Shown piece by piece: positions 1 through 64,000 of a stretch of DNA of 64,000 bases. A program made the position numbers and the translations under genes. Each line of letters opens with the position of its first letter. Positions within the stretch are counted from its first letter, which is position 1. Location of the stretch: positions 1 to 64,000 of the forward strand of contig JAENYD010000003.1 of NCBI GenBank assembly GCA_016842005.1, in the 5' to 3' direction. The notes under the pieces are model-generated. The model saw only the letters and a program-made list of their open reading frames with translations, was not told the origin of the DNA and did not search any database. The DNA is from Clostridium thermobutyricum (GTDB taxonomy: Bacteria > Bacillota > Clostridia > Ch29).

Positions 1-218
1 TCTATGAATACATGAGGATTTAAGGCTTATTGTCCAAAATTAAGGGGTCAGCCCGCATAGCAGTATTTTATCATATTGAACACTGACTAATGCAATAAGT
101 TTAGGGTCATGAAGGCTCAAGGGGGTGGATATGTACAGAGTATTAAGCGGTGGTATTCCCTGGAGAAACGGGATATGGTATAATTAAACAAATAACTGTT
201 TTGACGGGAGGTATTTAA

Positions 219-248
219 ATGGGGATTTTCACATATGGCGTTGTATAA
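219..248 (+). CDS. possible 9-codon upstream ORF before the hydrolase
   Basis: A GGGAGGT ribosome binding site stands 5 nt before an ATG that opens a nine-codon frame (MGIFTYGVV) ending in TAA. The stop lies 24 nt before the start of the hydrolase gene. A TATAAT-like hexamer occurs at 179-184 without a convincing -35. It could be a translated upstream ORF or the remains of a lost gene. The rest of positions 1-218 shows no gene that I can support. Confidence 0.25.
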   Translation: MGIFTYGVV

Positions 249-272
249 GAGAATAAATCAAGGAGGATTACA

Positions 273-1019
273 ATGCCATATTTCGATTACAAGGGAAAGA
301 AAGTGCACTTTGTTGATAAAGGACAGGGGGATACCTTGCTATTGCTGCCTGGGAATACTTCCTCTTCCTTAATCCACAGTGCGGATATTGATTATTTTGC
401 TACCGGTTTCAGAGTGGTCTGCCCTGATTATCCGGGCTATGGTAAATCGGAAAGAGTAGAAAAACTTGCAGTAGATTTCTGGTGGTCAAATGCAGAGTTG
501 TGTAAAGAGCTACTAAGCTTTTTGGAACAGGAAAATTGTATTGCGCTAGGGTCAAGTGGAGGAGGTATAATTGCACTCAATCTTGCCATAATAGCACCGG
601 CTTTGGTTAGAGCCGTTGTTGCAGACAGTATTACAGGAGAATTTGCAAACGGAAAGGATTTTGAAAGACAGGTGCAAATGAGGAAAAATGCACCGGATGA
701 ATTACGTACTTTCTGGCAGATGGCCCATGGTGAAGATTGGGAAAGGATTATTGAACTGGATTCACAGCTGCTTATTGAAGCTTCTATGCGTCAAGAGAGT
801 TTTTACAGGGGAAGACTGAAAGAGATAAACTGTCCAGTTTTATTGACCGGTAGTTTATCCGATGATGCAATATCCGACGTAGAGGTGAATATTTGCAGTG
901 TGGCACGTCAGATAACCAATTCAAAAACAATATTCTTTCCTACGGGAGGGCATCCGTTAATGTGGAGCAGACCGGAGGATTTCCGTGAAAATGTAATGCA
1001 GTTCTTAGAAAGAATATAA
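273..1019 (+). CDS. alpha/beta hydrolase
   Basis: This is a 248-residue single-domain alpha/beta hydrolase with unknown substrate. The nucleophile elbow is visible as GSSGG with Ser95. Asp197 or Asp198 after strand 6 (GSLSDD) and His227 (GGHPLM) complete a likely catalytic triad, and the oxyanion segment LPGNTSS lies near residue 25. There is no signal peptide, so it should act in the cytoplasm. The start is supported by AAGGAGG seven bases upstream. The gene is monocistronic, ending in a strong intrinsic terminator. Length and motif spacing are ordinary for the superfamily, which includes esterases, peptidases and haloperoxidase-like enzymes. The substrate cannot be read from sequence. Confidence 0.85.
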   Translation: MPYFDYKGKKVHFVDKGQGDTLLLLPGNTSSSLIHSADIDYFATGFRVVCPDYPGYGKSERVEKLAVDFWWSNAELCKELLSFLEQENCIALGSSGGGIIALNLAIIAPALVRAVVADSITGEFANGKDFERQVQMRKNAPDELRTFWQMAHGEDWERIIELDSQLLIEASMRQESFYRGRLKEINCPVLLTGSLSDDAISDVEVNICSVARQITNSKTIFFPTGGHPLMWSRPEDFRENVMQFLERI

Positions 1020-1026
1020 GGCTGGA

Positions 1027-1066
1027 AGCATCGGGAGAGGTAAGACTCCCGGTGCTTGATTTTTTT
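1027..1066 (+). terminator. intrinsic terminator of the hydrolase gene
   Basis: The arms AGCATCGGGAG and CTCCCGGTGCT form an 11-bp stem with one wobble. The stem is followed by TGA and a run of seven T residues, just after the hydrolase stop codon. On the opposite strand there is no T run, so it serves the plus-strand gene. Confidence 0.85.
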
Positions 1067-1082
1067 AAGGTTGAGGGAATAC

Positions 1083-1643
1083 TTATTCAATGCCGTATTT
1101 GCCGGGTTTCTCATCGGATGTCTGTTTCTTTGATGCATACAGGTTTCCTGAGGTATCAAGGCCGGCATAAAACACATCTTTTATATCCTGTATGCCGTAA
1201 CCGTTAATCCGGCCCGTCAGCCATGCTTTGTTCTGATTTATATACCTTAAATTATCCTCCATTATTTTGCCGTCTATAATCAGGTCCCGTGTAGGTCCTC
1301 TGTAAGGCGTGGGGATATTCATATCTGACGGGGTTAGCGGCTGCTTCTGGGATTTCGGCAGCACCGAGAGCTTTCCGTCAACCTCCGGCATCGCAAATTC
1401 AACATCGGCTATATTGAATATATTCTTATTTCTTAATTTCATCATCAGTTCCTCAATGGAAAGCCTAACCCGTTTCATGTTTCTTTCGACGATCTGACCG
1501 TTTTCAACTACCGTTACCGGCTCTGAGTTTGTGGCCTTACGTACCAGAAAGCTCTTGATATGAGCAAAGTCGATGATGAGTGTCAAAAGGGATGCGACTA
1601 TCAGTATGACGAAGCCGGATAACGAAGGGTTTTCCTGTACCAT
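1083..1643 (-). pseudogene. DUF421/YetF-family membrane protein, 5'-truncated
   Basis: The product matches the C-terminal three quarters of DUF421 (YetF-like) proteins. It keeps one hydrophobic helix (FVILIVASLLTLII), then the family hallmarks FNIADVEFAMPEVDGKLSVL and PKSQKQPLTPSD. Family members are usually about 220-240 residues with two or three N-terminal helices, whereas only one helix remains here. In frame upstream of the ATG the sequence still reads TVNAAM, typical of the family, and then hits a stop at 1671-1673 where the opposite-strand DUF3810 homology begins. No ribosome binding site fits the ATG. I infer a deletion that removed the promoter and the first helices; residual expression is unproven. 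Confidence 0.7.
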
Positions 1644-2679
1644 AGCAGCGTTAACCGTTGCCGAGCGGTATTATTCAAGGACGGTGTACAGATATCTGTC
1701 CCAGATTATAAGCAGCATTACCGGAGTATTTCCCTTTTCGGTTGCCGAAGTATTAATTATTGCAGTTTTGCTGCTGATAACAGCCGGTGTCATATACAGC
1801 ATTTTAAAGCTTGTCAGGAGTCCGGCAGAAAGACTGAAACTGGTTATTAAGCAATTATCAATTGCAGCCGTTGCCGTAAGTGTGGTGTATTTTTCTTTTA
1901 TTATGACCTGGGGATTGAATTATCATCGGGTATCCATCGCTTCCATTGCAAATCTGGATGTTCGGCCGGCTTCGGTGGAGGAACTGGAGTCCCTGTGCAG
2001 GTATTTGATTGACAGGGCCAACGGGCTGAGAGAGTTGGTGGAGGAAGACCGGGACGGCGTCATGATTTGCCCCGGGGGAGCCGGGGATATACTGGAAAGG
2101 GCTTATAAAGGCTATGAACTGGCATCCGAAGTGTACCCCGAACTGGGGGGTAAATACGGAAGGCCCAAGGGGGTAATGCTGTCCGGAATTATGTCGTACC
2201 AGGGAATAGGGGGGATATATTTTCCTTTTACCGGCGAGGCCAATGTGAACGTTTCCGGGCCCCATTTCATGATACCTTTTACCGCTTCCCATGAAATGGC
2301 CCATCAAAGGGGATTTGCCCGGGAAGACGAGGCCAATTACATCGGATACCTGACTTCCATAATGCATCCCGACTATGATTTCCGATACTCAGGTACAATG
2401 GCTGCCCTGCAGTATTCTATGAATGCTTTGAGGAGACAGGATATGGACAGGTATAAACGGCTGAAGGAAGAGTACAGCGACGGGGTAGCCAGGGATTTCC
2501 AGGCATGGTACGAGCATTGCAAGCAGCATGAAGGCTTTGTCAGCAGAACTACCGACAGAATTAATGACGCATATCTTCAGGCTAATGCTCAAAGTGACGG
2601 TGTACGGAGCTACGGCCGGATGGTCGACCTGCTCCTTGCTCATTACCGGGATGTTTTACCCGATGACTACCACCGCTAA
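1573..2679 (+). pseudogene. DUF3810-family membrane metallopeptidase-like protein, 5'-truncated
   Basis: From about residue 30 (AERYYSRTVYRYLS) the product resembles DUF3810 proteins. It has two hydrophobic helices (residues 58-80 and 96-114), then a soluble domain with a HEMAH zinc-peptidase-like motif at 240-244 and a following Glu-Asp-Glu stretch. The first 28 codons are simply the antisense of the neighbouring DUF421 gene and carry no family similarity, so the normal first transmembrane helix is missing. There is no ribosome binding site at the ORF-track start. The body is intact and could be expressed from an internal start, so calling it a pseudogene is a judgement. A terminator follows 70 bp after the stop. 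Confidence 0.65.
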
Positions 2680-2748
2680 TACTCCCGTCCTCTCAGGCAG
2701 GAGATAAACGGTGTTGCGTTTCTGGAAGCACTGCAAACAGTCCCCACG

Positions 2749-2768
2749 CTACCTTCGGGTAGTTTTTT
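2749..2768 (+). terminator. intrinsic terminator after the DUF3810 gene
   Basis: CTACC-TTCG-GGTAG is followed by six T residues. The stem is short (5 bp) but closed by a stabilising UUCG tetraloop. Confidence 0.65.
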
Positions 2769-2825
2769 AACAATAAAACCGGTATCAGCATCTCTGATTT
2801 TTCTTTAAAACAAATTTAGCTTAAA

Positions 2826-2853
2826 TTGTATTTTATTTATGATATACTATAAA
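2826..2853 (+). promoter_or_regulatory. possible sigma-A promoter upstream of the PAS stub
   Basis: TTGTAT and TATAAA are separated by 16 bases inside an AT-rich stretch, about 300 bp before the PAS-domain stub. The span from 2769 to 3148 is otherwise without a supportable gene. Confidence 0.3.
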
Positions 2854-3148
2854 ATAATAATTAATCAAAATCTGCCCCGACTGTCCGGGTAACAATACTG
2901 TGCAACCGTTTTCCTCCTGTCCATAATTTTGTGAGGGGGAAAAAAATTGCTTTTCGCCGGACTTTAATAATTCAGCTCATTTAGCCGGGGGTTCAAAAAA
3001 TTCTGCGGCCTCCCACCAAGGGATTATCAGAGACGCCATTCCAATTGATATTGCTGCAGTACTCCTCGAATTATCCGTATCAGCCTTACACCCCGATTTT
3101 GGAGCAGAAAATAAATACTTTTTGTTTAAAATACAGGAGGAGGATACT

Positions 3149-3370
3149 ATGCAATTAGGTAACTGGGTTAAATTAATTCTGGATTCATTATATGACGGCA
3201 TATTGATTGCGAATAAAGATTGCATAGTTGAATATGTAAATCCTTCTTACACAAGAATAACAGGGGTCAGATACGATGAAATCGTGGGCAAACCTCTGCT
3301 GGAGGTCAGACAAACAAAACCGTTAGCAAGTAAAAAAGAGAAATATTTTTCCGGAATTTTAGAAATATAG
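3149..3370 (+). pseudogene. PAS-domain fragment of a probable sigma-54-dependent activator
   Basis: A strong GGAGGAGG ribosome binding site precedes this ATG. The 73-residue product is the first half of a PAS domain of the kind that opens sigma-54 enhancer-binding proteins (DSLYDGILIANKDCIVEYVN, then YTRITGVRYDEIVGK). It stops after PLLEVRQTKPLA and an unrelated tail. The expected AAA+ and Fis-type HTH domains are absent, and a terminator and a sigma-54 promoter follow within 70 bp. I infer that most of the regulator of the downstream CitMHS-AtuA operon has been deleted, leaving the 5' end and the original terminator. A functional stand-alone PAS peptide is unlikely. Confidence 0.65.
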
Positions 3371-3398
3371 TTTATTTATGAGCATTGCTACAAAAATA

Positions 3399-3427
3399 CT
3401 GCCCCGCAGGGGGCAGGATTTTTTTTT
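3399..3427 (+). terminator. intrinsic terminator after the PAS stub
   Basis: CTGCCCC-GCAG-GGGGCAG is a perfect 7-bp GC-rich stem followed by GA and nine T residues. It separates the regulator remnant from the sigma-54 promoter. Confidence 0.85.
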
Positions 3428-3437
3428 GCGGACGATT

Positions 3438-3453
3438 TGGTATGGTATTTGCA
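3438..3453 (+). promoter_or_regulatory. sigma-54 (-24/-12) promoter of the CitMHS-AtuA operon
   Basis: TGGTATGGTATTTGCA places the invariant GG and GC dinucleotides exactly at the sigma-54 spacing (TGG-N9-TTGCA form). It lies 50 bp before the transporter start and immediately downstream of the remnant of a PAS-type activator, which is the usual arrangement for such regulators. It matches four of the six -24 element bases and the whole -12 element. Confidence 0.7.
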
Positions 3454-3502
3454 AATATAATTTGTAACCGCGCGGGTATAAAAATGATGGGAGGTATAGC
3501 AT

Positions 3503-4798
3503 ATGTTAGCGTTTTTAGGGTTTTTAACAATCATAGTTCTTCTTACCCTTATAATGACAAAAAAACTGTCACCTGTTGTGGCGTTGATTGCAGTTCCGAT
3601 TGTCGTTTCGGTCATTGGTGGTTTTGCCGGTGAGGTAGGCGGTTATATTACTGACGGCATTAAGAGCATTGCTCCGGTGGGAACCATGTTCATATTTGCC
3701 ATACTGTTTTTCGGGATACTGACTGATGCAGGGACCTTTGACCCCATTATCAATAAAATATTAAAACTGGTAGGGAATGACCCTGTCAAGATAGCAATAG
3801 GTACGGCAGTGCTTGCCATGCTGGTGCATCTTGACGGTTCGGGGGCTGTAACCTTCTTAATAACCATTCCTGCGATGCTTCCCCTTTACGATACTCTTAA
3901 AATGGACAGGAGGGTTCTGGCGACCATAGTAGCTCTATCGGCGGGAACAATGAATGTTCTTCCATGGGGGGGACCTACTATAAGGGCTGCTACTTCATTG
4001 GAGATACCTGTTACCGAATTATTTAATCCCCTGTTACCTGCATTGATAGCAGGACTGATATTTGTAATATTCGTTGCATACAGACTGGGGAAAAAAGAAA
4101 AACAAAGGCTGGGAGACATTGCATCTGACCAGTTGCAAATACAGAGGGAAATAGACGAAGAGAAACAAAAACTTGCAAGGCCGAAAATGTTTTTTGTCAA
4201 CGTTTTAATAATCATTGCTTCGGTTGTTACATTAATTTCCGGCAAGCTGCCTCCTGTAGTGATATTTATGATGGCCTTTGCCCTTTCCCTGGTGATTAAT
4301 TACCCAAGCGTGAAAGAACAGAGACAGAGAGTTGACGCCCATGCCAAGGCTGCTTTGATGATGGCAAGCATATTGTTTGCCGCAGGGGCCTTTATCGGTA
4401 TCATGAAAGGGTCAGGAATGATAACAGAGATGGCCAATGCAGCCGTGTCCGTTATCCCTTCGACCCTGGGAAAACTTATACCTGTTATTACCGGAGTTAT
4501 CTCAATGCCGGCAAGTTTACTCTTTGACCCTGATTCCTTCTATTTTGGTGTATTGCCTGTACTGTCGGCGGCAGCCAGAGGGTTTGGGGTATCAGCCCTG
4601 AACGTTGGAAGGGCAGCTATCCTGGGGCAAATGACAACAGGCTTTCCGGTAAGTCCCTTGACAGGCTCCACTTTCCTGTTAATAGGATTGACCGGAGTAG
4701 ACCTGGGGGAACACCAGAAGAAAACCATTCCTTATGCATTTGCCACAACTATAGTGATGCTTATTGTAGCGATTATTATAGGAGCAATAAAACTATAA
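3503..4798 (+). CDS. CitMHS-family (citrate-type) carboxylate transporter
   Basis: A 431-residue integral membrane protein with about eleven hydrophobic segments. It matches the CitMHS family of metal-citrate:proton symporters, including the family-typical start (MLAFLGFLTIIVLLTLIMTK) and a central charged cytoplasmic loop around residues 195-230. It presumably imports an organic acid across the cytoplasmic membrane. A GGGAGGT site precedes the ATG. Position behind a sigma-54 promoter and ahead of two AtuA-family genes suggests that the substrate is what those enzymes handle, which need not be citrate. The regulator that should activate the operon is truncated. Confidence 0.8.
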   Translation: MLAFLGFLTIIVLLTLIMTKKLSPVVALIAVPIVVSVIGGFAGEVGGYITDGIKSIAPVGTMFIFAILFFGILTDAGTFDPIINKILKLVGNDPVKIAIGTAVLAMLVHLDGSGAVTFLITIPAMLPLYDTLKMDRRVLATIVALSAGTMNVLPWGGPTIRAATSLEIPVTELFNPLLPALIAGLIFVIFVAYRLGKKEKQRLGDIASDQLQIQREIDEEKQKLARPKMFFVNVLIIIASVVTLISGKLPPVVIFMMAFALSLVINYPSVKEQRQRVDAHAKAALMMASILFAAGAFIGIMKGSGMITEMANAAVSVIPSTLGKLIPVITGVISMPASLLFDPDSFYFGVLPVLSAAARGFGVSALNVGRAAILGQMTTGFPVSPLTGSTFLLIGLTGVDLGEHQKKTIPYAFATTIVMLIVAIIIGAIKL

Positions 4799-4851
4799 AC
4801 AGGATTATTGACTTCAGGTGAGACTTTTAACTGGTCTTAAGGGTAAGAAAC

Positions 4852-4932
4852 CGCTATCCGGGGACGTGGCGCCTATCATATCCCGTCTGAGAGGGCCGGA
4901 AGTGTTGGCGGCGCGGTAGTCTTCGGATAAAC
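4852..4932 (+). promoter_or_regulatory. structured intergenic element, copy A (candidate cis-regulatory RNA)
   Basis: The segment can fold as a three-way junction. An outer 11-bp helix pairs TATCCGGGGAC with GTCTTCGGATA. One inner hairpin uses TCCCGTC against GGCCGGA, with one mismatch, and another uses GTGT-TGGCG-GCGC. A similar arrangement with base-pair-preserving changes recurs upstream of the Sir2 gene (36605-36680). It sits 54 bp before the AtuA start. I could not match it to a known riboswitch class. It could equally be a dispersed repeat. Confidence 0.45.
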
Positions 4933-4985
4933 AAATCAGTATTTATTGGTTCTGCAAAATTGAGTTATAAATAGGAGGTCCGTAG

Positions 4986-6341
4986 ATGGAAAGGATACGT
5001 ATAGGCTGCGGTGCGGGATATGCAGGTGACCGCCTTGAGCCGGCTTTGGAATTAATAGAACATGGCAATATAAAATATATAATTTTTGAATGCCTGGCAG
5101 AAAGGACCATTGCCATTGCTCAGCAGCAAAAGCTTGTTGACCCCACCAAAGGTTATAATTCGTTGCTGGAGCACCGTATGGAAAAAGTATTGCCGTTGTG
5201 TCATGAAAAAGATGTAAAAATAATTACCAACATGGGGGCGGCAAACCCTGAGGCTGCAGTGAAAAAGGTAAAGAATATGGCTGTGGAAATGGGCCTGGAA
5301 GGCATTAAAATCGCAGCAGTATTAGGCGATAATATTTTTCACAATATTGAAAGATACCTGGATAATGAAGTGCTGGAAACCGGTCAGAAGCTCAGAGACC
5401 TGAAAGGAGAACTTATTTCTGCCAATGCCTATCTGGGAATGGACGGTATAATCCAGGCGCTGGAAAATGGAGCGGACATTGTTATAACGGGACGTGTAGC
5501 CGATCCTGCCCTGTTTCTTGCACCAATAGTATATGAATATGGATGGGATAAAGAAGATTATAACCTGATAGGCAGCGGTATTCTGATAGGTCATTTGCTG
5601 GAATGTGCTGCACAGATAACAGGCGGATATTATGCGGATCCGGGGGTTAAAGATGTCCCTGACCTGTGGAAGGTCGGTTTCCCGATAGCAGAAGTCTGGG
5701 AGACAGGGCAGGCGGTAATTACAAAAGTAGAGGGTTCGGGAGGCATTGTTACACCGGATACCTGCAAAGAACAGCTTCTATATGAGATACATGACCCGTC
5801 AAGGTATATTACTCCGGATGGAATAGCTGATTTCACCAGTGTTACCATTGAGCAAGCCGGTAAAGACCGTGTCATGGTAAAAGGAGCCGCCGGAAAGCAA
5901 AAGCCGGATACGCTTAAGGTGAGCATAGGATATAAGGACTGTTACATTGGTGAAGGGGAGATAAGTTACGGCGGTCCCGGAGCCTATGAAAGGGCAAGAC
6001 TTGCCGGGGAAATAGTGAAAAAACGGCTGGAGTACTTGAATATCCCCATCCAGGAGATGCGCATCGACCTGATAGGATTTAATTCCCTGTTCGGGGACAG
6101 TATCAGCCATAACACCAGTCTGGATACATCCGGGCTGAATGAGGTAAGGCTTAGGGTGGCAGGCAGAACGATTGACAGATCAGATGCAGTAAAGATAGGC
6201 AATGAAGTGGAAGCCCTTTACACCAACGGTCCGGCTGCCGGCGGGGGAGCATCCAAGTCGGTAAATGAAGTAATATCCATCGCATCAATATTCATACCCA
6301 GAAATGATATAGATATCCAGGTAGTTTACGAGGAGGTATGA
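4986..6341 (+). CDS. AtuA-family protein (DUF1446)
   Basis: A 451-residue cytoplasmic protein of the acyclic terpene utilization AtuA family, formerly DUF1446. Family signatures include the N-terminal RIGCGAGYAGDRLEPA, the central GADIVITGRVADPALFL and a glycine-rich C-terminal GPAAGGGASKSVNE. The family occurs widely beyond terpene degraders, and its reaction is not well defined. AGGAGGT precedes the ATG. It overlaps the following small AtuA-like gene by four bases (ATGA), so the two are translationally coupled. In many genomes this pair forms one protein or a two-subunit unit. With the carboxylate transporter upstream I infer catabolism of an organic acid. Confidence 0.8.
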   Translation: MERIRIGCGAGYAGDRLEPALELIEHGNIKYIIFECLAERTIAIAQQQKLVDPTKGYNSLLEHRMEKVLPLCHEKDVKIITNMGAANPEAAVKKVKNMAVEMGLEGIKIAAVLGDNIFHNIERYLDNEVLETGQKLRDLKGELISANAYLGMDGIIQALENGADIVITGRVADPALFLAPIVYEYGWDKEDYNLIGSGILIGHLLECAAQITGGYYADPGVKDVPDLWKVGFPIAEVWETGQAVITKVEGSGGIVTPDTCKEQLLYEIHDPSRYITPDGIADFTSVTIEQAGKDRVMVKGAAGKQKPDTLKVSIGYKDCYIGEGEISYGGPGAYERARLAGEIVKKRLEYLNIPIQEMRIDLIGFNSLFGDSISHNTSLDTSGLNEVRLRVAGRTIDRSDAVKIGNEVEALYTNGPAAGGGASKSVNEVISIASIFIPRNDIDIQVVYEEV

Positions 6342-6655
6342 AGGAAATGAGATTAAGGGAAATTGCCCATTCAAGAACCGGAGACAAAGGAGATATTTCC
6401 AATATATCGGTTATTGCTTACAAACAGGAAGACTATAAAAAGATTGAAAAATATGTTACCGCTGAGAAAGTGAAAGAATGGTTTAAAGACATAGTGAGAG
6501 GTGAAGTGAAAAGATACGAACTACCGGGCATAGGAGCCTTGAACTTTGTAATGTACAAAGCACTGGGCGGAGGGGTTACCCGATCTCTTTCTGTCGACAA
6601 ACATGGAAAGTGTCTGAGCGCTTCACTGCTGGAAATGGAGATACCTGAACAGTAG
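6338..6655 (+). CDS. AtuA-like ferredoxin-fold subunit
   Basis: A 105-residue protein corresponding to the small C-terminal AtuA-like domain, with the family pattern LREIAHSRTGDKGDISNIS near the N-terminus and LNFVMYKALGGGVTRSL near the C-terminus. It is encoded separately from the large AtuA domain, overlapping its stop codon by ATGA, and very probably forms a complex with it. GAGGAGGT sits four bases before the ATG. It ends the operon; a terminator follows 190 bp downstream. Confidence 0.8.
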   Translation: MKEMRLREIAHSRTGDKGDISNISVIAYKQEDYKKIEKYVTAEKVKEWFKDIVRGEVKRYELPGIGALNFVMYKALGGGVTRSLSVDKHGKCLSASLLEMEIPEQ

Positions 6656-6841
6656 ATAAAAACAAGTGGAGATGCCTCGCCGGGTCCTTTTCCAATCATC
6701 AGGTCATGCAAGGTATATTACCGGGAATATGTACAGATTTGATGGCGGGGATGACCGCAAAGCAGGTTCTCAATCCTATGTTCCCTGACATCTTGTAGTG
6801 CGGTTATGGACTTCACCTCCACGGGAGATATGGAAATTTAG
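6656..6841 (+). other. intergenic stretch with a possible 30-codon remnant
   Basis: Between the AtuA-like gene and its terminator, one frame (6706-6798) reads ILPGICTDLMAGMTAKQVLN and similar protein-like sequence before a TAG stop, without a ribosome binding site. It may be the tail of a deleted gene. I cannot identify it and would not annotate it as a gene. Confidence 0.2.
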
Positions 6842-6869
6842 CCTCCGGCTTAATAGCCGGAGGTTTTTT
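6842..6869 (+). terminator. intrinsic terminator of the CitMHS-AtuA operon
   Basis: CCTCCGGCT and AGCCGGAGG form a perfect 9-bp stem with a four-base loop, followed by six T residues on the plus strand. Confidence 0.85.
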
Positions 6870-6902
6870 GTGACCGTCGGGCTATCAGAGTATGCAGAGC
6901 GG

Positions 6903-6955
6903 CCGGACTGTAAAGAATGATCATAAAGCCAGGCTCGCATTCTTTGCCAGTCCGG
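6903..6955. repeat. interrupted inverted repeat downstream of trpA
   Basis: CCGGACTG and AAAGAATG on the left pair with CATTCTTT and CAGTCCGG on the right, enclosing a small AGCC/GGCT hairpin. It lies 31 bp beyond the trpA stop, where a trp operon 3' structure is expected, but no T run follows on the minus strand. It could stabilise the trp mRNA 3' end or help termination. Confidence 0.5.
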
Positions 6956-6985
6956 ATTTCTACATGCCGGTGACAGGTTCTTTAT

Positions 6986-7780
6986 CTAATCCAATGCGCT
7001 GCGCAAGCTGCTTATAAAATCCAGAACCCGTTCCTCAATGTTTCCCTCCATTATTCCCTGTTCTATTTTTTGAATAACCGCACTGCCGACAATCAGCCCA
7101 TCAGATAGTTCTCTTAGATTTCTTACAGTTTCTTCACTGGATATGCCGAAGCCAATGGCCAGCGGGATAGGTGTATATTTCCTCACTTTGCCTGTAAAAT
7201 CCGATAAGCTTGCTTCAAAGCGGTCCCTTATGCCGGTCACCCCTCTGGATGAAATGCAATATACAAAACCCCGGGCACCGGTAACAATATCTTTTATCCT
7301 GCCTTCTGATGTGGGGGCAACAAGAGGGATTAGATCAACGGGATAATCCTTCATGACTTCGGATAATTCCTTTCTTTCCTCTAGAGGCAGGTCCGGAATG
7401 ACTAACCCGTCTATACCATGCGTCAGGCAGTTATCCAAAAACCTTTCAATCCCATACCTGAAGACTGAATTAAAATATACTAAAAATACGATAGGTATGT
7501 CTGTTTTCTCCCTTATCTTTAGAACCGTACTAAAGATAGCATTGATATTTGTCCCTGCCTTTAATGCCCTTTGGGAGGCCCTCTGAATTATCGGGCCATC
7601 AGCCAGAGGGTCCGAATAGGGTATGCCAAGCTCTATAATGTCAGCCCCAGCCTTCTCCAGTGTAATCACCAGGTTAAGCGTGGTGTTCAAATCAGGGTCC
7701 CCGGCGGTTATATATGTTATTAATGCCTTTCGGTTTTTATTCCTTAGTGAGCTGAAGGTTTCAGTTATCCTGCTATTCAT
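6986..7780 (-). CDS. trpA: tryptophan synthase alpha subunit
   Basis: The 264-residue TIM-barrel subunit cleaves indole-3-glycerol phosphate to indole and glyceraldehyde 3-phosphate within the alpha2-beta2 complex. The catalytic Glu and Asp lie in [14 protein letters not shown] near residues 47-60, and the phosphate-binding FGISS and GLIVGSAV segments are present near the C-terminus. Its start overlaps the end of trpB by eight bases, so the two subunits are translationally coupled. It is the last gene of trpEGDCFBA. Length is normal. Confidence 0.97.
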
Positions 7781-8969
7781 TATCTATCCCTCCCATGACC
7801 TTTGATACAGTATCCATATCTTTATCACCCCTGCCGGATAAACTGACTACTATGATATCATCCTTACGGGTATCCGGTGCCAGCTTCATCAAATACGCTA
7901 TTGCATGGGCGCTTTCCAGTGCAGGAATAATTCCTTCGGTGGTGGTCAGATACCGGAACGCGTCTATAGCGTCATTATCGGTTACAGCCACATAATTTGC
8001 TCTGCCGGTGGAATGGAAATAGGCGTGCTCCGGTCCTACTCCCGGATAATCCAATCCGGCCGATATGGAATGTACCGGCATAATCTGTCCATTTTCATCC
8101 TGAAGCATATAAGTCATCATGCCATGAATCACACCGACAGACCCTTTACTGATGGTTGCCGCATGCTTGTCGGTATGGATGCCAAGACCCCCTGCCTCAA
8201 CGCCGTATATCTTTATTTCCCTTTCCTCATGAAATGGATAGAATAAACCCATTGCATTACTTCCACCGCCCACACAGGCCACCAGATAATCGGGCAGCCT
8301 CCCTTCCTTTTCCATAATCTGTTCTTTGACTTCATCTCCGATGATTCTTTGAAAATCCCTTACCATGGTGGGATAGGGATGGGGTCCCACAACAGAACCT
8401 ATCACGTAAAAAGTATGGTCCACATTTGCAACCCAGTCCCTTATAGCCTCATTGGTGGCATCCTTCAGTGTGCCTGACCCGCAAGACACCGGGTTTACCT
8501 TTGAACCCAGCAGTTTCATTTTAAATACATTTAATGATTGCCGCTCAATGTCCTCCTCTCCCATATATACCTCACAGGGCAATCCAAACATTGCACATAT
8601 GGTAGCGGTTGCAACCCCGTGCTGTCCTGCTCCGGTTTCCGCTATGATGCGCTTTTTCCCCATTCTTTTTGCCAGTAAGACCTGGCCTATCACATTATTG
8701 ATTTTGTGGGCCCCTGTGTGGTTCAGGTCCTCCCGTTTTAAATAGACCTTTCCTCCACCTAGGTTTCCGGTTAAATTTTCTGCAAAATATAATGGGGTGG
8801 GTCTTCCCGAGTATTCCTTCAAATAATGCCTGTATGCATTTTTGAAGGCTTTGTCATGCTTTGCCTTTACATATTCCCTTTCCAGCTCTATTAAGGCGTT
8901 CATCAAGGTTTCGGGTACAAATTGGCCTCCGAATTTTCCGAACCTTTTAGGAATTATTTCGGTCTTCAT
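7773..8969 (-). CDS. trpB: tryptophan synthase beta subunit
   Basis: The 398-residue PLP enzyme condenses indole with serine to give tryptophan. The PLP lysine is in HTGAHKINN, the phosphate-binding loop is GGGSNAMG, and the N-terminal [13 protein letters not shown] is typical of the TrpB1 class that pairs with TrpA. It begins one base after the trpF stop and overlaps trpA. Length is normal and no key residue is missing. Confidence 0.97.
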
Positions 8970-8970
8970 C

Positions 8971-9573
8971 TTATCCCCTCACATTTCCAATAAATTTTTT
9001 TATTTTTTCACAGTCTTTATATCCATCGGTTTCAACACCACTGCTCACATCAACAACCACAGGCCGGACAATTTCAATGGCTTTTTTTACATTTTCAGGG
9101 GTAAGGCCGCCTGCTAAAATAACAAACGGATATCTATCCATACTTGAGGCAACACTCCAGTGAAAAGTTTTTCCTGTTCCGCCGTACTGTCCGCGGACAG
9201 ACGTATCTAATAAAAATCCGTCCACATCATATTTCCCCAATTGTTTTAAGCTGGTTACGTCTTTTATTCTGAATGCCTTCCATACCTCATATTCAAAGCT
9301 GTTACAATACTCCGGCGGTTCATCTCCGTGAAACTGCAGTATATCCAGATGGCAATACCGGGCGGTTTCCCTTACTTCACTGGCAGGTGTATTTAAAAAT
9401 ACTCCCACTTTTTTTATGTTCCTGTCCAGTCCCGCAATCAGGCTTTTTGCTTTGTATTTATCAATCCGTCTGTTGCTTTCTGCAAACACGAAACCGGCAT
9501 AATCAGGCTTTAGCTTGTTGACATACAGGATATCCTTCTCCCGCATTAATCCGCATATTTTCACCTTTGTCAA
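8971..9573 (-). CDS. trpF: phosphoribosylanthranilate isomerase
   Basis: This 200-residue TIM-barrel enzyme performs the Amadori rearrangement of phosphoribosylanthranilate. The catalytic cysteine is in the N-terminal VKICGL motif, the general acid Asp is in DGFLLDTS, and [10 protein letters not shown] and VDVSSGVE form the phosphate-binding end. It is separate from TrpC, as in most Firmicutes. Its start overlaps the trpC stop by four bases. Confidence 0.95.
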
Positions 9574-10352
9574 TCTGTCTCCCCCCTGAGCTCCCTCAAT
9601 TTGTCATGTATGGATTTTGCTTTCATCAGGCTTTCTCCTATGAGAACCCCTTTCACGCCTGTATCTTCAAGAAATTTCATATCTGCCCTGTTCATTATCC
9701 CGCTTTCACTGATCGCTATCCTGTCTTTAGGTATGAATTGTATTAGCTTTTCTGTTGTTTGGATTGTTGTTTGGAATGTTTTCAGATCCCTGTTATTGAT
9801 ACCTACAATCTCTGCCTCTGTCTCCAATACCGTTTCCAGTTCGGATCTGTCATGCACTTCTACCAGGCACTGCAGCCCGATTTCCTTTGCAATTGCCTGG
9901 AAACGGATTAATTGTTTTTTGGAAAGTATTGCTGCAATCAGTAAAACCGCATCAGCCCCCAGTGCCCTCGATTGATAGATTTGATAGGGGTCAATAATAA
10001 AGTCCTTTCTTAAGATGGGAAGGGAAGTTATATACCTGATATCAGATAAATACTGGTCTTTTCCCTGGAAAAATTTATCTTCGGTCAGTACGGATATTGC
10101 TTCCACTTTATCTTTATCGAAGGCCTTTGCTATGGCAAGGGGGTCAAAATTTTTTTTAATGGTTCCTCCGGAAGGAGATGCTTTTTTTACTTCTGCAATA
10201 ATACTGAGTCTATTTTCCATGTCTATAGATTTTTTAAAGTTTCTTGGGGCTTCACATTTGCCCATTTGCCGGATTAATGCGTCAAGGGGAGTGGTTTTCT
10301 TATCTTCCTCCAGTTTTCTTTTCTTGTATGCCACTATCTTATTTAAAATCAT
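9570..10352 (-). CDS. trpC: indole-3-glycerol phosphate synthase
   Basis: A 260-residue TIM-barrel enzyme forming indole-3-glycerol phosphate from the TrpF product. Conserved EVKKASPSGG, LRKDFIIDPYQI, GINNRDLKTF and ISESGI segments carry the catalytic Lys and Glu residues. It overlaps trpD upstream and trpF downstream by four bases each, so translation of the middle of the operon is tightly coupled. Confidence 0.96.
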   Translation of the reverse strand: MILNKIVAYKKRKLEEDKKTTPLDALIRQMGKCEAPRNFKKSIDMENRLSIIAEVKKASPSGGTIKKNFDPLAIAKAFDKDKVEAISVLTEDKFFQGKDQYLSDIRYITSLPILRKDFIIDPYQIYQSRALGADAVLLIAAILSKKQLIRFQAIAKEIGLQCLVEVHDRSELETVLETEAEIVGINNRDLKTFQTTIQTTEKLIQFIPKDRIAISESGIMNRADMKFLEDTGVKGVLIGESLMKAKSIHDKLRELRGETD

Positions 10353-11368
10353 CCTTTCATCTCCCGGGTCAATTCAATTAATTTATTTAGCTTCTCCAGT
10401 GCAAGGCCGTTATCTATCATTTCTCTGGATTTAGCTATTCCCTCTTCCAATGAGAGGGCCTTTTTCCCCACATATATGGCTGCTCCGGCATTTAACAGAA
10501 CTATGTCCCGCCCGGGACCTTTCTCACCTTTTAGTATGTTTAACATAATGCTTGCATTTTTCCGGGGGTCACCTCCCACTATCTCTGCTTTTTCCGCCAA
10601 CGGTAAGCCAAACTTTCCAGGGTCTATATAGTAGGTATATATTCTATTATCCTTCAGTTCAGCCACCTTTGTCCCGGTTGAGATAGATATCTCGTCCAAT
10701 CCATCCAGACCGTATACAACCATAGCCCTTTCAACCCCCAGCTTTTTCAGAACTCCGGCCATGACTTCTGTAAGGCTTTCATGAAACACCCCAAGCACCT
10801 GACCCTTTACTCCTGCAGGATTTGTTAACGGTCCAAGTAGATTGAATATGGTCCTTACTCCCAATTCCCGCCTTGGACCTATTGCATGTTTCATTGCCCC
10901 GTGGAAACTGGGCGCAAACATAAAACCTATGTTCAGCTGTTCCACACATCTTTGCACCTGCACCGGCTGTAAATCAATATGCATGCCTAATACTTTCAAT
11001 ACATCCGCACTTCCACATTTGCTGGAGACAGAACTGTTTCCGTGTTTTACCACTGCAACCCCGGCAGCCGCTGCCACAAAGGCTGCTGTCGTGGAAATAT
11101 TGAATGTATTTGCCCCGTCTCCTCCGGTACCACAGGTGTCAATCGCATAGGCATTTCTGATGTCTACATTCAATGCCTTGTCCCGCATTACTTTGGCACT
11201 CCCGCTGATTTCCTCCAGGGTTTCTCCTTTCATCCGCAGTGCCGCCAGAAAACCACCTATTTGTGACGGGGTTGCTTTCCCTTCAGTAATAACATTCATG
11301 GCATCTATCATTTCAGCCTCGCTCAAATCCTGGTTTCTAATTACCTTGCCGATGGCGGACTTTAACAT
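10349..11368 (-). CDS. trpD: anthranilate phosphoribosyltransferase
   Basis: The 339-residue enzyme transfers phosphoribose from PRPP to anthranilate. The PRPP-binding GTGGDG loop and the KHGNSSVSSKCGSADVL segment are intact. The ORF track extends to a TTG at 11383. I place the start at the ATG at 11368, because GGAGGG lies eight bases before it and actually overlaps the extended reading. It is the stand-alone form, not fused to TrpG. Confidence 0.95.
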   Translation of the reverse strand: MLKSAIGKVIRNQDLSEAEMIDAMNVITEGKATPSQIGGFLAALRMKGETLEEISGSAKVMRDKALNVDIRNAYAIDTCGTGGDGANTFNISTTAAFVAAAAGVAVVKHGNSSVSSKCGSADVLKVLGMHIDLQPVQVQRCVEQLNIGFMFAPSFHGAMKHAIGPRRELGVRTIFNLLGPLTNPAGVKGQVLGVFHESLTEVMAGVLKKLGVERAMVVYGLDGLDEISISTGTKVAELKDNRIYTYYIDPGKFGLPLAEKAEIVGGDPRKNASIMLNILKGEKGPGRDIVLLNAGAAIYVGKKALSLEEGIAKSREMIDNGLALEKLNKLIELTREMKG

Positions 11369-11386
11369 ATTGCATCCCTCCAATCT

Positions 11387-11950
11387 TTAAAATAAAAGGA
11401 AATTTTTCAGTATCTCTTTCCCGCAGTTTGTAGATATAGACTCCGGGTGAAATTGCACGCCAAATACAGGATATTTTTTGTGCCGTAATCCCATGACTTC
11501 CCCCTCGGGACTTTGAGCCGTGACTTCCAGTTCATCCGGAATAAACCCGCTGTCCACAACCAGAGAGTGATATCTCATCGCCCTTAATGGATTTGCAATT
11601 TTCTTGAACAACCCCCTTTCATTATGATGGATCATAGATGTTTTCCCGTGAAGCAAATATTTGGCATGTATAACACGCCCTCCAAACACTTCTCCTATTA
11701 CCTGATGTCCAAGGCATACTCCAAGGATGGGAACATCCTTTCCAAATACACGCACCACCTCCGGTGAAATCCCTGAGTCCCCGGGATAGCCCGGGCCCGG
11801 GGAAATAATGATGTGGTCAATATCCATCTGTTTTAACTGTTCCAGTGTTACGGCATCATTTCTGTAGACCCGAACATCCGGATTGATTTCCCCGACATAT
11901 TGATAAAGGTTATAGGTGAAAGAATCATAATTATCAATTATTATAATCAA
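11387..11950 (-). CDS. trpG: anthranilate synthase component II (glutamine amidotransferase)
   Basis: This 187-residue class I amidotransferase supplies ammonia from glutamine to TrpE. The nucleophile Cys is in GVCLGHQ, with the catalytic His and Glu in HPESI near the C-terminus, and the N-terminal IIDNYDSFTYNL is typical. In other Firmicutes such a subunit can also serve aminodeoxychorismate synthase (PabA); position between trpE and trpD argues for tryptophan. It overlaps trpE by four bases. Confidence 0.95.
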   Translation of the reverse strand: MIIIIDNYDSFTYNLYQYVGEINPDVRVYRNDAVTLEQLKQMDIDHIIISPGPGYPGDSGISPEVVRVFGKDVPILGVCLGHQVIGEVFGGRVIHAKYLLHGKTSMIHHNERGLFKKIANPLRAMRYHSLVVDSGFIPDELEVTAQSPEGEVMGLRHKKYPVFGVQFHPESISTNCGKEILKNFLLF

Positions 11951-13419
11951 GATATATCCTCCTCCGTTTTTCTTATGGCCTCTATGAGGGCCTGAGCCTT
12001 GTTGAGGGTTTCATAGTATTCATTTTCCGGACGGGAATCGGCTACAATGCCGGCACCTGCCTGCATATAAGCTGTTCCATCCTTGAATATTATCGTTCTT
12101 ATGGCAATGCATGTATCCAGATTTCCATTGAACCCAAGGTACCCTACAGCTCCGGCATATACACCTCTTTTCCTGTTTTCCAGCTGATCGATGATTTCCA
12201 TTGCCCTTATCTTTGGTGCTCCGGATACCGTTCCAGCAGGCAAACAGGATATCAATGCATCGAACATATCGCAATCAGGCCTTATTTCCCCGGTCACATT
12301 TGATACAATATGCATCACATGGGAATATTTTTGAATGTCCATGAACGGATTAACTGTTACCGTTCCAAACTTTGATATTTTTCCTATGTCGTTTCTTGCT
12401 AAATCAACCAGCATCAGGTGTTCCGCCAGTTCCTTCCCGTCTTTCAACAATTCTTCAGCATATTTTTCATCTTCCACAGGGTTTTGTCCCCGGGGTCTTG
12501 TTCCCGCTATCGGGCAAGTCTCTACAATATTTTCCTTCACTTTGACCAGCAGTTCAGGGGACGAACCCACCAGCTGATATTCTCCGAAATCTATATAGTA
12601 CATATAAGGTGAAGGATTGATGTCCCTTAGAGTTCTGTAGACCCGGAATGGATTTGCCTCTGTTTCTACCTGTAACCTTTGTGACAAAACAACCTGATAT
12701 ATATCCCCGTTTTTTATATATTCCTTTGCCCGCAAAACCTTTTGCATATAATCTTCTTTGGTTTCATTGCTCGAATATATCAGCCTTTTCCAACCTCTTC
12801 CCTTGTCTTGCTTCATACTATAATGGCTTTCGGATATTTCTTTCCCCAGGGAATGCAATCTCTCTACTGCCCTTTTATATGAAGCCTTTATGTCACCGGA
12901 TACTGGCATATTTACCACCATTTTTATCTTTTGCCTTGCATGGTCAAATACAATAACTTCTTCGGTGAGCATTAGATTCACCTCCGGCATTTCCATATCA
13001 TCCAGGTTTGTATTTCCTAAATGCTCATGGTTTCTTGTGACATCATATCCTATGTATCCCACCGCCCCTCCCGTAAAATCAGGCATGTCAGATATCCGGG
13101 GTGTTTTATAATCGTTTATTAGCGATTTTACAATTCCCAGCACGCTTCCGGATTTGACATAGGTTTTATCCCTTTGGTGCACAACCACACGGTTACCGTA
13201 ACTTCTGACTGTTATAAACGGATTTCTTCCGATATAAGAATATCTGCCGCATTTATTGCCTGATTCAAGGCTCTCCAGCAAATAACCATTTTTGTCCCTG
13301 CACAGTTTTTTAAACAGAGTAACCGGTGTTTCCATCCCTCCTTCCATTTCCATAAAAACAGGTATCATTCTTGAAGTTTTACCGAGGTCCTTGAACTCTT
13401 CAAAATCTGTATAATTCAT
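11947..13419 (-). CDS. trpE: anthranilate synthase component I
   Basis: The 490-residue chorismate-utilising subunit makes anthranilate with TrpG. The C-terminal catalytic domain carries PIAGTRPRG, SHVMHIVSNVTG and PAGTVSGAPK. The N-terminal LLESLESG matches the LLES motif associated with tryptophan feedback inhibition. The ORF track begins at a GTG at 13434. The ATG at 13419 is preferred because GAGGGGTGG precedes it. It is the first gene of the operon, 24 bp after the second T-box terminator, and is controlled by that leader. Confidence 0.96.
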   Translation of the reverse strand: MNYTDFEEFKDLGKTSRMIPVFMEMEGGMETPVTLFKKLCRDKNGYLLESLESGNKCGRYSYIGRNPFITVRSYGNRVVVHQRDKTYVKSGSVLGIVKSLINDYKTPRISDMPDFTGGAVGYIGYDVTRNHEHLGNTNLDDMEMPEVNLMLTEEVIVFDHARQKIKMVVNMPVSGDIKASYKRAVERLHSLGKEISESHYSMKQDKGRGWKRLIYSSNETKEDYMQKVLRAKEYIKNGDIYQVVLSQRLQVETEANPFRVYRTLRDINPSPYMYYIDFGEYQLVGSSPELLVKVKENIVETCPIAGTRPRGQNPVEDEKYAEELLKDGKELAEHLMLVDLARNDIGKISKFGTVTVNPFMDIQKYSHVMHIVSNVTGEIRPDCDMFDALISCLPAGTVSGAPKIRAMEIIDQLENRKRGVYAGAVGYLGFNGNLDTCIAIRTIIFKDGTAYMQAGAGIVADSRPENEYYETLNKAQALIEAIRKTEEDIS

Positions 13420-13442
13420 GTATCCACCCCTCACCTGTAAAA

Positions 13443-13556
13443 TAAAAAAAGCATTTCATCCCGTAAAACAGGGACGAAATGCTTTGCGTTCCGCGGTGCC
13501 ACCCTCGTTAGATGTAGTACGTCTATAAAATAGGCGACAGGGTTTATATCCGGAAA
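13443..13556 (-). promoter_or_regulatory. second (duplicated) T-box antiterminator/terminator module
   Basis: On the minus strand a second GGTGGCACCGCG T-box motif (13492-13503) is followed by a terminator, GCATTTCGTCCC pairing with GGGATGAAATGC and then a run of seven T residues. Only about 55 nt separate it from the first terminator, too short for a second Stem I. Its sequence resembles the first module from CCGGAT through the terminator arms, so it looks like a local duplication of only the expression platform. Confidence 0.85.
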
Positions 13557-13850
13557 TCAAAAAAACATTTCATCTCCCATAGGACGAAATGTTTGAATTT
13601 CGCGGTGCCACCTATATTAGACAGTATTACTATCCCACTCTTGCAGGTACGGAAATAGATCCGGCTATTTCGATACCCTGTCTCTGTAACGTGAGACTTA
13701 CGGCAAGTGATACTCTCCGGGGATTTCCCACTGCTTCTCATGGAACCATTCGGCAAGCATATCCGGACCGGGCTTTCACTATTCCCGGCTCGCTGTACCT
13801 TCATGTCCTGCTTACTCTTTCCAGTCATAGAATTTAGGAGATATTTTATA
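13557..13850 (-). promoter_or_regulatory. tryptophan T-box riboswitch (Stem I plus first antiterminator/terminator)
   Basis: On the minus strand the leader begins with a Stem I region containing GAGTAAGCAGGA and AGTGAAAG elements. It carries a TGG specifier triplet (13746-13748) in the context GAATGGTTCC. The T-box motif GGTGGCACCGCG lies at 13601-13612. Its terminator is AACATTTCGTCC with GATGAAATGTT and a T run ending near 13557. The Trp specifier agrees with the trp operon downstream: uncharged tRNA-Trp would stabilise the antiterminator and allow transcription. Confidence 0.93.
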
Positions 13851-13852
13851 GA

Positions 13853-13882
13853 ATTATAATACAGGCCGTGCGATCCTGTCAA
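13853..13882 (-). promoter_or_regulatory. sigma-A promoter of the trp operon
   Basis: Read on the minus strand, TTGACA (13877-13882) and TATAAT (13853-13858) are both consensus, separated by 18 bases. They lie immediately upstream of the T-box leader. Confidence 0.85.
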
Positions 13883-13954
13883 TAAAAATTTAATGGGGGA
13901 AATGTAATGCAAATGGAAAAGTGGAAAAATTGAACCAAAAAATTCAATTTGTTA

Positions 13955-13983
13955 TTGACATCTCAATATATATTGCATATAAT
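13955..13983 (+). promoter_or_regulatory. sigma-A promoter of the aro operon leader
   Basis: TTGACA and TATAAT are both perfect consensus with a 17-base spacer. It diverges from the trp promoter 72 bp away and drives the leader peptide region. Confidence 0.9.
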
Positions 13984-14027
13984 ACTAGTAATTTTAGCAG
14001 ACAGTAACAACGGGAAAGGTGATCTTT

Positions 14028-14189
14028 ATGCTGGATCAAATTAGAAAGGGTTGCCAGCTTTATATCTATTATTTTAACTTCTACTGGGGCTATTACTTTT
14101 TTAGCGCTGGTTATTTTGCATGGCAAAAAAATAGATATGAACAACTCTTTCTAAGGAGAGGAATACTACATAAACCGACAGCAATATAA
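14028..14189 (+). CDS. aromatic-rich leader peptide of the aro operon
   Basis: A 53-codon ORF starts at an ATG preceded by AAAGGTGAT, 45 bp after the promoter. Residues 12-32 contain 14 aromatic residues in 21 (YIYYFNFYWGYYFF and then YFAW): seven Tyr, five Phe and two Trp. The remainder is short and basic. A terminator-like hairpin begins 30 nt after the stop, ahead of aroF. This is the classic layout of ribosome-mediated attenuation, with starvation for any aromatic amino acid stalling the ribosome in the run. It is too short for the ORF track. It could also be a small membrane peptide, since the run is hydrophobic, but position and codon content favour a leader. Confidence 0.8.
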   Translation: MLDQIRKGCQLYIYYFNFYWGYYFFSAGYFAWQKNRYEQLFLRRGILHKPTAI

Positions 14190-14219
14190 GCATCATTACG
14201 GCTGTAACACTTTTTCACA

Positions 14220-14249
14220 GGGAGACCCTTAGAAAGGGGTCTCCCTTTT
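14220..14249 (+). terminator. attenuator hairpin between leader peptide and aroF
   Basis: GGGAGACCC and GGGTCTCCC form a perfect 9-bp stem followed by TTTTATAT. A possible alternative pairing uses GCTGT (14201-14205) with ACAG just before the left arm. An upstream ACAGC (14178-14182) could sequester that GCTGT. These alternative pairings are weak, so the antiterminator is not established. Confidence 0.7.
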
Positions 14250-14281
14250 ATATATACAAAAAAATCAAGGAGGCATCTGTC

Positions 14282-15322
14282 ATGGTTATTATTATGAAAC
14301 CGGAAACACCCGAAATAAAAATTGAAAAGATTATACGCAAAATGGAAAGTCTGGGATGCGTGGTTCATGTATCACAGGGGGTAAGGTACTGTATACTGGG
14401 GCTGGTGGGCGATACAAGCCGAATTGACCCCAAACAGATACAGGCAAACGAAAACGTTGACAGGGTTGTACGGGTACAGTATCCCTTTAAACTTGCCAGC
14501 CGGCTTTTTCACCCGGAATATACCGTAGTGCAGGCAGGCAATGTAAAAATCGGAGACGGCAATGTAGTTGTCATGGCCGGTCCCTGTTCGGTGGAAAATG
14601 AGGAGCAGGTGCTGACAATTGCCCGCAGTGTCAAGGAACATGGCGCTCATATCTTAAGAGGGGGTGCATTCAAGCCCAGGACATCTCCATACAGCTTCCA
14701 GGGCCTTGGTGAAGCAGGGCTGAAAATCCTCCGGAAGGCAGGAGAAGAGACAGGGATGCCCATAGTAACAGAGGTTATGTGCCTGGAAACCTTCGATATT
14801 GTTGCAGAATACGCCGATATACTTCAAATAGGCGCCAGGAACATGCAGAATTTTCCCCTGCTGAAGAAAGCCGGCAGGTCGGGTATGCCGGTATTATTGA
14901 AAAGAGGTATGTCGGCAACCATTGAAGAACTCTTAATGGCAGCGGAGTACATTATGTCGGAGGGTAACCCGAATGTGATATTATGTGAAAGGGGGATAAG
15001 GACGTTTGAAAAATATACCAGGAATACCCTGGATTTGAGTGCGATACCGGTTATAAAGGAACTGAGTCACTTACCCATAATAGTGGATCCAAGCCATGCC
15101 TCCGGCAAATGGTCGATGGTGGAACCCCTGGCAAAGGCAGCAGTTGTGGCCGGTGCGGACGGACTGATGATAGAAGTGCATCATCAGCCGGAACTTGCGC
15201 TGTCGGACGGGGACCAGTCCCTCAAACCGGATAAATTTGCCAGGTTAATGGCCAACACAAGAAAAATCTTGGCTGTACTGGACAGGGAGGAACTACTTGT
15301 TACCTATGATATTTTCGATTAA
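14282..15322 (+). CDS. aroF: 3-deoxy-7-phosphoheptulonate (DAHP) synthase, type I beta with N-terminal regulatory domain
   Basis: The 346-residue enzyme condenses phosphoenolpyruvate and erythrose 4-phosphate, the first step to chorismate. Residues 1-80 form the ferredoxin-like regulatory domain found in Thermotoga-type DAHP synthases (IIRKMESLGCVVHVSQG), usually the Tyr/Phe feedback site. The catalytic barrel follows with MAGPCSVE, GGAFKPRTSPYSFQG, QIGARNMQNF, LLKRGM and IVDPSHASG, including metal and substrate ligands. AAGGAGG precedes the ATG. First enzyme of the aroF-aroC-aroA-tyrA-pheA set and therefore the logical target of the leader-peptide attenuator. Confidence 0.95.
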   Translation: MVIIMKPETPEIKIEKIIRKMESLGCVVHVSQGVRYCILGLVGDTSRIDPKQIQANENVDRVVRVQYPFKLASRLFHPEYTVVQAGNVKIGDGNVVVMAGPCSVENEEQVLTIARSVKEHGAHILRGGAFKPRTSPYSFQGLGEAGLKILRKAGEETGMPIVTEVMCLETFDIVAEYADILQIGARNMQNFPLLKKAGRSGMPVLLKRGMSATIEELLMAAEYIMSEGNPNVILCERGIRTFEKYTRNTLDLSAIPVIKELSHLPIIVDPSHASGKWSMVEPLAKAAVVAGADGLMIEVHHQPELALSDGDQSLKPDKFARLMANTRKILAVLDREELLVTYDIFD

Positions 15323-15338
15323 ACCGTATTCGAATTCA

Positions 15339-15470
15339 ATGGATTTGGAGAATGGGGTGGGATACTGGATTATGCCGGCGAAAATGGGAAAAAGATATAT
15401 AAAAAAGAAGCCAAAACAGCGGGCAAAAAGATATGCTGTTAAGGCCGAAAAAATAAGCATTTTTATATAA
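15339..15470 (+). CDS. possible small basic ORF between aroF and aroC
   Basis: An open frame of 43 codons fills the otherwise empty gap after aroF. Its last 32 residues, from the ATG at 15372 that follows GGGGTGGG, are very lysine- and arginine-rich ([15 protein letters not shown]). No family is recognised. The outer ATG at 15339 has no ribosome binding site. AT-rich sequence naturally yields Lys codons, so chance is a real alternative. Confidence 0.25.
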
Positions 15471-15561
15471 AACATACTGTGACAAAATTATACTAAATAC
15501 TGTTGAGGGAATCAAATTCTTTCCGGTTGTCCGGACAGGAATCAAGATGGGAGGGAAATGG

Positions 15562-16704
15562 ATGCTTAGGTATCTGACGGCAGGAGAGTCTCACGGGAAG
15601 GGTCTTGTAGGAATTCTGGAGGGATTGCCGTCCAATGTGTCTATAGACATCAGGGAGATTGATAAAGACCTGGGACGGAGGCAGAAAGGGTTTGGACGGG
15701 GAAGCCGAATGAAAATAGAAAGGGACAGCATTGAAATCCTGTCCGGTATAAGGGATGGAAAAACCCTGGGAAGTCCCGTATCCTTCATTATCAGAAACAG
15801 GGATTATGCCAACTGGGAAAGCTATATGGATCCCGCAGTGGCTGACCAGCAGTCCAAAAGGATAACAGGACCAAGACCGGGCCATGCAGACCTGGCAGGG
15901 GTCCTGAAGTACGGGTTCTCTGATATCAGGAATGTACTGGAGAGGAGCAGTGCCAGAGAAACGGCCGTGAGGGTGGCCATCGGCAGCATTGCCAGACAGC
16001 TTTTGAAGAATTTTGATATAGGGGTATTCAGTCATGTAACCTCTATAGGTAATGTAACGCTGGAGGAGAGTATCAGGGATACAGGCAGGATAGGAAGGGC
16101 GGATGCATCCGAGGTCCGTTGTGTGGATAAAACGGTGGAAAAACAGATGATACAGGCGATAAATGAAGCAAAAGAAGAAGGAGACTCTCTGGGAGGAATA
16201 TTTGAGATCCATATTACGGGGGTACCTGCAGGATTGGGCAGCTATGTCCAGTGGGACAGAAAACTGGATGCAAAACTGGCCTACGCCTTAATGAGCATCC
16301 AGGGATTCAAGGGCGTCGAAATAGGCTGTGGATTTGATAATGCCCGGAGAAAAGGCAGCAGTGTTCATGATGAAATCTTTTATGACAAAGACGTCGGGTT
16401 TTACCGGAAGACAAACCGGGCGGGAGGAATAGAGGGAGGCATGTCCAATGGAGAGACCATTATTGTCAGATGCGCCATGAAACCCATACCAACTCTGTAC
16501 AAGCCCTTAAGAAGTGTGGATATTGACAGTAAAGAAAGCCTTTGCGCAGCAGTTGAACGAAGTGATACCTGTGCAGTCCCGGCGGCATCGGTGGTGGGAG
16601 AGATGGTTGCCGCTACGGTAATTGCCGGGGAGTTTTTGAGAAAGTTTGGCGGGGATTCCCTTGAGGAGATAAAGAGTCGATGGGAAAGATACATATCGCT
16701 TTAG
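15562..16704 (+). CDS. aroC: chorismate synthase
   Basis: The 380-residue FMN-dependent lyase converts 5-enolpyruvylshikimate 3-phosphate to chorismate. The N-terminal [11 protein letters not shown], the RPGHADLAG and ERSSARETA segments and the [10 protein letters not shown] region carry the FMN and substrate contacts of the family. I start at the ATG at 15562 rather than 15547, because GGAGGG lies before it and the family begins exactly with [12 protein letters not shown]. Followed 52 bp later by aroA. Confidence 0.95.
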
Positions 16705-16756
16705 GGGATGCAGCCGGGAGAAAATTCAGGTATCCTGCCGGGGAGGGGAATACAGT

Positions 16757-18034
16757 ATGCTGGTTAAGCCTGCAAAACGGATAAGAGCGGACATAAAGGT
16801 GCCGGGGGACAAGTCCATATCCCACCGCGCTGTTATGCTTTCCGCCATAGCAGAGGGAGAGAGCAAAATATACAACTTTCTTACGGGAGAGGACTGCCTG
16901 AATACAATAGACTGTTTCAGAAAACTGGGAGTAAATATTGATATGCGAAAAGAGCATGTAAAAGTCCGGGGCGTTGGACTGAGGGGATTGCAGGAACCCG
17001 GAGATATACTGTATGCAGGAAATTCGGGTACTACCATAAGGGTGATGACAGGGATTTTGTGTGGTCAGACCTTTGAGTGTGAAATCACCGGGGACACCTC
17101 CATCCGGAAAAGGCCCATGGGGAGGATAATTGAACCCTTAAGACAAATGGGCGCTGATATATACGGGGTGGTCCAGGAGGGTTTTGCACCGTTGAGGATA
17201 AGGGGAGGCAGCCTGGAAGGTATAAGCTATGAAATACCCATTGCCAGTGCCCAGGTAAAATCGGCTGTTTTACTGGCCGGACTTTATGCCCGGGGAGTTA
17301 CGGTCATCCGGGAGCCCCAGAAGTCACGAGATCATACCGAACTGATGCTGAGCAGTATGGGAGGGAATATAGAGGTAAAGGGCCGGGAAGTAATCTGCAG
17401 GCCTGTAGACCGGCTTTCGGGACGGGATATCTTGATACCCGGCGACATATCATCCGCCGCTTTCTTTATGGTATTGGGGGCGGTATCTAAAGACGGAGAA
17501 CTGCTGATAAGAGGTGTGGGCCTGAATGAAACCCGGACAGGCATTATAGACGTACTGATGCAGATGGGAGCAGATATAAAGGTGTTTAATAAGAGATACG
17601 TATCCGGAGAGAGGATGGGGGACATCCTGGTCAGGAGCTCCAGGCTCAGGGCGGTCGATGTTTACGGAGACATGGTGCCGAGGCTGATTGATGAGATACC
17701 GGTTCTTGCCGTGGCTGCATGTTTTGCAGAGGGCACAACAACCATACGGGATGCCCATGAATTGAAAGTGAAAGAGAGTAACAGGCTGAAGGCAATGGTC
17801 TGTCAATTAAAAAAAATTGGGGCGCATATTGAGGAAACCGATGACGGAATGAGGATAAAAGGGGGAAGGACGCTGTCGGGAGGTCAGACCGAAAGCTATA
17901 ATGACCACAGAATAGCCATGGCCATGGCGATTGCCGGACTTGTAAGCGAGGAAGGAGTATATATAGATGACCCCGGCTGTGCAGACATATCCTTCCCCGG
18001 TTTTTTCAGTATAGTTGAAAGGATGTACGGCTAA
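16757..18034 (+). CDS. aroA: 3-phosphoshikimate 1-carboxyvinyltransferase (EPSP synthase)
   Basis: The 425-residue two-domain enzyme adds enolpyruvate to shikimate 3-phosphate. KVPGDKSISHRAV at the N-terminus, GNSGTTIRVMTGIL near residue 95 and RDAHELKVKESNR with NDHRIAMA near the C-terminus are the substrate-binding signatures. The alanine position of the glyphosate-relevant loop reads GNSGTT, so a class assignment is not attempted. GGGGAGGGGAA precedes the ATG. Confidence 0.95.
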   Translation: MLVKPAKRIRADIKVPGDKSISHRAVMLSAIAEGESKIYNFLTGEDCLNTIDCFRKLGVNIDMRKEHVKVRGVGLRGLQEPGDILYAGNSGTTIRVMTGILCGQTFECEITGDTSIRKRPMGRIIEPLRQMGADIYGVVQEGFAPLRIRGGSLEGISYEIPIASAQVKSAVLLAGLYARGVTVIREPQKSRDHTELMLSSMGGNIEVKGREVICRPVDRLSGRDILIPGDISSAAFFMVLGAVSKDGELLIRGVGLNETRTGIIDVLMQMGADIKVFNKRYVSGERMGDILVRSSRLRAVDVYGDMVPRLIDEIPVLAVAACFAEGTTTIRDAHELKVKESNRLKAMVCQLKKIGAHIEETDDGMRIKGGRTLSGGQTESYNDHRIAMAMAIAGLVSEEGVYIDDPGCADISFPGFFSIVERMYG

Positions 18035-18068
18035 AAAACGCATTTTATGTTACAAAGGGAGCGGTAGT

Positions 18069-19187
18069 ATGGACCAGTTTGGTCGAATAGCTATTATCGG
18101 CATGGGCCTGATAGGCGGTTCACTGGCCCTTGCCATAAAGAGAAAAGGGTTTAATGGAAAGATAACAGGAATAGACCGGTCTGTGTCTTCTCTGGAGCAG
18201 GCCAAAGCTGTGGGGGCCATTGACACTGCAGCCGGCAGTATAAAAGAAGCGGTTACCCATGCACAGATGGTGGTGATAGCGGTTCCCATAGAGCATTATG
18301 GTCAGGTCTTTGCAGAAATGGTCTCCTGCCTTTCGGAAGAAACAATTGTTACTGATATGGGAAGCGTTAAGAGTTATGTAAATGATATTGCGTTAAGATA
18401 TATGCCCAACAGGGCCAATTTTGTGGGAGGACATCCCATGGCAGGATCGGAAAAAGCAGGTATGAAGGCAGCTACACCTTTTCTCTACGAAAATGCATAT
18501 TATTTTTTAACTCCGACAGAAATCACCAGCCCGGAAGCAGTCTCGAAAGTCAGGTCCCTTATTGAATTTATCGGCGCATATCCTGTACTGGTCAGCCCGG
18601 AAGAACATGACAGTATTGCTGCAAAAATCAGTCACCTTCCGCATCTGCTGGCTGTAACGCTTGTCAATATGCTGGACAGGGAAAACAGGCTGGATTATCT
18701 GCCTTTTGCAGGAGGCGGTTTCAGGGATATTACCAGAATAGCATCCGGAAATCCTGATATGTGGAAGAATATTCTCAATTACAACAGAGAAGACCTGATT
18801 CAAAGTATTGAGGAATTTGAACATATGTTGAAAGACTTCAAGCAAGTCCTGGTTAACGGGGATATGCGCCGTATATTTGAAACACTGAAAAGGGCAAAAA
18901 CCATCAGGGACAGTATTCCGAAACATTCAAAGGACTATATGCCGCAGCTCTATGAGATATTTGTCAGTGAAGAGGACCGCCCCGGTGTTCTGGCAAAACT
19001 TACCCGGTTAATGGGCGAAAACAATATAAATATCAGTGAAATAGAGATTCAGCATGGCAGAGAAGGAGAAAAAGGTGCCATAAGAATGGGTATCAGGTCT
19101 TATAAAGAAGGGGAAAAAGCATTGAATATATTAAAAAAGGAGAATTTTGCATTGGTCTATTCCAAATGGAATGACAGCAATGAGTAA
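18069..19187 (+). CDS. tyrA: prephenate dehydrogenase with C-terminal ACT domain
   Basis: A 372-residue NAD-linked enzyme oxidatively decarboxylating prephenate to 4-hydroxyphenylpyruvate for tyrosine. The Rossmann motif is IIGMGLIGGSLA, the catalytic region GGHPMAGSEKAG, and an ACT domain fills the last 70 residues (EDRPGVLAKLTRLMGENNIN), the expected site of tyrosine feedback. The ORF track starts at 18015 inside aroA. The ATG at 18069, after AAAGGGAGCGG, gives the normal N-terminus just before the Rossmann strand. Confidence 0.94.
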   Translation: MDQFGRIAIIGMGLIGGSLALAIKRKGFNGKITGIDRSVSSLEQAKAVGAIDTAAGSIKEAVTHAQMVVIAVPIEHYGQVFAEMVSCLSEETIVTDMGSVKSYVNDIALRYMPNRANFVGGHPMAGSEKAGMKAATPFLYENAYYFLTPTEITSPEAVSKVRSLIEFIGAYPVLVSPEEHDSIAAKISHLPHLLAVTLVNMLDRENRLDYLPFAGGGFRDITRIASGNPDMWKNILNYNREDLIQSIEEFEHMLKDFKQVLVNGDMRRIFETLKRAKTIRDSIPKHSKDYMPQLYEIFVSEEDRPGVLAKLTRLMGENNINISEIEIQHGREGEKGAIRMGIRSYKEGEKALNILKKENFALVYSKWNDSNE

Positions 19188-19257
19188 GCTTTTGGAGGTG
19201 CCAGGGCATTTTCATTGAGATTTGTGCCCGAGCGGAGGGAAAGGAATGTGAGGTATT

Positions 19258-20073
19258 ATGAAATTGGGTTACCTTGGTCCTGAGGGGTCATACAGTTATG
19301 AAGCAGCTCTTTTGTATTCTCCCGGTTCAGAGCCTGTAAGCATGAAATCATTTTCGCACATAATAGAAGGTGTGGAAAAAGGTATTATTGAAAAAGGCAT
19401 TCTGCCGATGGAAAATTCAACAGAAGGATCTGTTACCTTTGTGATGGATGGACTTCTCCACATAAAGGAGACCAGTATTATTAATGAAATTGTTGTACCG
19501 ATTGCTCACAATCTGTTTTCAATGGATGGGACCCTGGAAAAGGTTCATTTTGTTCTTTCGCACTCCCAGGCCATTCAACAGTGCCGGGATTTTTTCAAAA
19601 CCAATTATCCATATATAAATTTGCTGGCCTGTGAAAGTTCGGCTGTCGCTTGTAGAATAGCAAAAGAAAAGGGCTGTGAATATGGGGCAATTGCAAGCAG
19701 GAAAGCGGGAGAGATTTATGGATTGAAACTCATCGCATCGGATATTCAGGACAACCGGTTAAACCAAACCCGCTTCATTATTCTGGGAAAGAATAAACCC
19801 GGACCTACGGGACATGATAAAACATCCATTGTGTTTTCCTTCCATAAAGACAGGCCCGGAAATTTATACAGTGTATTAAAGAGTTTTGCAGAGGCAGAAG
19901 TCAACCTTACAAGAATTGAATCAAGACCTGCAAAAGCGGAAATAGGTAAATATATATTTTATATTGACTTTATGGGTCATCAACGGGAATACAAAATAAG
20001 CAAGGTGCTGGATGAAATAAAAAACATTACAAACCCGTTTAAAGTTCTGGGGTCGTATCCAGTGCACAGATAA
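19258..20073 (+). CDS. pheA: prephenate dehydratase with ACT domain
   Basis: The 271-residue enzyme converts prephenate to phenylpyruvate for phenylalanine. YLGPEGSYS, PMENSTEGSV and the catalytic NQTRFIIL segment are present. The C-terminal ACT domain has NLTRIESRP, the phenylalanine-binding signature. There is no fused chorismate mutase, and none is seen elsewhere in this window. The AAGGAATGTGAGG-like region before the ATG is only a moderate ribosome binding site. Last gene of the aro operon. Confidence 0.94.
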   Translation: MKLGYLGPEGSYSYEAALLYSPGSEPVSMKSFSHIIEGVEKGIIEKGILPMENSTEGSVTFVMDGLLHIKETSIINEIVVPIAHNLFSMDGTLEKVHFVLSHSQAIQQCRDFFKTNYPYINLLACESSAVACRIAKEKGCEYGAIASRKAGEIYGLKLIASDIQDNRLNQTRFIILGKNKPGPTGHDKTSIVFSFHKDRPGNLYSVLKSFAEAEVNLTRIESRPAKAEIGKYIFYIDFMGHQREYKISKVLDEIKNITNPFKVLGSYPVHR

Positions 20074-20109
20074 GCAGTTGTTAATTGATTGGTTCTCATT
20101 TAAAATATA

Positions 20110-20127
20110 TAACAGTATACAGTCTGA
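20110..20127 (+). promoter_or_regulatory. candidate GntR operator upstream of citG
   Basis: ACAGTATACAGTCTGAT resembles sites before gntR and before the aconitase gene (shared core ATACAG or GTATACAGT). It stands 28 bp before the citG start. Confidence 0.5.
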
Positions 20128-20154
20128 TAAAAATGAAAGATGAGGGTGTCGCTA

Positions 20155-21042
20155 TTGAATAATAATTTGGTTAATCATGAATTCACCAGACATATGGGAG
20201 AAATTGCCCTTAAATCAATGCTCTATGAAGTTGCCGCATCACCAAAGCCGGGACTGGTGGACAGGTACAACCCGGGGGCCCACAAAGATATGGATTTTTT
20301 TACCTTTCTGGCCAGCAGTTCTGTCCTGGTATCCGTATTTACCGAATGCGCACGGAAAGGTATCATATATGACCGGGACTGCTGTCAGGGGCTGCTGGAA
20401 AGCATCAGGCCCGTGGGCATAGCCGGGGAGATGGCAATGTACAGGGCTACAAAAGGAGTTAATACCCATAAGGGACTGATTTTTTCCCTGGGAATAATAT
20501 CTGCCGCTGCAGGCAATGCATTTGCAAAATCCGGGAATGAAAGGATACCGGCCGAACAGATATGTGACCTGGTAAAAAAGATTACCCGCGGTATTACACA
20601 CAGGGAACTGAAGCATCACCACCGGGAAGAACTGACCTATGGCGAGCGGCTTTACAGGGAGTATGGAGTTACAGGGATAAGGGGGGAGGTGGAGTCGGGA
20701 TTTGAAACGGTGAGAAGCGTGTCGCTCCCGGTTCTCAGAAAACTCGTCAAAAATAAGCATATCAGTATCAATGATGTTCTGGTACATGTTTTACTGTATC
20801 TGATGATCAGCGCAGAGGACAGTAATATACTGGGCCGTCACGGTTGGGATACTCTGATGTATGTTAAGGATGCAGCCCGGAAAGCATTGGACCTGGGCGG
20901 TATGTTTACAAAAGATGGGAAAGAATATATCAAGATGATGGACAGGGATTTTATCGATAAAAATATAAGTCCCGGGGGGGCAGCCGACTTGCTGGCAGTG
21001 ACCCTGGCGCTGTACCTGCTGGAAGAGCCGGACGGTATATGA
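20155..21042 (+). CDS. citG: triphosphoribosyl-dephospho-CoA synthase (CitG family)
   Basis: The family makes the prosthetic-group precursor of citrate lyase (or malonate decarboxylase) from ATP and dephospho-CoA. Hallmarks are SPKPGLVDRYNPGAHKDMD near the N-terminus, GVNTHKGLIFSLG around residue 105 and SAEDSNILGRHG later. The ORF track starts at an ATG at 20140 without a ribosome binding site. A TTG at 20155 follows GAGGGTG by six bases and is preferred, giving about 295 residues. No citrate lyase subunit is in the window, so its partner must lie elsewhere or it is an orphan. Likely co-regulated with gntR, acn and icd. Confidence 0.85.
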   Translation: MNNNLVNHEFTRHMGEIALKSMLYEVAASPKPGLVDRYNPGAHKDMDFFTFLASSSVLVSVFTECARKGIIYDRDCCQGLLESIRPVGIAGEMAMYRATKGVNTHKGLIFSLGIISAAAGNAFAKSGNERIPAEQICDLVKKITRGITHRELKHHHREELTYGERLYREYGVTGIRGEVESGFETVRSVSLPVLRKLVKNKHISINDVLVHVLLYLMISAEDSNILGRHGWDTLMYVKDAARKALDLGGMFTKDGKEYIKMMDRDFIDKNISPGGAADLLAVTLALYLLEEPDGI

Positions 21043-21193
21043 TCCTATACAGCTCAGCATCCCGGGATACCTATCCGCAGGACCATTTCAAAGGTGCACT
21101 TTGTTCACTGTTACACTTCTAAAAATTTTTCCGGAAAATTTTCAAATAAAAAAGAAGGATTCTTAAAGGTTTTATAGAAAGGTATTATTGAAA

Positions 21194-21214
21194 ATTGGAT
21201 ACAGGATACAGTAT
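21194..21214 (+). promoter_or_regulatory. candidate GntR autoregulatory operator
   Basis: ATTGGATACAGGATACAGTAT lies 28 bp before the gntR start and matches the pre-aconitase site at all but one position. Confidence 0.55.
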
Positions 21215-21241
21215 CACAAAATAAATAACAGGAGTGATTTA

Positions 21242-21922
21242 ATGGGACGGGTTTTTGAGTATACCGATTTAAAAAACATTAAACCAATAAGGGACATTGT
21301 CTATGAACAGCTCAGGAAAGCCATACTGGAAGGGACCATAAAACCGGGGGAGAGAATAGTTGAGAATGAGTATGCCGATATGCTTAACATCAGCAGAACC
21401 CCGGTAAGAGAAGCGTTAAGGAAGCTGGAAATTGAAGGGTTTGTGGAATATATTCCCCGAAAAGGTGTAATAGTGAAAGGGTTCAGTCTCAAGGACATTA
21501 TAGAAATTTTTGAGATAAGAAAGGCCCTGGAATGTCTGGCGGTAAAGCATGTAGTTGAGAATATCTCGGATGAAGAGATTGAAGCCCTGAAAGAGATTAT
21601 TAAAAAGATGGAGGAAGCCGGAAAAGAAGACAACTATGAAAGGATAGTGGATATATGTCAGCACTTTCACCAATCCATCCTGGATGCCAGCTCCATGCCC
21701 AGATTACAGAGTATGATCAGTACTCTGCAGGAATATCTGGAAAGGTTCAAAAGGGTTACCCTTGCAAAGGATACGAGAAGGACAAGTGCAATAAAGGAGC
21801 ACAAAGAGATAATGCAGGCGATCATAGAGAAGGATGTCAGTAAGGCTGAAGAACTGACCATAAAGCATATTGACGCTTCCCGGAAGGCATTTCTCAACGG
21901 CTACCAGGTGAATTTGGAATAA
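21242..21922 (+). CDS. GntR-family transcriptional regulator, FCD subfamily
   Basis: A 226-residue DNA-binding regulator. The N-terminal winged helix (residues 15-80) has the GntR recognition pattern ISRTPVREALRKLEIEGFV. The C-terminal all-helical FCD ligand domain has the EIRKALECLAVKH entry helix and metal-ligand-like His residues (CQHFHQS, EHKEIMQAI). The ORF track begins at 21188; AGGAGTG directs the ATG at 21242. Matching sequences before citG, its own gene and acn suggest that it controls citrate/isocitrate metabolism. An organic acid ligand is my inference. Confidence 0.88.
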   Translation: MGRVFEYTDLKNIKPIRDIVYEQLRKAILEGTIKPGERIVENEYADMLNISRTPVREALRKLEIEGFVEYIPRKGVIVKGFSLKDIIEIFEIRKALECLAVKHVVENISDEEIEALKEIIKKMEEAGKEDNYERIVDICQHFHQSILDASSMPRLQSMISTLQEYLERFKRVTLAKDTRRTSAIKEHKEIMQAIIEKDVSKAEELTIKHIDASRKAFLNGYQVNLE

Positions 21923-21943
21923 GGTATCTTTTTTTTATCGATA

Positions 21944-21966
21944 ATTGGATACAGTATACAGTATTT
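21944..21966 (+). promoter_or_regulatory. candidate GntR operator upstream of aconitase
   Basis: ATTGGATACAGTATACAGTAT lies about 50 bp before the aconitase ATG and between gntR and acn. Together with the two other copies it gives the consensus ATACAGkATACAGT. Confidence 0.55.
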
Positions 21967-22016
21967 ATTTGCAGGTGTGTTTCCTGACCAGAGAAAAAGA
22001 GAGGAAGGTGAATAAT

Positions 22017-23954
22017 ATGGGATTGAATATTACCCGGAAGATCATAACACAGCACCTGGTGGAAGGGGAAATGATACCAGGAAAAGAGATCGGTTTGAAA
22101 ATTGACCAGACATTGACGCAGGATGCAACAGGTACAATGGCTTATCTTGAATTTGCCGCCATGGGAATACCGCGGGTCAAGACAGAGCTTTCGGTCAGCT
22201 ATATTGACCACAATACCCTGCAAACCGGCTTTGAAAATGCCGATGACCACAGGTTTTTGCAGAGTGCCGCCGCGAAGTTCGGTATTTACTTCTCCCGGGC
22301 AGGCAATGGTATTTGCCATCAGGTTCATCTGGAACGTTTCGGGATACCGGGAAAGACGTTGCTGGGGTCGGACAGCCATACCCCGACCTGCGGGGGTTTA
22401 GGCATGCTCGCAATAGGGGCAGGGGGACTTGATGTGGCGGCTGCTATGGCCGGTTTCCCCTATTATGTACAAATGCCGGAAGTGGTAAATATCCGGCTGC
22501 ACGGCAGACCTGCCCCCTGGATTTCAGGAAAGGATATTATCCTTGAAGTACTGCGCCGGTTAACTGTAAAGGGCGGCGTAGGAAAGGTGATGGAGTATAC
22601 GGGGGACGGCTTGTCTTACCTGGAAGTTCCTGAAAGGGCTACCATAACAAATATGGGTGCGGAGTTGGGAGCAACATCCTCCGTATTTCCCAGTGACCGA
22701 ATGACCAGACGGTTTATGGCTGCCCAGGGCAGGGAGGAAGCCTTTGTTGAAATTCTTCCGGACCCCGGTGCGGTTTACGATGAAGAGATGGATATATACC
22801 TGAATGAACTGGAGCCGCTTATAGCCTTGCCCCACATGCCGGACAGGGTTGTCAGGGTCAGCGATGCAGAGGGAAGTAAAGTGGACCAGGTTTTTATAGG
22901 CAGCTGCACCAATTCGTCGTACGCTAACCTGATGAGGGTGGCCGCTATACTGAAGGGAAAAACCGTTCATCCTGACGTGAGCCTGGTTGTAGCTCCCGGT
23001 TCCAGACAGGTCCTGTGCAGTCTTGCTTCAAACGGAGCATTGGCAGAGATTATCAGGTCAGGCGCCAGAATCCTGGAATGTGCGTGCGGTCCCTGTGTGG
23101 GAGTGGGTCAGGCACCTTCGTCCGGTGCAGTGTCGCTGCGTACTTCAAACCGTAACTTTGAAGGACGAAGCGGTACAGCCGATGCCAATGTGTACCTTGT
23201 CAGCTGCGAAACTGCCGCTGCATCGGCGTTGACCGGGCAGATAACCGATCCCCGCAGACTGGGGGAGCCTGTCATGATTGAACTGCCCGAAGTGTTTTCG
23301 GTGGACGACAGTATGATAATACCGCCGTCTGACAGGGATACATGCAGTCGGCTCGTCATGGGCCCCAACATAAAACCCCTGCCATCATTCCAGACTCTGG
23401 AGGACCATATGGAACACGAGGTGTTGCTGAAAACTGGAGATAATATAACAACCGACCATATAATGCCTGCAGGGGCGAAGATACTGCCTCTCCGGTCAAA
23501 TATCCCGGCCATTTCCCGGCATACATTCGGGAGTGTGGATCCCACTTTTGCTGAGAGGGCCCTCAATGCAGGAGGAGGTATAATTGTCGGAGGGGAAAAC
23601 TACGGACAGGGTTCAAGCAGGGAGCATGCTGCCCTGGCACCACGATATCTGGGTATCAGGGCGGTACTGGTTAAATCCTTTGCCCGTATACACATGCAGA
23701 ATCTGGTAAACTTTGGAGTGCTGCCGCTGGTCTTTGTCGACAGGGAAGACTATGCGGATATAGAACAGGGTGATGTTCTCAGGATGGCAGGTATCATAAA
23801 GGGTTTGGAGGCCAATGAACTGGAAGTGAAAAACCTTTCGAAGGGTCGCACCTATCCGGTGAAGCATAATCTTTCCAAAAGACAGATTGATATCCTTCTT
23901 GCGGGGGGCCTGCTGGAGTACGTGAAAAAGCAAGCCGGTACCGAAGGACGGTAG
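22017..23954 (+). CDS. acn: aconitate hydratase
   Basis: The 645-residue [4Fe-4S] enzyme interconverts citrate and isocitrate. Cluster cysteines are visible in GSCTNSS and CACGPCVG. Active-site regions SDSHTPTCGGLG and the swivelling-domain YGQGSSREHAALAPR are intact. It belongs to the shorter, mitochondrial-like aconitase type often found in clostridia, not the 890-residue AcnA type. The ORF-track start at 21945 lies in the operator region. The ATG at 22017 follows GAGGAAGGTG. It is followed by icd and shares the GntR-type operator. Confidence 0.93.
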   Translation: MGLNITRKIITQHLVEGEMIPGKEIGLKIDQTLTQDATGTMAYLEFAAMGIPRVKTELSVSYIDHNTLQTGFENADDHRFLQSAAAKFGIYFSRAGNGICHQVHLERFGIPGKTLLGSDSHTPTCGGLGMLAIGAGGLDVAAAMAGFPYYVQMPEVVNIRLHGRPAPWISGKDIILEVLRRLTVKGGVGKVMEYTGDGLSYLEVPERATITNMGAELGATSSVFPSDRMTRRFMAAQGREEAFVEILPDPGAVYDEEMDIYLNELEPLIALPHMPDRVVRVSDAEGSKVDQVFIGSCTNSSYANLMRVAAILKGKTVHPDVSLVVAPGSRQVLCSLASNGALAEIIRSGARILECACGPCVGVGQAPSSGAVSLRTSNRNFEGRSGTADANVYLVSCETAAASALTGQITDPRRLGEPVMIELPEVFSVDDSMIIPPSDRDTCSRLVMGPNIKPLPSFQTLEDHMEHEVLLKTGDNITTDHIMPAGAKILPLRSNIPAISRHTFGSVDPTFAERALNAGGGIIVGGENYGQGSSREHAALAPRYLGIRAVLVKSFARIHMQNLVNFGVLPLVFVDREDYADIEQGDVLRMAGIIKGLEANELEVKNLSKGRTYPVKHNLSKRQIDILLAGGLLEYVKKQAGTEGR

Positions 23955-24048
23955 TTATACGGACATTTCATGGTAAAGGTACCATTACTGCAGGATTATG
24001 GAAGGTTATGTTCTGGTGGACTGATTATTAATAGTGGGAGTGGACAAT

Positions 24049-25263
24049 ATGGGTGAAAAGATAAGGATGGAGAACGGACTGTTGACAGTGCCCGACAACC
24101 CTGTTATCCCGTTTATAGAGGGGGATGGGACGGGTCCTGATATATGGCGTGCAACAAAACTGGTGGTAGACCGTGCTGTGGAAAAGGCATACAGGGGAAG
24201 ACGAAAGATAGAATGGAAAGAGATATACGCAGGGGAGAAAGCTTTCAATAGGTTGGGACAGTGGCTGCCCCAGGAAACACTGGACACTATCGGTTCCCAC
24301 GTTGTAGCTATCAAAGGGCCCCTTACAACACCGGTCGGTATGGGATTCAGGAGTTTAAACGTATCCATAAGGCAGATGCTTGACCTCTATGCCTGTATCC
24401 GGCCTGTTAGATGGGTGGAAGGGGTCCCGAGTCCAGTAGTACATCCGGAAAGAGTTGACATGGTGGTTTTCCGGGAAAATACCGAAGACATATATGCGGG
24501 CCTGGAATGGGAACCGGGCAGTAAAGAAGCGTTAGCCTTAAGGGAGTTTGTTTGCGAAAAAACCGGCCATTTGCTACCCATGGATGCCGGGATAGGTATA
24601 AAACCTATCAGTAAGAAGGCAACCCAACGTATAATGAGAAAGGCCCTTGAATATGCCCTCAAGCACAGCCGTAAGGTGGTAACAATCGTGCACAAGGGTA
24701 ATATCATGAAATACACCGAAGGAAGTTTTATGAAATGGTGTTATGAGCTTGCAAAGAGTGAATTCGGAGATGTGGTTGTTACAGAGGCGGATATGATTTC
24801 ACAGGGGTTGAATGAAATACCGGAGGGCAGAATAAAAGTCAATGACCGTATTGCGGATAATATGTTCCAGCAGGTCCTGACCCGCAGCAGTGAATATGAG
24901 GTTCTGGTAATGCCTAATCTGAACGGAGACTATTTCTCGGATGCTTTATCGGCCCAGGTAGGTGGACTGGGTATGGCGCCCGGGGCAAACATTGGAGACC
25001 GGATCGCTGTATTTGAAGCAACTCATGGTACGGCGCCCAAATATGCAGACCTGGATAAGGCTAATCCCGGGTCATTAATACTTTCCTCCGCTATGATGCT
25101 GGAACATATGGGGTGGATTGAGGCCTCCGGTCTGATTATCAGTTCCCTTGAAAAGACAGTAAAGCAGAAAAAGGTGACATATGACCTGGCAAGACAGATG
25201 GAAGAAGCACAGGAACTGAAGACATCCCAGTTTGCCGAGGTTATTGTTTCAAATATGAAATAA
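24049..25263 (+). CDS. icd: isocitrate dehydrogenase (NADP-dependent)
   Basis: A 404-residue homodimeric-type enzyme making 2-oxoglutarate. [14 protein letters not shown], the substrate loop [19 protein letters not shown] with the regulatory-type serine, and [12 protein letters not shown] are all present. The cofactor region reads [14 protein letters not shown] and VTYDLARQM, keeping the Lys-Tyr and Tyr/Arg residues that bind the NADP phosphate in the E. coli enzyme, so NADP use is likely. The ATG at 24049 follows GGGAGTGG. With acn it supplies glutamate carbon; no citrate synthase is in the window. Confidence 0.93.
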
Positions 25264-25280
25264 AGGGTTGGTGAAGGTAT

Positions 25281-25958
25281 TTACTTCATCTTATTGATTT
25301 CCACAATGATATTCTGACCGTGCTGATTGGTAATGTAGGAGAATATTATCTCATCACCCGTCTCCAGACCATAACTTTCGAAGCTGTTCTTTACTTCATC
25401 GCTCAACTGAAAGGCTCTGGCTGCCATTTCTTCGGGCACACCGCTTATCTTGACTTCGATGGAATTGCTGTCTATCCGGCCCGAATACCTGCCAGAGTCC
25501 TTTTTAATATCCTGGGTTGATTCCTTTATTCCTTTGAAGATAATCTCTCTTTCATCCTCAGGCATATACACCAGGATATGAGGATAAGTGAGGGCCTGGA
25601 TGACCATTTCGTCTATGCCGGGTGCGTGCAGTCTGACATTCACCTCAATTTCATTCTCCTTACCTTCTACAGTCAGGTCTTCAAGGTAGTAACCACCTGT
25701 TGGCTTCTCGCCAGCGCTTATCAGCATATACAGGTTGTTATCCCTGGTGAATGTATGCATACCTTCCACCATGTAATTGGTGCTGTACCAGTCGGCGAAA
25801 TCTCCTTCATACAGTTTTTCAAATTCAGGTGAAGGTATATTAATAACCTTATAGTCCATTTCACCCACCACCGCCCTGGTTGCATCAGGCGATGCACATC
25901 CTGTCAGTACCGCTGATGTAATAAGCAGTACTGCAATACATATAAACATTTTTTTCAT
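25281..25958 (-). CDS. lipoprotein with PrcB-like C-terminal domain
   Basis: A 225-residue predicted lipoprotein. After MKKMFICIAVLLITSAVL comes the lipobox LTGC, so the mature protein is probably anchored to the outer face of the membrane. Residues about 60-125 (HTFTRDNNLYMLISAGEKPTGGYYLEDL) fit the PrcB/protease-complex inhibitor-like fold seen in many clostridial lipoproteins. The rest is unassigned. The ORF track runs up to 26045; the ATG at 25958 starts exactly at the signal peptide. It converges on icd with only 17 bp between the stops. Confidence 0.75.
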   Translation of the reverse strand: MKKMFICIAVLLITSAVLTGCASPDATRAVVGEMDYKVINIPSPEFEKLYEGDFADWYSTNYMVEGMHTFTRDNNLYMLISAGEKPTGGYYLEDLTVEGKENEIEVNVRLHAPGIDEMVIQALTYPHILVYMPEDEREIIFKGIKESTQDIKKDSGRYSGRIDSNSIEVKISGVPEEMAARAFQLSDEVKNSFESYGLETGDEIIFSYITNQHGQNIIVEINKMK

Positions 25959-26344
25959 AAAACAATTCACCGCCTTATCATGTCTCTCGTTATTTTTGAC
26001 GGAAAGAACCCAAAAAAGTTCCAGTATATTGCAAAAATATGACAATAGGCGGGAATATCGTGGCTTCAGCAGGTGTGTTCCCTGACATTAGACCGGAACA
26101 TTGGGGGCGTGCTTGCCGTCATATATTAGTAGGAGGTATAATGGGATAGAGGTATTCATTGTGATGCTGTTATCATTTTTAATACTATCATTATAGAAAT
26201 TTGAGCCTGTCAAATCAAGTGGAAGCGGATTATAACAGCCAAAGACAGGAGCATATGCCTGATCGGCTCCGGATACAGAGTTTGTTGCTGAAAACGGGTA
26301 TACGGTTAGCGTGTTATAAATTGTAATATCAGGGGGGGAAAGGC
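25959..26344. other. non-coding gap upstream of the A2M-like gene
   Basis: About 385 bp between divergent genes with no ORF that I can support. It should contain the promoters of both the lipoprotein gene and the A2M-MEMO operon, but I could not pick convincing -35/-10 pairs. Confidence 0.4.
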
Positions 26345-29300
26345 ATGTTAAGTATTAAGAGCATATCCAGGAGAGGTACATATCTGAGGATTACCGCATT
26401 TATTGCCGTGGCTGCACTGGTATCCGGCGTAATTTTTTTTGCCAATGGCTGCAGCAGGCCGGCCGTTGCACCGCCAAAGGTAATGGCAGCGGGGATAACA
26501 CTGGAGGCATCCAGACAGGATGCCCTGGGCATACCCACCGATACCGACTTCATTTTGACCAGCCGTGAGGCCTTAAGTCCGTCGGTTATAAAAAGCTCGC
26601 TTATTGTGGAACCGGAGGTGGAACTGGCCGTAGAGGAAGTGGGGGGAGACAGCAAGCAATTCCGTATTATACCCCGGACAGAGCTGGCATCGAACAAAGT
26701 ATACCGGTTCAGCTTCAGCGACGGTTCGTGGGCTTTCCAGACCAGGAGCGATTTCAGGATAGTGGGCTCCCTGCCCCGGGACGGGGGAGGGGGAGTGCCG
26801 GTTAACTCTGGAATAGAGATAACCTTCAGTCATGAGAACTATGAAGACCCGGACGTATATTTCGAGATAACCCCCAGGGCGGAGGGATACTTTGAAAGAC
26901 ATAAGAGGACTGCGGTTTTTGTCCCTAAGGGCCTTAAACCCGGAACCATCTATACTGTAAAGATTAAAAAAGGCCTTGGGGTTTCAGACAGTGAGGAGGT
27001 TCTGGAAGAAGATTATGTCTTTCGTTTTGAAACCCAGGCACCAGGTGTATCGGAAGGAAAAGGGCCATCAATGGAGATATATATCAACAGGAATTTATAC
27101 GATTATCCTTCCGGGGAAAGGCCTGTCATTGATTTCAGTTATTACAGCCGCAGCAGGCAGGAAACCGATGTGAATTTCACCGTGAACTTATATAAATACA
27201 GGGATGCGGATCACTTCATTGAAGACCTTGAAAGGTATTACAGCATACCTTCCTGGGCCGAATATTCCAGAAGGATGCACAGGGTTGATACATCCGGCCT
27301 TGTAAAGACCGCTACATTTAAAACGCCTCTCCGGAACATAGGACACAAGCATTATATCCTTTTTCCGGAGGAGCCGGAACAGGGATTCTATCTTACCGAA
27401 ATAACCTGCAGAGACCAGGTAACCGGTGAAGATATCGTTAATCGGTTGTGGCTGCAGGTTACAGATACGTCAGGATATGTATCGGTATCCACCGACAAAA
27501 CCCTTGTGTGGGCCAACAGCGTACGGGACGGCGCACCGGTATCCGGAGCTATTGTAGAGCTGAAGGACGGCGGTGTACTGGGCAAAACCGGCAGCGATGG
27601 TCTGTTGGAGTTTGAGACTCCCCGGGATTTGGTTGATACGGAAGAAAATGAGGAGACATACCAATTCCTGAAGATTGTCTCCCCTGAATACGGTCCATGC
27701 GTCATACCGTTATACAAGAGCGGATATTCTTACTACAGCGGAGTTCCCCGGTACAACCACTGGACATACGTATATCTGGACAGGGAGCTGTATCTCCCGG
27801 AAGACACGGTGAACTTCTGGGGTATAATTAAGCCCAGAGAGGGCGCCAGGGGAAGCAGTAAGGTAACCGTTGAGCTGGAGAAATCCGGATATTACGACTA
27901 TTACTACAGACCGTCGGTTATTGCAAAAAAGGAAATCCAGATGAGCGAGGACTACACCTTTACCGCAAATATGAAACTGCCCAACCTCTCCCCCGGTCGT
28001 TACAGCATGGTGTTCAGGATTGACGGAAAAGAAGTGATGGAAAAGTGGTTTGAGGTGCAGACTTATACCAAACCGGCATACAGGATTGACATTGACCAGG
28101 ATAAGAAGGCGGTTTTTTCGGGGAAGGACAGGATAAGCTTCGATGTAAAGGCTTCCTTTTTTGAAGGGACCCCTTTAAGCTCAATGAAGCTCAGCTATTA
28201 CAGCAGCTCAGGTTCCGGCGAACTGGTTACCGGTGAAAAAGGCGAGGCACAGGTGGATTTCGTACCGAAATACAATAATACAAGAGGCGTGTCGTCCAAT
28301 GAGTACTTCAGCGTATACAATACGCTGCCTGAAGCGGGAGAAATCAGGAGTAGCGTTAGTTATATGGTGTTTCACAACGACATGAACCTGTCCTCGTATT
28401 CCCGTTTCACCGATGAAGGGGCAGAGATAAGGGTCAAGCTTAACCGGATAACCCTGGACCGCATCAATAACCCTGACTCAGAAGAGGAGGCACTTGACCG
28501 TGGTACGCCGGAATACATAGGAGACCCTGTGACAGGTCATGAGATAAGGGGAACGATATCCGAAAACCGGTGGGAGAAGGAAGAAGCAGGGCAATACTAT
28601 GACTTCATCAACAAAGAAGTAAGAACCAGGTATAACTACAGGCATTATACCGTTCCAGTGGAAGATTTCGCAATAACCACCGATGCATCAGGGGAAGGAA
28701 CATATGTCTTCCCATATGAGGAGGAGAAGTCATATACCGTCAGACTGGAGGCCACCGACGGAATGGGCAGGACGGTGGTGAGGGAGGAACATATTTACGG
28801 AAGCAGGGTCCTGTATTATGACCGGGCTTACTGGGACTACTATCACCTGGAAGAGGTGGAAGAGAACCGCAGATGTTACGGGGTAGGTCAGGAGTATTTC
28901 CTTGTTTTCAAGAACAATTCCGAGATACTGCCTGAAGGAGGTCCGAACCGCTTCCTGTTCCTTGTGGGCAGGAACGGTCTGAAGGATTACCGGGTTAAGG
29001 ATGTCCCGAGCTTCAGCGCCCGGTTTGAAGAAACCGATATACCCAATCTGTATGTTACAGGAGTATATTTTAACGGCAGGACTTATTACAGGGCCAATCC
29101 CTATTTTGTCCGTTACGACAGCAGTGAGAGGAAACTGGATATAAAGGTTACGCCCGACAAGACATCATACCGTCCCGGAGAGGAAGTGGCTCTCGGCGTG
29201 GAGGTAAAGGATGGCACAGGAAAGCCCCGGGAGGCCGAGGTGAATATCAGCCTTGTGGATGAGGCAATGTTCATGCTGATGGAACAGAGGGCTGACATCC

Positions 29301-31294
29301 TGGCAGGCATTTATTCCAACAGCCTGCCTTCAGGGGTATTAACAGACTGCTATTCCCACTGGTGTCCGGATATTTCGGATAAACCGGCTGCCGAATGCGG
29401 GGAAGGGGAGGGAGAGAGGAAGGACTTCAGGGATACCGCCTTTTTCGGTACTGTAAAAACCAACGACAGCGGAAAGGGAAAAATTACCTTTAAAGTCCCC
29501 GACAATCTCACTTCATGGAGGGCTACATACCAGGGGGTTACCAATGACCTCCGGGCCGGGGACGGTAATGTTCCCGTTAAGGTCAGTCTGCCTTTCTTTG
29601 TGGATATGGTCCTTAATGAAACCTACCTTGCAGGGGATAAGCCTTTTATTGCCGTCAGGTCTTTCGGTACCGGTACAGCTTCAGGAGATACGGTTAAATT
29701 CACGGTTACGGCCCCATCCCTGTTCCAGGGAGAGAAGAGATATGAGGCCAAATCCTCGGAAACGGTATATATTGAATTACCCCAACTGAAGGAAGGGAAA
29801 CATGCCATAACGGTTGAAGGCTCAACCGGCGGAGGGCTTAAAGATATACTGACCCGGGAAATCACGGTGTATAAAACCTATCTGCAGAAAGAGAAAACCG
29901 ACTATTATAACGTGAAGAAAGGATTGAAGATTAAAGGTGCTGACAATGGCCTTACCAAAGTGGTGTTTACCGATAATGGGAGGGGAAGATATCTCCAGCC
30001 CCTGTACAGGCTTTACCATACCTATGGCAAGAGGATAGACCAGAGACTGGCCCGCCTGTACTCATACAACCTGTTGAAGGAATACTTTGATGGTGTGGAT
30101 ATGCATGAGCCGGATGATATCAATGCCCATTCATACCAGGCCCCTGACGGGGGTATAGCCATACTGCCCTATAGCGACAGTGAGCCGGAGCTAAGCGCCA
30201 AAATAGCATCCCTGGGACACCGGATGTTTGATGCCAACTCGCTAAGAGACTACTTTTACCAGATTGTCATGTCATCCGAAGGTACAACGGAAGAGGTCAG
30301 TTCTGCGCTGTGGGGTCTTGCAGCCCTGGATGAGCCTGTATTGGTTCAGATTAATTCCATGTACGGGCTGGAGGATATATCCCTCAAGGCAAGGCTGTAC
30401 CTCGGCCTGGCTTTATGGGAACTGGGAGACAGCAGCAAGGCCAGGAAAGTGTTCCAGGATATTGTGCGGAATCATGGTGAGGTTAAAAAGCCCTATACCA
30501 TAATAAATTCCGGCGGCGACAGGGATGACGCCCTTGAACTGACCGCCCTTGCCGCTGCCCTGGGGGCCCGGGTGGGTGCCCCCGAAAGCGGGGCCATGTT
30601 CAATTATGTAAGGGACAACAGTACAAAGGACATACTGGTTTATCTTGAGGAACTGATATATCTTTCCTCCGCCCTTTCAGGGACGGATGTCCGGCCTGTC
30701 AGCTTTGCCTACATGCTGGGAGACGAGAGGGTGGAAAAGGAACTGGAAAGCGGCAGGTCATACCAGATACTTCTGCATCCCGGAAATATCCATGACTTCA
30801 GGGTGGTTGACGTTAAGGGAGATGTGGGCCTGGCATGCATCTATGATGATGAATTCAAGGTGGAGGACACAGAAGAGAGTGAGGATATTGTAATTACACG
30901 GAGGTACATAGTCAACGGAAATTCGGTCAGCATGTTCGGCGAAAATGACCTGATAAAGGTGGAAATAGACTGCAAATTCGGTGACAAAGCCCTTGACGGA
31001 AGGTATCAGATAACCGATTTCCTGCCCTCGGGTCTCAAAATACTTGCAGCGCCCTATTCAAGGGGTCTCGGTTATTCGGGTGTTACCTATCCCTATGAGA
31101 TTAACGGACAGAAGGTGAGTTTCTACCTCTATAACTATGAAAAAAGGTACCGGCATCTGAAAAGGCCTCCTGTGGTCTATTATGCCAGGGTGGTGTCAAA
31201 GGGCGAGTACAGGGCCCAGGGGGCATTGATTCAGAACCTTAAAGCCGGGGGAGAAATCAAAATGACAGAAGAGGAGCGCATTATCATTAAATGA
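26345..31294 (+). CDS. alpha-2-macroglobulin-like lipoprotein
   Basis: A 1649-residue exported protein. A hydrophobic segment (residues 18-33) ends in the lipobox ANGC, predicting a lipid anchor. A bacterial Ig-like domain occupies roughly residues 135-235, then several macroglobulin-type beta domains follow. KPTYRPGEEV-like segments around residue 940 (TPDKTSYRPGEEVALGVEV) and the A2M signature VPDNLTSWRATYQGVT near 1055 are clear. A helical toroid-like region (about 1200-1460) follows, but the thioester motif CxEQ is absent; the corresponding region reads YHTYGKRIDQRLARLYS. Bacterial A2Ms are thought to trap proteases at the envelope. Without the thioester this one cannot cross-link them. 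It is coupled to the MEMO gene by an ATGA overlap. Confidence 0.8.
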   Translation: MLSIKSISRRGTYLRITAFIAVAALVSGVIFFANGCSRPAVAPPKVMAAGITLEASRQDALGIPTDTDFILTSREALSPSVIKSSLIVEPEVELAVEEVGGDSKQFRIIPRTELASNKVYRFSFSDGSWAFQTRSDFRIVGSLPRDGGGGVPVNSGIEITFSHENYEDPDVYFEITPRAEGYFERHKRTAVFVPKGLKPGTIYTVKIKKGLGVSDSEEVLEEDYVFRFETQAPGVSEGKGPSMEIYINRNLYDYPSGERPVIDFSYYSRSRQETDVNFTVNLYKYRDADHFIEDLERYYSIPSWAEYSRRMHRVDTSGLVKTATFKTPLRNIGHKHYILFPEEPEQGFYLTEITCRDQVTGEDIVNRLWLQVTDTSGYVSVSTDKTLVWANSVRDGAPVSGAIVELKDGGVLGKTGSDGLLEFETPRDLVDTEENEETYQFLKIVSPEYGPCVIPLYKSGYSYYSGVPRYNHWTYVYLDRELYLPEDTVNFWGIIKPREGARGSSKVTVELEKSGYYDYYYRPSVIAKKEIQMSEDYTFTANMKLPNLSPGRYSMVFRIDGKEVMEKWFEVQTYTKPAYRIDIDQDKKAVFSGKDRISFDVKASFFEGTPLSSMKLSYYSSSGSGELVTGEKGEAQVDFVPKYNNTRGVSSNEYFSVYNTLPEAGEIRSSVSYMVFHNDMNLSSYSRFTDEGAEIRVKLNRITLDRINNPDSEEEALDRGTPEYIGDPVTGHEIRGTISENRWEKEEAGQYYDFINKEVRTRYNYRHYTVPVEDFAITTDASGEGTYVFPYEEEKSYTVRLEATDGMGRTVVREEHIYGSRVLYYDRAYWDYYHLEEVEENRRCYGVGQEYFLVFKNNSEILPEGGPNRFLFLVGRNGLKDYRVKDVPSFSARFEETDIPNLYVTGVYFNGRTYYRANPYFVRYDSSERKLDIKVTPDKTSYRPGEEVALGVEVKDGTGKPREAEVNISLVDEAMFMLMEQRADILAGIYSNSLPSGVLTDCYSHWCPDISDKPAAECGEGEGERKDFRDTAFFGTVKTNDSGKGKITFKVPDNLTSWRATYQGVTNDLRAGDGNVPVKVSLPFFVDMVLNETYLAGDKPFIAVRSFGTGTASGDTVKFTVTAPSLFQGEKRYEAKSSETVYIELPQLKEGKHAITVEGSTGGGLKDILTREITVYKTYLQKEKTDYYNVKKGLKIKGADNGLTKVVFTDNGRGRYLQPLYRLYHTYGKRIDQRLARLYSYNLLKEYFDGVDMHEPDDINAHSYQAPDGGIAILPYSDSEPELSAKIASLGHRMFDANSLRDYFYQIVMSSEGTTEEVSSALWGLAALDEPVLVQINSMYGLEDISLKARLYLGLALWELGDSSKARKVFQDIVRNHGEVKKPYTIINSGGDRDDALELTALAAALGARVGAPESGAMFNYVRDNSTKDILVYLEELIYLSSALSGTDVRPVSFAYMLGDERVEKELESGRSYQILLHPGNIHDFRVVDVKGDVGLACIYDDEFKVEDTEESEDIVITRRYIVNGNSVSMFGENDLIKVEIDCKFGDKALDGRYQITDFLPSGLKILAAPYSRGLGYSGVTYPYEINGQKVSFYLYNYEKRYRHLKRPPVVYYARVVSKGEYRAQGALIQNLKAGGEIKMTEEERIIIK

Positions 31295-32166
31295 GAAAAC
31301 CAATAAAGCGGTATTGGATTTTGGCGGTATTGCTGCTGTTTACCCTGGTATTCGGTATCCGTATCCTGAAATATGATAACCCTGAAGTTATCAGGGCCGT
31401 CCCGGTGCATCCCTGCAAGTTTTACGACCAGGAAAGGTTTGCGGCGAGTATTGTCATGCCCAAGTCAGACCCGGTATCCGATAATATAAGGGGCGGGGTT
31501 ATTCCCCATCACCTGGTGGCAGGCTATATGATTGCCGACTTTTTTAACATGCTGTCCGGCCAGGATGTGGAAAGGATTATACTCCTGGGGCCCAATCACT
31601 ACCTCAGGGGACCCAGGATTGCCACATCCAGGTATTCGTGGGAAACAGCCTTCGGTAGACTGCAAGCGGACAGGGAGATAGTCGATGAACTGATAAGAGA
31701 CGGTATTGCAAAGGCTGACGAGGAGATTATGCCGGATGAGCATTCAATTGCGGGATTGATTCCATATATAAAATACTATCTTCCGGATACAAGGCTGGTG
31801 CCCCTTGTACTTTACTGGGACATAACCCCCCGGGAGGCTGCAAATATGGGAAAACTGCTGGAGGAGTACGCCGGCGAAAAAAGTGTTGTGGTTGCGTCTG
31901 TGGATTTTTCCCATTATCTCACAATGGAAGAGGCAGAGGAGAAAGACAGGGAGACTCTGGAGGCTATTCTGGAGGCGGACTATGAAAGGATATTCAGAAT
32001 GGGTAACGACCACCTGGACTCTCCGGGCAGCATAGGTATCCTGCTTCAGACCATGAAAAATCTCGGGGCGGATAATCTGACGGTCCTGCATCACTCCAAT
32101 TCCGGGCTGGTACTGGGAAGGGAAACAGAGGAGACCACCAGTTACTTTACCCTGATATACCATTGA
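31291..32166 (+). CDS. membrane-anchored MEMO-family protein (AmmeMemoRadiSam system protein B type)
   Basis: A 291-residue protein with one N-terminal transmembrane helix (residues 8-23) followed by a MEMO1-type domain related to extradiol dioxygenases. Conserved histidine sites include GGVIPHH, LLGPNHYL and SVDFSHYL, and the C-terminal HHSNSGLVLG. Family function is unknown. Most bacterial homologues are soluble and sit with AMMECR1 and radical SAM genes. Here the protein is anchored and coupled to an exported A2M-like protein, so an extracytoplasmic role is inferred. Confidence 0.75.
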   Translation: MRKPIKRYWILAVLLLFTLVFGIRILKYDNPEVIRAVPVHPCKFYDQERFAASIVMPKSDPVSDNIRGGVIPHHLVAGYMIADFFNMLSGQDVERIILLGPNHYLRGPRIATSRYSWETAFGRLQADREIVDELIRDGIAKADEEIMPDEHSIAGLIPYIKYYLPDTRLVPLVLYWDITPREAANMGKLLEEYAGEKSVVVASVDFSHYLTMEEAEEKDRETLEAILEADYERIFRMGNDHLDSPGSIGILLQTMKNLGADNLTVLHHSNSGLVLGRETEETTSYFTLIYH

Positions 32167-32226
32167 TTGTATCCCCGGAGAAGGAAAGGATTGCCCTAAA
32201 ATACGTCCCATCAGAGGGACAAATCA

Positions 32227-32280
32227 CCATTAGGCATATAAATATGTCCCATATATGGGGCATATTTATATGCTTAATGG
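32227..32280. repeat. 54-bp near-perfect palindrome
   Basis: CCATTAGGCATATAAATATG plus TCCC pairs with GGGG plus CATATTTATATGCTTAATGG around a 6-base ATATAT centre. All 24 positions pair if two G-T wobbles are allowed. A smaller GTCCC/GGGAC hairpin lies just upstream near 32205-32220. There is no T run, so it is a poor terminator. It lies about 100 bp before a sigma-54 promoter, where an enhancer-binding protein would bind. Confidence 0.75.
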
Positions 32281-32382
32281 TTAAATTCCGCTGAGCAAAG
32301 GGTTGTTACCAATTCAAAACCCCGGGGAGGCAAGGCCTTTTCCGGGAGAATAGAAAAGGGAATGGAATTGGCCTTTGGGTAT

Positions 32383-32398
32383 TGGCATATTTATTGCA
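32383..32398 (+). promoter_or_regulatory. sigma-54 promoter of the hydroxyproline dehydratase operon
   Basis: TGGCATATTTATTGCA matches the -24/-12 consensus at almost every position, with exact GG to GC spacing, 66 bp before the activase ATG. No activator gene is adjacent. Confidence 0.85.
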
Positions 32399-32464
32399 GT
32401 AAAGAATACTGTATTAGTGCCTTTCATTATAATTGATCTTATCAGCAGGCGGAGGGGGTGATTG

Positions 32465-33370
32465 ATGTTGTCAAAGGGTATGGTGTTTAACATTCAAAAG
32501 TATTCTATACATGACGGTCCGGGCATACGTACAACTGTATTTCTCAAAGGGTGTCCCCTGAACTGCTGGTGGTGTCATAATCCCGAGAGCCAGGAATATA
32601 ACCGGGAAATCGTCTTCTGGGAGGACAGGTGCATAGGGTGCGGGGACTGTGAAAAGGCCTGTAAAAGCGGAGCGATTACAGCAGGAGAGAAAGGGCCTGA
32701 GATAGATAAAACCGACTGTATACTCTGCGGCAGATGTACCGATGCCTGCCCTGCCGGAGCCCTTGAAACGATTGGCAAAATAATGTCTGCGGAAGATGTG
32801 ATGAGGGAGATTGAAAAGGATTTTATCTTTTATGAGGAGTCGGGGGGCGGGGTGACCTTTTCGGGGGGAGAGCCCCTGGTGCAGGATGAGTTCCTGTATG
32901 AGCTTTTATCCGACTGCAGGAAGAAGGACATCCACACAGCCCTGGATACATCCGGTTATGCTCCCCGGAAAGCGCTGCTCAAGGTCAGGGAGAAGGTTGA
33001 CCTGTTCCTGTATGATATAAAACACATGGATGACAGCAAACACCAAAGATATACAGGGGTGTCCAACAGGATAATACTGGAGAACCTGAAGGTCCTGGCT
33101 CAAAGCGGCAGCAGCATCATTGTACGTTTTCCGGTTATACCGGGTATCAATGATGATGAAGAAAATATATCAAAGACCGGAAAATTTATTGCATCGCTGA
33201 ATTTGAAAGACATCAGTCTGCTGCCTTATCACAATACAGGTACCGATAAATTCGGGAAGCTGGGCAGGATATATAAACTGCCTGATATTCTCCCCCCTCC
33301 GGGTGAAAAAATGCTATCCATAAAGGAGAAGTTAAAAAAAATGGGATTAAATGTAAAGATAGGAGGCTGA
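32465..33370 (+). CDS. glycyl-radical enzyme activase (radical SAM), HypD partner
   Basis: A 301-residue radical SAM enzyme. The SAM-cluster motif is CPLNCWWC near residue 31. It is followed by a ferredoxin-like insert with two four-cysteine motifs (CIGCGDCEKAC and CILCGRCTDAC), as in GRE activases outside the classic PflA. VTFSGGEPLVQ is the SAM-binding GGE motif. It installs the glycyl radical on the adjacent enzyme. The ATG at 32465 follows GGAGGGGG; the ORF-track TTG is one codon earlier. hypD follows after five bases. Confidence 0.92.
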   Translation: MLSKGMVFNIQKYSIHDGPGIRTTVFLKGCPLNCWWCHNPESQEYNREIVFWEDRCIGCGDCEKACKSGAITAGEKGPEIDKTDCILCGRCTDACPAGALETIGKIMSAEDVMREIEKDFIFYEESGGGVTFSGGEPLVQDEFLYELLSDCRKKDIHTALDTSGYAPRKALLKVREKVDLFLYDIKHMDDSKHQRYTGVSNRIILENLKVLAQSGSSIIVRFPVIPGINDDEENISKTGKFIASLNLKDISLLPYHNTGTDKFGKLGRIYKLPDILPPPGEKMLSIKEKLKKMGLNVKIGG

Positions 33371-33375
33371 TCTGT

Positions 33376-35736
33376 ATGAATGAAAGAGTTGCAAAGCTGA
33401 GACAGCAAAGTCTGGAGACCAGACCCAGCCTTTCCATCGAAAGGGCGGTGCTGGTTACCGAAGCTTATGAGAAATACGCCGGTACAGTATCGGTGCCGGT
33501 CCTCAGGGCATTGGCATTCAAGCATGTCATGGAGAACAAGACCATATGCATTAATGACGGGGAACTGATAGTGGGAGAAAGGGGTCCTGCCCCCCAGGCG
33601 GCTCCCACATATCCTGAACTGTGCTGCCATACCCTTGAGGATTTTGACATCATCGACAAACGGGATAAGATAGCTTTTTCCGTAAGCGATGAGGTAAAGA
33701 AAATCCAGTCCGAAAGGATTATCCCGTACTGGAAAGGTAAATCCATAAGGGAGCGTTTATTCAGCCAGATGACCCAGGAGTGGAAGGACTGCTATTATGC
33801 GGGGATATTTACCGAATTCATGGAACAGAGGGCTCCCGGCCATACTGTGGCGGACGGCAAGATATACCAGAAAGGGTTTCTGGATTTCAAGAAGGATATC
33901 CAGGAGAGCCTGCAGGGCATAGACTATTTAAATGACCCTGAGGCCTATGAGAAGCAGGAGCAATTAAAGGCCATGTCAATATGTGCAGATGCCATAATCC
34001 GGTTTGCACAGCGCCATGCCGAAAAGGCCAGGGAAATGGCTGCAGCAGAGAAGGACCCCCGGAGGAAGAAGGAACTGGAGAAAATAGCGGAGGTATGTTC
34101 CTATACCCCTGCCCATGCGCCCAGGAATTTCTGGGAAGCCTTGCAGGCATACTGGTTTGTCCACCTGGGGGTGATAACAGAGCTTAATACATGGGACTCT
34201 TTCAACCCCGGGAAACTGGACCAGCACCTGTATCCTTTTTACAGGAAAGGTATTGAAGACGGTTCCCTGACCCCGGAGAAGGCCAAGGAGCTGCTGCAAT
34301 GCTTCTGGGTCAAGTTCAACAACCAGCCTGCCCCGCCCAAAGTGGGGGTCACACTGGAAGAGAGCGGCACTTATACTGACTTTGCCAACATAAATATAGG
34401 CGGTATAAAACCTGATGGCACTGACGGGACAAACGACCTGTCCTATATGCTGCTGGACATAATAAAAGAGATGAGAATCCTGCAGCCCAGTACCAATGTC
34501 CAGGTGAGCAGGAAAAATCCTGATAGATTTGTAAAAAAGGCATGTGAAGTAATAAGGGAAGGACTGGGAATGCCCTCGGTCTTCAATACCGATGCGGTTG
34601 TGGAGGAACTACTGCGGCAGGGCAAAACCCTGGAGGATGCCCGGTGCGGTGGTACCAGCGGGTGCGTGGAAACCGGATGTTTTGGCAAAGAGGCCTATAT
34701 TCTTACCGGGTATTTTAATATCCCCAAAATACTTGAAATTACCCTCAATAACGGTGTAGACCCCGGGAGCGGTAAAAAACTGGGCATAGAGACAGGGGAC
34801 CCAAGCACCTTCGGTTCCTTTGAGGAATTGTTCAATGCATTCAGGAAACAGATGCACCATTTTATCGAAATAAAGATAAGGGGCAACAATATCATTGAGA
34901 AGCTGTATGCAAATTACATGCCTGCACCTTTCCTCTCCATCATTGTAGACGACTGTATCAAGAAGGGTAAAGACTACAATGCCGGTGGTGCCAGGTACAA
35001 CACCAACTACATTCAGGGGGTGGGGACCGGGAGTATAACAGACAGTTTCTCGGCTATCAAGTATCATGTCTTTGAAAACAGGAATATAACCATGGAAGAA
35101 CTGCTTGAAGCATTAAAGGCCAATTTTGAAGGCCACGAGAAAATACGGCAACTGCTTATGAATAAGACACCCAGATACGGTAATGATGATGACTATGCCG
35201 ACCAGATAATGAAGGATGTATTTGACGCTTATTACGAAGAAGTTAACGGGCGCAGGAATATGAAAGGCGGGGTATACAGGATAGACATGCTGCCCACCAC
35301 CTGCCATATATACTTTGGCTCGGTGATTGGGGCGCTGCCGGACGGCAGGAAAGCGGGAGAACCCCTTTCGGAAGGCATTTCACCGGTACAGGGTGCAGAT
35401 AAATACGGCCCCACTGCCGTAATAAAATCCGCATCCAAAATGGACCACCTGAGGACAGGGGGCACCCTCCTCAATCAGAAATTTACCCCTCAGGTCCTGG
35501 AGGGGGAAGAAGGGCTGGAGAAATTGACCGGCCTGATCCGGGCCTATTTCAAGCTTGACGGGCACCACATCCAGTTCAACGTGGTCAGTGCGGATACCCT
35601 GAGGGCGGCCCAGGCCAATCCCGAAAAGTACAGGGATCTTATTGTACGGGTTGCGGGGTACAGTGACTATTTCCGCAATCTCAACAAGAAACTCCAGGAC
35701 GAGATAATTGCCAGGACCGAGCATAAATCCTTCTAG
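33376..35736 (+). CDS. hypD: trans-4-hydroxy-L-proline dehydratase (glycyl radical enzyme)
   Basis: A 786-residue glycyl radical enzyme. The thiyl cysteine is Cys430 in GGTSGCVETG and the radical glycine is Gly761 in RVAGYSDYF. From memory, the C. difficile HypD active site uses F152, H160, D278, S334, F340, C434, E436, Y450 and G765. Every one of these has a counterpart here exactly four residues lower (F148, H156, D274, S330, F336, C430, E432, Y446, G761). That makes HypD much more likely than glycerol or diol dehydratase. It would dehydrate hydroxyproline to pyrroline-5-carboxylate, which a ProC reductase (not in the window) turns into proline. Its activase is directly upstream and a sigma-54 promoter drives both. 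Confidence 0.88.
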   Translation: MNERVAKLRQQSLETRPSLSIERAVLVTEAYEKYAGTVSVPVLRALAFKHVMENKTICINDGELIVGERGPAPQAAPTYPELCCHTLEDFDIIDKRDKIAFSVSDEVKKIQSERIIPYWKGKSIRERLFSQMTQEWKDCYYAGIFTEFMEQRAPGHTVADGKIYQKGFLDFKKDIQESLQGIDYLNDPEAYEKQEQLKAMSICADAIIRFAQRHAEKAREMAAAEKDPRRKKELEKIAEVCSYTPAHAPRNFWEALQAYWFVHLGVITELNTWDSFNPGKLDQHLYPFYRKGIEDGSLTPEKAKELLQCFWVKFNNQPAPPKVGVTLEESGTYTDFANINIGGIKPDGTDGTNDLSYMLLDIIKEMRILQPSTNVQVSRKNPDRFVKKACEVIREGLGMPSVFNTDAVVEELLRQGKTLEDARCGGTSGCVETGCFGKEAYILTGYFNIPKILEITLNNGVDPGSGKKLGIETGDPSTFGSFEELFNAFRKQMHHFIEIKIRGNNIIEKLYANYMPAPFLSIIVDDCIKKGKDYNAGGARYNTNYIQGVGTGSITDSFSAIKYHVFENRNITMEELLEALKANFEGHEKIRQLLMNKTPRYGNDDDYADQIMKDVFDAYYEEVNGRRNMKGGVYRIDMLPTTCHIYFGSVIGALPDGRKAGEPLSEGISPVQGADKYGPTAVIKSASKMDHLRTGGTLLNQKFTPQVLEGEEGLEKLTGLIRAYFKLDGHHIQFNVVSADTLRAAQANPEKYRDLIVRVAGYSDYFRNLNKKLQDEIIARTEHKSF

Positions 35737-36211
35737 ACCTGTCAGTTGAAAACATCATACAGGTGAGTTTGGCAGAAGTAAAACAGGGAGCGGCGATAGC
35801 CGCTTTTCTGTAAGGTCTTTGTTGTCCGGGTCATCAGAGTAAGGCCTGTTCAGGCCTATTTTCCCCCTTCTGTATCCGCTGTATTGTTGTCTATCCCTGC
35901 TGTTTCAAGGGATTCACTGTTTGCCGCACAGAAGTGTATAAGTACATGGGTTCATATTTGTACCTCCTCTTTACTAAAAAATTCAGGACAACAAACAGCT
36001 GGCGGGCTGTATACAGCATCCAAGCATATTATATTGTTTTTCCAGGTGAAAACCGGACAACCGGAGAAATCCGGGGTCAGGCCTGGAATATTCCCTTATC
36101 AGCTATGTTTGAACCTTCTTCAGGGCCTGGTGATTATTGCACAACAGAATATCTGATATTTTGAAGGAAATCCGTTACAGCCAGAGAATTGTTTAAGGGG
36201 AAAGGGTATAT
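35737..36211. other. non-coding gap after hypD
   Basis: A GCGGC-GATA-GCCGC hairpin followed by TTTT (35790-35808) and an AGGCCT-GTTC-AGGCCT hairpin followed by ATTTT (35842-35861) may terminate the hypD operon. On the minus strand GAGGAGGT precedes a 13-codon frame near 35930-35975. The two ORF-track entries here have no recognisable similarity or ribosome binding site, and I do not support them. Confidence 0.4.
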
Positions 36212-36454
36212 ATGATGGATTTGAACCGGGATAAAGAAGGCTGGAGAGAAAGGATGATATTGATGGAGCTGAATTACGGGGATATTCTGGTTTTTACCGT
36301 AGGGAACTCTGTCCGAAGAAGCAGAGTGTCTAAGGTGGATGGTAAAGTGGTGAAACTTTTTGAGGAAGATGGTTCGTACAGACAGGTGTCCTATGAAAAC
36401 CTTGAGAAAATGATTGAAGAGGGGTTTGTTACGGTAGAAAAAGGGGCTGTATAA
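36212..36454 (+). CDS. small hypothetical protein
   Basis: An 80-residue, charged, soluble protein starting at an ATG after GGGGAAAGGG. The middle (LNYGDILVFTVGNSVRRSRV, then a Lys-Val-Asp-Gly turn) looks like a small beta-barrel, followed by a helix. No family is recognised. It stands alone between hypD and the Sir2 gene. Confidence 0.6.
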   Translation: MMDLNRDKEGWRERMILMELNYGDILVFTVGNSVRRSRVSKVDGKVVKLFEEDGSYRQVSYENLEKMIEEGFVTVEKGAV

Positions 36455-36604
36455 GATTGACACTCCACACTGACCACACGTTGTATACGCTGCACCTTGG
36501 CGATATAAAAGTTTTACACTTTTGATTTTCAATTTGTTTTTTTAGCCGGTCCAAAGGGGAATACTACTTCCCTTATCCACCGCTTAAAAGTATATATGTT
36601 ATAA

Positions 36605-36680
36605 TTAATCCAGGGGTACAGCGCCGATTATCTCCCGTCTAATAGGACGGGAGCATTAGCGATGCTGGACATCGGATAAA
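36605..36680 (+). promoter_or_regulatory. structured intergenic element, copy B (candidate cis-regulatory RNA)
   Basis: An ATCC/GGAT closing helix encloses the perfect hairpin CTCCCGTC-TAATAG-GACGGGAG and the hairpin GCAT-TAGCG-ATGC. Unpaired GCGCC, the loop sequence T(A/G)GCG and the 3' CGGATAAA are shared with copy A upstream of atuA. It ends 22 nt before the Sir2 start, a position suited to control of that gene. Confidence 0.5.
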
Positions 36681-36702
36681 AGGTCATGATAAGGAGATGA
36701 TG

Positions 36703-37443
36703 GTGTTGGCAGGGAAACATGAATCCAGGATGGAGACAGCAAAATTGGCTTCATGGATGAAGCAGTCAAAGTATACCGTTGTCCTTACGGGAGCCGGCAT
36801 GTCTACCGAGAGCGGGATACCGGATTTTCGGTCTGAGAACGGGTGGTGGAGGAGAATTGACCCCAGGTCTGTGGCTACAAAAGAGGTATTATATGCCGAT
36901 TATACCCTTTTTCATGAGTTCTACAGCATGCGCATCAGGGGGCTCACTTGTTGCAAGCCCCACAAGGGTTATTATATACTGGCGCAATGGGAAAAGAACA
37001 ATATTATCAACAGTATAGCCACCCAAAACGTTGACAGGTTTCATCAAATAGCCGGAAACCATAAGGTATATGAATTGCATGGATGCATTAGGACCATCAG
37101 ATGTGACAGTTGCGGTACCGCCCATGCCATGGGGGATTTCCTGGACGGGAGCGGCTGCACTGGCTGCGGGGGAAGGCTCAGACCGGATGTGGTTCTTTTC
37201 GGAGAGGCGCTCCCCCGGGATACCTGGGAAAAAGCCATGACAGATATTGAAAGGGCGGAACTGGTTATTGTAATAGGTACCAGCCTGCAGGTGTATCCTG
37301 TTAACCAGCTGCCCTTTATGACCAGGGGCAGGATTGCATACATCAATAACGAAATCGGCGGTGACAGCCACCAGTTTGATCTGTTTATAAAGGGGAAAGC
37401 CGGAGACATACTGTGCAAGCTGGATGAGATAATTACATCCTGA
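36703..37443 (+). CDS. cobB: Sir2-family NAD-dependent protein deacylase
   Basis: A sirtuin of about 246 residues. The Rossmann NAD site is TGAGMSTESGIPDFRS, followed by ATQNVDRFH and the catalytic His in ELHGC. The zinc site is CDSC and CTGC, and GTSLQVYP closes the NAD pocket. It removes acyl groups from lysines using NAD. AAGGAG directly abuts the first ATG of the ORF-track start (36697), so initiation is more likely at the GTG at 36703 or TTG at 36706. Preceded by structured element copy B. Confidence 0.9.
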   Translation: MLAGKHESRMETAKLASWMKQSKYTVVLTGAGMSTESGIPDFRSENGWWRRIDPRSVATKEVLYADYTLFHEFYSMRIRGLTCCKPHKGYYILAQWEKNNIINSIATQNVDRFHQIAGNHKVYELHGCIRTIRCDSCGTAHAMGDFLDGSGCTGCGGRLRPDVVLFGEALPRDTWEKAMTDIERAELVIVIGTSLQVYPVNQLPFMTRGRIAYINNEIGGDSHQFDLFIKGKAGDILCKLDEIITS

Positions 37444-37596
37444 TTTCAGGGAATGCCTGTCAGGGATTTGAAATATATAGGATGCGGAAGATGCAAATTA
37501 TAATTTATATAAGGGACTACGGTCCTGATAACCATAATCCCTTAAAGTGTTTAAGCGGTTGGATAAATCCGTTAAAAACATTTTGCCCTGCTCTAT
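37444..37596. other. short gap after the Sir2 gene
   Basis: Nothing recognisable. The stretch separates the convergent Sir2 gene and a small minus-strand gene, with no clear terminator. Confidence 0.4.
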
Positions 37597-37794
37597 CTAT
37601 TCCTTCCTGTCAAAGGCAATTAAATAGTATCTGTCGCCAAGTTTGTGCTCCAATTCCTGAATACTGCTCAATTCCTCCTGGTTTATGTCTGCCAGAGGCA
37701 CTTCATTCAACCAGTTCTTGAATTCTACGGTGCCGTGACCAATTTCACCCATCATTTTCAATGGGACTTCATCAGGCCTGTACTTATTGTACAC
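37597..37794 (-). CDS. small hypothetical protein
   Basis: A 65-residue soluble protein, MYNKYRPDEVPLKMMGEIGH and onward, with a GTG start preceded by GGAGG at eight bases on the minus strand. It ends in a charged AFDRKE tail. No family is recognised. The strong ribosome binding site supports it as a real gene. A 277-bp AT-rich gap separates it from the divergent proX. Confidence 0.6.
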   Translation of the reverse strand: MYNKYRPDEVPLKMMGEIGHGTVEFKNWLNEVPLADINQEELSSIQELEHKLGDRYYLIAFDRKE

Positions 37795-38071
37795 ATTAAA
37801 TTCCTCCTTCCAGACTAATATTTAGGACAAAATCTAAATCGGGAATATATTCAGTATACTTGCTATTATTATCTTATGGGAAGTGTTAAATATACCGTTG
37901 TAAAAAATGAAAGTAAAAGGAAAAAATGCTATGAGGTATCAGACTTTTTATACTTGATGTTTTTAATAAATAGCAGAAAGTGTTAAAATAGACTTAACAT
38001 CATGTAATATATTATATTTGTGCACTGTCTATCCTTTAGATGGGCAAAATACACTACAGGGAGGTATCGGC

Positions 38072-38560
38072 ATGGGAAATCAACAGAAGGTGTTTGAAGT
38101 ACTGGAACAACTGGGGATTGATTATAACTGCAAAGAGCATCCGCCGGTTTTTACCGTTGAGGAGGCGGAAGAAGTCTGGAAGGATATCCGGGGGACTCAC
38201 TGTAAAAATCTTTTTCTCCGGGACCAGAAGGGCAAGCGGCATTTTCTCGTTGTTCTGGAACATCTGAAACAGGCCAATTTGCAGGATTTGTCAGACCAGA
38301 TAGGGGCAGGAAAACTCAGTTTTGCTTCCGAAAAGAGGCTTAGCAAATATCTGGGGCTGGAGACCGGAGCGGTTTCTCCCTTCGGCCTTATAAATGACCG
38401 GCAGAAAGAGGTAGAGGTAATACTGGACAAGGACCTCAAAAAAGCGGAATTTGTAAACTTCCACCCCAATGTCAACACTGCCACCGTTACAATAACCTTC
38501 AAAGATTTTGAACGGTTTCTTGACTGGTGCGGGAATGCTGTGGAATATGTCAGCATATAG
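38072..38560 (+). CDS. proX: prolyl-tRNA editing protein ProX (YbaK/aaRS-associated domain)
   Basis: A 162-residue free-standing editing domain that hydrolyses mischarged Ala-tRNA(Pro). Signatures are CKEHPPVFTVEEAE near the N-terminus, GTHCKNLFLRDQKGKRHFLV in the middle and the GAVSPFGLIND segment. The ORF track starts 18 codons earlier; GGGAGGT before the ATG at 38072 fixes the start. Terminated by a strong hairpin 25 bp downstream. Confidence 0.9.
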   Translation: MGNQQKVFEVLEQLGIDYNCKEHPPVFTVEEAEEVWKDIRGTHCKNLFLRDQKGKRHFLVVLEHLKQANLQDLSDQIGAGKLSFASEKRLSKYLGLETGAVSPFGLINDRQKEVEVILDKDLKKAEFVNFHPNVNTATVTITFKDFERFLDWCGNAVEYVSI

Positions 38561-38584
38561 ACTACATAGCATCCAGGCAATACG

Positions 38585-38616
38585 GGAATACCTGCTGCTT
38601 GCGGGTATTCCTTTTT
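38585..38616 (+). terminator. intrinsic terminator of proX
   Basis: GGAATACCTGC and GCGGGTATTCC form an 11-bp stem with one wobble or mismatch, a five-base loop and five T residues. Confidence 0.85.
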
Positions 38617-38772
38617 CCTGTTTCAGCGGTCAAGAGGGCACAACTATGAGAGGTGAATTGAGAAGAAGGAAGTGAGAAGCCAGAGGTGAGAAGTTGGATT
38701 TAAGTATTGCTCTCAAGTACTTTTTATCTGAATTATATAATTATGTATTTTGTGGAAAGGGGAGAGTCTCAA

Positions 38773-39153
38773 GTGGACGATTTGAACAGGGCTGTACAAA
38801 AATACTTCACCGACTGCCGTAAAGGGGAGAACAATCTGATAACTTCAGAAGAACTATTTAAGGCCATGGAGGCAGGGGAGGACCTGTTTCTGCTGGATAT
38901 AAGGCGGGAAGAGGATTTTGCCCGGGAGTACATTGACGGTGCAGTGAATATATACTGGTATGATGTGGGGGATTATCTGGATGTACTGCCGAAAGACCGG
39001 AGGGTAATAGTTATATGTTATACCGGTCAGTCATCCGGGCAAGTAGCTGCCGTCCTCAGACTGCTGGGATTCAGGGCCTATTCCCTTGGAGGGGGCATGA
39101 TGAACGGATGGATGAAAAAATCGATGCCTACTAAAGCGGGTTGCGCAGGGTGA
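38773..39153 (+). CDS. rhodanese-like domain protein
   Basis: A 126-residue single rhodanese domain with the active-site loop CYTGQSSG and the preceding FLLDIRREEDFAREYIDGAVN motif. It probably transfers sulfane sulfur in the cytoplasm; partner unknown. The ORF track begins at a TTG 22 codons upstream. The GTG at 38773, eight bases after AAGGGGAG, gives a normal domain start. No operon partners. Confidence 0.82.
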   Translation: MDDLNRAVQKYFTDCRKGENNLITSEELFKAMEAGEDLFLLDIRREEDFAREYIDGAVNIYWYDVGDYLDVLPKDRRVIVICYTGQSSGQVAAVLRLLGFRAYSLGGGMMNGWMKKSMPTKAGCAG

Positions 39154-39336
39154 ATGTAGTGCCTGCCCTCGTGAAGGGCATTACCGGGTAACGAATTGTC
39201 GAATTTTATGGAAAAAAGTAGATAATAAGCGGATATTGCGTTTTTTTAAAACAGGACATCGGCAATTATAATAGAAAATGATAGATGGACAAGAAAGGTG
39301 GTCATACTTCTCAATACGAAAAACGGAGGGAACATA

Positions 39337-39582
39337 GTGGAAGACAGGATTACAAAATCAGGGATTGAGATTATAGGTGATGTTCCCTGGGGGACCCATT
39401 TCTGCATGTTCTACCATTCCAGGAATGACCTGGAGGATATTCTGATACCTTATTTCAGAGCAGGCCTGGAAAACAACGAGCTCTGCATGTGGGTTACCTC
39501 CAGACCCATGGAAGATGATTTTCATGAAAGCCATATAGAGAGAATTAATATTGAGTTCTCGGATATATATTCTTTGAACTGA
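39337..39582 (+). pseudogene. truncated MEDS-domain sensor fragment
   Basis: The 81-residue product matches the beginning of MEDS (DcmR-type sensory) domains: SGIEIIGDVPWGTHFCMFYH, then the LIPYFRAGLENNELCMWVTS block. Such domains normally run about 150 residues and precede a histidine kinase or other output. Here the frame ends in ISDIYSLN-like unrelated residues. The GTG at 39337 follows GGAGGG. It is probably the 5' relic of a sensor gene. A functional short form is not excluded. Confidence 0.6.
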
Positions 39583-39608
39583 CCGACCGCTTAAAGGAGG
39601 ATGAAGAA

Positions 39609-40067
39609 TTGAGGAGAAAAGACAGGGAAATAAAGGATAAAGCCCTTATTGATAATATAATAAACAGAGCCGCTGTATGCAGAATTGCAATGAGTGATGG
39701 CAACAGACCATATATTGTGCCTATGAATTTCGGATACCGGGACGGGTGCATATATCTTCATTCCGCCCGGGAAGGAAGGAAAATCGATATATTAAGGGAA
39801 AACAGCCATGTGTGTTTCGAGATGGAGACCGACCCTGTACTGGTGAAGGATGGGAAGCCCTGTGAGTGGGGAATGAAGTATTGCAGCGTTATAGGCTTTG
39901 GGATCGCCCGGCTGGTGGATGATTTTGAGGAAAAGAAAAAAGCCCTTGATATAATAATGGAAAAATATTCGGGGGAAAATAGTTTTGAATATGATGAAAA
40001 GGCTGTGGACAGAGTGATAATTATCAAGATTATCATCAGCAGCATCACCGGTAAGAAGTCCATGTAA
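39609..40067 (+). CDS. pyridoxamine 5'-phosphate oxidase-like flavin-binding protein
   Basis: A 152-residue split-barrel protein of the PNPOx-like group that includes nitroimidazole-resistance NimA proteins. The flavin-binding region is CRIAMSDGNRPYIVPMNFGY, and YLHSAREGRKIDILREN is the family-typical helix entry. It starts at a TTG eight bases after AGGAGG. The 3' end of the preceding MEDS remnant lies 26 bp upstream. A complex terminator follows. Confidence 0.82.
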   Translation: MRRKDREIKDKALIDNIINRAAVCRIAMSDGNRPYIVPMNFGYRDGCIYLHSAREGRKIDILRENSHVCFEMETDPVLVKDGKPCEWGMKYCSVIGFGIARLVDDFEEKKKALDIIMEKYSGENSFEYDEKAVDRVIIIKIIISSITGKKSM

Positions 40068-40083
40068 TGATACAGACAGAACA

Positions 40084-40163
40084 TTCCCGCTGACGGCGGG
40101 GTTTTTGTTTTAAACTGTCAGTCAGTCCGTCTTTGACAGTTTGAAATAAGAACCCCGTTTTTT
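40084..40163 (+). terminator. tandem/nested terminator region
   Basis: CCCGC-TGAC-GGCGGG followed by a T-rich run forms a first terminator. A second, larger structure pairs CGGGGTT (from 40097) with AACCCCG (40151-40157), followed by six T residues, enclosing a perfect AAACTGTCA/TGACAGTTT hairpin. The two share the CGGGG bases and are mutually exclusive. Confidence 0.7.
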
Positions 40164-40266
40164 AATTGAAGCAGAAGGGAAAACAAAAAATTCGGTTAAC
40201 ATAATTTACAGCTTGTTATTCTTCCGAAACCCCAATATCATTAATGTATAGCAGGGGGGATAAAAT

Positions 40267-41871
40267 GTGAAAAAAGCCAAAGCGATGATAAATAGCCATA
40301 TAAGAGCGGTCTTTTTTATCGTCATGGTTTCGACTGTTTTATTAAGCGGATTTGCTGAAGCGCAGGCAAGCAGATTTAACATGACCTATTCATATTTCGG
40401 CGGGCCCGGAGATGTTGTCGGTTACGTTGACAGGACAAAAGGTGCTCTGCAAACGGTGTCTCCTTCCTATTTTGATATAGATGCAGAAGGCAATTTGACA
40501 ATTACCGGGAAATTTGATCCTGATTTTGTCAGGGAAATGCACAGCAGAGGTATTGAAGTAGTACCTTTTCTCAGCAACCACTGGGACAGGCCATCAGGCA
40601 GGGCTGCCCTGGAGAACAGGGAACGGCTGGCGGAACAGCTGGCGGATGCCGTTGAGGAATACGACCTGGATGGCGTACATGTAGATATAGAGAATCTCAC
40701 AGCGGATGACAGGGATAACTATGTTGATTTTGTCAGAATTCTGAGAGAAACGCTGCCGGAAGGCAAGGAAATATCTGCAGCCGTTGCCGCCAATCCAAAG
40801 GGCATAACCTACGGATGGCAGGGGTCTTATGATTATGAAGGTCTGGCCGAATACTGTGATTACTTAATGATAATGGCCTATGACGAGGCCGCTGAGGGAA
40901 GCGCCCCGGGGCCTGTTGCAAGCATTACTTTTGTGGAAGATGCGATCAAATATGCTCTGGACAGGGTACCGGCCGGCAAAATAGTCCTGGGTATACCCTT
41001 TTACGGACGCTACTGGAAATCCGGTGAGCAATATGGAGGATACGGTATACACATGACCATGGTCGGGGAATTGATTGAAAGATATAACGGGAAAGTGGTT
41101 TTTGATGAATACAGCGCCTCTCCGAAGGCGGTAATCACTGTAAGGAAGGGACAGGAAACGGTAATATCCGGCAGGAGGCTTGACCCGGGTACTTATACCA
41201 TCTGGTTTGAAAATGAACAGTCAATAAAATACAAACTCAGGCTGGTGCAGAAATATGGGCTAAAGGGCACCGGCAGCTGGAGTCTGGGACAGGAGACGGC
41301 TGACATATGGAGCTTTTACAGCAGCTGGTTGAACGGCAACTGGTTTGTGGATACCGAAGACCACTGGGCCCGTAAAGCTATAGCGGAAATGGAAGACCGG
41401 GGATGGATGAAAGGGATTTCCAGTACCCTCTTTGCTCCGGACAATTCTCTGACCAGAGCTCAGGCTGCGGTTATATTGGTTCGTGCTCTGGAACTTGAAG
41501 CAACAGGGAAAAGCGGCGGTCATTATTCGGACGTCAGGGGTATGCATTGGGCGGAACAGGAGATCGATATAATCAGTCAGCATGATATCATGAAAGGTGT
41601 GGGCAGCGGGAAGTTTGCACCGGACAAGCCTGTAACCAGGGAACAGATGGCGGTCATGCTGGACAGGATTTTCGGAGGAAGAGAAGAGGAAGAAGCCGAA
41701 TGTCCTTTCCGGGATATAACTTCTGGCCACTGGGCCTACCGGTCCATTGTTGCCATGAATGCCCGGGGGATTTTTGAGGGCTATGAAGACGGTACCTTCA
41801 GGCCGGGGGAATATATAACAAGGGCCCAGATGGCCGTTCTTATGAGCAGGGTGGCGGAATATATTGAATAA
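40267..41871 (+). CDS. glycoside hydrolase family 18 protein with three SLH domains
   Basis: A 534-residue exported protein. A signal peptide of about 35 residues ends near AEAQA. A GH18 barrel (about 45-360) carries the catalytic motif DGVHVDIEN with the terminal Glu as acid, and the later YDYLMIMAYDEA strand. Three S-layer homology repeats (about 365-415, 430-475, 485-530) each contain TRAQ or TREQ motifs and would anchor it to secondary cell-wall polymer. It resembles spore- or wall-associated peptidoglycan/chitin hydrolases such as the YaaH group but lacks LysM. The start is a GTG eight bases after a run of G. Confidence 0.88.
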   Translation: MKKAKAMINSHIRAVFFIVMVSTVLLSGFAEAQASRFNMTYSYFGGPGDVVGYVDRTKGALQTVSPSYFDIDAEGNLTITGKFDPDFVREMHSRGIEVVPFLSNHWDRPSGRAALENRERLAEQLADAVEEYDLDGVHVDIENLTADDRDNYVDFVRILRETLPEGKEISAAVAANPKGITYGWQGSYDYEGLAEYCDYLMIMAYDEAAEGSAPGPVASITFVEDAIKYALDRVPAGKIVLGIPFYGRYWKSGEQYGGYGIHMTMVGELIERYNGKVVFDEYSASPKAVITVRKGQETVISGRRLDPGTYTIWFENEQSIKYKLRLVQKYGLKGTGSWSLGQETADIWSFYSSWLNGNWFVDTEDHWARKAIAEMEDRGWMKGISSTLFAPDNSLTRAQAAVILVRALELEATGKSGGHYSDVRGMHWAEQEIDIISQHDIMKGVGSGKFAPDKPVTREQMAVMLDRIFGGREEEEAECPFRDITSGHWAYRSIVAMNARGIFEGYEDGTFRPGEYITRAQMAVLMSRVAEYIE

Positions 41872-41889
41872 AGCTATGACAGCCATAGA

Positions 41890-41924
41890 AAAAAGGCATT
41901 CCCTGTTATACGGGAAATGCCTTT
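41890..41924 (-). terminator. terminator of panB
   Basis: AAAGGCATTTCCC pairs with GGGAATGCC on the minus strand and is followed by six T residues. On the plus strand the same hairpin has only three T residues after it, so it mainly serves panB. Confidence 0.8.
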
Positions 41925-41945
41925 CCGGATAGGCTTTAACTCGGT

Positions 41946-42794
41946 TTAATCGAATTCCTTGAACATTTGGTTAAAGGCTTCAATACTGTCTTTGATATGA
42001 TAAACATGGTCATCGGTGGGGAATTTTCCGGATTTAACATCTTCTATGTATTCTCTGAAGGCATTTATTTCTATCTCAGCAACATTGGCATATTTCTTCA
42101 CGAATTTGGGGGTGAAGGCCTGGAATAGACCCAGCATATCTCCGCATATAAGCAACTGACCGTCGCAGGGGCCTGCTCCTATGGAATATACGGGAATATC
42201 CAGCTTGCCGGCAATATACCTGGTCAGCTCAGGAGGAACCGCTTCCAGCAGTAACGCAAAGGCCCCCGCTTCCTGTATTGCCAGGGCATCTTTTATAAGT
42301 TCCCTCGCACTGGCCACGTCCCTGCCCTGGGCTTTAAATCCTCCCAGCTGTCCCGAGCTTTGAGGGGTTAAGCCTATGTGACCCATTACCACTATGCCTG
42401 CGTCGGTTATGGCTTTGATCCTGCTGGCCACCCGCCTGCCGCCTTCCAGTTTTACGCAGTCCATGTCTGCTTCCTTGATAAACCGGCCTGCGTTTATAAC
42501 AGCATCCTCATCCGTTGTCTGGTAGGACATGAAGGGCATATCTCCTATGACCCATGTGTTGGGAGCCCCTCTTCTTACCGCCTGACAGTGGGATATGCAG
42601 TCTTCCATGGTTACCGGGAGGGTGCTGTCATAGCCCAGGACCACCATTCCCAGTGAATCCCCCACGAGGATCATATCCATGCCTGCCTGCTCGGCAAATG
42701 AAGCCATGGGATAATCATAAGCCGTAACCCATGCCACCTGCTCACCATCTTTTTTCATCCGGATGAAATCAAGAATGGATTTTTTCTTTGCCAT
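41946..42794 (-). CDS. panB: 3-methyl-2-oxobutanoate hydroxymethyltransferase
   Basis: A 282-residue TIM-barrel enzyme making ketopantoate from 2-ketoisovalerate and methylene-tetrahydrofolate, the first pantothenate step. Family segments WVTAYDYP, VGDSLGMVVLGY, GHIGLTPQ and LLLEAVPPEL, the last with the catalytic Glu, are intact. panC and panD are not adjacent. The aminotransferase gene lies 63 bp upstream on the same strand. Confidence 0.93.
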   Translation of the reverse strand: MAKKKSILDFIRMKKDGEQVAWVTAYDYPMASFAEQAGMDMILVGDSLGMVVLGYDSTLPVTMEDCISHCQAVRRGAPNTWVIGDMPFMSYQTTDEDAVINAGRFIKEADMDCVKLEGGRRVASRIKAITDAGIVVMGHIGLTPQSSGQLGGFKAQGRDVASARELIKDALAIQEAGAFALLLEAVPPELTRYIAGKLDIPVYSIGAGPCDGQLLICGDMLGLFQAFTPKFVKKYANVAEIEINAFREYIEDVKSGKFPTDDHVYHIKDSIEAFNQMFKEFD

Positions 42795-42857
42795 TTACAA
42801 CCTTCCTTTCATATGAATTTTTACCCCGGTGAAGGGATATATGGACCCAGATGTCTG

Positions 42858-44042
42858 TCATGCAAGGGAAAATACTCTGGCAAGCCTTTTTATCCCTTCT
42901 TCAATGTAATCTTCTTTTACCAGGCTGAAACACACCCTTAAACAGTTTTCGCCGCTCCTGTCAGGATAGAATGACCGACCTGCCACATATGCCACCTTGT
43001 GCTCTTTAACTGCCGGTTCCAGGGCTTTATACGTATCAACCGGGCCGTTAATCTGCACCCAGGTATAAAAGCCGCCTTCCGAAACTGTCCACTGTCCATT
43101 GTCTCCAAAGTATTTTTCCAGGGCATTAACGGTAAGGTCTCTCTTCAGTTTTAACCCTTTCCTGGTTATTTCAATCTGTTTCTCAATAAGACCTCTGGTA
43201 CCGGCCTCTAAAGCCAGCAACTGGCTCAGGGACGATGAGGTCTGGTCTGATGACTGCTTAAACAATATGAGTTTGTTTATCAGATACCCGGGGGCTGAAA
43301 TCCAACCCAGCCGCACACCCGGAGAGAATATCTTTGAGAAGGTACCCAGATACACTACAATATCCCGGGCATCCAGGGATTTGAGGGTAGGAAGCTCTTT
43401 CCCGCTGTACCTCAGCTCACCGTAAGCGTTATCCTCAATAAGGGGTATCTGACGGTTGCTGCAGAGTTCCACCAGTTTTTTTCTCCTCTCCAGATTCAAC
43501 ACACGACCGGAAGGGTTTTGAAAAGTCGGTATGGTATATACGAACTTAGGTTTAACAGCCGTACCGGCAAGATACTCTTCCAGCTTGTCCACCATAAGAC
43601 CCTCGCTGTCGCAGGGTATGGATACTATTTCAGCCTCATAGCTGTCCAATACCGATATTGCCCCCAGATAAGTGGGCGCTTCAACCACAACCAGGTCCCC
43701 CGGGTCGAGAAAAACCTTGCAGATAAGGTCAAGGCCCTGGAGGGAGCCGCTGGTTATCATGATATTTTCCGTCCTGGCCGGCATACCCTGTTTATCCATC
43801 CTGCGGGCAATAAATTCCCTGACCCTGGTCAGTCCGGGCACCGGGCTGTACTGCAGGGCAACATCCCTTTTGTCCCGCAGGATTTCCAGTCCTATTTCTT
43901 CAACCTCCGGCAGAAACCATTGGGGGTCGGGAAACCCACCGGCAAAAGAGATAACATCCGGACGCTCGGATAGTTTAAAAAGTTCTGCCAGGTCAGAATT
44001 GCCTGTTTGTTTTGCCCTTAAGGCAAACATTTCTTCCATCAT
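42858..44042 (-). CDS. PLP-dependent aminotransferase, class I/II (2-aminoadipate/MocR-type fold I)
   Basis: A 394-residue fold-type I aminotransferase. The PLP lysine is in GTFSKIFSPGVRLGW; SGSLQGLDLI binds the cofactor phosphate, TFQNPSGR carries the pocket Asn, and VCFSLVKED contains the carboxylate-binding region. It resembles LysN/2-aminoadipate and broad-specificity transaminases. Substrate is unknown. Because panB follows directly, a role in interconverting valine and 2-ketoisovalerate is conceivable but is only inference. GAGGGG precedes the ATG pair at the start. Confidence 0.82.
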   Translation of the reverse strand: MMEEMFALRAKQTGNSDLAELFKLSERPDVISFAGGFPDPQWFLPEVEEIGLEILRDKRDVALQYSPVPGLTRVREFIARRMDKQGMPARTENIMITSGSLQGLDLICKVFLDPGDLVVVEAPTYLGAISVLDSYEAEIVSIPCDSEGLMVDKLEEYLAGTAVKPKFVYTIPTFQNPSGRVLNLERRKKLVELCSNRQIPLIEDNAYGELRYSGKELPTLKSLDARDIVVYLGTFSKIFSPGVRLGWISAPGYLINKLILFKQSSDQTSSSLSQLLALEAGTRGLIEKQIEITRKGLKLKRDLTVNALEKYFGDNGQWTVSEGGFYTWVQINGPVDTYKALEPAVKEHKVAYVAGRSFYPDRSGENCLRVCFSLVKEDYIEEGIKRLARVFSLA

Positions 44043-44238
44043 GGTATCATCCCCTCTCCATGTATCTACCTGAATTATATCATAGAAAATATTTTAGTTA
44101 TATATTAATGCCCGGGTATGTATGCCGTGATGAGCCTGTATTATTCCACAAAAAAATTTATAAATATGTTCTTTTTATTCTCTTTTAAGCATATAAAAAA
44201 AAGATGTAGGGAATATGTTTGCAATCAGCGGTAATGGG

Positions 44239-44407
44239 TATAATATCAATATAAGAAGTGGCTGGATTGCACCAGCTCGGGCAGTCTAAATCCTGACAGC
44301 AAAGAAGTGGCATACTGTCGACGGAAGGGTTATTTATACATTAAAATCTCTGGAGCTATACATACAGGCGCCTTTAGGCAAACTGGATTCCAGAGATTTT
44401 GATTTTT
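44239..44407 (+). promoter_or_regulatory. structured leader upstream of the nucleotidyltransferase gene
   Basis: After a TATAAT hexamer (44239-44244) come a GGCTGG/CCAGCT-type hairpin, a GACAG/CTGTC hairpin and then AAAATCTCTGGA pairing perfectly with TCCAGAGATTTT (12 bp) followed by GATTTTT. That last element looks like a terminator placed 175 bp before the gene, so premature termination control is likely. I could not assign it to a riboswitch class. The rest of 44043-44580 is empty. Confidence 0.5.
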
Positions 44408-44580
44408 CAGCGGTCAGGGGACACACCTTCTGAAGCCGCGGTATTCCTGCGCAGAGAAGGATGCCCCCATCGGAATGTCCCAAGCTAAAACATGAATATA
44501 AATATAAGGTTTCTGAAAAAATAGTTAGGAAGATACTCCTTTAATACAATCAGAAAAATATCCGTTTTAGGGAGTGATAA

Positions 44581-47052
44581 ATGATGAAAGCAGTTATTAT
44601 GGCTGGAGGAGAAGGGACCAGGCTGAGACCACTTACCTGTGGCATTCCCAAGCCCATGGTACCGGTCCTGGGTAAGCCTGTGATGGAATACATAATAAAG
44701 CTCCTGAAAAGATACGGGATAAAGGATATTGCAGTTACTATGGCTTACCTGCCTTCGGTTATAATGGATTACTTTAATACGGGAGAGGATTGGGGGGTAA
44801 ATCTGAAATACTTTATTGAAGATACTCCCCTGGGAACAGGAGGGAGCGTTAAAAATGCCGGTGAATTCCTGGACGATACATTTGTTGTGATTAGCGGAGA
44901 TGCCTTAACAGACCTGGATATTCAAAAGGCTGTGGACTATCATTATGCAAAAAAATCCAAGGCGACAATTGTCCTGAAAAAAGAGTCCATACCGCTGGAA
45001 TACGGTGTTATTATAACGGATGAATACGGAAGGATTGACAGATTTCTTGAAAAACCCAGCTGGGGAGAGGTGTTCAGTGATACCATAAATACGGGTATTT
45101 ACGTCCTGGAACCGGAAGTACTTGATTACTACAAAAGAGGTGAAAATTTCGATTTCAGTAAAGACCTTTTCCCAAGGCTTTTAAAGGACGAAGTCCCTCT
45201 TTTTGGTTATACCACTGAAGACTACTGGTGCGACATAGGGGACATAAAAACCTATATGCAGACCCAGTTTGATATGCTGGAGGGCAAGGTAAATGCAGAA
45301 CCAGACTGTAAAAAGATTGGTGAAGGTATATGGGTGGATGAGGGGACCAATCTGCTTGAAGATGTGAACATGGTTCCTCCGGTATATATAGGGAAGAACT
45401 GCATTATAGGAAATGCCGCCAATTTAGGCCCTTATTCAGTTATCGGGGATAATTGCATAATAGGGGAAAATACTACTTCCAAGAAGAGCATTATATGGAA
45501 GAATACCAGGATAGGGAAGAATACCCACTGCCGGGGTACAGTTATATGCGATAATGTACGGATTAAGGACAGGGTCCACCTGTATGAAGGGTCGGCAATA
45601 GGATCCGGTAGTTCCCTGTGTTCCGGCGTTATTGTGAAACCGGATATAAAAATCTGGCCGGACAAGAAGATTGAAGAAGATACTGTCATAAGTCAAAACC
45701 TTGTATGGGGGACCAAGGCTGCAAAGACCATTTTCGGATATAAGGATATATCGGGAGAAATCAATATCGACATAACACCCGAATTTGCTTCAAAACTGGG
45801 GTCTGCCTTTGCCTCCACCATGAAGGAAGATGCAGCCATAGTTGTTAGCAGTGACGGGTCCAATGCGTCCCGCATAATTAAGGATTCCCTGACTGCAGGT
45901 ATCCTCTCCACAGGAGTGGGTGTGATTGAAATCAGTGATGCCGTGACACCCATGAACCGCTTTGCAGTCACATACTGCCAGGCCAATGGCGGTATTCATG
46001 TGCGGATGGACTGCAGGGAAGAAGACAGGGTTCATATTGAGTTTACAGACGAGAATGGGGCAAATATTGACAGGAACACCGAAAGGAAGATTGAAAACAT
46101 ATTCAACAGGGGAGATTTTGAAAGGAGCAATACCGACAGGATTAAAAGTGCTATTTACATAGATAATTTTTCAAACCTGTATATCAAAAACGGGATCCGG
46201 ATGCTGGCAAACATTTCGTATATAAAGAGAAGCAATCCCTATTTAATCATCAGTTCCAGGTCTAAAAATCTGATGAACCTGGCCTGTACATTTCTGGAAC
46301 ATGCCGGCTGCAGGGTTCAGTGTGACTATTCAGCCAATCAATACAAATCAGTGAATGAATACCTGGCATATATGGCAGACCGGGTGCGGAAGAATAATGC
46401 GTATATGGGAATAATAATCGGCGAAAATGGGGAAAATCTGATTTTAATAGACGAAAAGGGGAGAACTATTGATAAAGACAGGTATTATGCGCTGGTTTCC
46501 CTCATAATCCTCAAAACCGGTATAGTCAGCAAACTGGTAGTGCCCTATACCGCTCCTAATATCATCGAAAAGATGGCAAAGGCCTATAATGTTGAAGTAA
46601 TACGGGCAAAATCAGCCCCGTCCTATACCATGAAGAAGATGCTGAGCCTGAAAAATCTGGAAGAGGATTTTATGCTTCAATATATACTGAACTTTGACGC
46701 TGTGTGGGCCTCCGGTAAGATAATGGATTTTCTTGTGGAGAACAAGACCAGCCTGAGTGAACTGGTGGATGAGCTGCCGGGGTTTCATCTCCGGAAGAAA
46801 GAGATTGCATGCGAATGGAAGGATAAAGGAAGGGTTATCAGGCAGATTATCGGAGAGAACCGGGGCAAAAATATTGAGATGTTCGAAGGGGTAAAGATTA
46901 ATAGTGACAAAGGATGGGCACTGGTGCTCCCTGACAGCGAAAGGCCCGTATTCAACGTATATGCGGAGGGCCTTTCGGAAGAATTTGCCGATGAGCTTTC
47001 AGTATTCTTCACAAAAAAAGTAAAGGATATACTAAAAAATCAGAGGCAGTAG
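44581..47052 (+). CDS. sugar-1-phosphate nucleotidyltransferase fused to a degenerate phosphomannomutase-like domain
   Basis: An 823-residue bifunctional-looking protein. Residues 1-235 form an active-looking nucleotidyltransferase (MAGGEGTRLRPLT, GDALTD, EKPSWGE). A left-handed beta-helix follows (255-375), then a phosphohexomutase-like region (about 385-815). In that region the phosphoserine loop TASHNP is missing: the equivalent segment reads GGIHVRMDCREED. The Mg loop is reduced to DEKGRTIDKDR and the phosphate loop lacks SGTE. The mutase half is therefore probably not catalytic. Similar mannose-1-phosphate guanylyltransferase-like fusions occur in clostridia and cyanobacteria. GGGAGTGATAA precedes the start. 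Confidence 0.82.
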   Translation: MMKAVIMAGGEGTRLRPLTCGIPKPMVPVLGKPVMEYIIKLLKRYGIKDIAVTMAYLPSVIMDYFNTGEDWGVNLKYFIEDTPLGTGGSVKNAGEFLDDTFVVISGDALTDLDIQKAVDYHYAKKSKATIVLKKESIPLEYGVIITDEYGRIDRFLEKPSWGEVFSDTINTGIYVLEPEVLDYYKRGENFDFSKDLFPRLLKDEVPLFGYTTEDYWCDIGDIKTYMQTQFDMLEGKVNAEPDCKKIGEGIWVDEGTNLLEDVNMVPPVYIGKNCIIGNAANLGPYSVIGDNCIIGENTTSKKSIIWKNTRIGKNTHCRGTVICDNVRIKDRVHLYEGSAIGSGSSLCSGVIVKPDIKIWPDKKIEEDTVISQNLVWGTKAAKTIFGYKDISGEINIDITPEFASKLGSAFASTMKEDAAIVVSSDGSNASRIIKDSLTAGILSTGVGVIEISDAVTPMNRFAVTYCQANGGIHVRMDCREEDRVHIEFTDENGANIDRNTERKIENIFNRGDFERSNTDRIKSAIYIDNFSNLYIKNGIRMLANISYIKRSNPYLIISSRSKNLMNLACTFLEHAGCRVQCDYSANQYKSVNEYLAYMADRVRKNNAYMGIIIGENGENLILIDEKGRTIDKDRYYALVSLIILKTGIVSKLVVPYTAPNIIEKMAKAYNVEVIRAKSAPSYTMKKMLSLKNLEEDFMLQYILNFDAVWASGKIMDFLVENKTSLSELVDELPGFHLRKKEIACEWKDKGRVIRQIIGENRGKNIEMFEGVKINSDKGWALVLPDSERPVFNVYAEGLSEEFADELSVFFTKKVKDILKNQRQ

Positions 47053-47069
47053 CTGCCTTTGATTTTTTA
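47036..47069 (+). terminator. intrinsic terminator overlapping the nucleotidyltransferase stop codon
   Basis: AATCA plus AGGCAG pairs with CTGCCT plus TGATT, followed by T residues, and the loop contains the TAG stop. It sits between the nucleotidyltransferase and the glucan synthase gene, which starts at or just after its T run. Confidence 0.7.
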
Positions 47070-47070
47070 G

Positions 47071-50000
47071 GTGAGACAGCTTGCATCAAAAACAAGAGGA
47101 AAGGAATGGCAAACAGGTATGAATGTCGCGATCCTCATCTTGGCGGTGGTTCTGGTATTACTATTCGCCTGCAGATTTACATACCGGCAAAAGATATCTT
47201 TTTTCACAATAAAAGACGTCCTGCTGACACCCGAGCAACTGGAAAACCATGCAATGGAAATTGCCCAAAGTCATTCAGTGTCCGGACGAAAAAGGTCCGC
47301 CCGGTTGCTGGGTGCCAGGCTGGGTAACAGCTTCCAGACCATCTCTTCTATTTATAAAAGGCTGAACGAAGATGCCAGGAAAGGTGAAAGCATGTCTCCG
47401 GCATCAGAATGGTTGCTGGATAATTTTTACAAAATAGAAGAGCAGGCAAAGAGAATAAGGCGCGATTTGATCAAGGACAGGTTTTTAAAACTCAGTATAC
47501 TGGATAACGGGCCCTTTGCAGGCTATCCCAGGGCATATGCAATAGCGCTGGAGATGGTGTCCCATACCGATGGGAGGGTGGATGAGGGACTGCTGGTTAA
47601 ATTCGTAAGGACATACCAGTCGGAGACTGTTCTCTCTATTGCCGAAATCTGGTCCCTGCCCCTTATGACAGGCATAGCCCTTATAGAAAATATAAGAGGT
47701 ATCTGCGAAAAGATATATGACACGCAGTATCAGTACAGAAAAGCCGAAAAAACAGCTCAAAAAGAACAGTCAGAGATGCTGGAAGAGATTTTGAAAAATC
47801 TGGAGAATACGGGCAGAATAAACACGGGCTATATCGAACATCTCCTGGGTATTTTGAGGAAAAAAGGGGTAGATACGGGAGAAATCACACATCTCATAGA
47901 CGAAGAACTGGAGGCATATGATACAGATGTCCGGAAAGTAATAATCCGGGAACATGAAGAACAGGCGGCTTTAAAGGTCTCTATTGGAAATGCCATAACC
48001 AGCCTGAACATAATCTCTGTGCTGGACTGGAGCAGTATATTTGAAACCCTGAGCGTGGTAGACGATATATTGATGGATGACCCTGCAAAGGTATATGCCC
48101 GGATGGATTATGAATCCAGGGACTATTACAGACGTCAGATAGAATTGATATCTAAAAAATGCAGGACATCCGAAATAAGTATTGCCAAAAAAGCTGTGGA
48201 ACTGGGCGAGGAGGCAGCCAAAAACGGGTGCGACGAAAAATTACAGCACGTGGGATATTACATAACGGACAGGGGCAGGAAAAAACTGTTTGAAGAATAC
48301 GGTCTCAAGGGCTTCACAAGACATTTTCACGATTACAACGTCCTGGTGTATCTGGTTCCCATATTGCTGATAAGCGTTGCCGTATCGGCAGGGCTCATAT
48401 GGTATGCCTATGACGTTGCAGTAAAATACGGTATTCTACTGGCTGTCATGACAGGGATTGCAGTTGTGGTACCTGCCAGTGATATTGCAGTTGCAATTGT
48501 GAACTGGATATATACACACGCCGTACGCCCGGCTTTTTTGCCCAAACTGGAGTATAAGCAGGGCATACCTGAAGACGCCTCCACTCTGGTTGCGATTACC
48601 GCACTGCTGCCCGGTGAAAAAAGGGTAAAAGAGCTGATAGAAAGATTAGAGATTTATTACCTGTCGAACAGAGAAGAAAATCTATACTTTGCGCTGGTAG
48701 GGGATTTCAAGGATGCAGTCCACAAAGAACTCCCGGGGGACCGCGACATCATAAAGGCTGCCAGGGAAGGCATCAACCGTCTCAACAGGACATATGCCGG
48801 GGATAAAGATATTTTTTTCTTCCTGCACAGACACAGGCAGTACTGCGAAGAACAGGACAACTGGATGGGATGGGAGAGAAAAAGAGGCGCTCTGGTTGAA
48901 TTAAACCAGCTGATAGCCGGAGCGGAAGATACGTCCTATTCGATAACAGCGGGAGATGTAACCCGGCTGAAAGCTGTCAGATATGTGATTACCCTTGACG
49001 CTGACACCAAACTCCCCATGGACACTGCAAAAAAACTCATAGGGTGCATCACGCATCCCCTGAACAGGGCTTCCATAAGTGACGGTGAGAATATTGTAAG
49101 GGAAGGTTACGGTCTGATTCAGCCCAGGATAAATGTTGACGTAGAAAGTGCAAACAGGTCGCTGTTTACAAGGATTTTTACCGATCAGGGAGGTATTGAC
49201 CCGTATACTACAGCTTTTTCTGACATATACCAGGACCTGTTCTCGGAAGGGATATTTACAGGTAAGGGGATATATGACATATATGTATTCAACAAGGTGT
49301 TGAAGGATGCAATACCGGACAACACGGTGCTAAGTCACGACCTGCTTGAAGGGAGTTATCTGAGAACCGGGCTTGCCACCGACCTGAACCTTATTGATGA
49401 CTACCCCTCAAGGTACCATTCCTATATTACGAGACAGCACAGGTGGACCAGAGGGGACTGGCAGATAATAAGGTGGCTGCTTTCAAAAGTGAAAAACCGG
49501 AAAGGAGAGTATGTTGACAACCCCCTTTCCCTGTTATCTAAATGGAAAATTTTGGATAATATGAGAAGAAGCCTTGCTTCCATAAGCACGGTATTGCTGC
49601 TCATTCTGGGATTGACGGTGCTTCCGGGAAATCCTCTGGTATGGGTTTTCTTTGCAGTGCTCACCGTATTATTTCCCCTTATTACAGGGATACTGGATTA
49701 CATTATCCTGAAATACTATAAAACGGTACGGGAGAAACTGCACGGGGACCTGATAACCGGTCTGAAATCGACCCTTTACCAGGCAGTCCTGATGTTTGTA
49801 TTTCTGCCTCATCATGCCTATATTATGGCTGATGCCATAATAAGGACACTGTACAGGGTGCTGGTATCCCGCAGGAATTTACTCGAATGGGTTACAGCCG
49901 CGGATGTGGAGAAGAAACTTAAAAGTGATCGGGCGGGTTTTGTGAGGAGGATGAGACCTGCCATATATATTGCTGTTGCAATGATAGTCCTCGTGCTGAT

Positions 50001-53000
50001 TATTCGACCGGCCAACTGGAAGTATGCTGTTGCCCTGGGTACGGTCTGGGTCTTTTCACCCATTATTGCGTACCGGATAAGCAGGGACGAGGACAGGCGT
50101 GTCGCAAGACTGCCGGAGGAAGATATAAGGGAATTGAGGAGATTTGCCAGGAAGACATGGGCATATTATGAAGATTTTGCAGGGCCGGAGAACAACTATC
50201 TTCCTCCTGACAATTTCCAGGTTAATCCTGCAAACGGTGTAGCCCACAGGACATCTCCCACCAATATCGGATTTTTCCTGATTTCCATGCTTGGGGCCAG
50301 GGATTTTGGATATCTTTCCACCACCCAGATGATTGAGAAAGTAGAAAAGACCATATCAACCGTGGAAAAGATGGATACGTGGAAGGGACACCTGTTCAAC
50401 TGGTACAATACAAAAACCCTTGAACCGCTGCGGCCTTACTATGTGTCCACCGTTGACAGCGGAAACATGGTGGGATATTTGATTACACTGGAGGAGGGGC
50501 TGAAAGAATACCTGGAGAGGCCTTTATTCGGCAGGGAGCTTGTGGAGGGTTTGAGGGATACTGCCTGGCTGGTGGGAGAACGGGGCAGGCCCAATGCTCT
50601 TTACCTGGAAACTGTGCTTGAAAATAAGGAATTTGCCCTTAAGGAATTTGTGGATGTGATAAATACGCTGTCCATAACCCATTACGAGGTATCGGCCTGG
50701 GCCGGGAAGCTTCACAGGCTCCTGAACTGCATAAGGTCTGAAATGGAAAAACTTCTGCCGCCTCTGGAGATGATATTCGACCCGCCGCAGTTCATTAATG
50801 AGCTGGATATATATGGGAAAATAAGGGAGCAGACCGAGAGGCTGAAGGGCCCGGTATCAATCATGGAACTGGGCGAGATATACAGGAATGTAATAAAAGA
50901 AATAGACAGCATATCAGAGGTAATCCTGGCCCGGGCGAAAGAAAGGGATTATCTTCTGAAATTCAAGGAATACCTGACTGTAAACAGCAATAACGTTAAC
51001 AGGATTATAGAAGATTTCAATAACCTTATATACAGGATCAATCTACTGGCGGGAAACACCGAGTTTGTTCCTCTGTTTGACGAAAAAAGGCAGCTGTTTT
51101 CTATAGGCTACAATGTGGAAGAGGAGAAGCTTACCAATTCTTATTATGACATGCTGGCTTCCGAAGCGAGGCTGGCAAGCTACATCGCCATAGCAAGAAG
51201 AGAGGTGCCCCAGAAACACTGGTTCAAACTGGGCAGGGCATTGTCGCTGGTGGACGGCTACAGAGGTCTTGTGTCATGGGCCGGTACCATGTTCGAATAT
51301 ATGATGCCCACCCTGGTAATGAAGAATTATTTCAATACCCTTCTGGATGAGACCTACGCTACAGCGATATGGACACAAAAGAGATACGGGCAAAAACGGG
51401 GTGTCCCCTGGGGAACCTCGGAATCAGGGTTTTATGCCTTTGACAGGCTGCTGAACTACCAGTACAAGGCATTCGGTGTGCCTGACCTCGGGCTGAAAAG
51501 GGGGCTGATTAAAGACATGGTAGTATCCCCGTATTCCACATTTTTGGCATTGCCCTTTGCGCCGGTAGAGGCCATGGAGAATTTGAAAATTTTAGTATCA
51601 GAGGGAATGGAAGGGGACTATGGTTTTTTTGAAGCTATTGACTATACACCTGACAGGATATTATATGGGGACGGGAAGGCAATAGTGGAAAGCTATATGG
51701 CCCACCACCAGGGAATGAGTTTCATATCGCTGAGCAATTACCTGTTCAACAACATTATGCAGGAGAGATTCCATTCCAATCCGGTAATGAGGTCAGCGGA
51801 AATACTGCTGCAGGAAAAGGTACCCTTAAGGGTAATAATAACCAAACAGTTTAAAGAGCAGGTTGAGCGACTGGATGTAAGGAAGCAGGAAAATGTGGAG
51901 TTAATCAGGAGCTACGGTGTTCCCGAAGGGCCTATACCCAGGTGCCATTTCCTGTCCAATGGCAGATATTCGGTAATGATTACCGACGGGGGCAGCGGAT
52001 ACAGCAAGAAGGAGCATCTACAGATAACCAGATGGAGGGAGGATGCCCTGAGTGAAAAATACGGGACCTTTATTTTCCTCAGGGACCTTAAAACCAACAA
52101 AGTGTGGTCATCCACCTATGAACCGATAAAGGTGGAACCGGACGGGTACAAAGTCACATTCCGGCATGACAGAGCTGAATTTACAAGAACAGACCATAAT
52201 ATAACAACCCATACCGAAATTGTTGTATCCCCGGAAGATGATGTTGAAATAAGGAGGGTGACTCTAACCAATCACGGTAATGATACAGCATCCATAGAAC
52301 TGACCAGTTATTTTGAAACGGTTCTGGCCTCTCACAGGTCGGATATTGTGCACCCGGCATTCAATAACCTGTTTGTAAGGACCGAGGCTTTTCCCGGGTA
52401 TGACAGTCTTATAGCGTCCAGGAGGCCCAGGGAACAGGGACAGAAGACCGAATGGGCTGTTCATACTGTAACAGCAGAGGGAGAGACCATAGGAAGTACT
52501 GAATACGAGAGCAGCAGGCACAATTTCATAGGGAGGGGAAGAAATATTTTCAATCCCGCCGCCCTGTCCCAGCCCCTGACGAATACCACCGGTATAGTAA
52601 TTGACCCGGTTATGAGTCTGAGAAAAAAAGTGAAGCTGGAGCCGGGAAGGGCAGTCAGGGTATCCTTTATGACCGGGGTAGGCGGTACCAGGGACGATGT
52701 TGTCAAACTGGCCAAGAAATATCATGACGGGTCTGCGGTTGACAGGGCCTTTGAAATTGCTCTGGAGAGGAGCAAAGTCGAAGCGGCATACCTGAATCTG
52801 AAGGCGAAGGAGATCGAGATCTATCAGGATATGGTTTCCCCTATAATTTACCACAGTCCCCTCAGAAGGCGAAACGAGAAGTTTTTGAAGAAGAACAGGA
52901 AAGGGCAGCCCGCCCTTTGGGCATATGGAATATCGGGAGACCTGCCTGTTGTCCTTGTCACCATAAAAACCGTTGATGATATTGATATAGTCAGGGATGC

Positions 53001-55761
53001 CCTGAAAGCCCATGAATACTGGCGAACCAAGGGGTTGGAGGTTGACCTGGTAATTTTGAACGAGGACGAAAGCAGTTACCTGCAGCCGCTAAGGGACCTT
53101 ATCAGAGAAGTTGTGGCTGCCAGCTATGGCAGGGACAAACAGGGGAAACCCGGCGGGATACATATTCTCAATACCAATACCATGCATGGGGATGACAGGG
53201 TGCTGCTGTACACTGTAGCAAGGGTTGTTCTTAAAGGCGGAGCCGGCCCTGTCAGTTCGCAGATTCTGCCGCAGGACAGCAGGGAAGATTTGTTGCCTCC
53301 CCAAATACCTCTCAGAAGGAAGGAATACAAATGCACCGGGGAGGAGCAGCCTTCGGACCTGCATTATTACAATGGATACGGAGGCTTCAGCAGAGACGGG
53401 AAAGAATATGTCATCAGGCTTAAAGACTATTCCAATACCCCTGCTCCCTGGATTAACGTGATCTCCAACGAGAAATTCGGATTCCAGGTTTCAGAGAGCG
53501 GTTCGGGTTTTACATGGGGAGAGAACAGCAGGGAAAACAAACTGACCCCATGGTCCAACGACCCTGTATCCGATCCGCCGGGAGAGATTATTTATCTGAG
53601 GGATGAAGACACCGGCCATGTATGGACCATAACGCCTCTCCCCGTCAGGGAAAAGGGAAGTTATACCATAAGACATGGGGCGGGTTATTCGGTATTCCGG
53701 CACAGCAGCAGCGGAATAGACGGCCGCCTTACACTGTTTGTATCCCGGGAAGACCCGGTTAAAATCAGCCTGGTGGAACTCAGGAATACAAGTAATACCA
53801 GAAGAAGAATAAGTATGACTTATTATATAAGGCCGGTACTGGGTGTGAACGGAGAAATAACACAGCAGTACATATCCACCGGCTGGGAGCAGAATACCGG
53901 GACAATTCTTGTCGAGAATTCGTATAATTCGGATTTTCCCGGCCGTACCGCCTTTGTGACATCTTCCGAAACAATAGAAAGTTATACCGGAGACCGGAGG
54001 GAATTTATCGGCCGGGGCAGGGACGTGGGCGGTCCGGCAGCCCTGGAGCGGGTATCTCTGTCCGGCAGGACAGGATGGGGATATGACCCCTGCGCCGCCC
54101 TGCGGGTAGTTGTGGAACTGGAGCCCGGCGGTAAGAAAGAAATGGTGTTCCTGCTGGGGCAGACCGAAACCCGTGACCAGGCAGTGGAAATAGTGACCAG
54201 GTATAAGGACGTGCCCACCTGCAAGGCTGCACTGGATGAGGTGAAAGGATACTGGGATAGGGTCCTGGGAACCATTCAGGTCAGAACTCCCGATTTATCC
54301 ATTGACCTGATGGTAAACCGCTGGTTCCTGTACCAGACAATAGCCTGCAGATTATGGGCCCGGTCAGCCTTTTACCAGTCCGGAGGAGCCTTCGGGTTCA
54401 GGGACCAGTTGCAGGATGTGGTTAATACTATTTATGCCCTTCCCGGGGCTGCCAGGGACCAGATTATTCTCCACAGCGCCCACCAGTATGTGGAAGGAGA
54501 TGTCCAGCACTGGTGGCATCCGGGGCCGGAAGAAAAAGGCATCCGGACGAGATTTTCCGACGACCTGCTGTGGCTGCCATACGCTGTTGCCGAATATGTC
54601 ACCAGGACAGATGATTATAGCCTGTTGCATCAAGAGGTGCCTTACCTGGAAGGGGAGCCCCTGGCGGAAGGAGAAGATGAAAAATACGGTACAGCATCCG
54701 TTTCGGATGAGAAAGCCACTGTTTATGAACACTGTATAAGGGCTATCGAGCGGTCCCTCAAATTCGGGGAACATGGCATACCCCTCATGGGGTCCGGGGA
54801 CTGGAACGATGGTATGAATACGGTGGGAAACAAAGGCAGGGGGGAAAGCATATGGCTGGGATGGTTTATATATACCATACTACATAAGTTCGTCCCCATA
54901 TGCAGGAATATGGACGATGCAGAACGCAGCGAAAGATACATACGAACCGCAGGGGAGATTGCAGAAGCCCTGGAAGAGAAAGGATGGGACGGCAGCTGGT
55001 ACCGGAGGGCGTATTTTGACGATGGAACGCCCCTGGGGTCTGCGGAAAACTCCGAGTGCATCATAGATTCCCTGGCCCAGTCGTGGTCGGTGATTTCGGA
55101 TGCGGCAAGGGAAGACAGGAAAAAAGAGGCGATGAAATCGGTAGAGCATTACCTGGTAAGGAGGGACACGGGACTGATACTTCTCTTTACGCCTCCCTTC
55201 GACAATAGTGATTTGGAGCCCGGGTATATCAAGGGATATGTTCCGGGGGTCAGGGAAAACGGGGGACAGTATACCCATGCGGCGGCCTGGGTGATAAAGG
55301 CCTTTGCCCTTATGGGAGACGGAGACAAGGCCTGGGAGCTGTTTAACCTGATAAACCCCGTAAATCATGCAAGGACGCCCATTGAATGTGCCACCTATAA
55401 GGTGGAGCCCTATGTGGCTGCGGCAGACGTATATGCAGTCAGCCCCCATGAAGGCAGGGGAGGATGGACCTGGTATACGGGAGCTGCCGGCTGGCTGTAC
55501 AGAGTGGCGGTGGAGTATATACTGGGGATGAAGAGAAAGGGCGAAAGGTTGAAGATTGACCCCTGCATACCGGGGGACTGGCGGGAATATTCCGTCAGTT
55601 ACCGGTATAAGGATACAGACTATCATATAACGGTCAAAAATCCGGAAGGCGTGAACCGGAATGTAAAGCAGGTTATGGTGGACGGCAGGATTATGGAGGA
55701 TAAGCTTATAGACCTGGTGAATGACGGTACCGACCACGGGGTTGAGGTAATCCTGGGGTAA
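47071..55761 (+). CDS. cyclic beta-1,2-glucan synthase (GT84 plus GH94)
   Basis: A 2896-residue membrane enzyme in the size range of NdvB/Cgs. One N-terminal helix (about 17-35) precedes a long cytoplasmic region. Helix pairs near 430-490 flank the GT84 glycosyltransferase with ITLDADTKLPMD and the HRWTRGDWQ acceptor motif (about 640-795). More helices lie near 835-1005. Two GH94-type modules complete the protein, with the phosphorylase/chain-length domain acid in GSGDWNDGMN near residue 2575. It should polymerise UDP-glucose into beta-1,2-glucan and cyclise it. The start is uncertain: the GTG at 47071 lacks a ribosome binding site and an ATG occurs at 47119. It is followed at 25 bp by gerA-type genes. 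Confidence 0.9.
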   Translation: MRQLASKTRGKEWQTGMNVAILILAVVLVLLFACRFTYRQKISFFTIKDVLLTPEQLENHAMEIAQSHSVSGRKRSARLLGARLGNSFQTISSIYKRLNEDARKGESMSPASEWLLDNFYKIEEQAKRIRRDLIKDRFLKLSILDNGPFAGYPRAYAIALEMVSHTDGRVDEGLLVKFVRTYQSETVLSIAEIWSLPLMTGIALIENIRGICEKIYDTQYQYRKAEKTAQKEQSEMLEEILKNLENTGRINTGYIEHLLGILRKKGVDTGEITHLIDEELEAYDTDVRKVIIREHEEQAALKVSIGNAITSLNIISVLDWSSIFETLSVVDDILMDDPAKVYARMDYESRDYYRRQIELISKKCRTSEISIAKKAVELGEEAAKNGCDEKLQHVGYYITDRGRKKLFEEYGLKGFTRHFHDYNVLVYLVPILLISVAVSAGLIWYAYDVAVKYGILLAVMTGIAVVVPASDIAVAIVNWIYTHAVRPAFLPKLEYKQGIPEDASTLVAITALLPGEKRVKELIERLEIYYLSNREENLYFALVGDFKDAVHKELPGDRDIIKAAREGINRLNRTYAGDKDIFFFLHRHRQYCEEQDNWMGWERKRGALVELNQLIAGAEDTSYSITAGDVTRLKAVRYVITLDADTKLPMDTAKKLIGCITHPLNRASISDGENIVREGYGLIQPRINVDVESANRSLFTRIFTDQGGIDPYTTAFSDIYQDLFSEGIFTGKGIYDIYVFNKVLKDAIPDNTVLSHDLLEGSYLRTGLATDLNLIDDYPSRYHSYITRQHRWTRGDWQIIRWLLSKVKNRKGEYVDNPLSLLSKWKILDNMRRSLASISTVLLLILGLTVLPGNPLVWVFFAVLTVLFPLITGILDYIILKYYKTVREKLHGDLITGLKSTLYQAVLMFVFLPHHAYIMADAIIRTLYRVLVSRRNLLEWVTAADVEKKLKSDRAGFVRRMRPAIYIAVAMIVLVLIIRPANWKYAVALGTVWVFSPIIAYRISRDEDRRVARLPEEDIRELRRFARKTWAYYEDFAGPENNYLPPDNFQVNPANGVAHRTSPTNIGFFLISMLGARDFGYLSTTQMIEKVEKTISTVEKMDTWKGHLFNWYNTKTLEPLRPYYVSTVDSGNMVGYLITLEEGLKEYLERPLFGRELVEGLRDTAWLVGERGRPNALYLETVLENKEFALKEFVDVINTLSITHYEVSAWAGKLHRLLNCIRSEMEKLLPPLEMIFDPPQFINELDIYGKIREQTERLKGPVSIMELGEIYRNVIKEIDSISEVILARAKERDYLLKFKEYLTVNSNNVNRIIEDFNNLIYRINLLAGNTEFVPLFDEKRQLFSIGYNVEEEKLTNSYYDMLASEARLASYIAIARREVPQKHWFKLGRALSLVDGYRGLVSWAGTMFEYMMPTLVMKNYFNTLLDETYATAIWTQKRYGQKRGVPWGTSESGFYAFDRLLNYQYKAFGVPDLGLKRGLIKDMVVSPYSTFLALPFAPVEAMENLKILVSEGMEGDYGFFEAIDYTPDRILYGDGKAIVESYMAHHQGMSFISLSNYLFNNIMQERFHSNPVMRSAEILLQEKVPLRVIITKQFKEQVERLDVRKQENVELIRSYGVPEGPIPRCHFLSNGRYSVMITDGGSGYSKKEHLQITRWREDALSEKYGTFIFLRDLKTNKVWSSTYEPIKVEPDGYKVTFRHDRAEFTRTDHNITTHTEIVVSPEDDVEIRRVTLTNHGNDTASIELTSYFETVLASHRSDIVHPAFNNLFVRTEAFPGYDSLIASRRPREQGQKTEWAVHTVTAEGETIGSTEYESSRHNFIGRGRNIFNPAALSQPLTNTTGIVIDPVMSLRKKVKLEPGRAVRVSFMTGVGGTRDDVVKLAKKYHDGSAVDRAFEIALERSKVEAAYLNLKAKEIEIYQDMVSPIIYHSPLRRRNEKFLKKNRKGQPALWAYGISGDLPVVLVTIKTVDDIDIVRDALKAHEYWRTKGLEVDLVILNEDESSYLQPLRDLIREVVAASYGRDKQGKPGGIHILNTNTMHGDDRVLLYTVARVVLKGGAGPVSSQILPQDSREDLLPPQIPLRRKEYKCTGEEQPSDLHYYNGYGGFSRDGKEYVIRLKDYSNTPAPWINVISNEKFGFQVSESGSGFTWGENSRENKLTPWSNDPVSDPPGEIIYLRDEDTGHVWTITPLPVREKGSYTIRHGAGYSVFRHSSSGIDGRLTLFVSREDPVKISLVELRNTSNTRRRISMTYYIRPVLGVNGEITQQYISTGWEQNTGTILVENSYNSDFPGRTAFVTSSETIESYTGDRREFIGRGRDVGGPAALERVSLSGRTGWGYDPCAALRVVVELEPGGKKEMVFLLGQTETRDQAVEIVTRYKDVPTCKAALDEVKGYWDRVLGTIQVRTPDLSIDLMVNRWFLYQTIACRLWARSAFYQSGGAFGFRDQLQDVVNTIYALPGAARDQIILHSAHQYVEGDVQHWWHPGPEEKGIRTRFSDDLLWLPYAVAEYVTRTDDYSLLHQEVPYLEGEPLAEGEDEKYGTASVSDEKATVYEHCIRAIERSLKFGEHGIPLMGSGDWNDGMNTVGNKGRGESIWLGWFIYTILHKFVPICRNMDDAERSERYIRTAGEIAEALEEKGWDGSWYRRAYFDDGTPLGSAENSECIIDSLAQSWSVISDAAREDRKKEAMKSVEHYLVRRDTGLILLFTPPFDNSDLEPGYIKGYVPGVRENGGQYTHAAAWVIKAFALMGDGDKAWELFNLINPVNHARTPIECATYKVEPYVAAADVYAVSPHEGRGGWTWYTGAAGWLYRVAVEYILGMKRKGERLKIDPCIPGDWREYSVSYRYKDTDYHITVKNPEGVNRNVKQVMVDGRIMEDKLIDLVNDGTDHGVEVILG

Positions 55762-55786
55762 CATTGTTAAAAGGCAGGGGAACAGT

Positions 55787-57442
55787 ATGGGAAAACACTC
55801 GAGGAAAGACCCCCGTTCTTTCAGGAAACCTGTCAAGGTGAAAGATAAAAGAGTGGAACAGATAATTGAGTCTGTGGAGCAGTACGGGGAAAATGTTGCA
55901 GAAGAGCTGCCGCTGACCGGGAAGGTGGAGGAAACCCATATTAAACTGGCGGAGATTTTCAAAAATTGTTATGATATAGTGTTGCGCCGGTTTACTGTGG
56001 GAAAGGACCGGACAGAGTGCCTGCTGGCTTATATTGAAGGGATTGTGGACAAGACCCGGGTCAATGACAATATTTTAAAAGCCCTGATGACCGAGACAAG
56101 GCAGGCTGAGGATAAAGGCGGGCCGGTCGGACCGGGAAGTCTGATGGAAATGGTCAGGAATACTTCTATTTCTGTGGGAAGGGTAGAAGAAGTATTCACT
56201 ATGAAGGAGGTTGTAAGACACATTCTTGCTGCCGGCTGCGTCCTGTTTATGGATGGCAGCTCTCATGCACTGGTCATCCATACCATAGGGGAACTGGGAA
56301 GAAGCGTTGAACAACCGGTTTCCGAGACTGTTGTAAGGGGACCCTTTGAAGCCTTTACCGAAAGGCTCAACGTTAATACCGCCCTGCTCAGGAAGAGAAT
56401 AAAAAGCCCGGATCTTAAGATGGAAAAATTCGTGTTAGGAAGACTGAGCAAAACGGATGTGGTACTGGTATATGTAAGGGGGCTGGCCGATGAAGGGACT
56501 CTGGATGAAATCCGGGAGCGGATTAACAGAATAGATACAGACATGATCGTGGACAGTTCTTATATAGAACAGTTCATTCAGGACAGCCCTTTTTCGCCTT
56601 TTCCACAGGCGGAGGCGGCAGAGAAGCCGGACGGGTGTGCTGCGGCCCTGGCCGAAGGCCGGTTTGTCATACTGGTGGACGGGTCTCCCATATCAATATT
56701 GGTGCCTGCGGTATTTGTACATTTTTTAGGATCCTCGTCTGATTATTACGAGAGGTTTTATTTTGCCTCTTTTATCAGGCTTATAAGATATATATCCCTT
56801 TTGATAGCCCTGCTGGGACCTTCGATATATATCGCCCTTACCACCTATCACCAGGAAATGATCCCCACACCCCTGCTGATAAATATTGCCATCGGCCGGG
56901 CAGAGGTGCCGTTTCCCGCTATAATTGAGGCCCTTCTCATGGAGATTACCTTTGAGATACTGAGGGAGGCGGGAGTGAGGCTGCCACCTCCGGTGGGTCA
57001 GGCGGTGAGTATTGTGGGGGCCCTGGTGGTGGGAGAGGCGGCCTACCAGGCGGGAATAGTCTCAAGGGCGATGGTCATAGTGGTGGCCATTACCGGTATT
57101 GCCTCTTTTACCATTCCGGCCTTCAATACAGGTATATCCATTAGATTGCTGCGGTTCCCCATCATGTTCCTGGCGGCAGCTCTGGGGGTCTTCGGAATAA
57201 TAATGGGGGTGCTGACAATCTTAATACATATGGCATCCCTCAGGTCGGTGGGAGTACCATTTCTTTCACCCATTACCCCGGTATCCCTCGGTGACTGGAA
57301 GGACGCGGTGGTCAGGTTCCCGTTGTGGAGCCTCCGTACCAGACCTGCATTTATCCAGAAAAATAACGTGGTGCGGATGAAAAAGGGACTGATGCCAGGA
57401 CCGCCCCGGGGACAGGGTAGCGGGGGAGGGGGACAGGGATGA
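55787..57442 (+). CDS. spore germination receptor subunit A (GerA/GerKA family)
   Basis: A 551-residue inner spore membrane protein of the GerA nutrient receptor family. The soluble N-terminal region (residues 40-300) contains FTVGKDRTECLLAYIEGIVD and the conserved LSKTDVVLVYVRG. Membrane segments lie at about 320-480 (LIALLGPSIYIALTTYHQEM, then the PFPAIIEALLMEITFEILREAG block). A proline/glycine-rich tail ends it. AGGGGAA precedes the ATG. Coupled to the C subunit by ATGA overlap. It lies only 25 bp after the glucan synthase gene. Confidence 0.93.
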   Translation: MGKHSRKDPRSFRKPVKVKDKRVEQIIESVEQYGENVAEELPLTGKVEETHIKLAEIFKNCYDIVLRRFTVGKDRTECLLAYIEGIVDKTRVNDNILKALMTETRQAEDKGGPVGPGSLMEMVRNTSISVGRVEEVFTMKEVVRHILAAGCVLFMDGSSHALVIHTIGELGRSVEQPVSETVVRGPFEAFTERLNVNTALLRKRIKSPDLKMEKFVLGRLSKTDVVLVYVRGLADEGTLDEIRERINRIDTDMIVDSSYIEQFIQDSPFSPFPQAEAAEKPDGCAAALAEGRFVILVDGSPISILVPAVFVHFLGSSSDYYERFYFASFIRLIRYISLLIALLGPSIYIALTTYHQEMIPTPLLINIAIGRAEVPFPAIIEALLMEITFEILREAGVRLPPPVGQAVSIVGALVVGEAAYQAGIVSRAMVIVVAITGIASFTIPAFNTGISIRLLRFPIMFLAAALGVFGIIMGVLTILIHMASLRSVGVPFLSPITPVSLGDWKDAVVRFPLWSLRTRPAFIQKNNVVRMKKGLMPGPPRGQGSGGGGQG

Positions 57443-58638
57443 GACGAAGTATTGTTCTTTTCCTGCTGATATGTGTCATGGCTGCATGCGGAAGCTGCTG
57501 GGGCAAGATGGAACTCAACGAGATTGGCATTGTGGTTGTAACGGCGGTGGATAAGGAGCCCGGTAGTGATTACCGCATAACCGTCCTCGCCATAAATCCT
57601 GTGGGAGCAGGAGGTATGATTCTTCCTCAGAGGTCCATTGCCTGGATAGGTACCGCCACCGGTTCAACCCTTATGGATGCGAGCAAAAACCTCAGGAGCA
57701 GCGCCTCAAAGAAGCTGGCCTGGTTTCACAACAGTATTATAATCATAGGTGAAGATATGGCCAGGAGCGGCGTGAGAGATATAATGGACTTCTTCCTGAG
57801 GAACTGGGAGATAAGGCACAGCAGTTACGTGGCGGTAAGTGAAGGGAGGGCCGTGGATATCCTGCAGGTACCAGCCCAGATAGAGAAAGATTTGTATATG
57901 CAGTTGGAAGGACAGATAAAAAACATCCCCAACAGGTCCAAGGCCTATGTGCCCAATTTAAAAGACTTTGCCCTCATGATGTCCGACACCTGCGCCGGGG
58001 GTGTTGCCGGGAAACTGGAATATCAGAAGATTTCCCGAAATACGTTTTCCACCTACAGTGAGGAGTACCGGAAACTCCTGCCTGAAGACGCAGAGACGGG
58101 AACAGTCCACCTGAACGGCAGCGCAATATTCAAGGATGATAAGCTGGCAGGCTGGTTTGATGAAACCGAGACAAGAGGTTTTATGTGGATAACCGGCAGG
58201 GTGAAACCGGGGGCGATTATTGTTGAGAGTAAAGGACCTGAAGACAGGCTGGCGGTGGAATACAAGGCCGCAAAAAGTGAAATTGATGCCGATCTAACAG
58301 ATGACGGGGTTATTATCACCGTAAAGCTCCGCTTAAAGGGGATGGTGGTGGAGCAATTCGGCAAGCAGGACTTTACCCGTGAAGAGAATATTGAACAGGC
58401 CGAGAGACTGCTGGCGCAGGAGGTTATCGATGAAATGAAGTCAGCGGTATACAAGGCACAAAAAGTATATGGTTCGGACATCTTCGGGTTCTGTAACTGC
58501 GTATTCAGAAAATACCCTCAGGTATACAGGAGTGAATTAAAGGACAAATGGGACCAGGCCTTTCAGGACCTGGAAGTGAGATATGAGGTGAAGGCCTCCA
58601 TTGAAAGGACCGGTATGATGGGGAAACCGCCTATGTAG
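57439..58638 (+). CDS. Ger(x)C-family germination receptor lipoprotein (subunit C)
   Basis: A 399-residue lipoprotein subunit of the germinant receptor. The signal sequence ends at a lipobox MAAC near residue 16, followed by GSCWGKMELNEIG, a clostridial variant of the usual WD/YWDRRE-like start. The central LAWFHNSIIIIGEDMARSG and the C-terminal three-domain GerC fold are recognisable. It follows gerA with a four-base overlap and precedes a small membrane protein. Confidence 0.92.
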   Translation: MRRSIVLFLLICVMAACGSCWGKMELNEIGIVVVTAVDKEPGSDYRITVLAINPVGAGGMILPQRSIAWIGTATGSTLMDASKNLRSSASKKLAWFHNSIIIIGEDMARSGVRDIMDFFLRNWEIRHSSYVAVSEGRAVDILQVPAQIEKDLYMQLEGQIKNIPNRSKAYVPNLKDFALMMSDTCAGGVAGKLEYQKISRNTFSTYSEEYRKLLPEDAETGTVHLNGSAIFKDDKLAGWFDETETRGFMWITGRVKPGAIIVESKGPEDRLAVEYKAAKSEIDADLTDDGVIITVKLRLKGMVVEQFGKQDFTREENIEQAERLLAQEVIDEMKSAVYKAQKVYGSDIFGFCNCVFRKYPQVYRSELKDKWDQAFQDLEVRYEVKASIERTGMMGKPPM

Positions 58639-58691
58639 GGGCCATTATCAATCTGATCCGCGACCGCCGGGGAGAAGGGCGAGGTGATATT

Positions 58692-58922
58692 ATGGTTTGC
58701 ATTATAACCATCGTTTTTGCTATTATAGCAGCGGTACAGGTAAAGACGACGGTCAGGAAGAAACTTTATCCGGAACTGGTGCTCAGCATGATACTATTGG
58801 CTGTTTCCCTAGTTTACAGTTATGGCGAAGTACTGGAATGGAACCTGCCGGGACCCACCAAATTTTTAACATATATATACGACCCTGTATCACACTACGT
58901 ATTCAAGGTGCTCCTGAAATAG
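58692..58922 (+). CDS. small two-helix membrane protein, germination operon
   Basis: A 76-residue protein with two predicted helices (VCIITIVFAIIAAVQV and LVLSMILLAVSLVYSY). GAGGTGATATT precedes the ATG. Small membrane proteins of this size often accompany germination-receptor genes; similarity to GerD-like or GerXA-associated proteins cannot be judged. Transcribed with the A and C subunit genes. Confidence 0.65.
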   Translation: MVCIITIVFAIIAAVQVKTTVRKKLYPELVLSMILLAVSLVYSYGEVLEWNLPGPTKFLTYIYDPVSHYVFKVLLK

Positions 58923-58929
58923 ATGCGAC

Positions 58930-58971
58930 TGAAGACAGGACGGGGGTATTATCGGAGGCAGCCATCGGATA
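58930..58971 (+). promoter_or_regulatory. possible partial copy of the structured intergenic element
   Basis: The stretch from AGGACGGGGG to CATCGGATAAAG aligns without gaps with the 3' half of copy B, sharing AGGACGGG, ATTA, CG and CATCGGATAAA. The 5' arm is not seen. It lies between the germination operon and a convergent oxidoreductase gene, so no gene is positioned to be controlled by it. Confidence 0.25.
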
Positions 58972-58995
58972 AAGGCTCGCAGCAAATCCGGCTTG

Positions 58996-60021
58996 TCACA
59001 ACCGGGAAAAGGGGTTCCTGTATATAAACCGTTTGACCACCGGCAGCCCGAGGAGGGTTATCAGCCTGTCATAGTCATTGTTGTCAAAAGTCCTCACCGT
59101 TTCGAGGTACCGGTGCAGATTTTCTGCGTCCTTCAGAAGCGGTGCCAGTTGACGGTTGTAGTCCAGGTTTTCCGCCAGGGACCTGGCTGCGATTGTTCCG
59201 CTTTCTATTGCCTTTATAGATCCAAATCCCAGCAAGTCATCCGTAACCCCGGCGGCATTTCCCGCAAGGAATACATTACCCGCCCGGACAGGGCAGGCAA
59301 ATCCTTCCCGGTACCGGTAGTCCGCAAGCTCAATTATCCTGTCAAGGCGTATGTCTTCCTTGTCCAGAAAAATATCCCAGCAGGTATCCATTTCACTTTG
59401 GCTGATATCGTTTATCACAAGTACCAGGTAAGCCATTTTGCGGTTAAAACAGACCATGTATGCACAGGCGTTTTTTGCATACTCTGTGTTAACCCACAAT
59501 TTAAGGACATGTACGTCAAAATCGCCTATGACGGAGGCCACTCTGACGCGGGTATAGCGGGTTGTTTTCCAGAGGTTCAGTTCCTCGGGGATACTGCTTT
59601 CGCCGGTGGCCGCCACGATATAGTCAAACTCATTCCGGATATCGCTGACATTTACATAGCTGTCATATAGGATATTCAGATCAGCGTCTTTAGCAATCTG
59701 GTTCTGCATTGAGTAGCTTTCCTGTCCCCTTTTGAATATGTAGCCCAGGTTTCCTCTGACAACTGCCTGTCTGGTGGGCCCGTATATTACAATTTTGTCC
59801 AGGATATGCATAGGGGTCAGGGAAACGCCGTAATTCTTCCGGAGGTATTTCAGGGGATCCCTGCAATGCCTGCTGAATATCTTCAGGATGCAGCAGGATA
59901 TGTCCGTTGTTTGGCCCATATAACTTTGTTTTTCAAAAATAACGGGATTTATTCCGTGTCTTATCAGTTCTCTGGCGCAGGAAAGCCCGGAAAGGCCCGC
60001 ACCCACAATTGCCACTTTCAT
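58996..60021 (-). CDS. FAD-dependent oxidoreductase, geranylgeranyl-reductase-like (paralog A)
   Basis: A 341-residue flavoprotein. The dinucleotide-binding motif is VGAGLSGLSCARELIRHG at the N-terminus. The second FAD motif is GNVFLAGNAAGVTDDLLGFG near residue 260, and the C-terminal ends with YDRLITLLGLP. It is closely related along its length to the gene at 61208 (shared LSGLSCA, NLGY, KRG, YDRLIT). The family includes geranylgeranyl and digeranylglycerophospholipid reductases and halogenase-like enzymes; substrate unknown. It converges on the germination operon and diverges from the small-protein cluster. Confidence 0.78.
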   Translation of the reverse strand: MKVAIVGAGLSGLSCARELIRHGINPVIFEKQSYMGQTTDISCCILKIFSRHCRDPLKYLRKNYGVSLTPMHILDKIVIYGPTRQAVVRGNLGYIFKRGQESYSMQNQIAKDADLNILYDSYVNVSDIRNEFDYIVAATGESSIPEELNLWKTTRYTRVRVASVIGDFDVHVLKLWVNTEYAKNACAYMVCFNRKMAYLVLVINDISQSEMDTCWDIFLDKEDIRLDRIIELADYRYREGFACPVRAGNVFLAGNAAGVTDDLLGFGSIKAIESGTIAARSLAENLDYNRQLAPLLKDAENLHRYLETVRTFDNNDYDRLITLLGLPVVKRFIYRNPFSRL

Positions 60022-60172
60022 TTTTCTGTGTCCCTTCGTACGAAATATTTGTTTCCAGGTTATTTTTCTCTTCCGGGGATAAAAATATTATAAGGAATAG
60101 TAAGCTTTCAGAATGAAAAGAATATTTGATATACGGATATTATGGAGGATATCAACCGATGGAGGTTATGGC

Positions 60173-60376
60173 ATGAAAAAAGTCCCCCGGCAGTATATTA
60201 TGAGCGATGCTTTAAGGTTATCCATTGAGAGAGAAGAGCTCCTCATAAACAAGTACGGAGAGTATTACGTAGAGTGCAAGGGTAAAGAATTCAAGGATAT
60301 GATAAAGGATTTTGAACGAACTTCCAGAAGACATATTGAGCTCATGAAAGACCTGATGATAAAGCTTCATCTGTAG
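60173..60376 (+). CDS. small helical protein 1, possibly ferritin-like or coat-related
   Basis: A 67-residue, highly charged, all-helical protein (SIEREELLINKYGEYYVECK). The Glu/Tyr spacing recalls one helix pair of ferritin-like or CotF-like spore coat proteins, but the resemblance is weak. The ORF track starts 20 codons early; GGAGG before the ATG at 60173 fixes the start. Followed by a second similar small gene after 15 bases. Confidence 0.65.
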   Translation: MKKVPRQYIMSDALRLSIEREELLINKYGEYYVECKGKEFKDMIKDFERTSRRHIELMKDLMIKLHL

Positions 60377-60391
60377 CAGGGCGGTGATAGT

Positions 60392-60619
60392 GTGAAGGAA
60401 GCGGATATTTTAAAGGATATACTGGAGTACCGGATTTCCAATCAAAAGTTCTACAATAACAATATGGTATATATGAGAAACCCGGAAATAAGGCGGCTGT
60501 ACACAGAGCTGCGGGATGATGAGATGAGGGCGATTGTAAAACTCCAGCAGGCCATTGAAAGGATGGAGGGGGACAGGGGTATCATCGGCAAGATAATAAC
60601 TTCAGGACCAAGGTATTGA
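60392..60619 (+). CDS. small helical protein 2, possibly ferritin-like or coat-related
   Basis: A 75-residue charged helical protein with a GTG start after GGGCGGTGATA. ILEYRISNQKFYNNNMVYMR and the following RRLYTELRDDEMRAIVKLQQ could form a helix pair as in rubrerythrin-like proteins, without a full metal site. No family is assigned. Spacing of 15 and 42 bp to its neighbours indicates one operon with 60173, 60662, 61114 and 61208. Confidence 0.65.
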   Translation: MKEADILKDILEYRISNQKFYNNNMVYMRNPEIRRLYTELRDDEMRAIVKLQQAIERMEGDRGIIGKIITSGPRY

Positions 60620-60661
60620 GAGAGCATTTGATACAATACAAAAGTCGGAAGCGGGGACAGT

Positions 60662-61117
60662 ATGATGGAGTGGATTATTCTTTTCGCTGTGAGCTGGATA
60701 CTGTTTTTTACCCTTGTGGACTGGAGCAAATTGGGAAAAAATGTATGGAGCGGGCTGCTGGCGGTGACCTGCCAGCTGTATGTTGATACCAGCAGTATAC
60801 GTCATAAATTTTACAGGATAGAGGATGCCGTATTATCGGTTTGGGGCTCATCTGCTTTTTTTGTGCTGGGGCCGGTACTTGTCGTTGGGATACTAATTGC
60901 CCAGTACCATCCAAAAAAGAAATGGATGACGGTATTTTATATCCTTGGCCTGTCCGGCCTGTACTCCCTGCAGGAGTATTTTCTGGTGATAAGACAAGCC
61001 GTTGTTTACCTGGACTGGCATTTCCACGAGAGCCTGGCGGTTAATACAGCAGTAATGGTGCTGCTCAGCTGGTTTTCTGTTGTTATCCTGAACAGGGGGG
61101 ACGGTATCCGGAAATGA
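60662..61117 (+). CDS. multi-helix membrane protein (CBO0543-like)
   Basis: A 151-residue integral membrane protein with four or five hydrophobic segments (IILFAVSWILFFTLVDW, FFVLGPVLVVGILIAQYH, then a tryptophan/histidine-rich connection and MVLLSWFSVVIL). The pattern of a polar Tyr-His-Pro loop followed by a Trp-His loop before the last helix resembles the CBO0543 family of sporulating Firmicutes, whose function is unknown. Its stop overlaps the next ATG by ATGA. Confidence 0.65.
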   Translation: MMEWIILFAVSWILFFTLVDWSKLGKNVWSGLLAVTCQLYVDTSSIRHKFYRIEDAVLSVWGSSAFFVLGPVLVVGILIAQYHPKKKWMTVFYILGLSGLYSLQEYFLVIRQAVVYLDWHFHESLAVNTAVMVLLSWFSVVILNRGDGIRK

Positions 61118-61203
61118 GTACACATGCATATGCTTTTTTTACTGTGGTTGTGGGGATGCTGCTGTATTGCCTGTTTAAAGCGGCTTGCAGATACGGGGGA
61201 TGA
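61114..61203 (+). CDS. 29-residue single-helix membrane microprotein
   Basis: An ATG overlapping the TGA of the preceding gene opens a 29-codon frame, MSTHAYAFFTVVVGMLLYCL and then a basic FKAACRYGG end. The middle is one plausible transmembrane helix. The frame stops four bases before the GTG of the next gene, so it exactly fills the gap and probably couples translation of the two flanking genes. It is absent from the ORF track because of its length. The competing track frame (61124) would extend the oxidoreductase with an implausible Cys/Trp-rich tail. Confidence 0.6.
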   Translation: MSTHAYAFFTVVVGMLLYCLFKAACRYGG

Positions 61204-61207
61204 TACT

Positions 61208-62287
61208 GTGAAGGTGGCTATTATCGGAGGGGGCCTGTCCGGTCTTTCCTGCGCCCATGAACTGGAAAAACATAATATCAGGCCGGTGGTATATGAGAGA
61301 CAGCACTATATAGGGGCACCGTATCCCCTTGTTACTGCAGCCATTCAGATTTGGCACAGGCCCGTCAAAGATGTTATAGAATATTACAGGAATGCATTCG
61401 GTATCAGCATCAACCCTCTGAACACAGTTAAAAAGCTGGTCCATTGCTCTCCAAACCGGGAAAATGTAATAAGGGGAAGCAATCTGGGGTATCTTCTCAA
61501 GAGAGGCAGGGACCGGGACTCCTTGAATAACCAGGTGTATTCACAACTGAAAAAGACTGAAATACGGTTAAATGAAATCGGGGATTACCGGATGCTCTCC
61601 AGACAATATGATGTGGTGGTCATAGCAACCGGCAATCCTGTTCTTACCGAGGAGCTGGGATGCTGGCAGACCTGGCTGGATGCCTATGTCAGGGGGGCAG
61701 TGGTACTGGGGGATTTTGACCCGAATACTGCGGTTATATGGTTCAATAAGAGTTATTGCAAAAACGGGTATGCGTATCTTCTCCCCTTTGACAGTAAAAA
61801 AGCGGCTCTTCACCTGGTCGTAACCAACGTGGACGAAAGGGATATAGACAGATACTGGGAAATGTTTCTGTATTCGGAAAACCTGAAATACACAATGGTA
61901 GAAGAATTCGAGCAGCGTCACACGAGCGGGTTTGCATATCCGCTAAAACTGGGGAATCTGTATTTTGTGGGAAACGCCTGCGGAGGACTGGATCCGTTCC
62001 TGGGCTTCGGGCACCTGAATGCAATTGTGACAGGGGTCATGGCTGCCCGGTCCGTAGCCGGAGGCAAAGATTATGAGAAGCTTCTGAAGGGCATTCTGAA
62101 GAACCTCAGGTGGAGGCTTGAATTCAGAAAGCTGTTCAATACCCTGGATGACAGGGATTATGACCGGCTGATAACTGCGATCGGACTGCCGGGGATAAGG
62201 CATCTGCTGTATCATACCAACTTTAACGTTTTCAAATATGGCTCGCTGGCGATTAGACTGCTGTCCGGGGATAATAAACTGACATAG
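61208..62287 (+). CDS. FAD-dependent oxidoreductase, geranylgeranyl-reductase-like (paralog B)
   Basis: A 359-residue flavoprotein paralogous to the gene at 58996. The FAD motif is IIGGGLSGLSCAHELEKH, the second motif GNLYFVGNACGGLDPFLGFG, and the C-terminus contains YDRLITAIGLPGIRHLLY. The ORF track starts 28 codons upstream. The GTG at 61208, after GGGGGATGATACT, is preferred because the protein then begins at the Rossmann strand as in its paralog. Substrate unknown. It ends six bases before the convergent gerB-type gene. Confidence 0.78.
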   Translation: MKVAIIGGGLSGLSCAHELEKHNIRPVVYERQHYIGAPYPLVTAAIQIWHRPVKDVIEYYRNAFGISINPLNTVKKLVHCSPNRENVIRGSNLGYLLKRGRDRDSLNNQVYSQLKKTEIRLNEIGDYRMLSRQYDVVVIATGNPVLTEELGCWQTWLDAYVRGAVVLGDFDPNTAVIWFNKSYCKNGYAYLLPFDSKKAALHLVVTNVDERDIDRYWEMFLYSENLKYTMVEEFEQRHTSGFAYPLKLGNLYFVGNACGGLDPFLGFGHLNAIVTGVMAARSVAGGKDYEKLLKGILKNLRWRLEFRKLFNTLDDRDYDRLITAIGLPGIRHLLYHTNFNVFKYGSLAIRLLSGDNKLT

Positions 62288-62293
62288 GGACAA

Positions 62294-63424
62294 TCAGCTT
62301 ATGGATTTAGGGCTTTTTTCAGTCTTTGACCTGAGGGTTGAGATTAAAAGAAGAAGGGCAGGGATTACGAACGAAACAGTCAGGCTGAAAAAGGGGAAGA
62401 TGGTTTGTATATACCGGTTGATGCCTGCTATATTGTCCGCCGAGGCTATGGAAAGGACGATAATAAGCACTCCGGCAGGTATAATCATATACCTGTATGA
62501 CCTGAAGCCAAAGAACTGTGATATGGACAGGACAGATACGTAGTAGAAAATCGTAATCTTCAGAAAAATACCTATGGTCCATACCCCTATTATGAGGATA
62601 TCCATTTTTTCAATGTACTGTCCCAGCCGGGCCAGCCTTACAAAAAGCAGGGCAGGGAACATAAGGTGTTCTGTGAGCTGGCCGTATACTGCTATGGTAA
62701 GGACTCCTGCTTCCATGGCCAGGCCCAGTATTAACACCGCAACAAAGATATTTTTTTTTATCCCCGCCCTGTCACTGACAAAGGGTATCAGCTGGAGAAC
62801 CACAACAGCTTCAATGATCCATGCCTGTATCAATATGCTACCCCTGATGGCCGGCTTGATGCCGTCGGCTAAAACCGGAAGAAAGTTCTTGAAATCCATA
62901 TTGGGTATGTTAATCAGCGGAATGAATATCAGAATGATCAAGCCGAGGGGGAGAAACAATTCATTTATACGCGCGATTACCTCCAGCCCCATTGTTACCG
63001 CATAGGCGGCCACCATTATTACTACTATGCTGTATACTATCATGGGGGAATCCGGGTTGTACGCAATAAGAAAAAGCTCCCCCAGTTCCCTTGTAACGGT
63101 CCAGGCAGCCATAAGGAAAAAGTATATATAAACAAGTCCTACAGCCTTACCCAGAGGTTTCCCGAGGATATCGCAGGCATATTGCAACAGGGTTTTTTCG
63201 GGATACCTGAGACCCAGCAGCAGGAAGATATAAATTATGACAGTTGCCGCCGCAGTACCCAGTATTACTGATATCCACGCATCGCGCTTTGCCTCCTGGG
63301 CAACGTATGCAGGAAGAAATACATCGATAGTCGCAATCATAAGAACCAGCATCAGGAAAGACAGCTGCAGGGATGAAATTTTCCCTTTCTCCAGCATATG
63401 ACAGGAAACTGTTGTTTTGTTCAT
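62294..63424 (-). CDS. spore germination receptor subunit B (GerAB/GerKB permease family)
   Basis: A 376-residue, ten-helix APC-superfamily protein that binds germinant in the receptor complex. KISSLQLSFLMLVLMIATID at the N-terminus and the TRELGELFLIAYNPDSPM region are typical of endospore GerAB proteins. The ORF track extends to 63451; AAGGATGGTG supports the ATG at 63424. It is the natural third subunit for the gerA/gerC pair at 55787-58638 but is inverted and separated from them by a group of seven genes. Confidence 0.9.
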   Translation of the reverse strand: MNKTTVSCHMLEKGKISSLQLSFLMLVLMIATIDVFLPAYVAQEAKRDAWISVILGTAAATVIIYIFLLLGLRYPEKTLLQYACDILGKPLGKAVGLVYIYFFLMAAWTVTRELGELFLIAYNPDSPMIVYSIVVIMVAAYAVTMGLEVIARINELFLPLGLIILIFIPLINIPNMDFKNFLPVLADGIKPAIRGSILIQAWIIEAVVVLQLIPFVSDRAGIKKNIFVAVLILGLAMEAGVLTIAVYGQLTEHLMFPALLFVRLARLGQYIEKMDILIIGVWTIGIFLKITIFYYVSVLSISQFFGFRSYRYMIIPAGVLIIVLSIASADNIAGINRYIQTIFPFFSLTVSFVIPALLLLISTLRSKTEKSPKSIS

Positions 63425-63546
63425 GTGCACCATCCTTGTGGTCTTGTTCAATCAGTCCTGTCTTCTATTATTTGTCGAAATCCCGGGCGATATTCCCTAA
63501 CTGGAGCAATTAACCCTGTCCAAAATAGAATAGTATTACCAACCCG

Positions 63547-63582
63547 GATGCCGGGACAGCCAGGACCTTGTCCCTTAGCATC
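63547..63582. repeat. strong inverted repeat in the gerB-pgm intergenic region
   Basis: GATGC plus GGGACA pairs with TGTCCC plus GCATC around a ten-base core. It could be the leader of the minus-strand gerB-type gene. The remainder of 63425-63857 has a T-rich tract (63640-63680) and no supportable gene. Confidence 0.5.
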
Positions 63583-63726
63583 ACGTCTTCCCTCCCGCCC
63601 ATCTCACCGGAGCCTGGGCTTCCTCGGGAGTACAAACAAAAAGTACCGTCCCGTTTGTTTCTTTATGTTTTTATTCTTCTTTTGTTCCAGGATTGAAAAT
63701 TTCTTCATGGGAAATTCAACTAAAAA

Positions 63727-63756
63727 TTGTTAAGCCCTTTTGTTTGTGAGTATAAT
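63727..63756 (+). promoter_or_regulatory. sigma-A promoter of the phosphohexomutase gene
   Basis: TTGTTA and a consensus TATAAT are separated by 18 bases, about 100 bp before the gene start. Confidence 0.6.
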
Positions 63757-63857
63757 ATATGTATAGGCCATACAGCCGTATATAGTCACAAAAATAATTT
63801 TTCCGGTTATTTTGGAGAACTGCTCCCGCTGAAATCATGCTGACAGGGGTGAATGCT

Positions 63858-64000
63858 TTGAACTGTATGATGGAGTACCAGTGCTGGCTTGACAGCAGTT
63901 ATATTGATGAAGACACCAAGAGAGAACTTATGTCCATAAGGAATGACCCGGGAGAAATTGAGGACAGGTTTTACAGGCATCTTGAGTTTGGGACAGCAGG
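63858..64000 (+). CDS. phosphoglucomutase/phosphomannomutase, N-terminal fragment (runs off the window)
   Basis: The 47 visible codons read MEYQCWLDSSYIDEDTKREL and then EIEDRFYRHLEFGTAG, the N-terminus of alpha-D-phosphohexomutases of the PgcA type, just before the LRG and TASHNP motifs. Gene is cut by the window end. AGGGGTG six bases before a TTG suggests the TTG start at 63858. In-frame ATG codons follow three and four codons later. Confidence 0.85.
   Translation, partial: MNCMMEYQCWLDSSYIDEDTKRELMSIRNDPGEIEDRFYRHLEFGTA

Follow-up and report, generated by a model that had tools for sequence, protein, structure and literature searches.

A partial tandem T-box before trpE of Clostridium thermobutyricum and a candidate docking helix shared by its two modules

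T-boxes with duplicated terminator-antiterminator elements were reportedly described by Vitreschak et al. in 2008 (RNA 14:717). In partial tandem T-boxes of this kind, as in the trp leader analysed here, two antiterminator/terminator modules follow a single Stem I. These T-boxes form a known class that is seldom discussed, to which the initial annotation of this DNA had already assigned the locus. Their mode of action is listed as unknown in the part of a 2020 review that deals with them (PMC7583486). The full tandem T-boxes of the trp operons of Bacillota have the same genes, the same ligand and two serial transcriptional decisions, but there every unit carries an aptamer and is regarded as acting independently, whereas the leader described here has a single aptamer (PMC12452182). 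The Rfam T-box family (RF00230) also resembles the leader, in that module 1 aligns to the full length of the model with a score over the gathering threshold. On the other hand, this model treats the stretch between Stem II and Stem III as single-stranded, contains no docking hairpin, and leaves module 2 unreported.

The window, i.e., the whole stretch of DNA that was analysed, comprises 64,000 nucleotides of C. thermobutyricum (contig JAENYD010000003.1 of assembly GCA_016842005.1), and the trp leader lies on its minus strand. It starts from a sigma-70 type promoter, TTGACA-18-TATAAT (13853-13882), which matches the consensus at 12 of 12 positions; shuffled sequences are expected to yield about as many sites, and the case for this promoter consists of its position and its perfect match. 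Back to back with it, on the plus strand (13955-13983), stands a perfect TTGACA-17-TATAAT promoter of a divergent DAHP synthase/aromatic operon. At the other end of the leader is trpE (11947-13434, minus strand), the first gene of the trp operon, for which an ATG at 13419, following GGTGAGGGG, looks likelier as the start than the listed GTG at 13434.

A cmscan search with RF00230 found a single T-box above the gathering score in the leader, at 13837-13577 (103.5 bits against a cut-off of 93, E 1.8e-23, model positions 1-219), and this complete riboswitch (13577-13837) includes Stem I, II, IIA/B, III and antiterminator 1. The alignment places the only Stem I of the leader at 13736-13837, with the specifier UGG (Trp) in its specifier loop (13746-13748), in agreement with the trp operon downstream, and the Stem II and IIA/B region, which ends in CGUUA, at 13686-13735. 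Inserted relative to the model between IIA/B and the Stem III of module 1 is a hairpin (13645-13678; GGGUAU-C-GAAAUAG...CUAUUUC-C-GUACCU) with a predicted energy of -12.4 kcal/mol and a 5' GGGUAUCG strand, referred to here as the docking hairpin. The fold then gives Stem III of module 1 (13620-13634), antiterminator 1 (13580-13613, with the T-box bulge UGGCACC at 13610-13604), and terminator 1, or T1, with its U run (13559-13594), of which the stem (13594-13563) has 12 pairs and a predicted energy of -12.4 kcal/mol and is followed by a T run.

The second module repeats the downstream part of this structure. The two GGTGGCACCGCG motifs, which had been placed about 110 bp apart, are separated by 109 nt on the minus strand (TGG bulges at 13610 and 13501), and this two-motif pattern, which the window contains once, did not arise in any of 100 shuffles. 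Antiterminator 2 (13470-13505) has its T-box bulge UGGCACC at 13501-13495, preceded by a weak hairpin resembling Stem III (13509-13530), proposed with low confidence from the fold, and is followed by terminator 2, or T2, with its U run (13444-13485). The stem of T2 (13485-13448) has 15 pairs and is followed by a T run, and its predicted energy of -22.5 kcal/mol makes it, by prediction, a stronger terminator than T1, which argues against the possibility that the second terminator is inactive; a terminator search found two in the leader, where shuffles lead one to expect 0.4. In the tRNA-Trp of this genome (anticodon CCA), a discriminator G precedes the terminal CCA, and the UGGC bulges of both modules are a Watson-Crick match to this GCCA end.

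Module 2 returned no T-box match with RF00230, even when the threshold was relaxed to E<=1, and the stretch from the end of T1 to the second bulge, about 58 nt, is too short for a Stem I. The search and the length together rule out a Stem I hidden in 13504-13556, and the leader thus lacks the Stem I in each unit that defines a full tandem T-box. The initial annotation is borne out by the cmscan search, the folds and the terminator search in its description of a partial tandem T-box before trpE, with one Stem I carrying UGG and two antiterminator/terminator modules. Matches to Ref64 and CRISPR-DR22 were below the cut-off and were taken as chance, the former falling on T2.

What had been overlooked is a link between the modules, given that the gap at 13504-13556 carries a strand complementary to the insert of module 1. 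The 5' strand of the docking hairpin, GACAGGGU (13682-13675), is the exact complement over 8 bp of ACCCUGUC (13543-13536) in module 2. This strand belongs to a longer module-2 docking strand, AUUUC-CGGAUAUAA-ACCCUGUC (13536-13557), in which AUUUC or, alternatively, UCCGG may add an offset 5 bp beside the 8 bp helix by pairing with GAAAU (13671-13667) or with the loop sequence CCGGA (13664-13660), respectively. The leader has two features of a grouping proposed here, the docking-helix partial tandems, namely the hairpin with a 5' GGGUAUCG strand and the module-2 complement of that strand (8 bp plus 5 bp). The predicted long-range duplex has an energy of -21.7 kcal/mol, and the contiguous 8 bp helix alone was equalled in 2 of 100 shuffles (p about 0.02).

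The uninterrupted CCYGUAYC consensus of the relatives is absent from module 2 of the window, which reads UUUCCG, about 7 nt and then ACCCUGUC; in the family relative G001, module 2 reads UUUCUGUACCCG. When the window and G001 are compared by inspection, layers 4-6 of the long-range helix are A-U/C-G/A-U in one and C-G/G-U/G-U in the other, and the module-1 partner is mismatched at the same layers. The docking helix is missing from a plain minimum-energy fold of this leader: nearest-neighbour energies under constraint are -64.1 with the local hairpin against -56.5 with the docking helix enforced, and in the minimum-energy fold CCUAUUUUAUAGAC of module 2 pairs competitively with the 5' arm of antiterminator 1. 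Given the insert and a docking fold that lies above the energy minimum, the case for the helix at this locus depends on its relatives, chiefly G001, and the putative docking helix can be considered well supported for the class and moderately supported for the trp locus. The ACCCU of the docking strand (13543-13536) is also complementary to the AGGGU of the 5' arm of antiterminator 2 (13505-13501), and the linker fold of module 2 gives a similar pairing, which might keep antiterminator 2 closed until the docking strand pairs upstream.

The relatives were collected from the GTDB species set by searching for pairs of T-box motifs that are spaced by 65-125 nt and enclose a T run, a pattern found in at least 118 loci. 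Three of these (L020, L105 and L110) were set aside by inspection as chance matches, with tRNA-like sequence beside the motif and no T-box anatomy, leaving at least 115 candidate partial tandem loci. Among the matches listed, where downstream genes were named by eye from their first residues, most precede amino-acid ABC permeases of Lactobacillales (of the his transporter type, by reading), and others precede aroF/trpE/trpD, SSF and NSS transporters, argG, ilvD/ilvB, and lysA-like, livK-like and argC genes. The Clostridial signature of module 2 was present in 49 of 399 genomes of a phylum sample. In the window's own family, trpE was detected in two of six genomes, both of which carry the partial tandem, the sole relative with the gene (G001) having the same arrangement before a TrpE that is 48% identical.

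Several other leaders were noted as well. The genome of the window has a second partial tandem T-box (L008, G000:C4:3444-3664, minus strand), with two GGTGGTACCGCG motifs and one Stem I, before a gene resembling ilvN and then ilvC. Three serial antiterminator/terminator modules stand behind one Stem I in L037 and in L137/L143, in the contexts of an NSS-type transporter of Paenibacillus alvei and an SSF-type transporter of a class relative, respectively. In G001, the partial tandem T-box is separated from aroF-trpE by what looks like the remnant of a group II intron maturase ORF (L181, G001:C24:24300-28300). Finally, the leuS T-boxes of at least three genomes, from two families, harbour a whole tRNA-Ala(GGC) gene within the apical loop of their Stem III. 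The specifier of these T-boxes reads CUC by eye and LeuRS is encoded downstream; the tRNA gene was found by ARAGORN at 1658-1733 in L253 and 1656-1731 in L266 and read by eye just upstream of the T-box motif in L246; this tRNA is not the cognate ligand of the leuS T-box, and its processing would cut the leader.

Across the class, module 2 appears to contain a strand complementary to one 5' strand (plus loop) of a helix that precedes, or forms, the Stem III of module 1. The same arrangement recurs in three groups that are unrelated in sequence, and in each of them a leader's own strand pairs scored better than permuted pairs (0/5000 in each case, with permutations that ignore phylogeny). In the Clostridial group (36 leaders, of trp/aroF, SSF, PaaK-like and other genes), the 5' strand is GGGGUAUCGGA or GGGGAUAUCGGA, and the strands of both modules are GUACC or GUAUCC to match. 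The bases of the 5' strand, module 1 and module 2 vary together, the triples at layer 1 being G/C/C in 17 leaders and A/U/U in 16 of the 36, and layers 1-3 are paired in 35, 34 and 33 of 35 leaders with module 2 and in 34, 33 and 27 with module 1. The duplex energy is -17.9 for own strands against -14.2 for permuted ones (0/5000), and the apical part alone, i.e., module 2 against the inner strand and loop of the hairpin, gives -6.7 against -4.6 (0/5000). As this loop part covaries by itself, the proposal that the module-2 strand is a mere duplicate of the 3' strand of module 1 is insufficient. In 35 of 35 leaders the long-range duplex, with the costs of loop closure left uncounted, is stronger than any fold that the module-2 linker forms privately, and in 33 of 35 it is stronger than the local hairpin. 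The private folds of module 2 amount to -10 to -15 kcal/mol in some relatives.

The his leaders of Lactobacillales (56 non-redundant sequences) mostly have a helix of 11-17 bp, with mixed Watson-Crick pairs at most layers; L048, L041 and L119, at 11-16 bp, are examples of a helix stronger than that of the window. When 12 layers are considered, each is paired in at least 46 of the 56 leaders, and layer 8 is occupied by A-U in 18, U-A in 16, C-G in 8 and G-C in 7. The helix score is 23.1 for own strands against 15.1 for permuted ones (sd 0.43, 0/5000), and fixed anchors without optimisation give 9.0 against 6.6 pairs of 12 (0/5000). Sliding the anchored strands by 1-3 positions lowers the paired fraction from 0.75 to 0.36-0.57. 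In the other 40 leaders, which have short linkers, it is the region of the module-1 Stem III that module 2 complements (e.g., L140 and L060), and this shared Stem III has an energy of -19.0 against -16.1 when permuted (0/5000). An uninterrupted-helix score over all the non-his loci was weak (123/5000), owing to a C.C mismatch that is conserved in the Clostridial helix and to the use of Stem III by other groups, and the matter was resolved by the anchored and group-wise tests. These comparisons show a predicted long-range helix with a shared 5' strand that is kept by compensatory change across partial tandem T-boxes. No description of such a helix was found in the literature searched, Vitreschak et al. 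2008, which may mention the pairing, being outside that search, and as far as can be told it is an undescribed feature of this known class.

The position of the helix is also conserved. The distance from the docking strand to the T-box motif is 37 and 36 nt in the two modules of the Clostridial group (medians) and 36 and 35 nt in those of the his group, so that antiterminator 2 would take the place of antiterminator 1 relative to Stem I/II when module 2 docks. The docking hairpin is missing from nearly all single T-boxes, in which the distance from CGUUA to TGG has a median of 40 nt in this genome and 39.5 nt in the family, and is 49 nt in the singles of other genomes that have Clostridial partial tandems; the median is 69 nt in the Clostridial partial tandems themselves, and the distance is 81 nt in the window.

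Given this, the trp leader is probably a Trp-specific T-box in which one tRNA-reading aptamer would be handed between two serial expression platforms, with trpE transcribed only once both have been passed. Uncharged tRNA-Trp on Stem I would stabilise antiterminator 1, allowing the polymerase to pass T1, and the emerging strand of module 2 would then capture the docking 5' strand and displace its module-1 partner, a capture for which the loop bases could be the toehold in many relatives. T1, by then harmless to the polymerase, may fold and release the acceptor end of the tRNA, and antiterminator 2, at the same spacing from the docking helix, would be offered the same tRNA, a failure at this point leading to a stop at T2. 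In replacing module 1, module 2 would cause a single tRNA bound to Stem I to be checked twice, and read-through, which would need both checks, would be the product of two decisions, i.e., a serial AND of one sensor, with tighter repression and a sharper, steeper or proofread response as the predicted effect. How one aptamer would serve two decisions had been left unclear, with two tRNA binding events as one suggestion. The comparative data suggest that a single Stem I is enough for both, since the 5' strand of the helix that positions the antiterminator beside Stem I/II has a choice of two 3' partners; on this view two bindings are not required, yet they may still occur.

Such a second binding would be the rule if module 2 were independent, with another uncharged tRNA-Trp, or any tRNA ending in GCCA, meeting antiterminator 2 without a Stem I. 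The intact bulge and antiterminator suit this account, as does the variable bulge base, on which the two modules agree in 118 of 146 relatives against 57 expected, an excess due mostly to class composition. It would leave unexplained, however, the covarying long-range helix, the equal spacing and the absence of the hairpin from single T-boxes, and contacts with the acceptor end of a tRNA alone are weak and unspecific, which makes independent action unlikely; the hand-off is preferred to it chiefly because the spacing from strand to motif is equal.

The long-range pairing might instead turn module 1 off, with the strands of module 2 dismantling Stem III or antiterminator 1 once T1 has been passed, for example to recycle the tRNA or to fix the read-through state. 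The linkers of 40 relatives, complementary to the region of the module-1 Stem III itself, are consistent with this, and so is the pairing of the window's linker with the 5' arm of antiterminator 1 in the minimum-energy fold, but a switch of this type has no need for a conserved equal spacing, nor for a conserved and intact second antiterminator and terminator. As the whole explanation it is improbable, and it may be one half of the hand-off mechanism. Given that trp operons are often preceded by full tandem T-boxes (PMC12452182), module 2 could also be what is left of one that has lost a Stem I, a backup terminator with little control by tRNA. This appears very unlikely, as the architecture, with intact antiterminators, is kept by at least 115 candidate loci across many lineages and gene contexts, and a relative whose TrpE is 48% identical has the partial form too.

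Extended to the class, and put forward tentatively, the hand-off would make partial tandem T-boxes serial riboswitches in which an exchange of strands, at a docking helix or Stem III that the modules share, passes the aptamer between platforms, the same tRNA being interrogated two or even three times in a form of RNA kinetic proofreading. The Rfam T-box model, together with surveys of tandem riboswitches that require a full aptamer in each unit, misses a sizeable class of leaders. The covarying helix turns the question of how they work into a concrete model with exact bases to mutate, which would account for the fact that Stem I is not duplicated, and a leader of this type offers a natural design in which one sensor would drive two or three serial switches.
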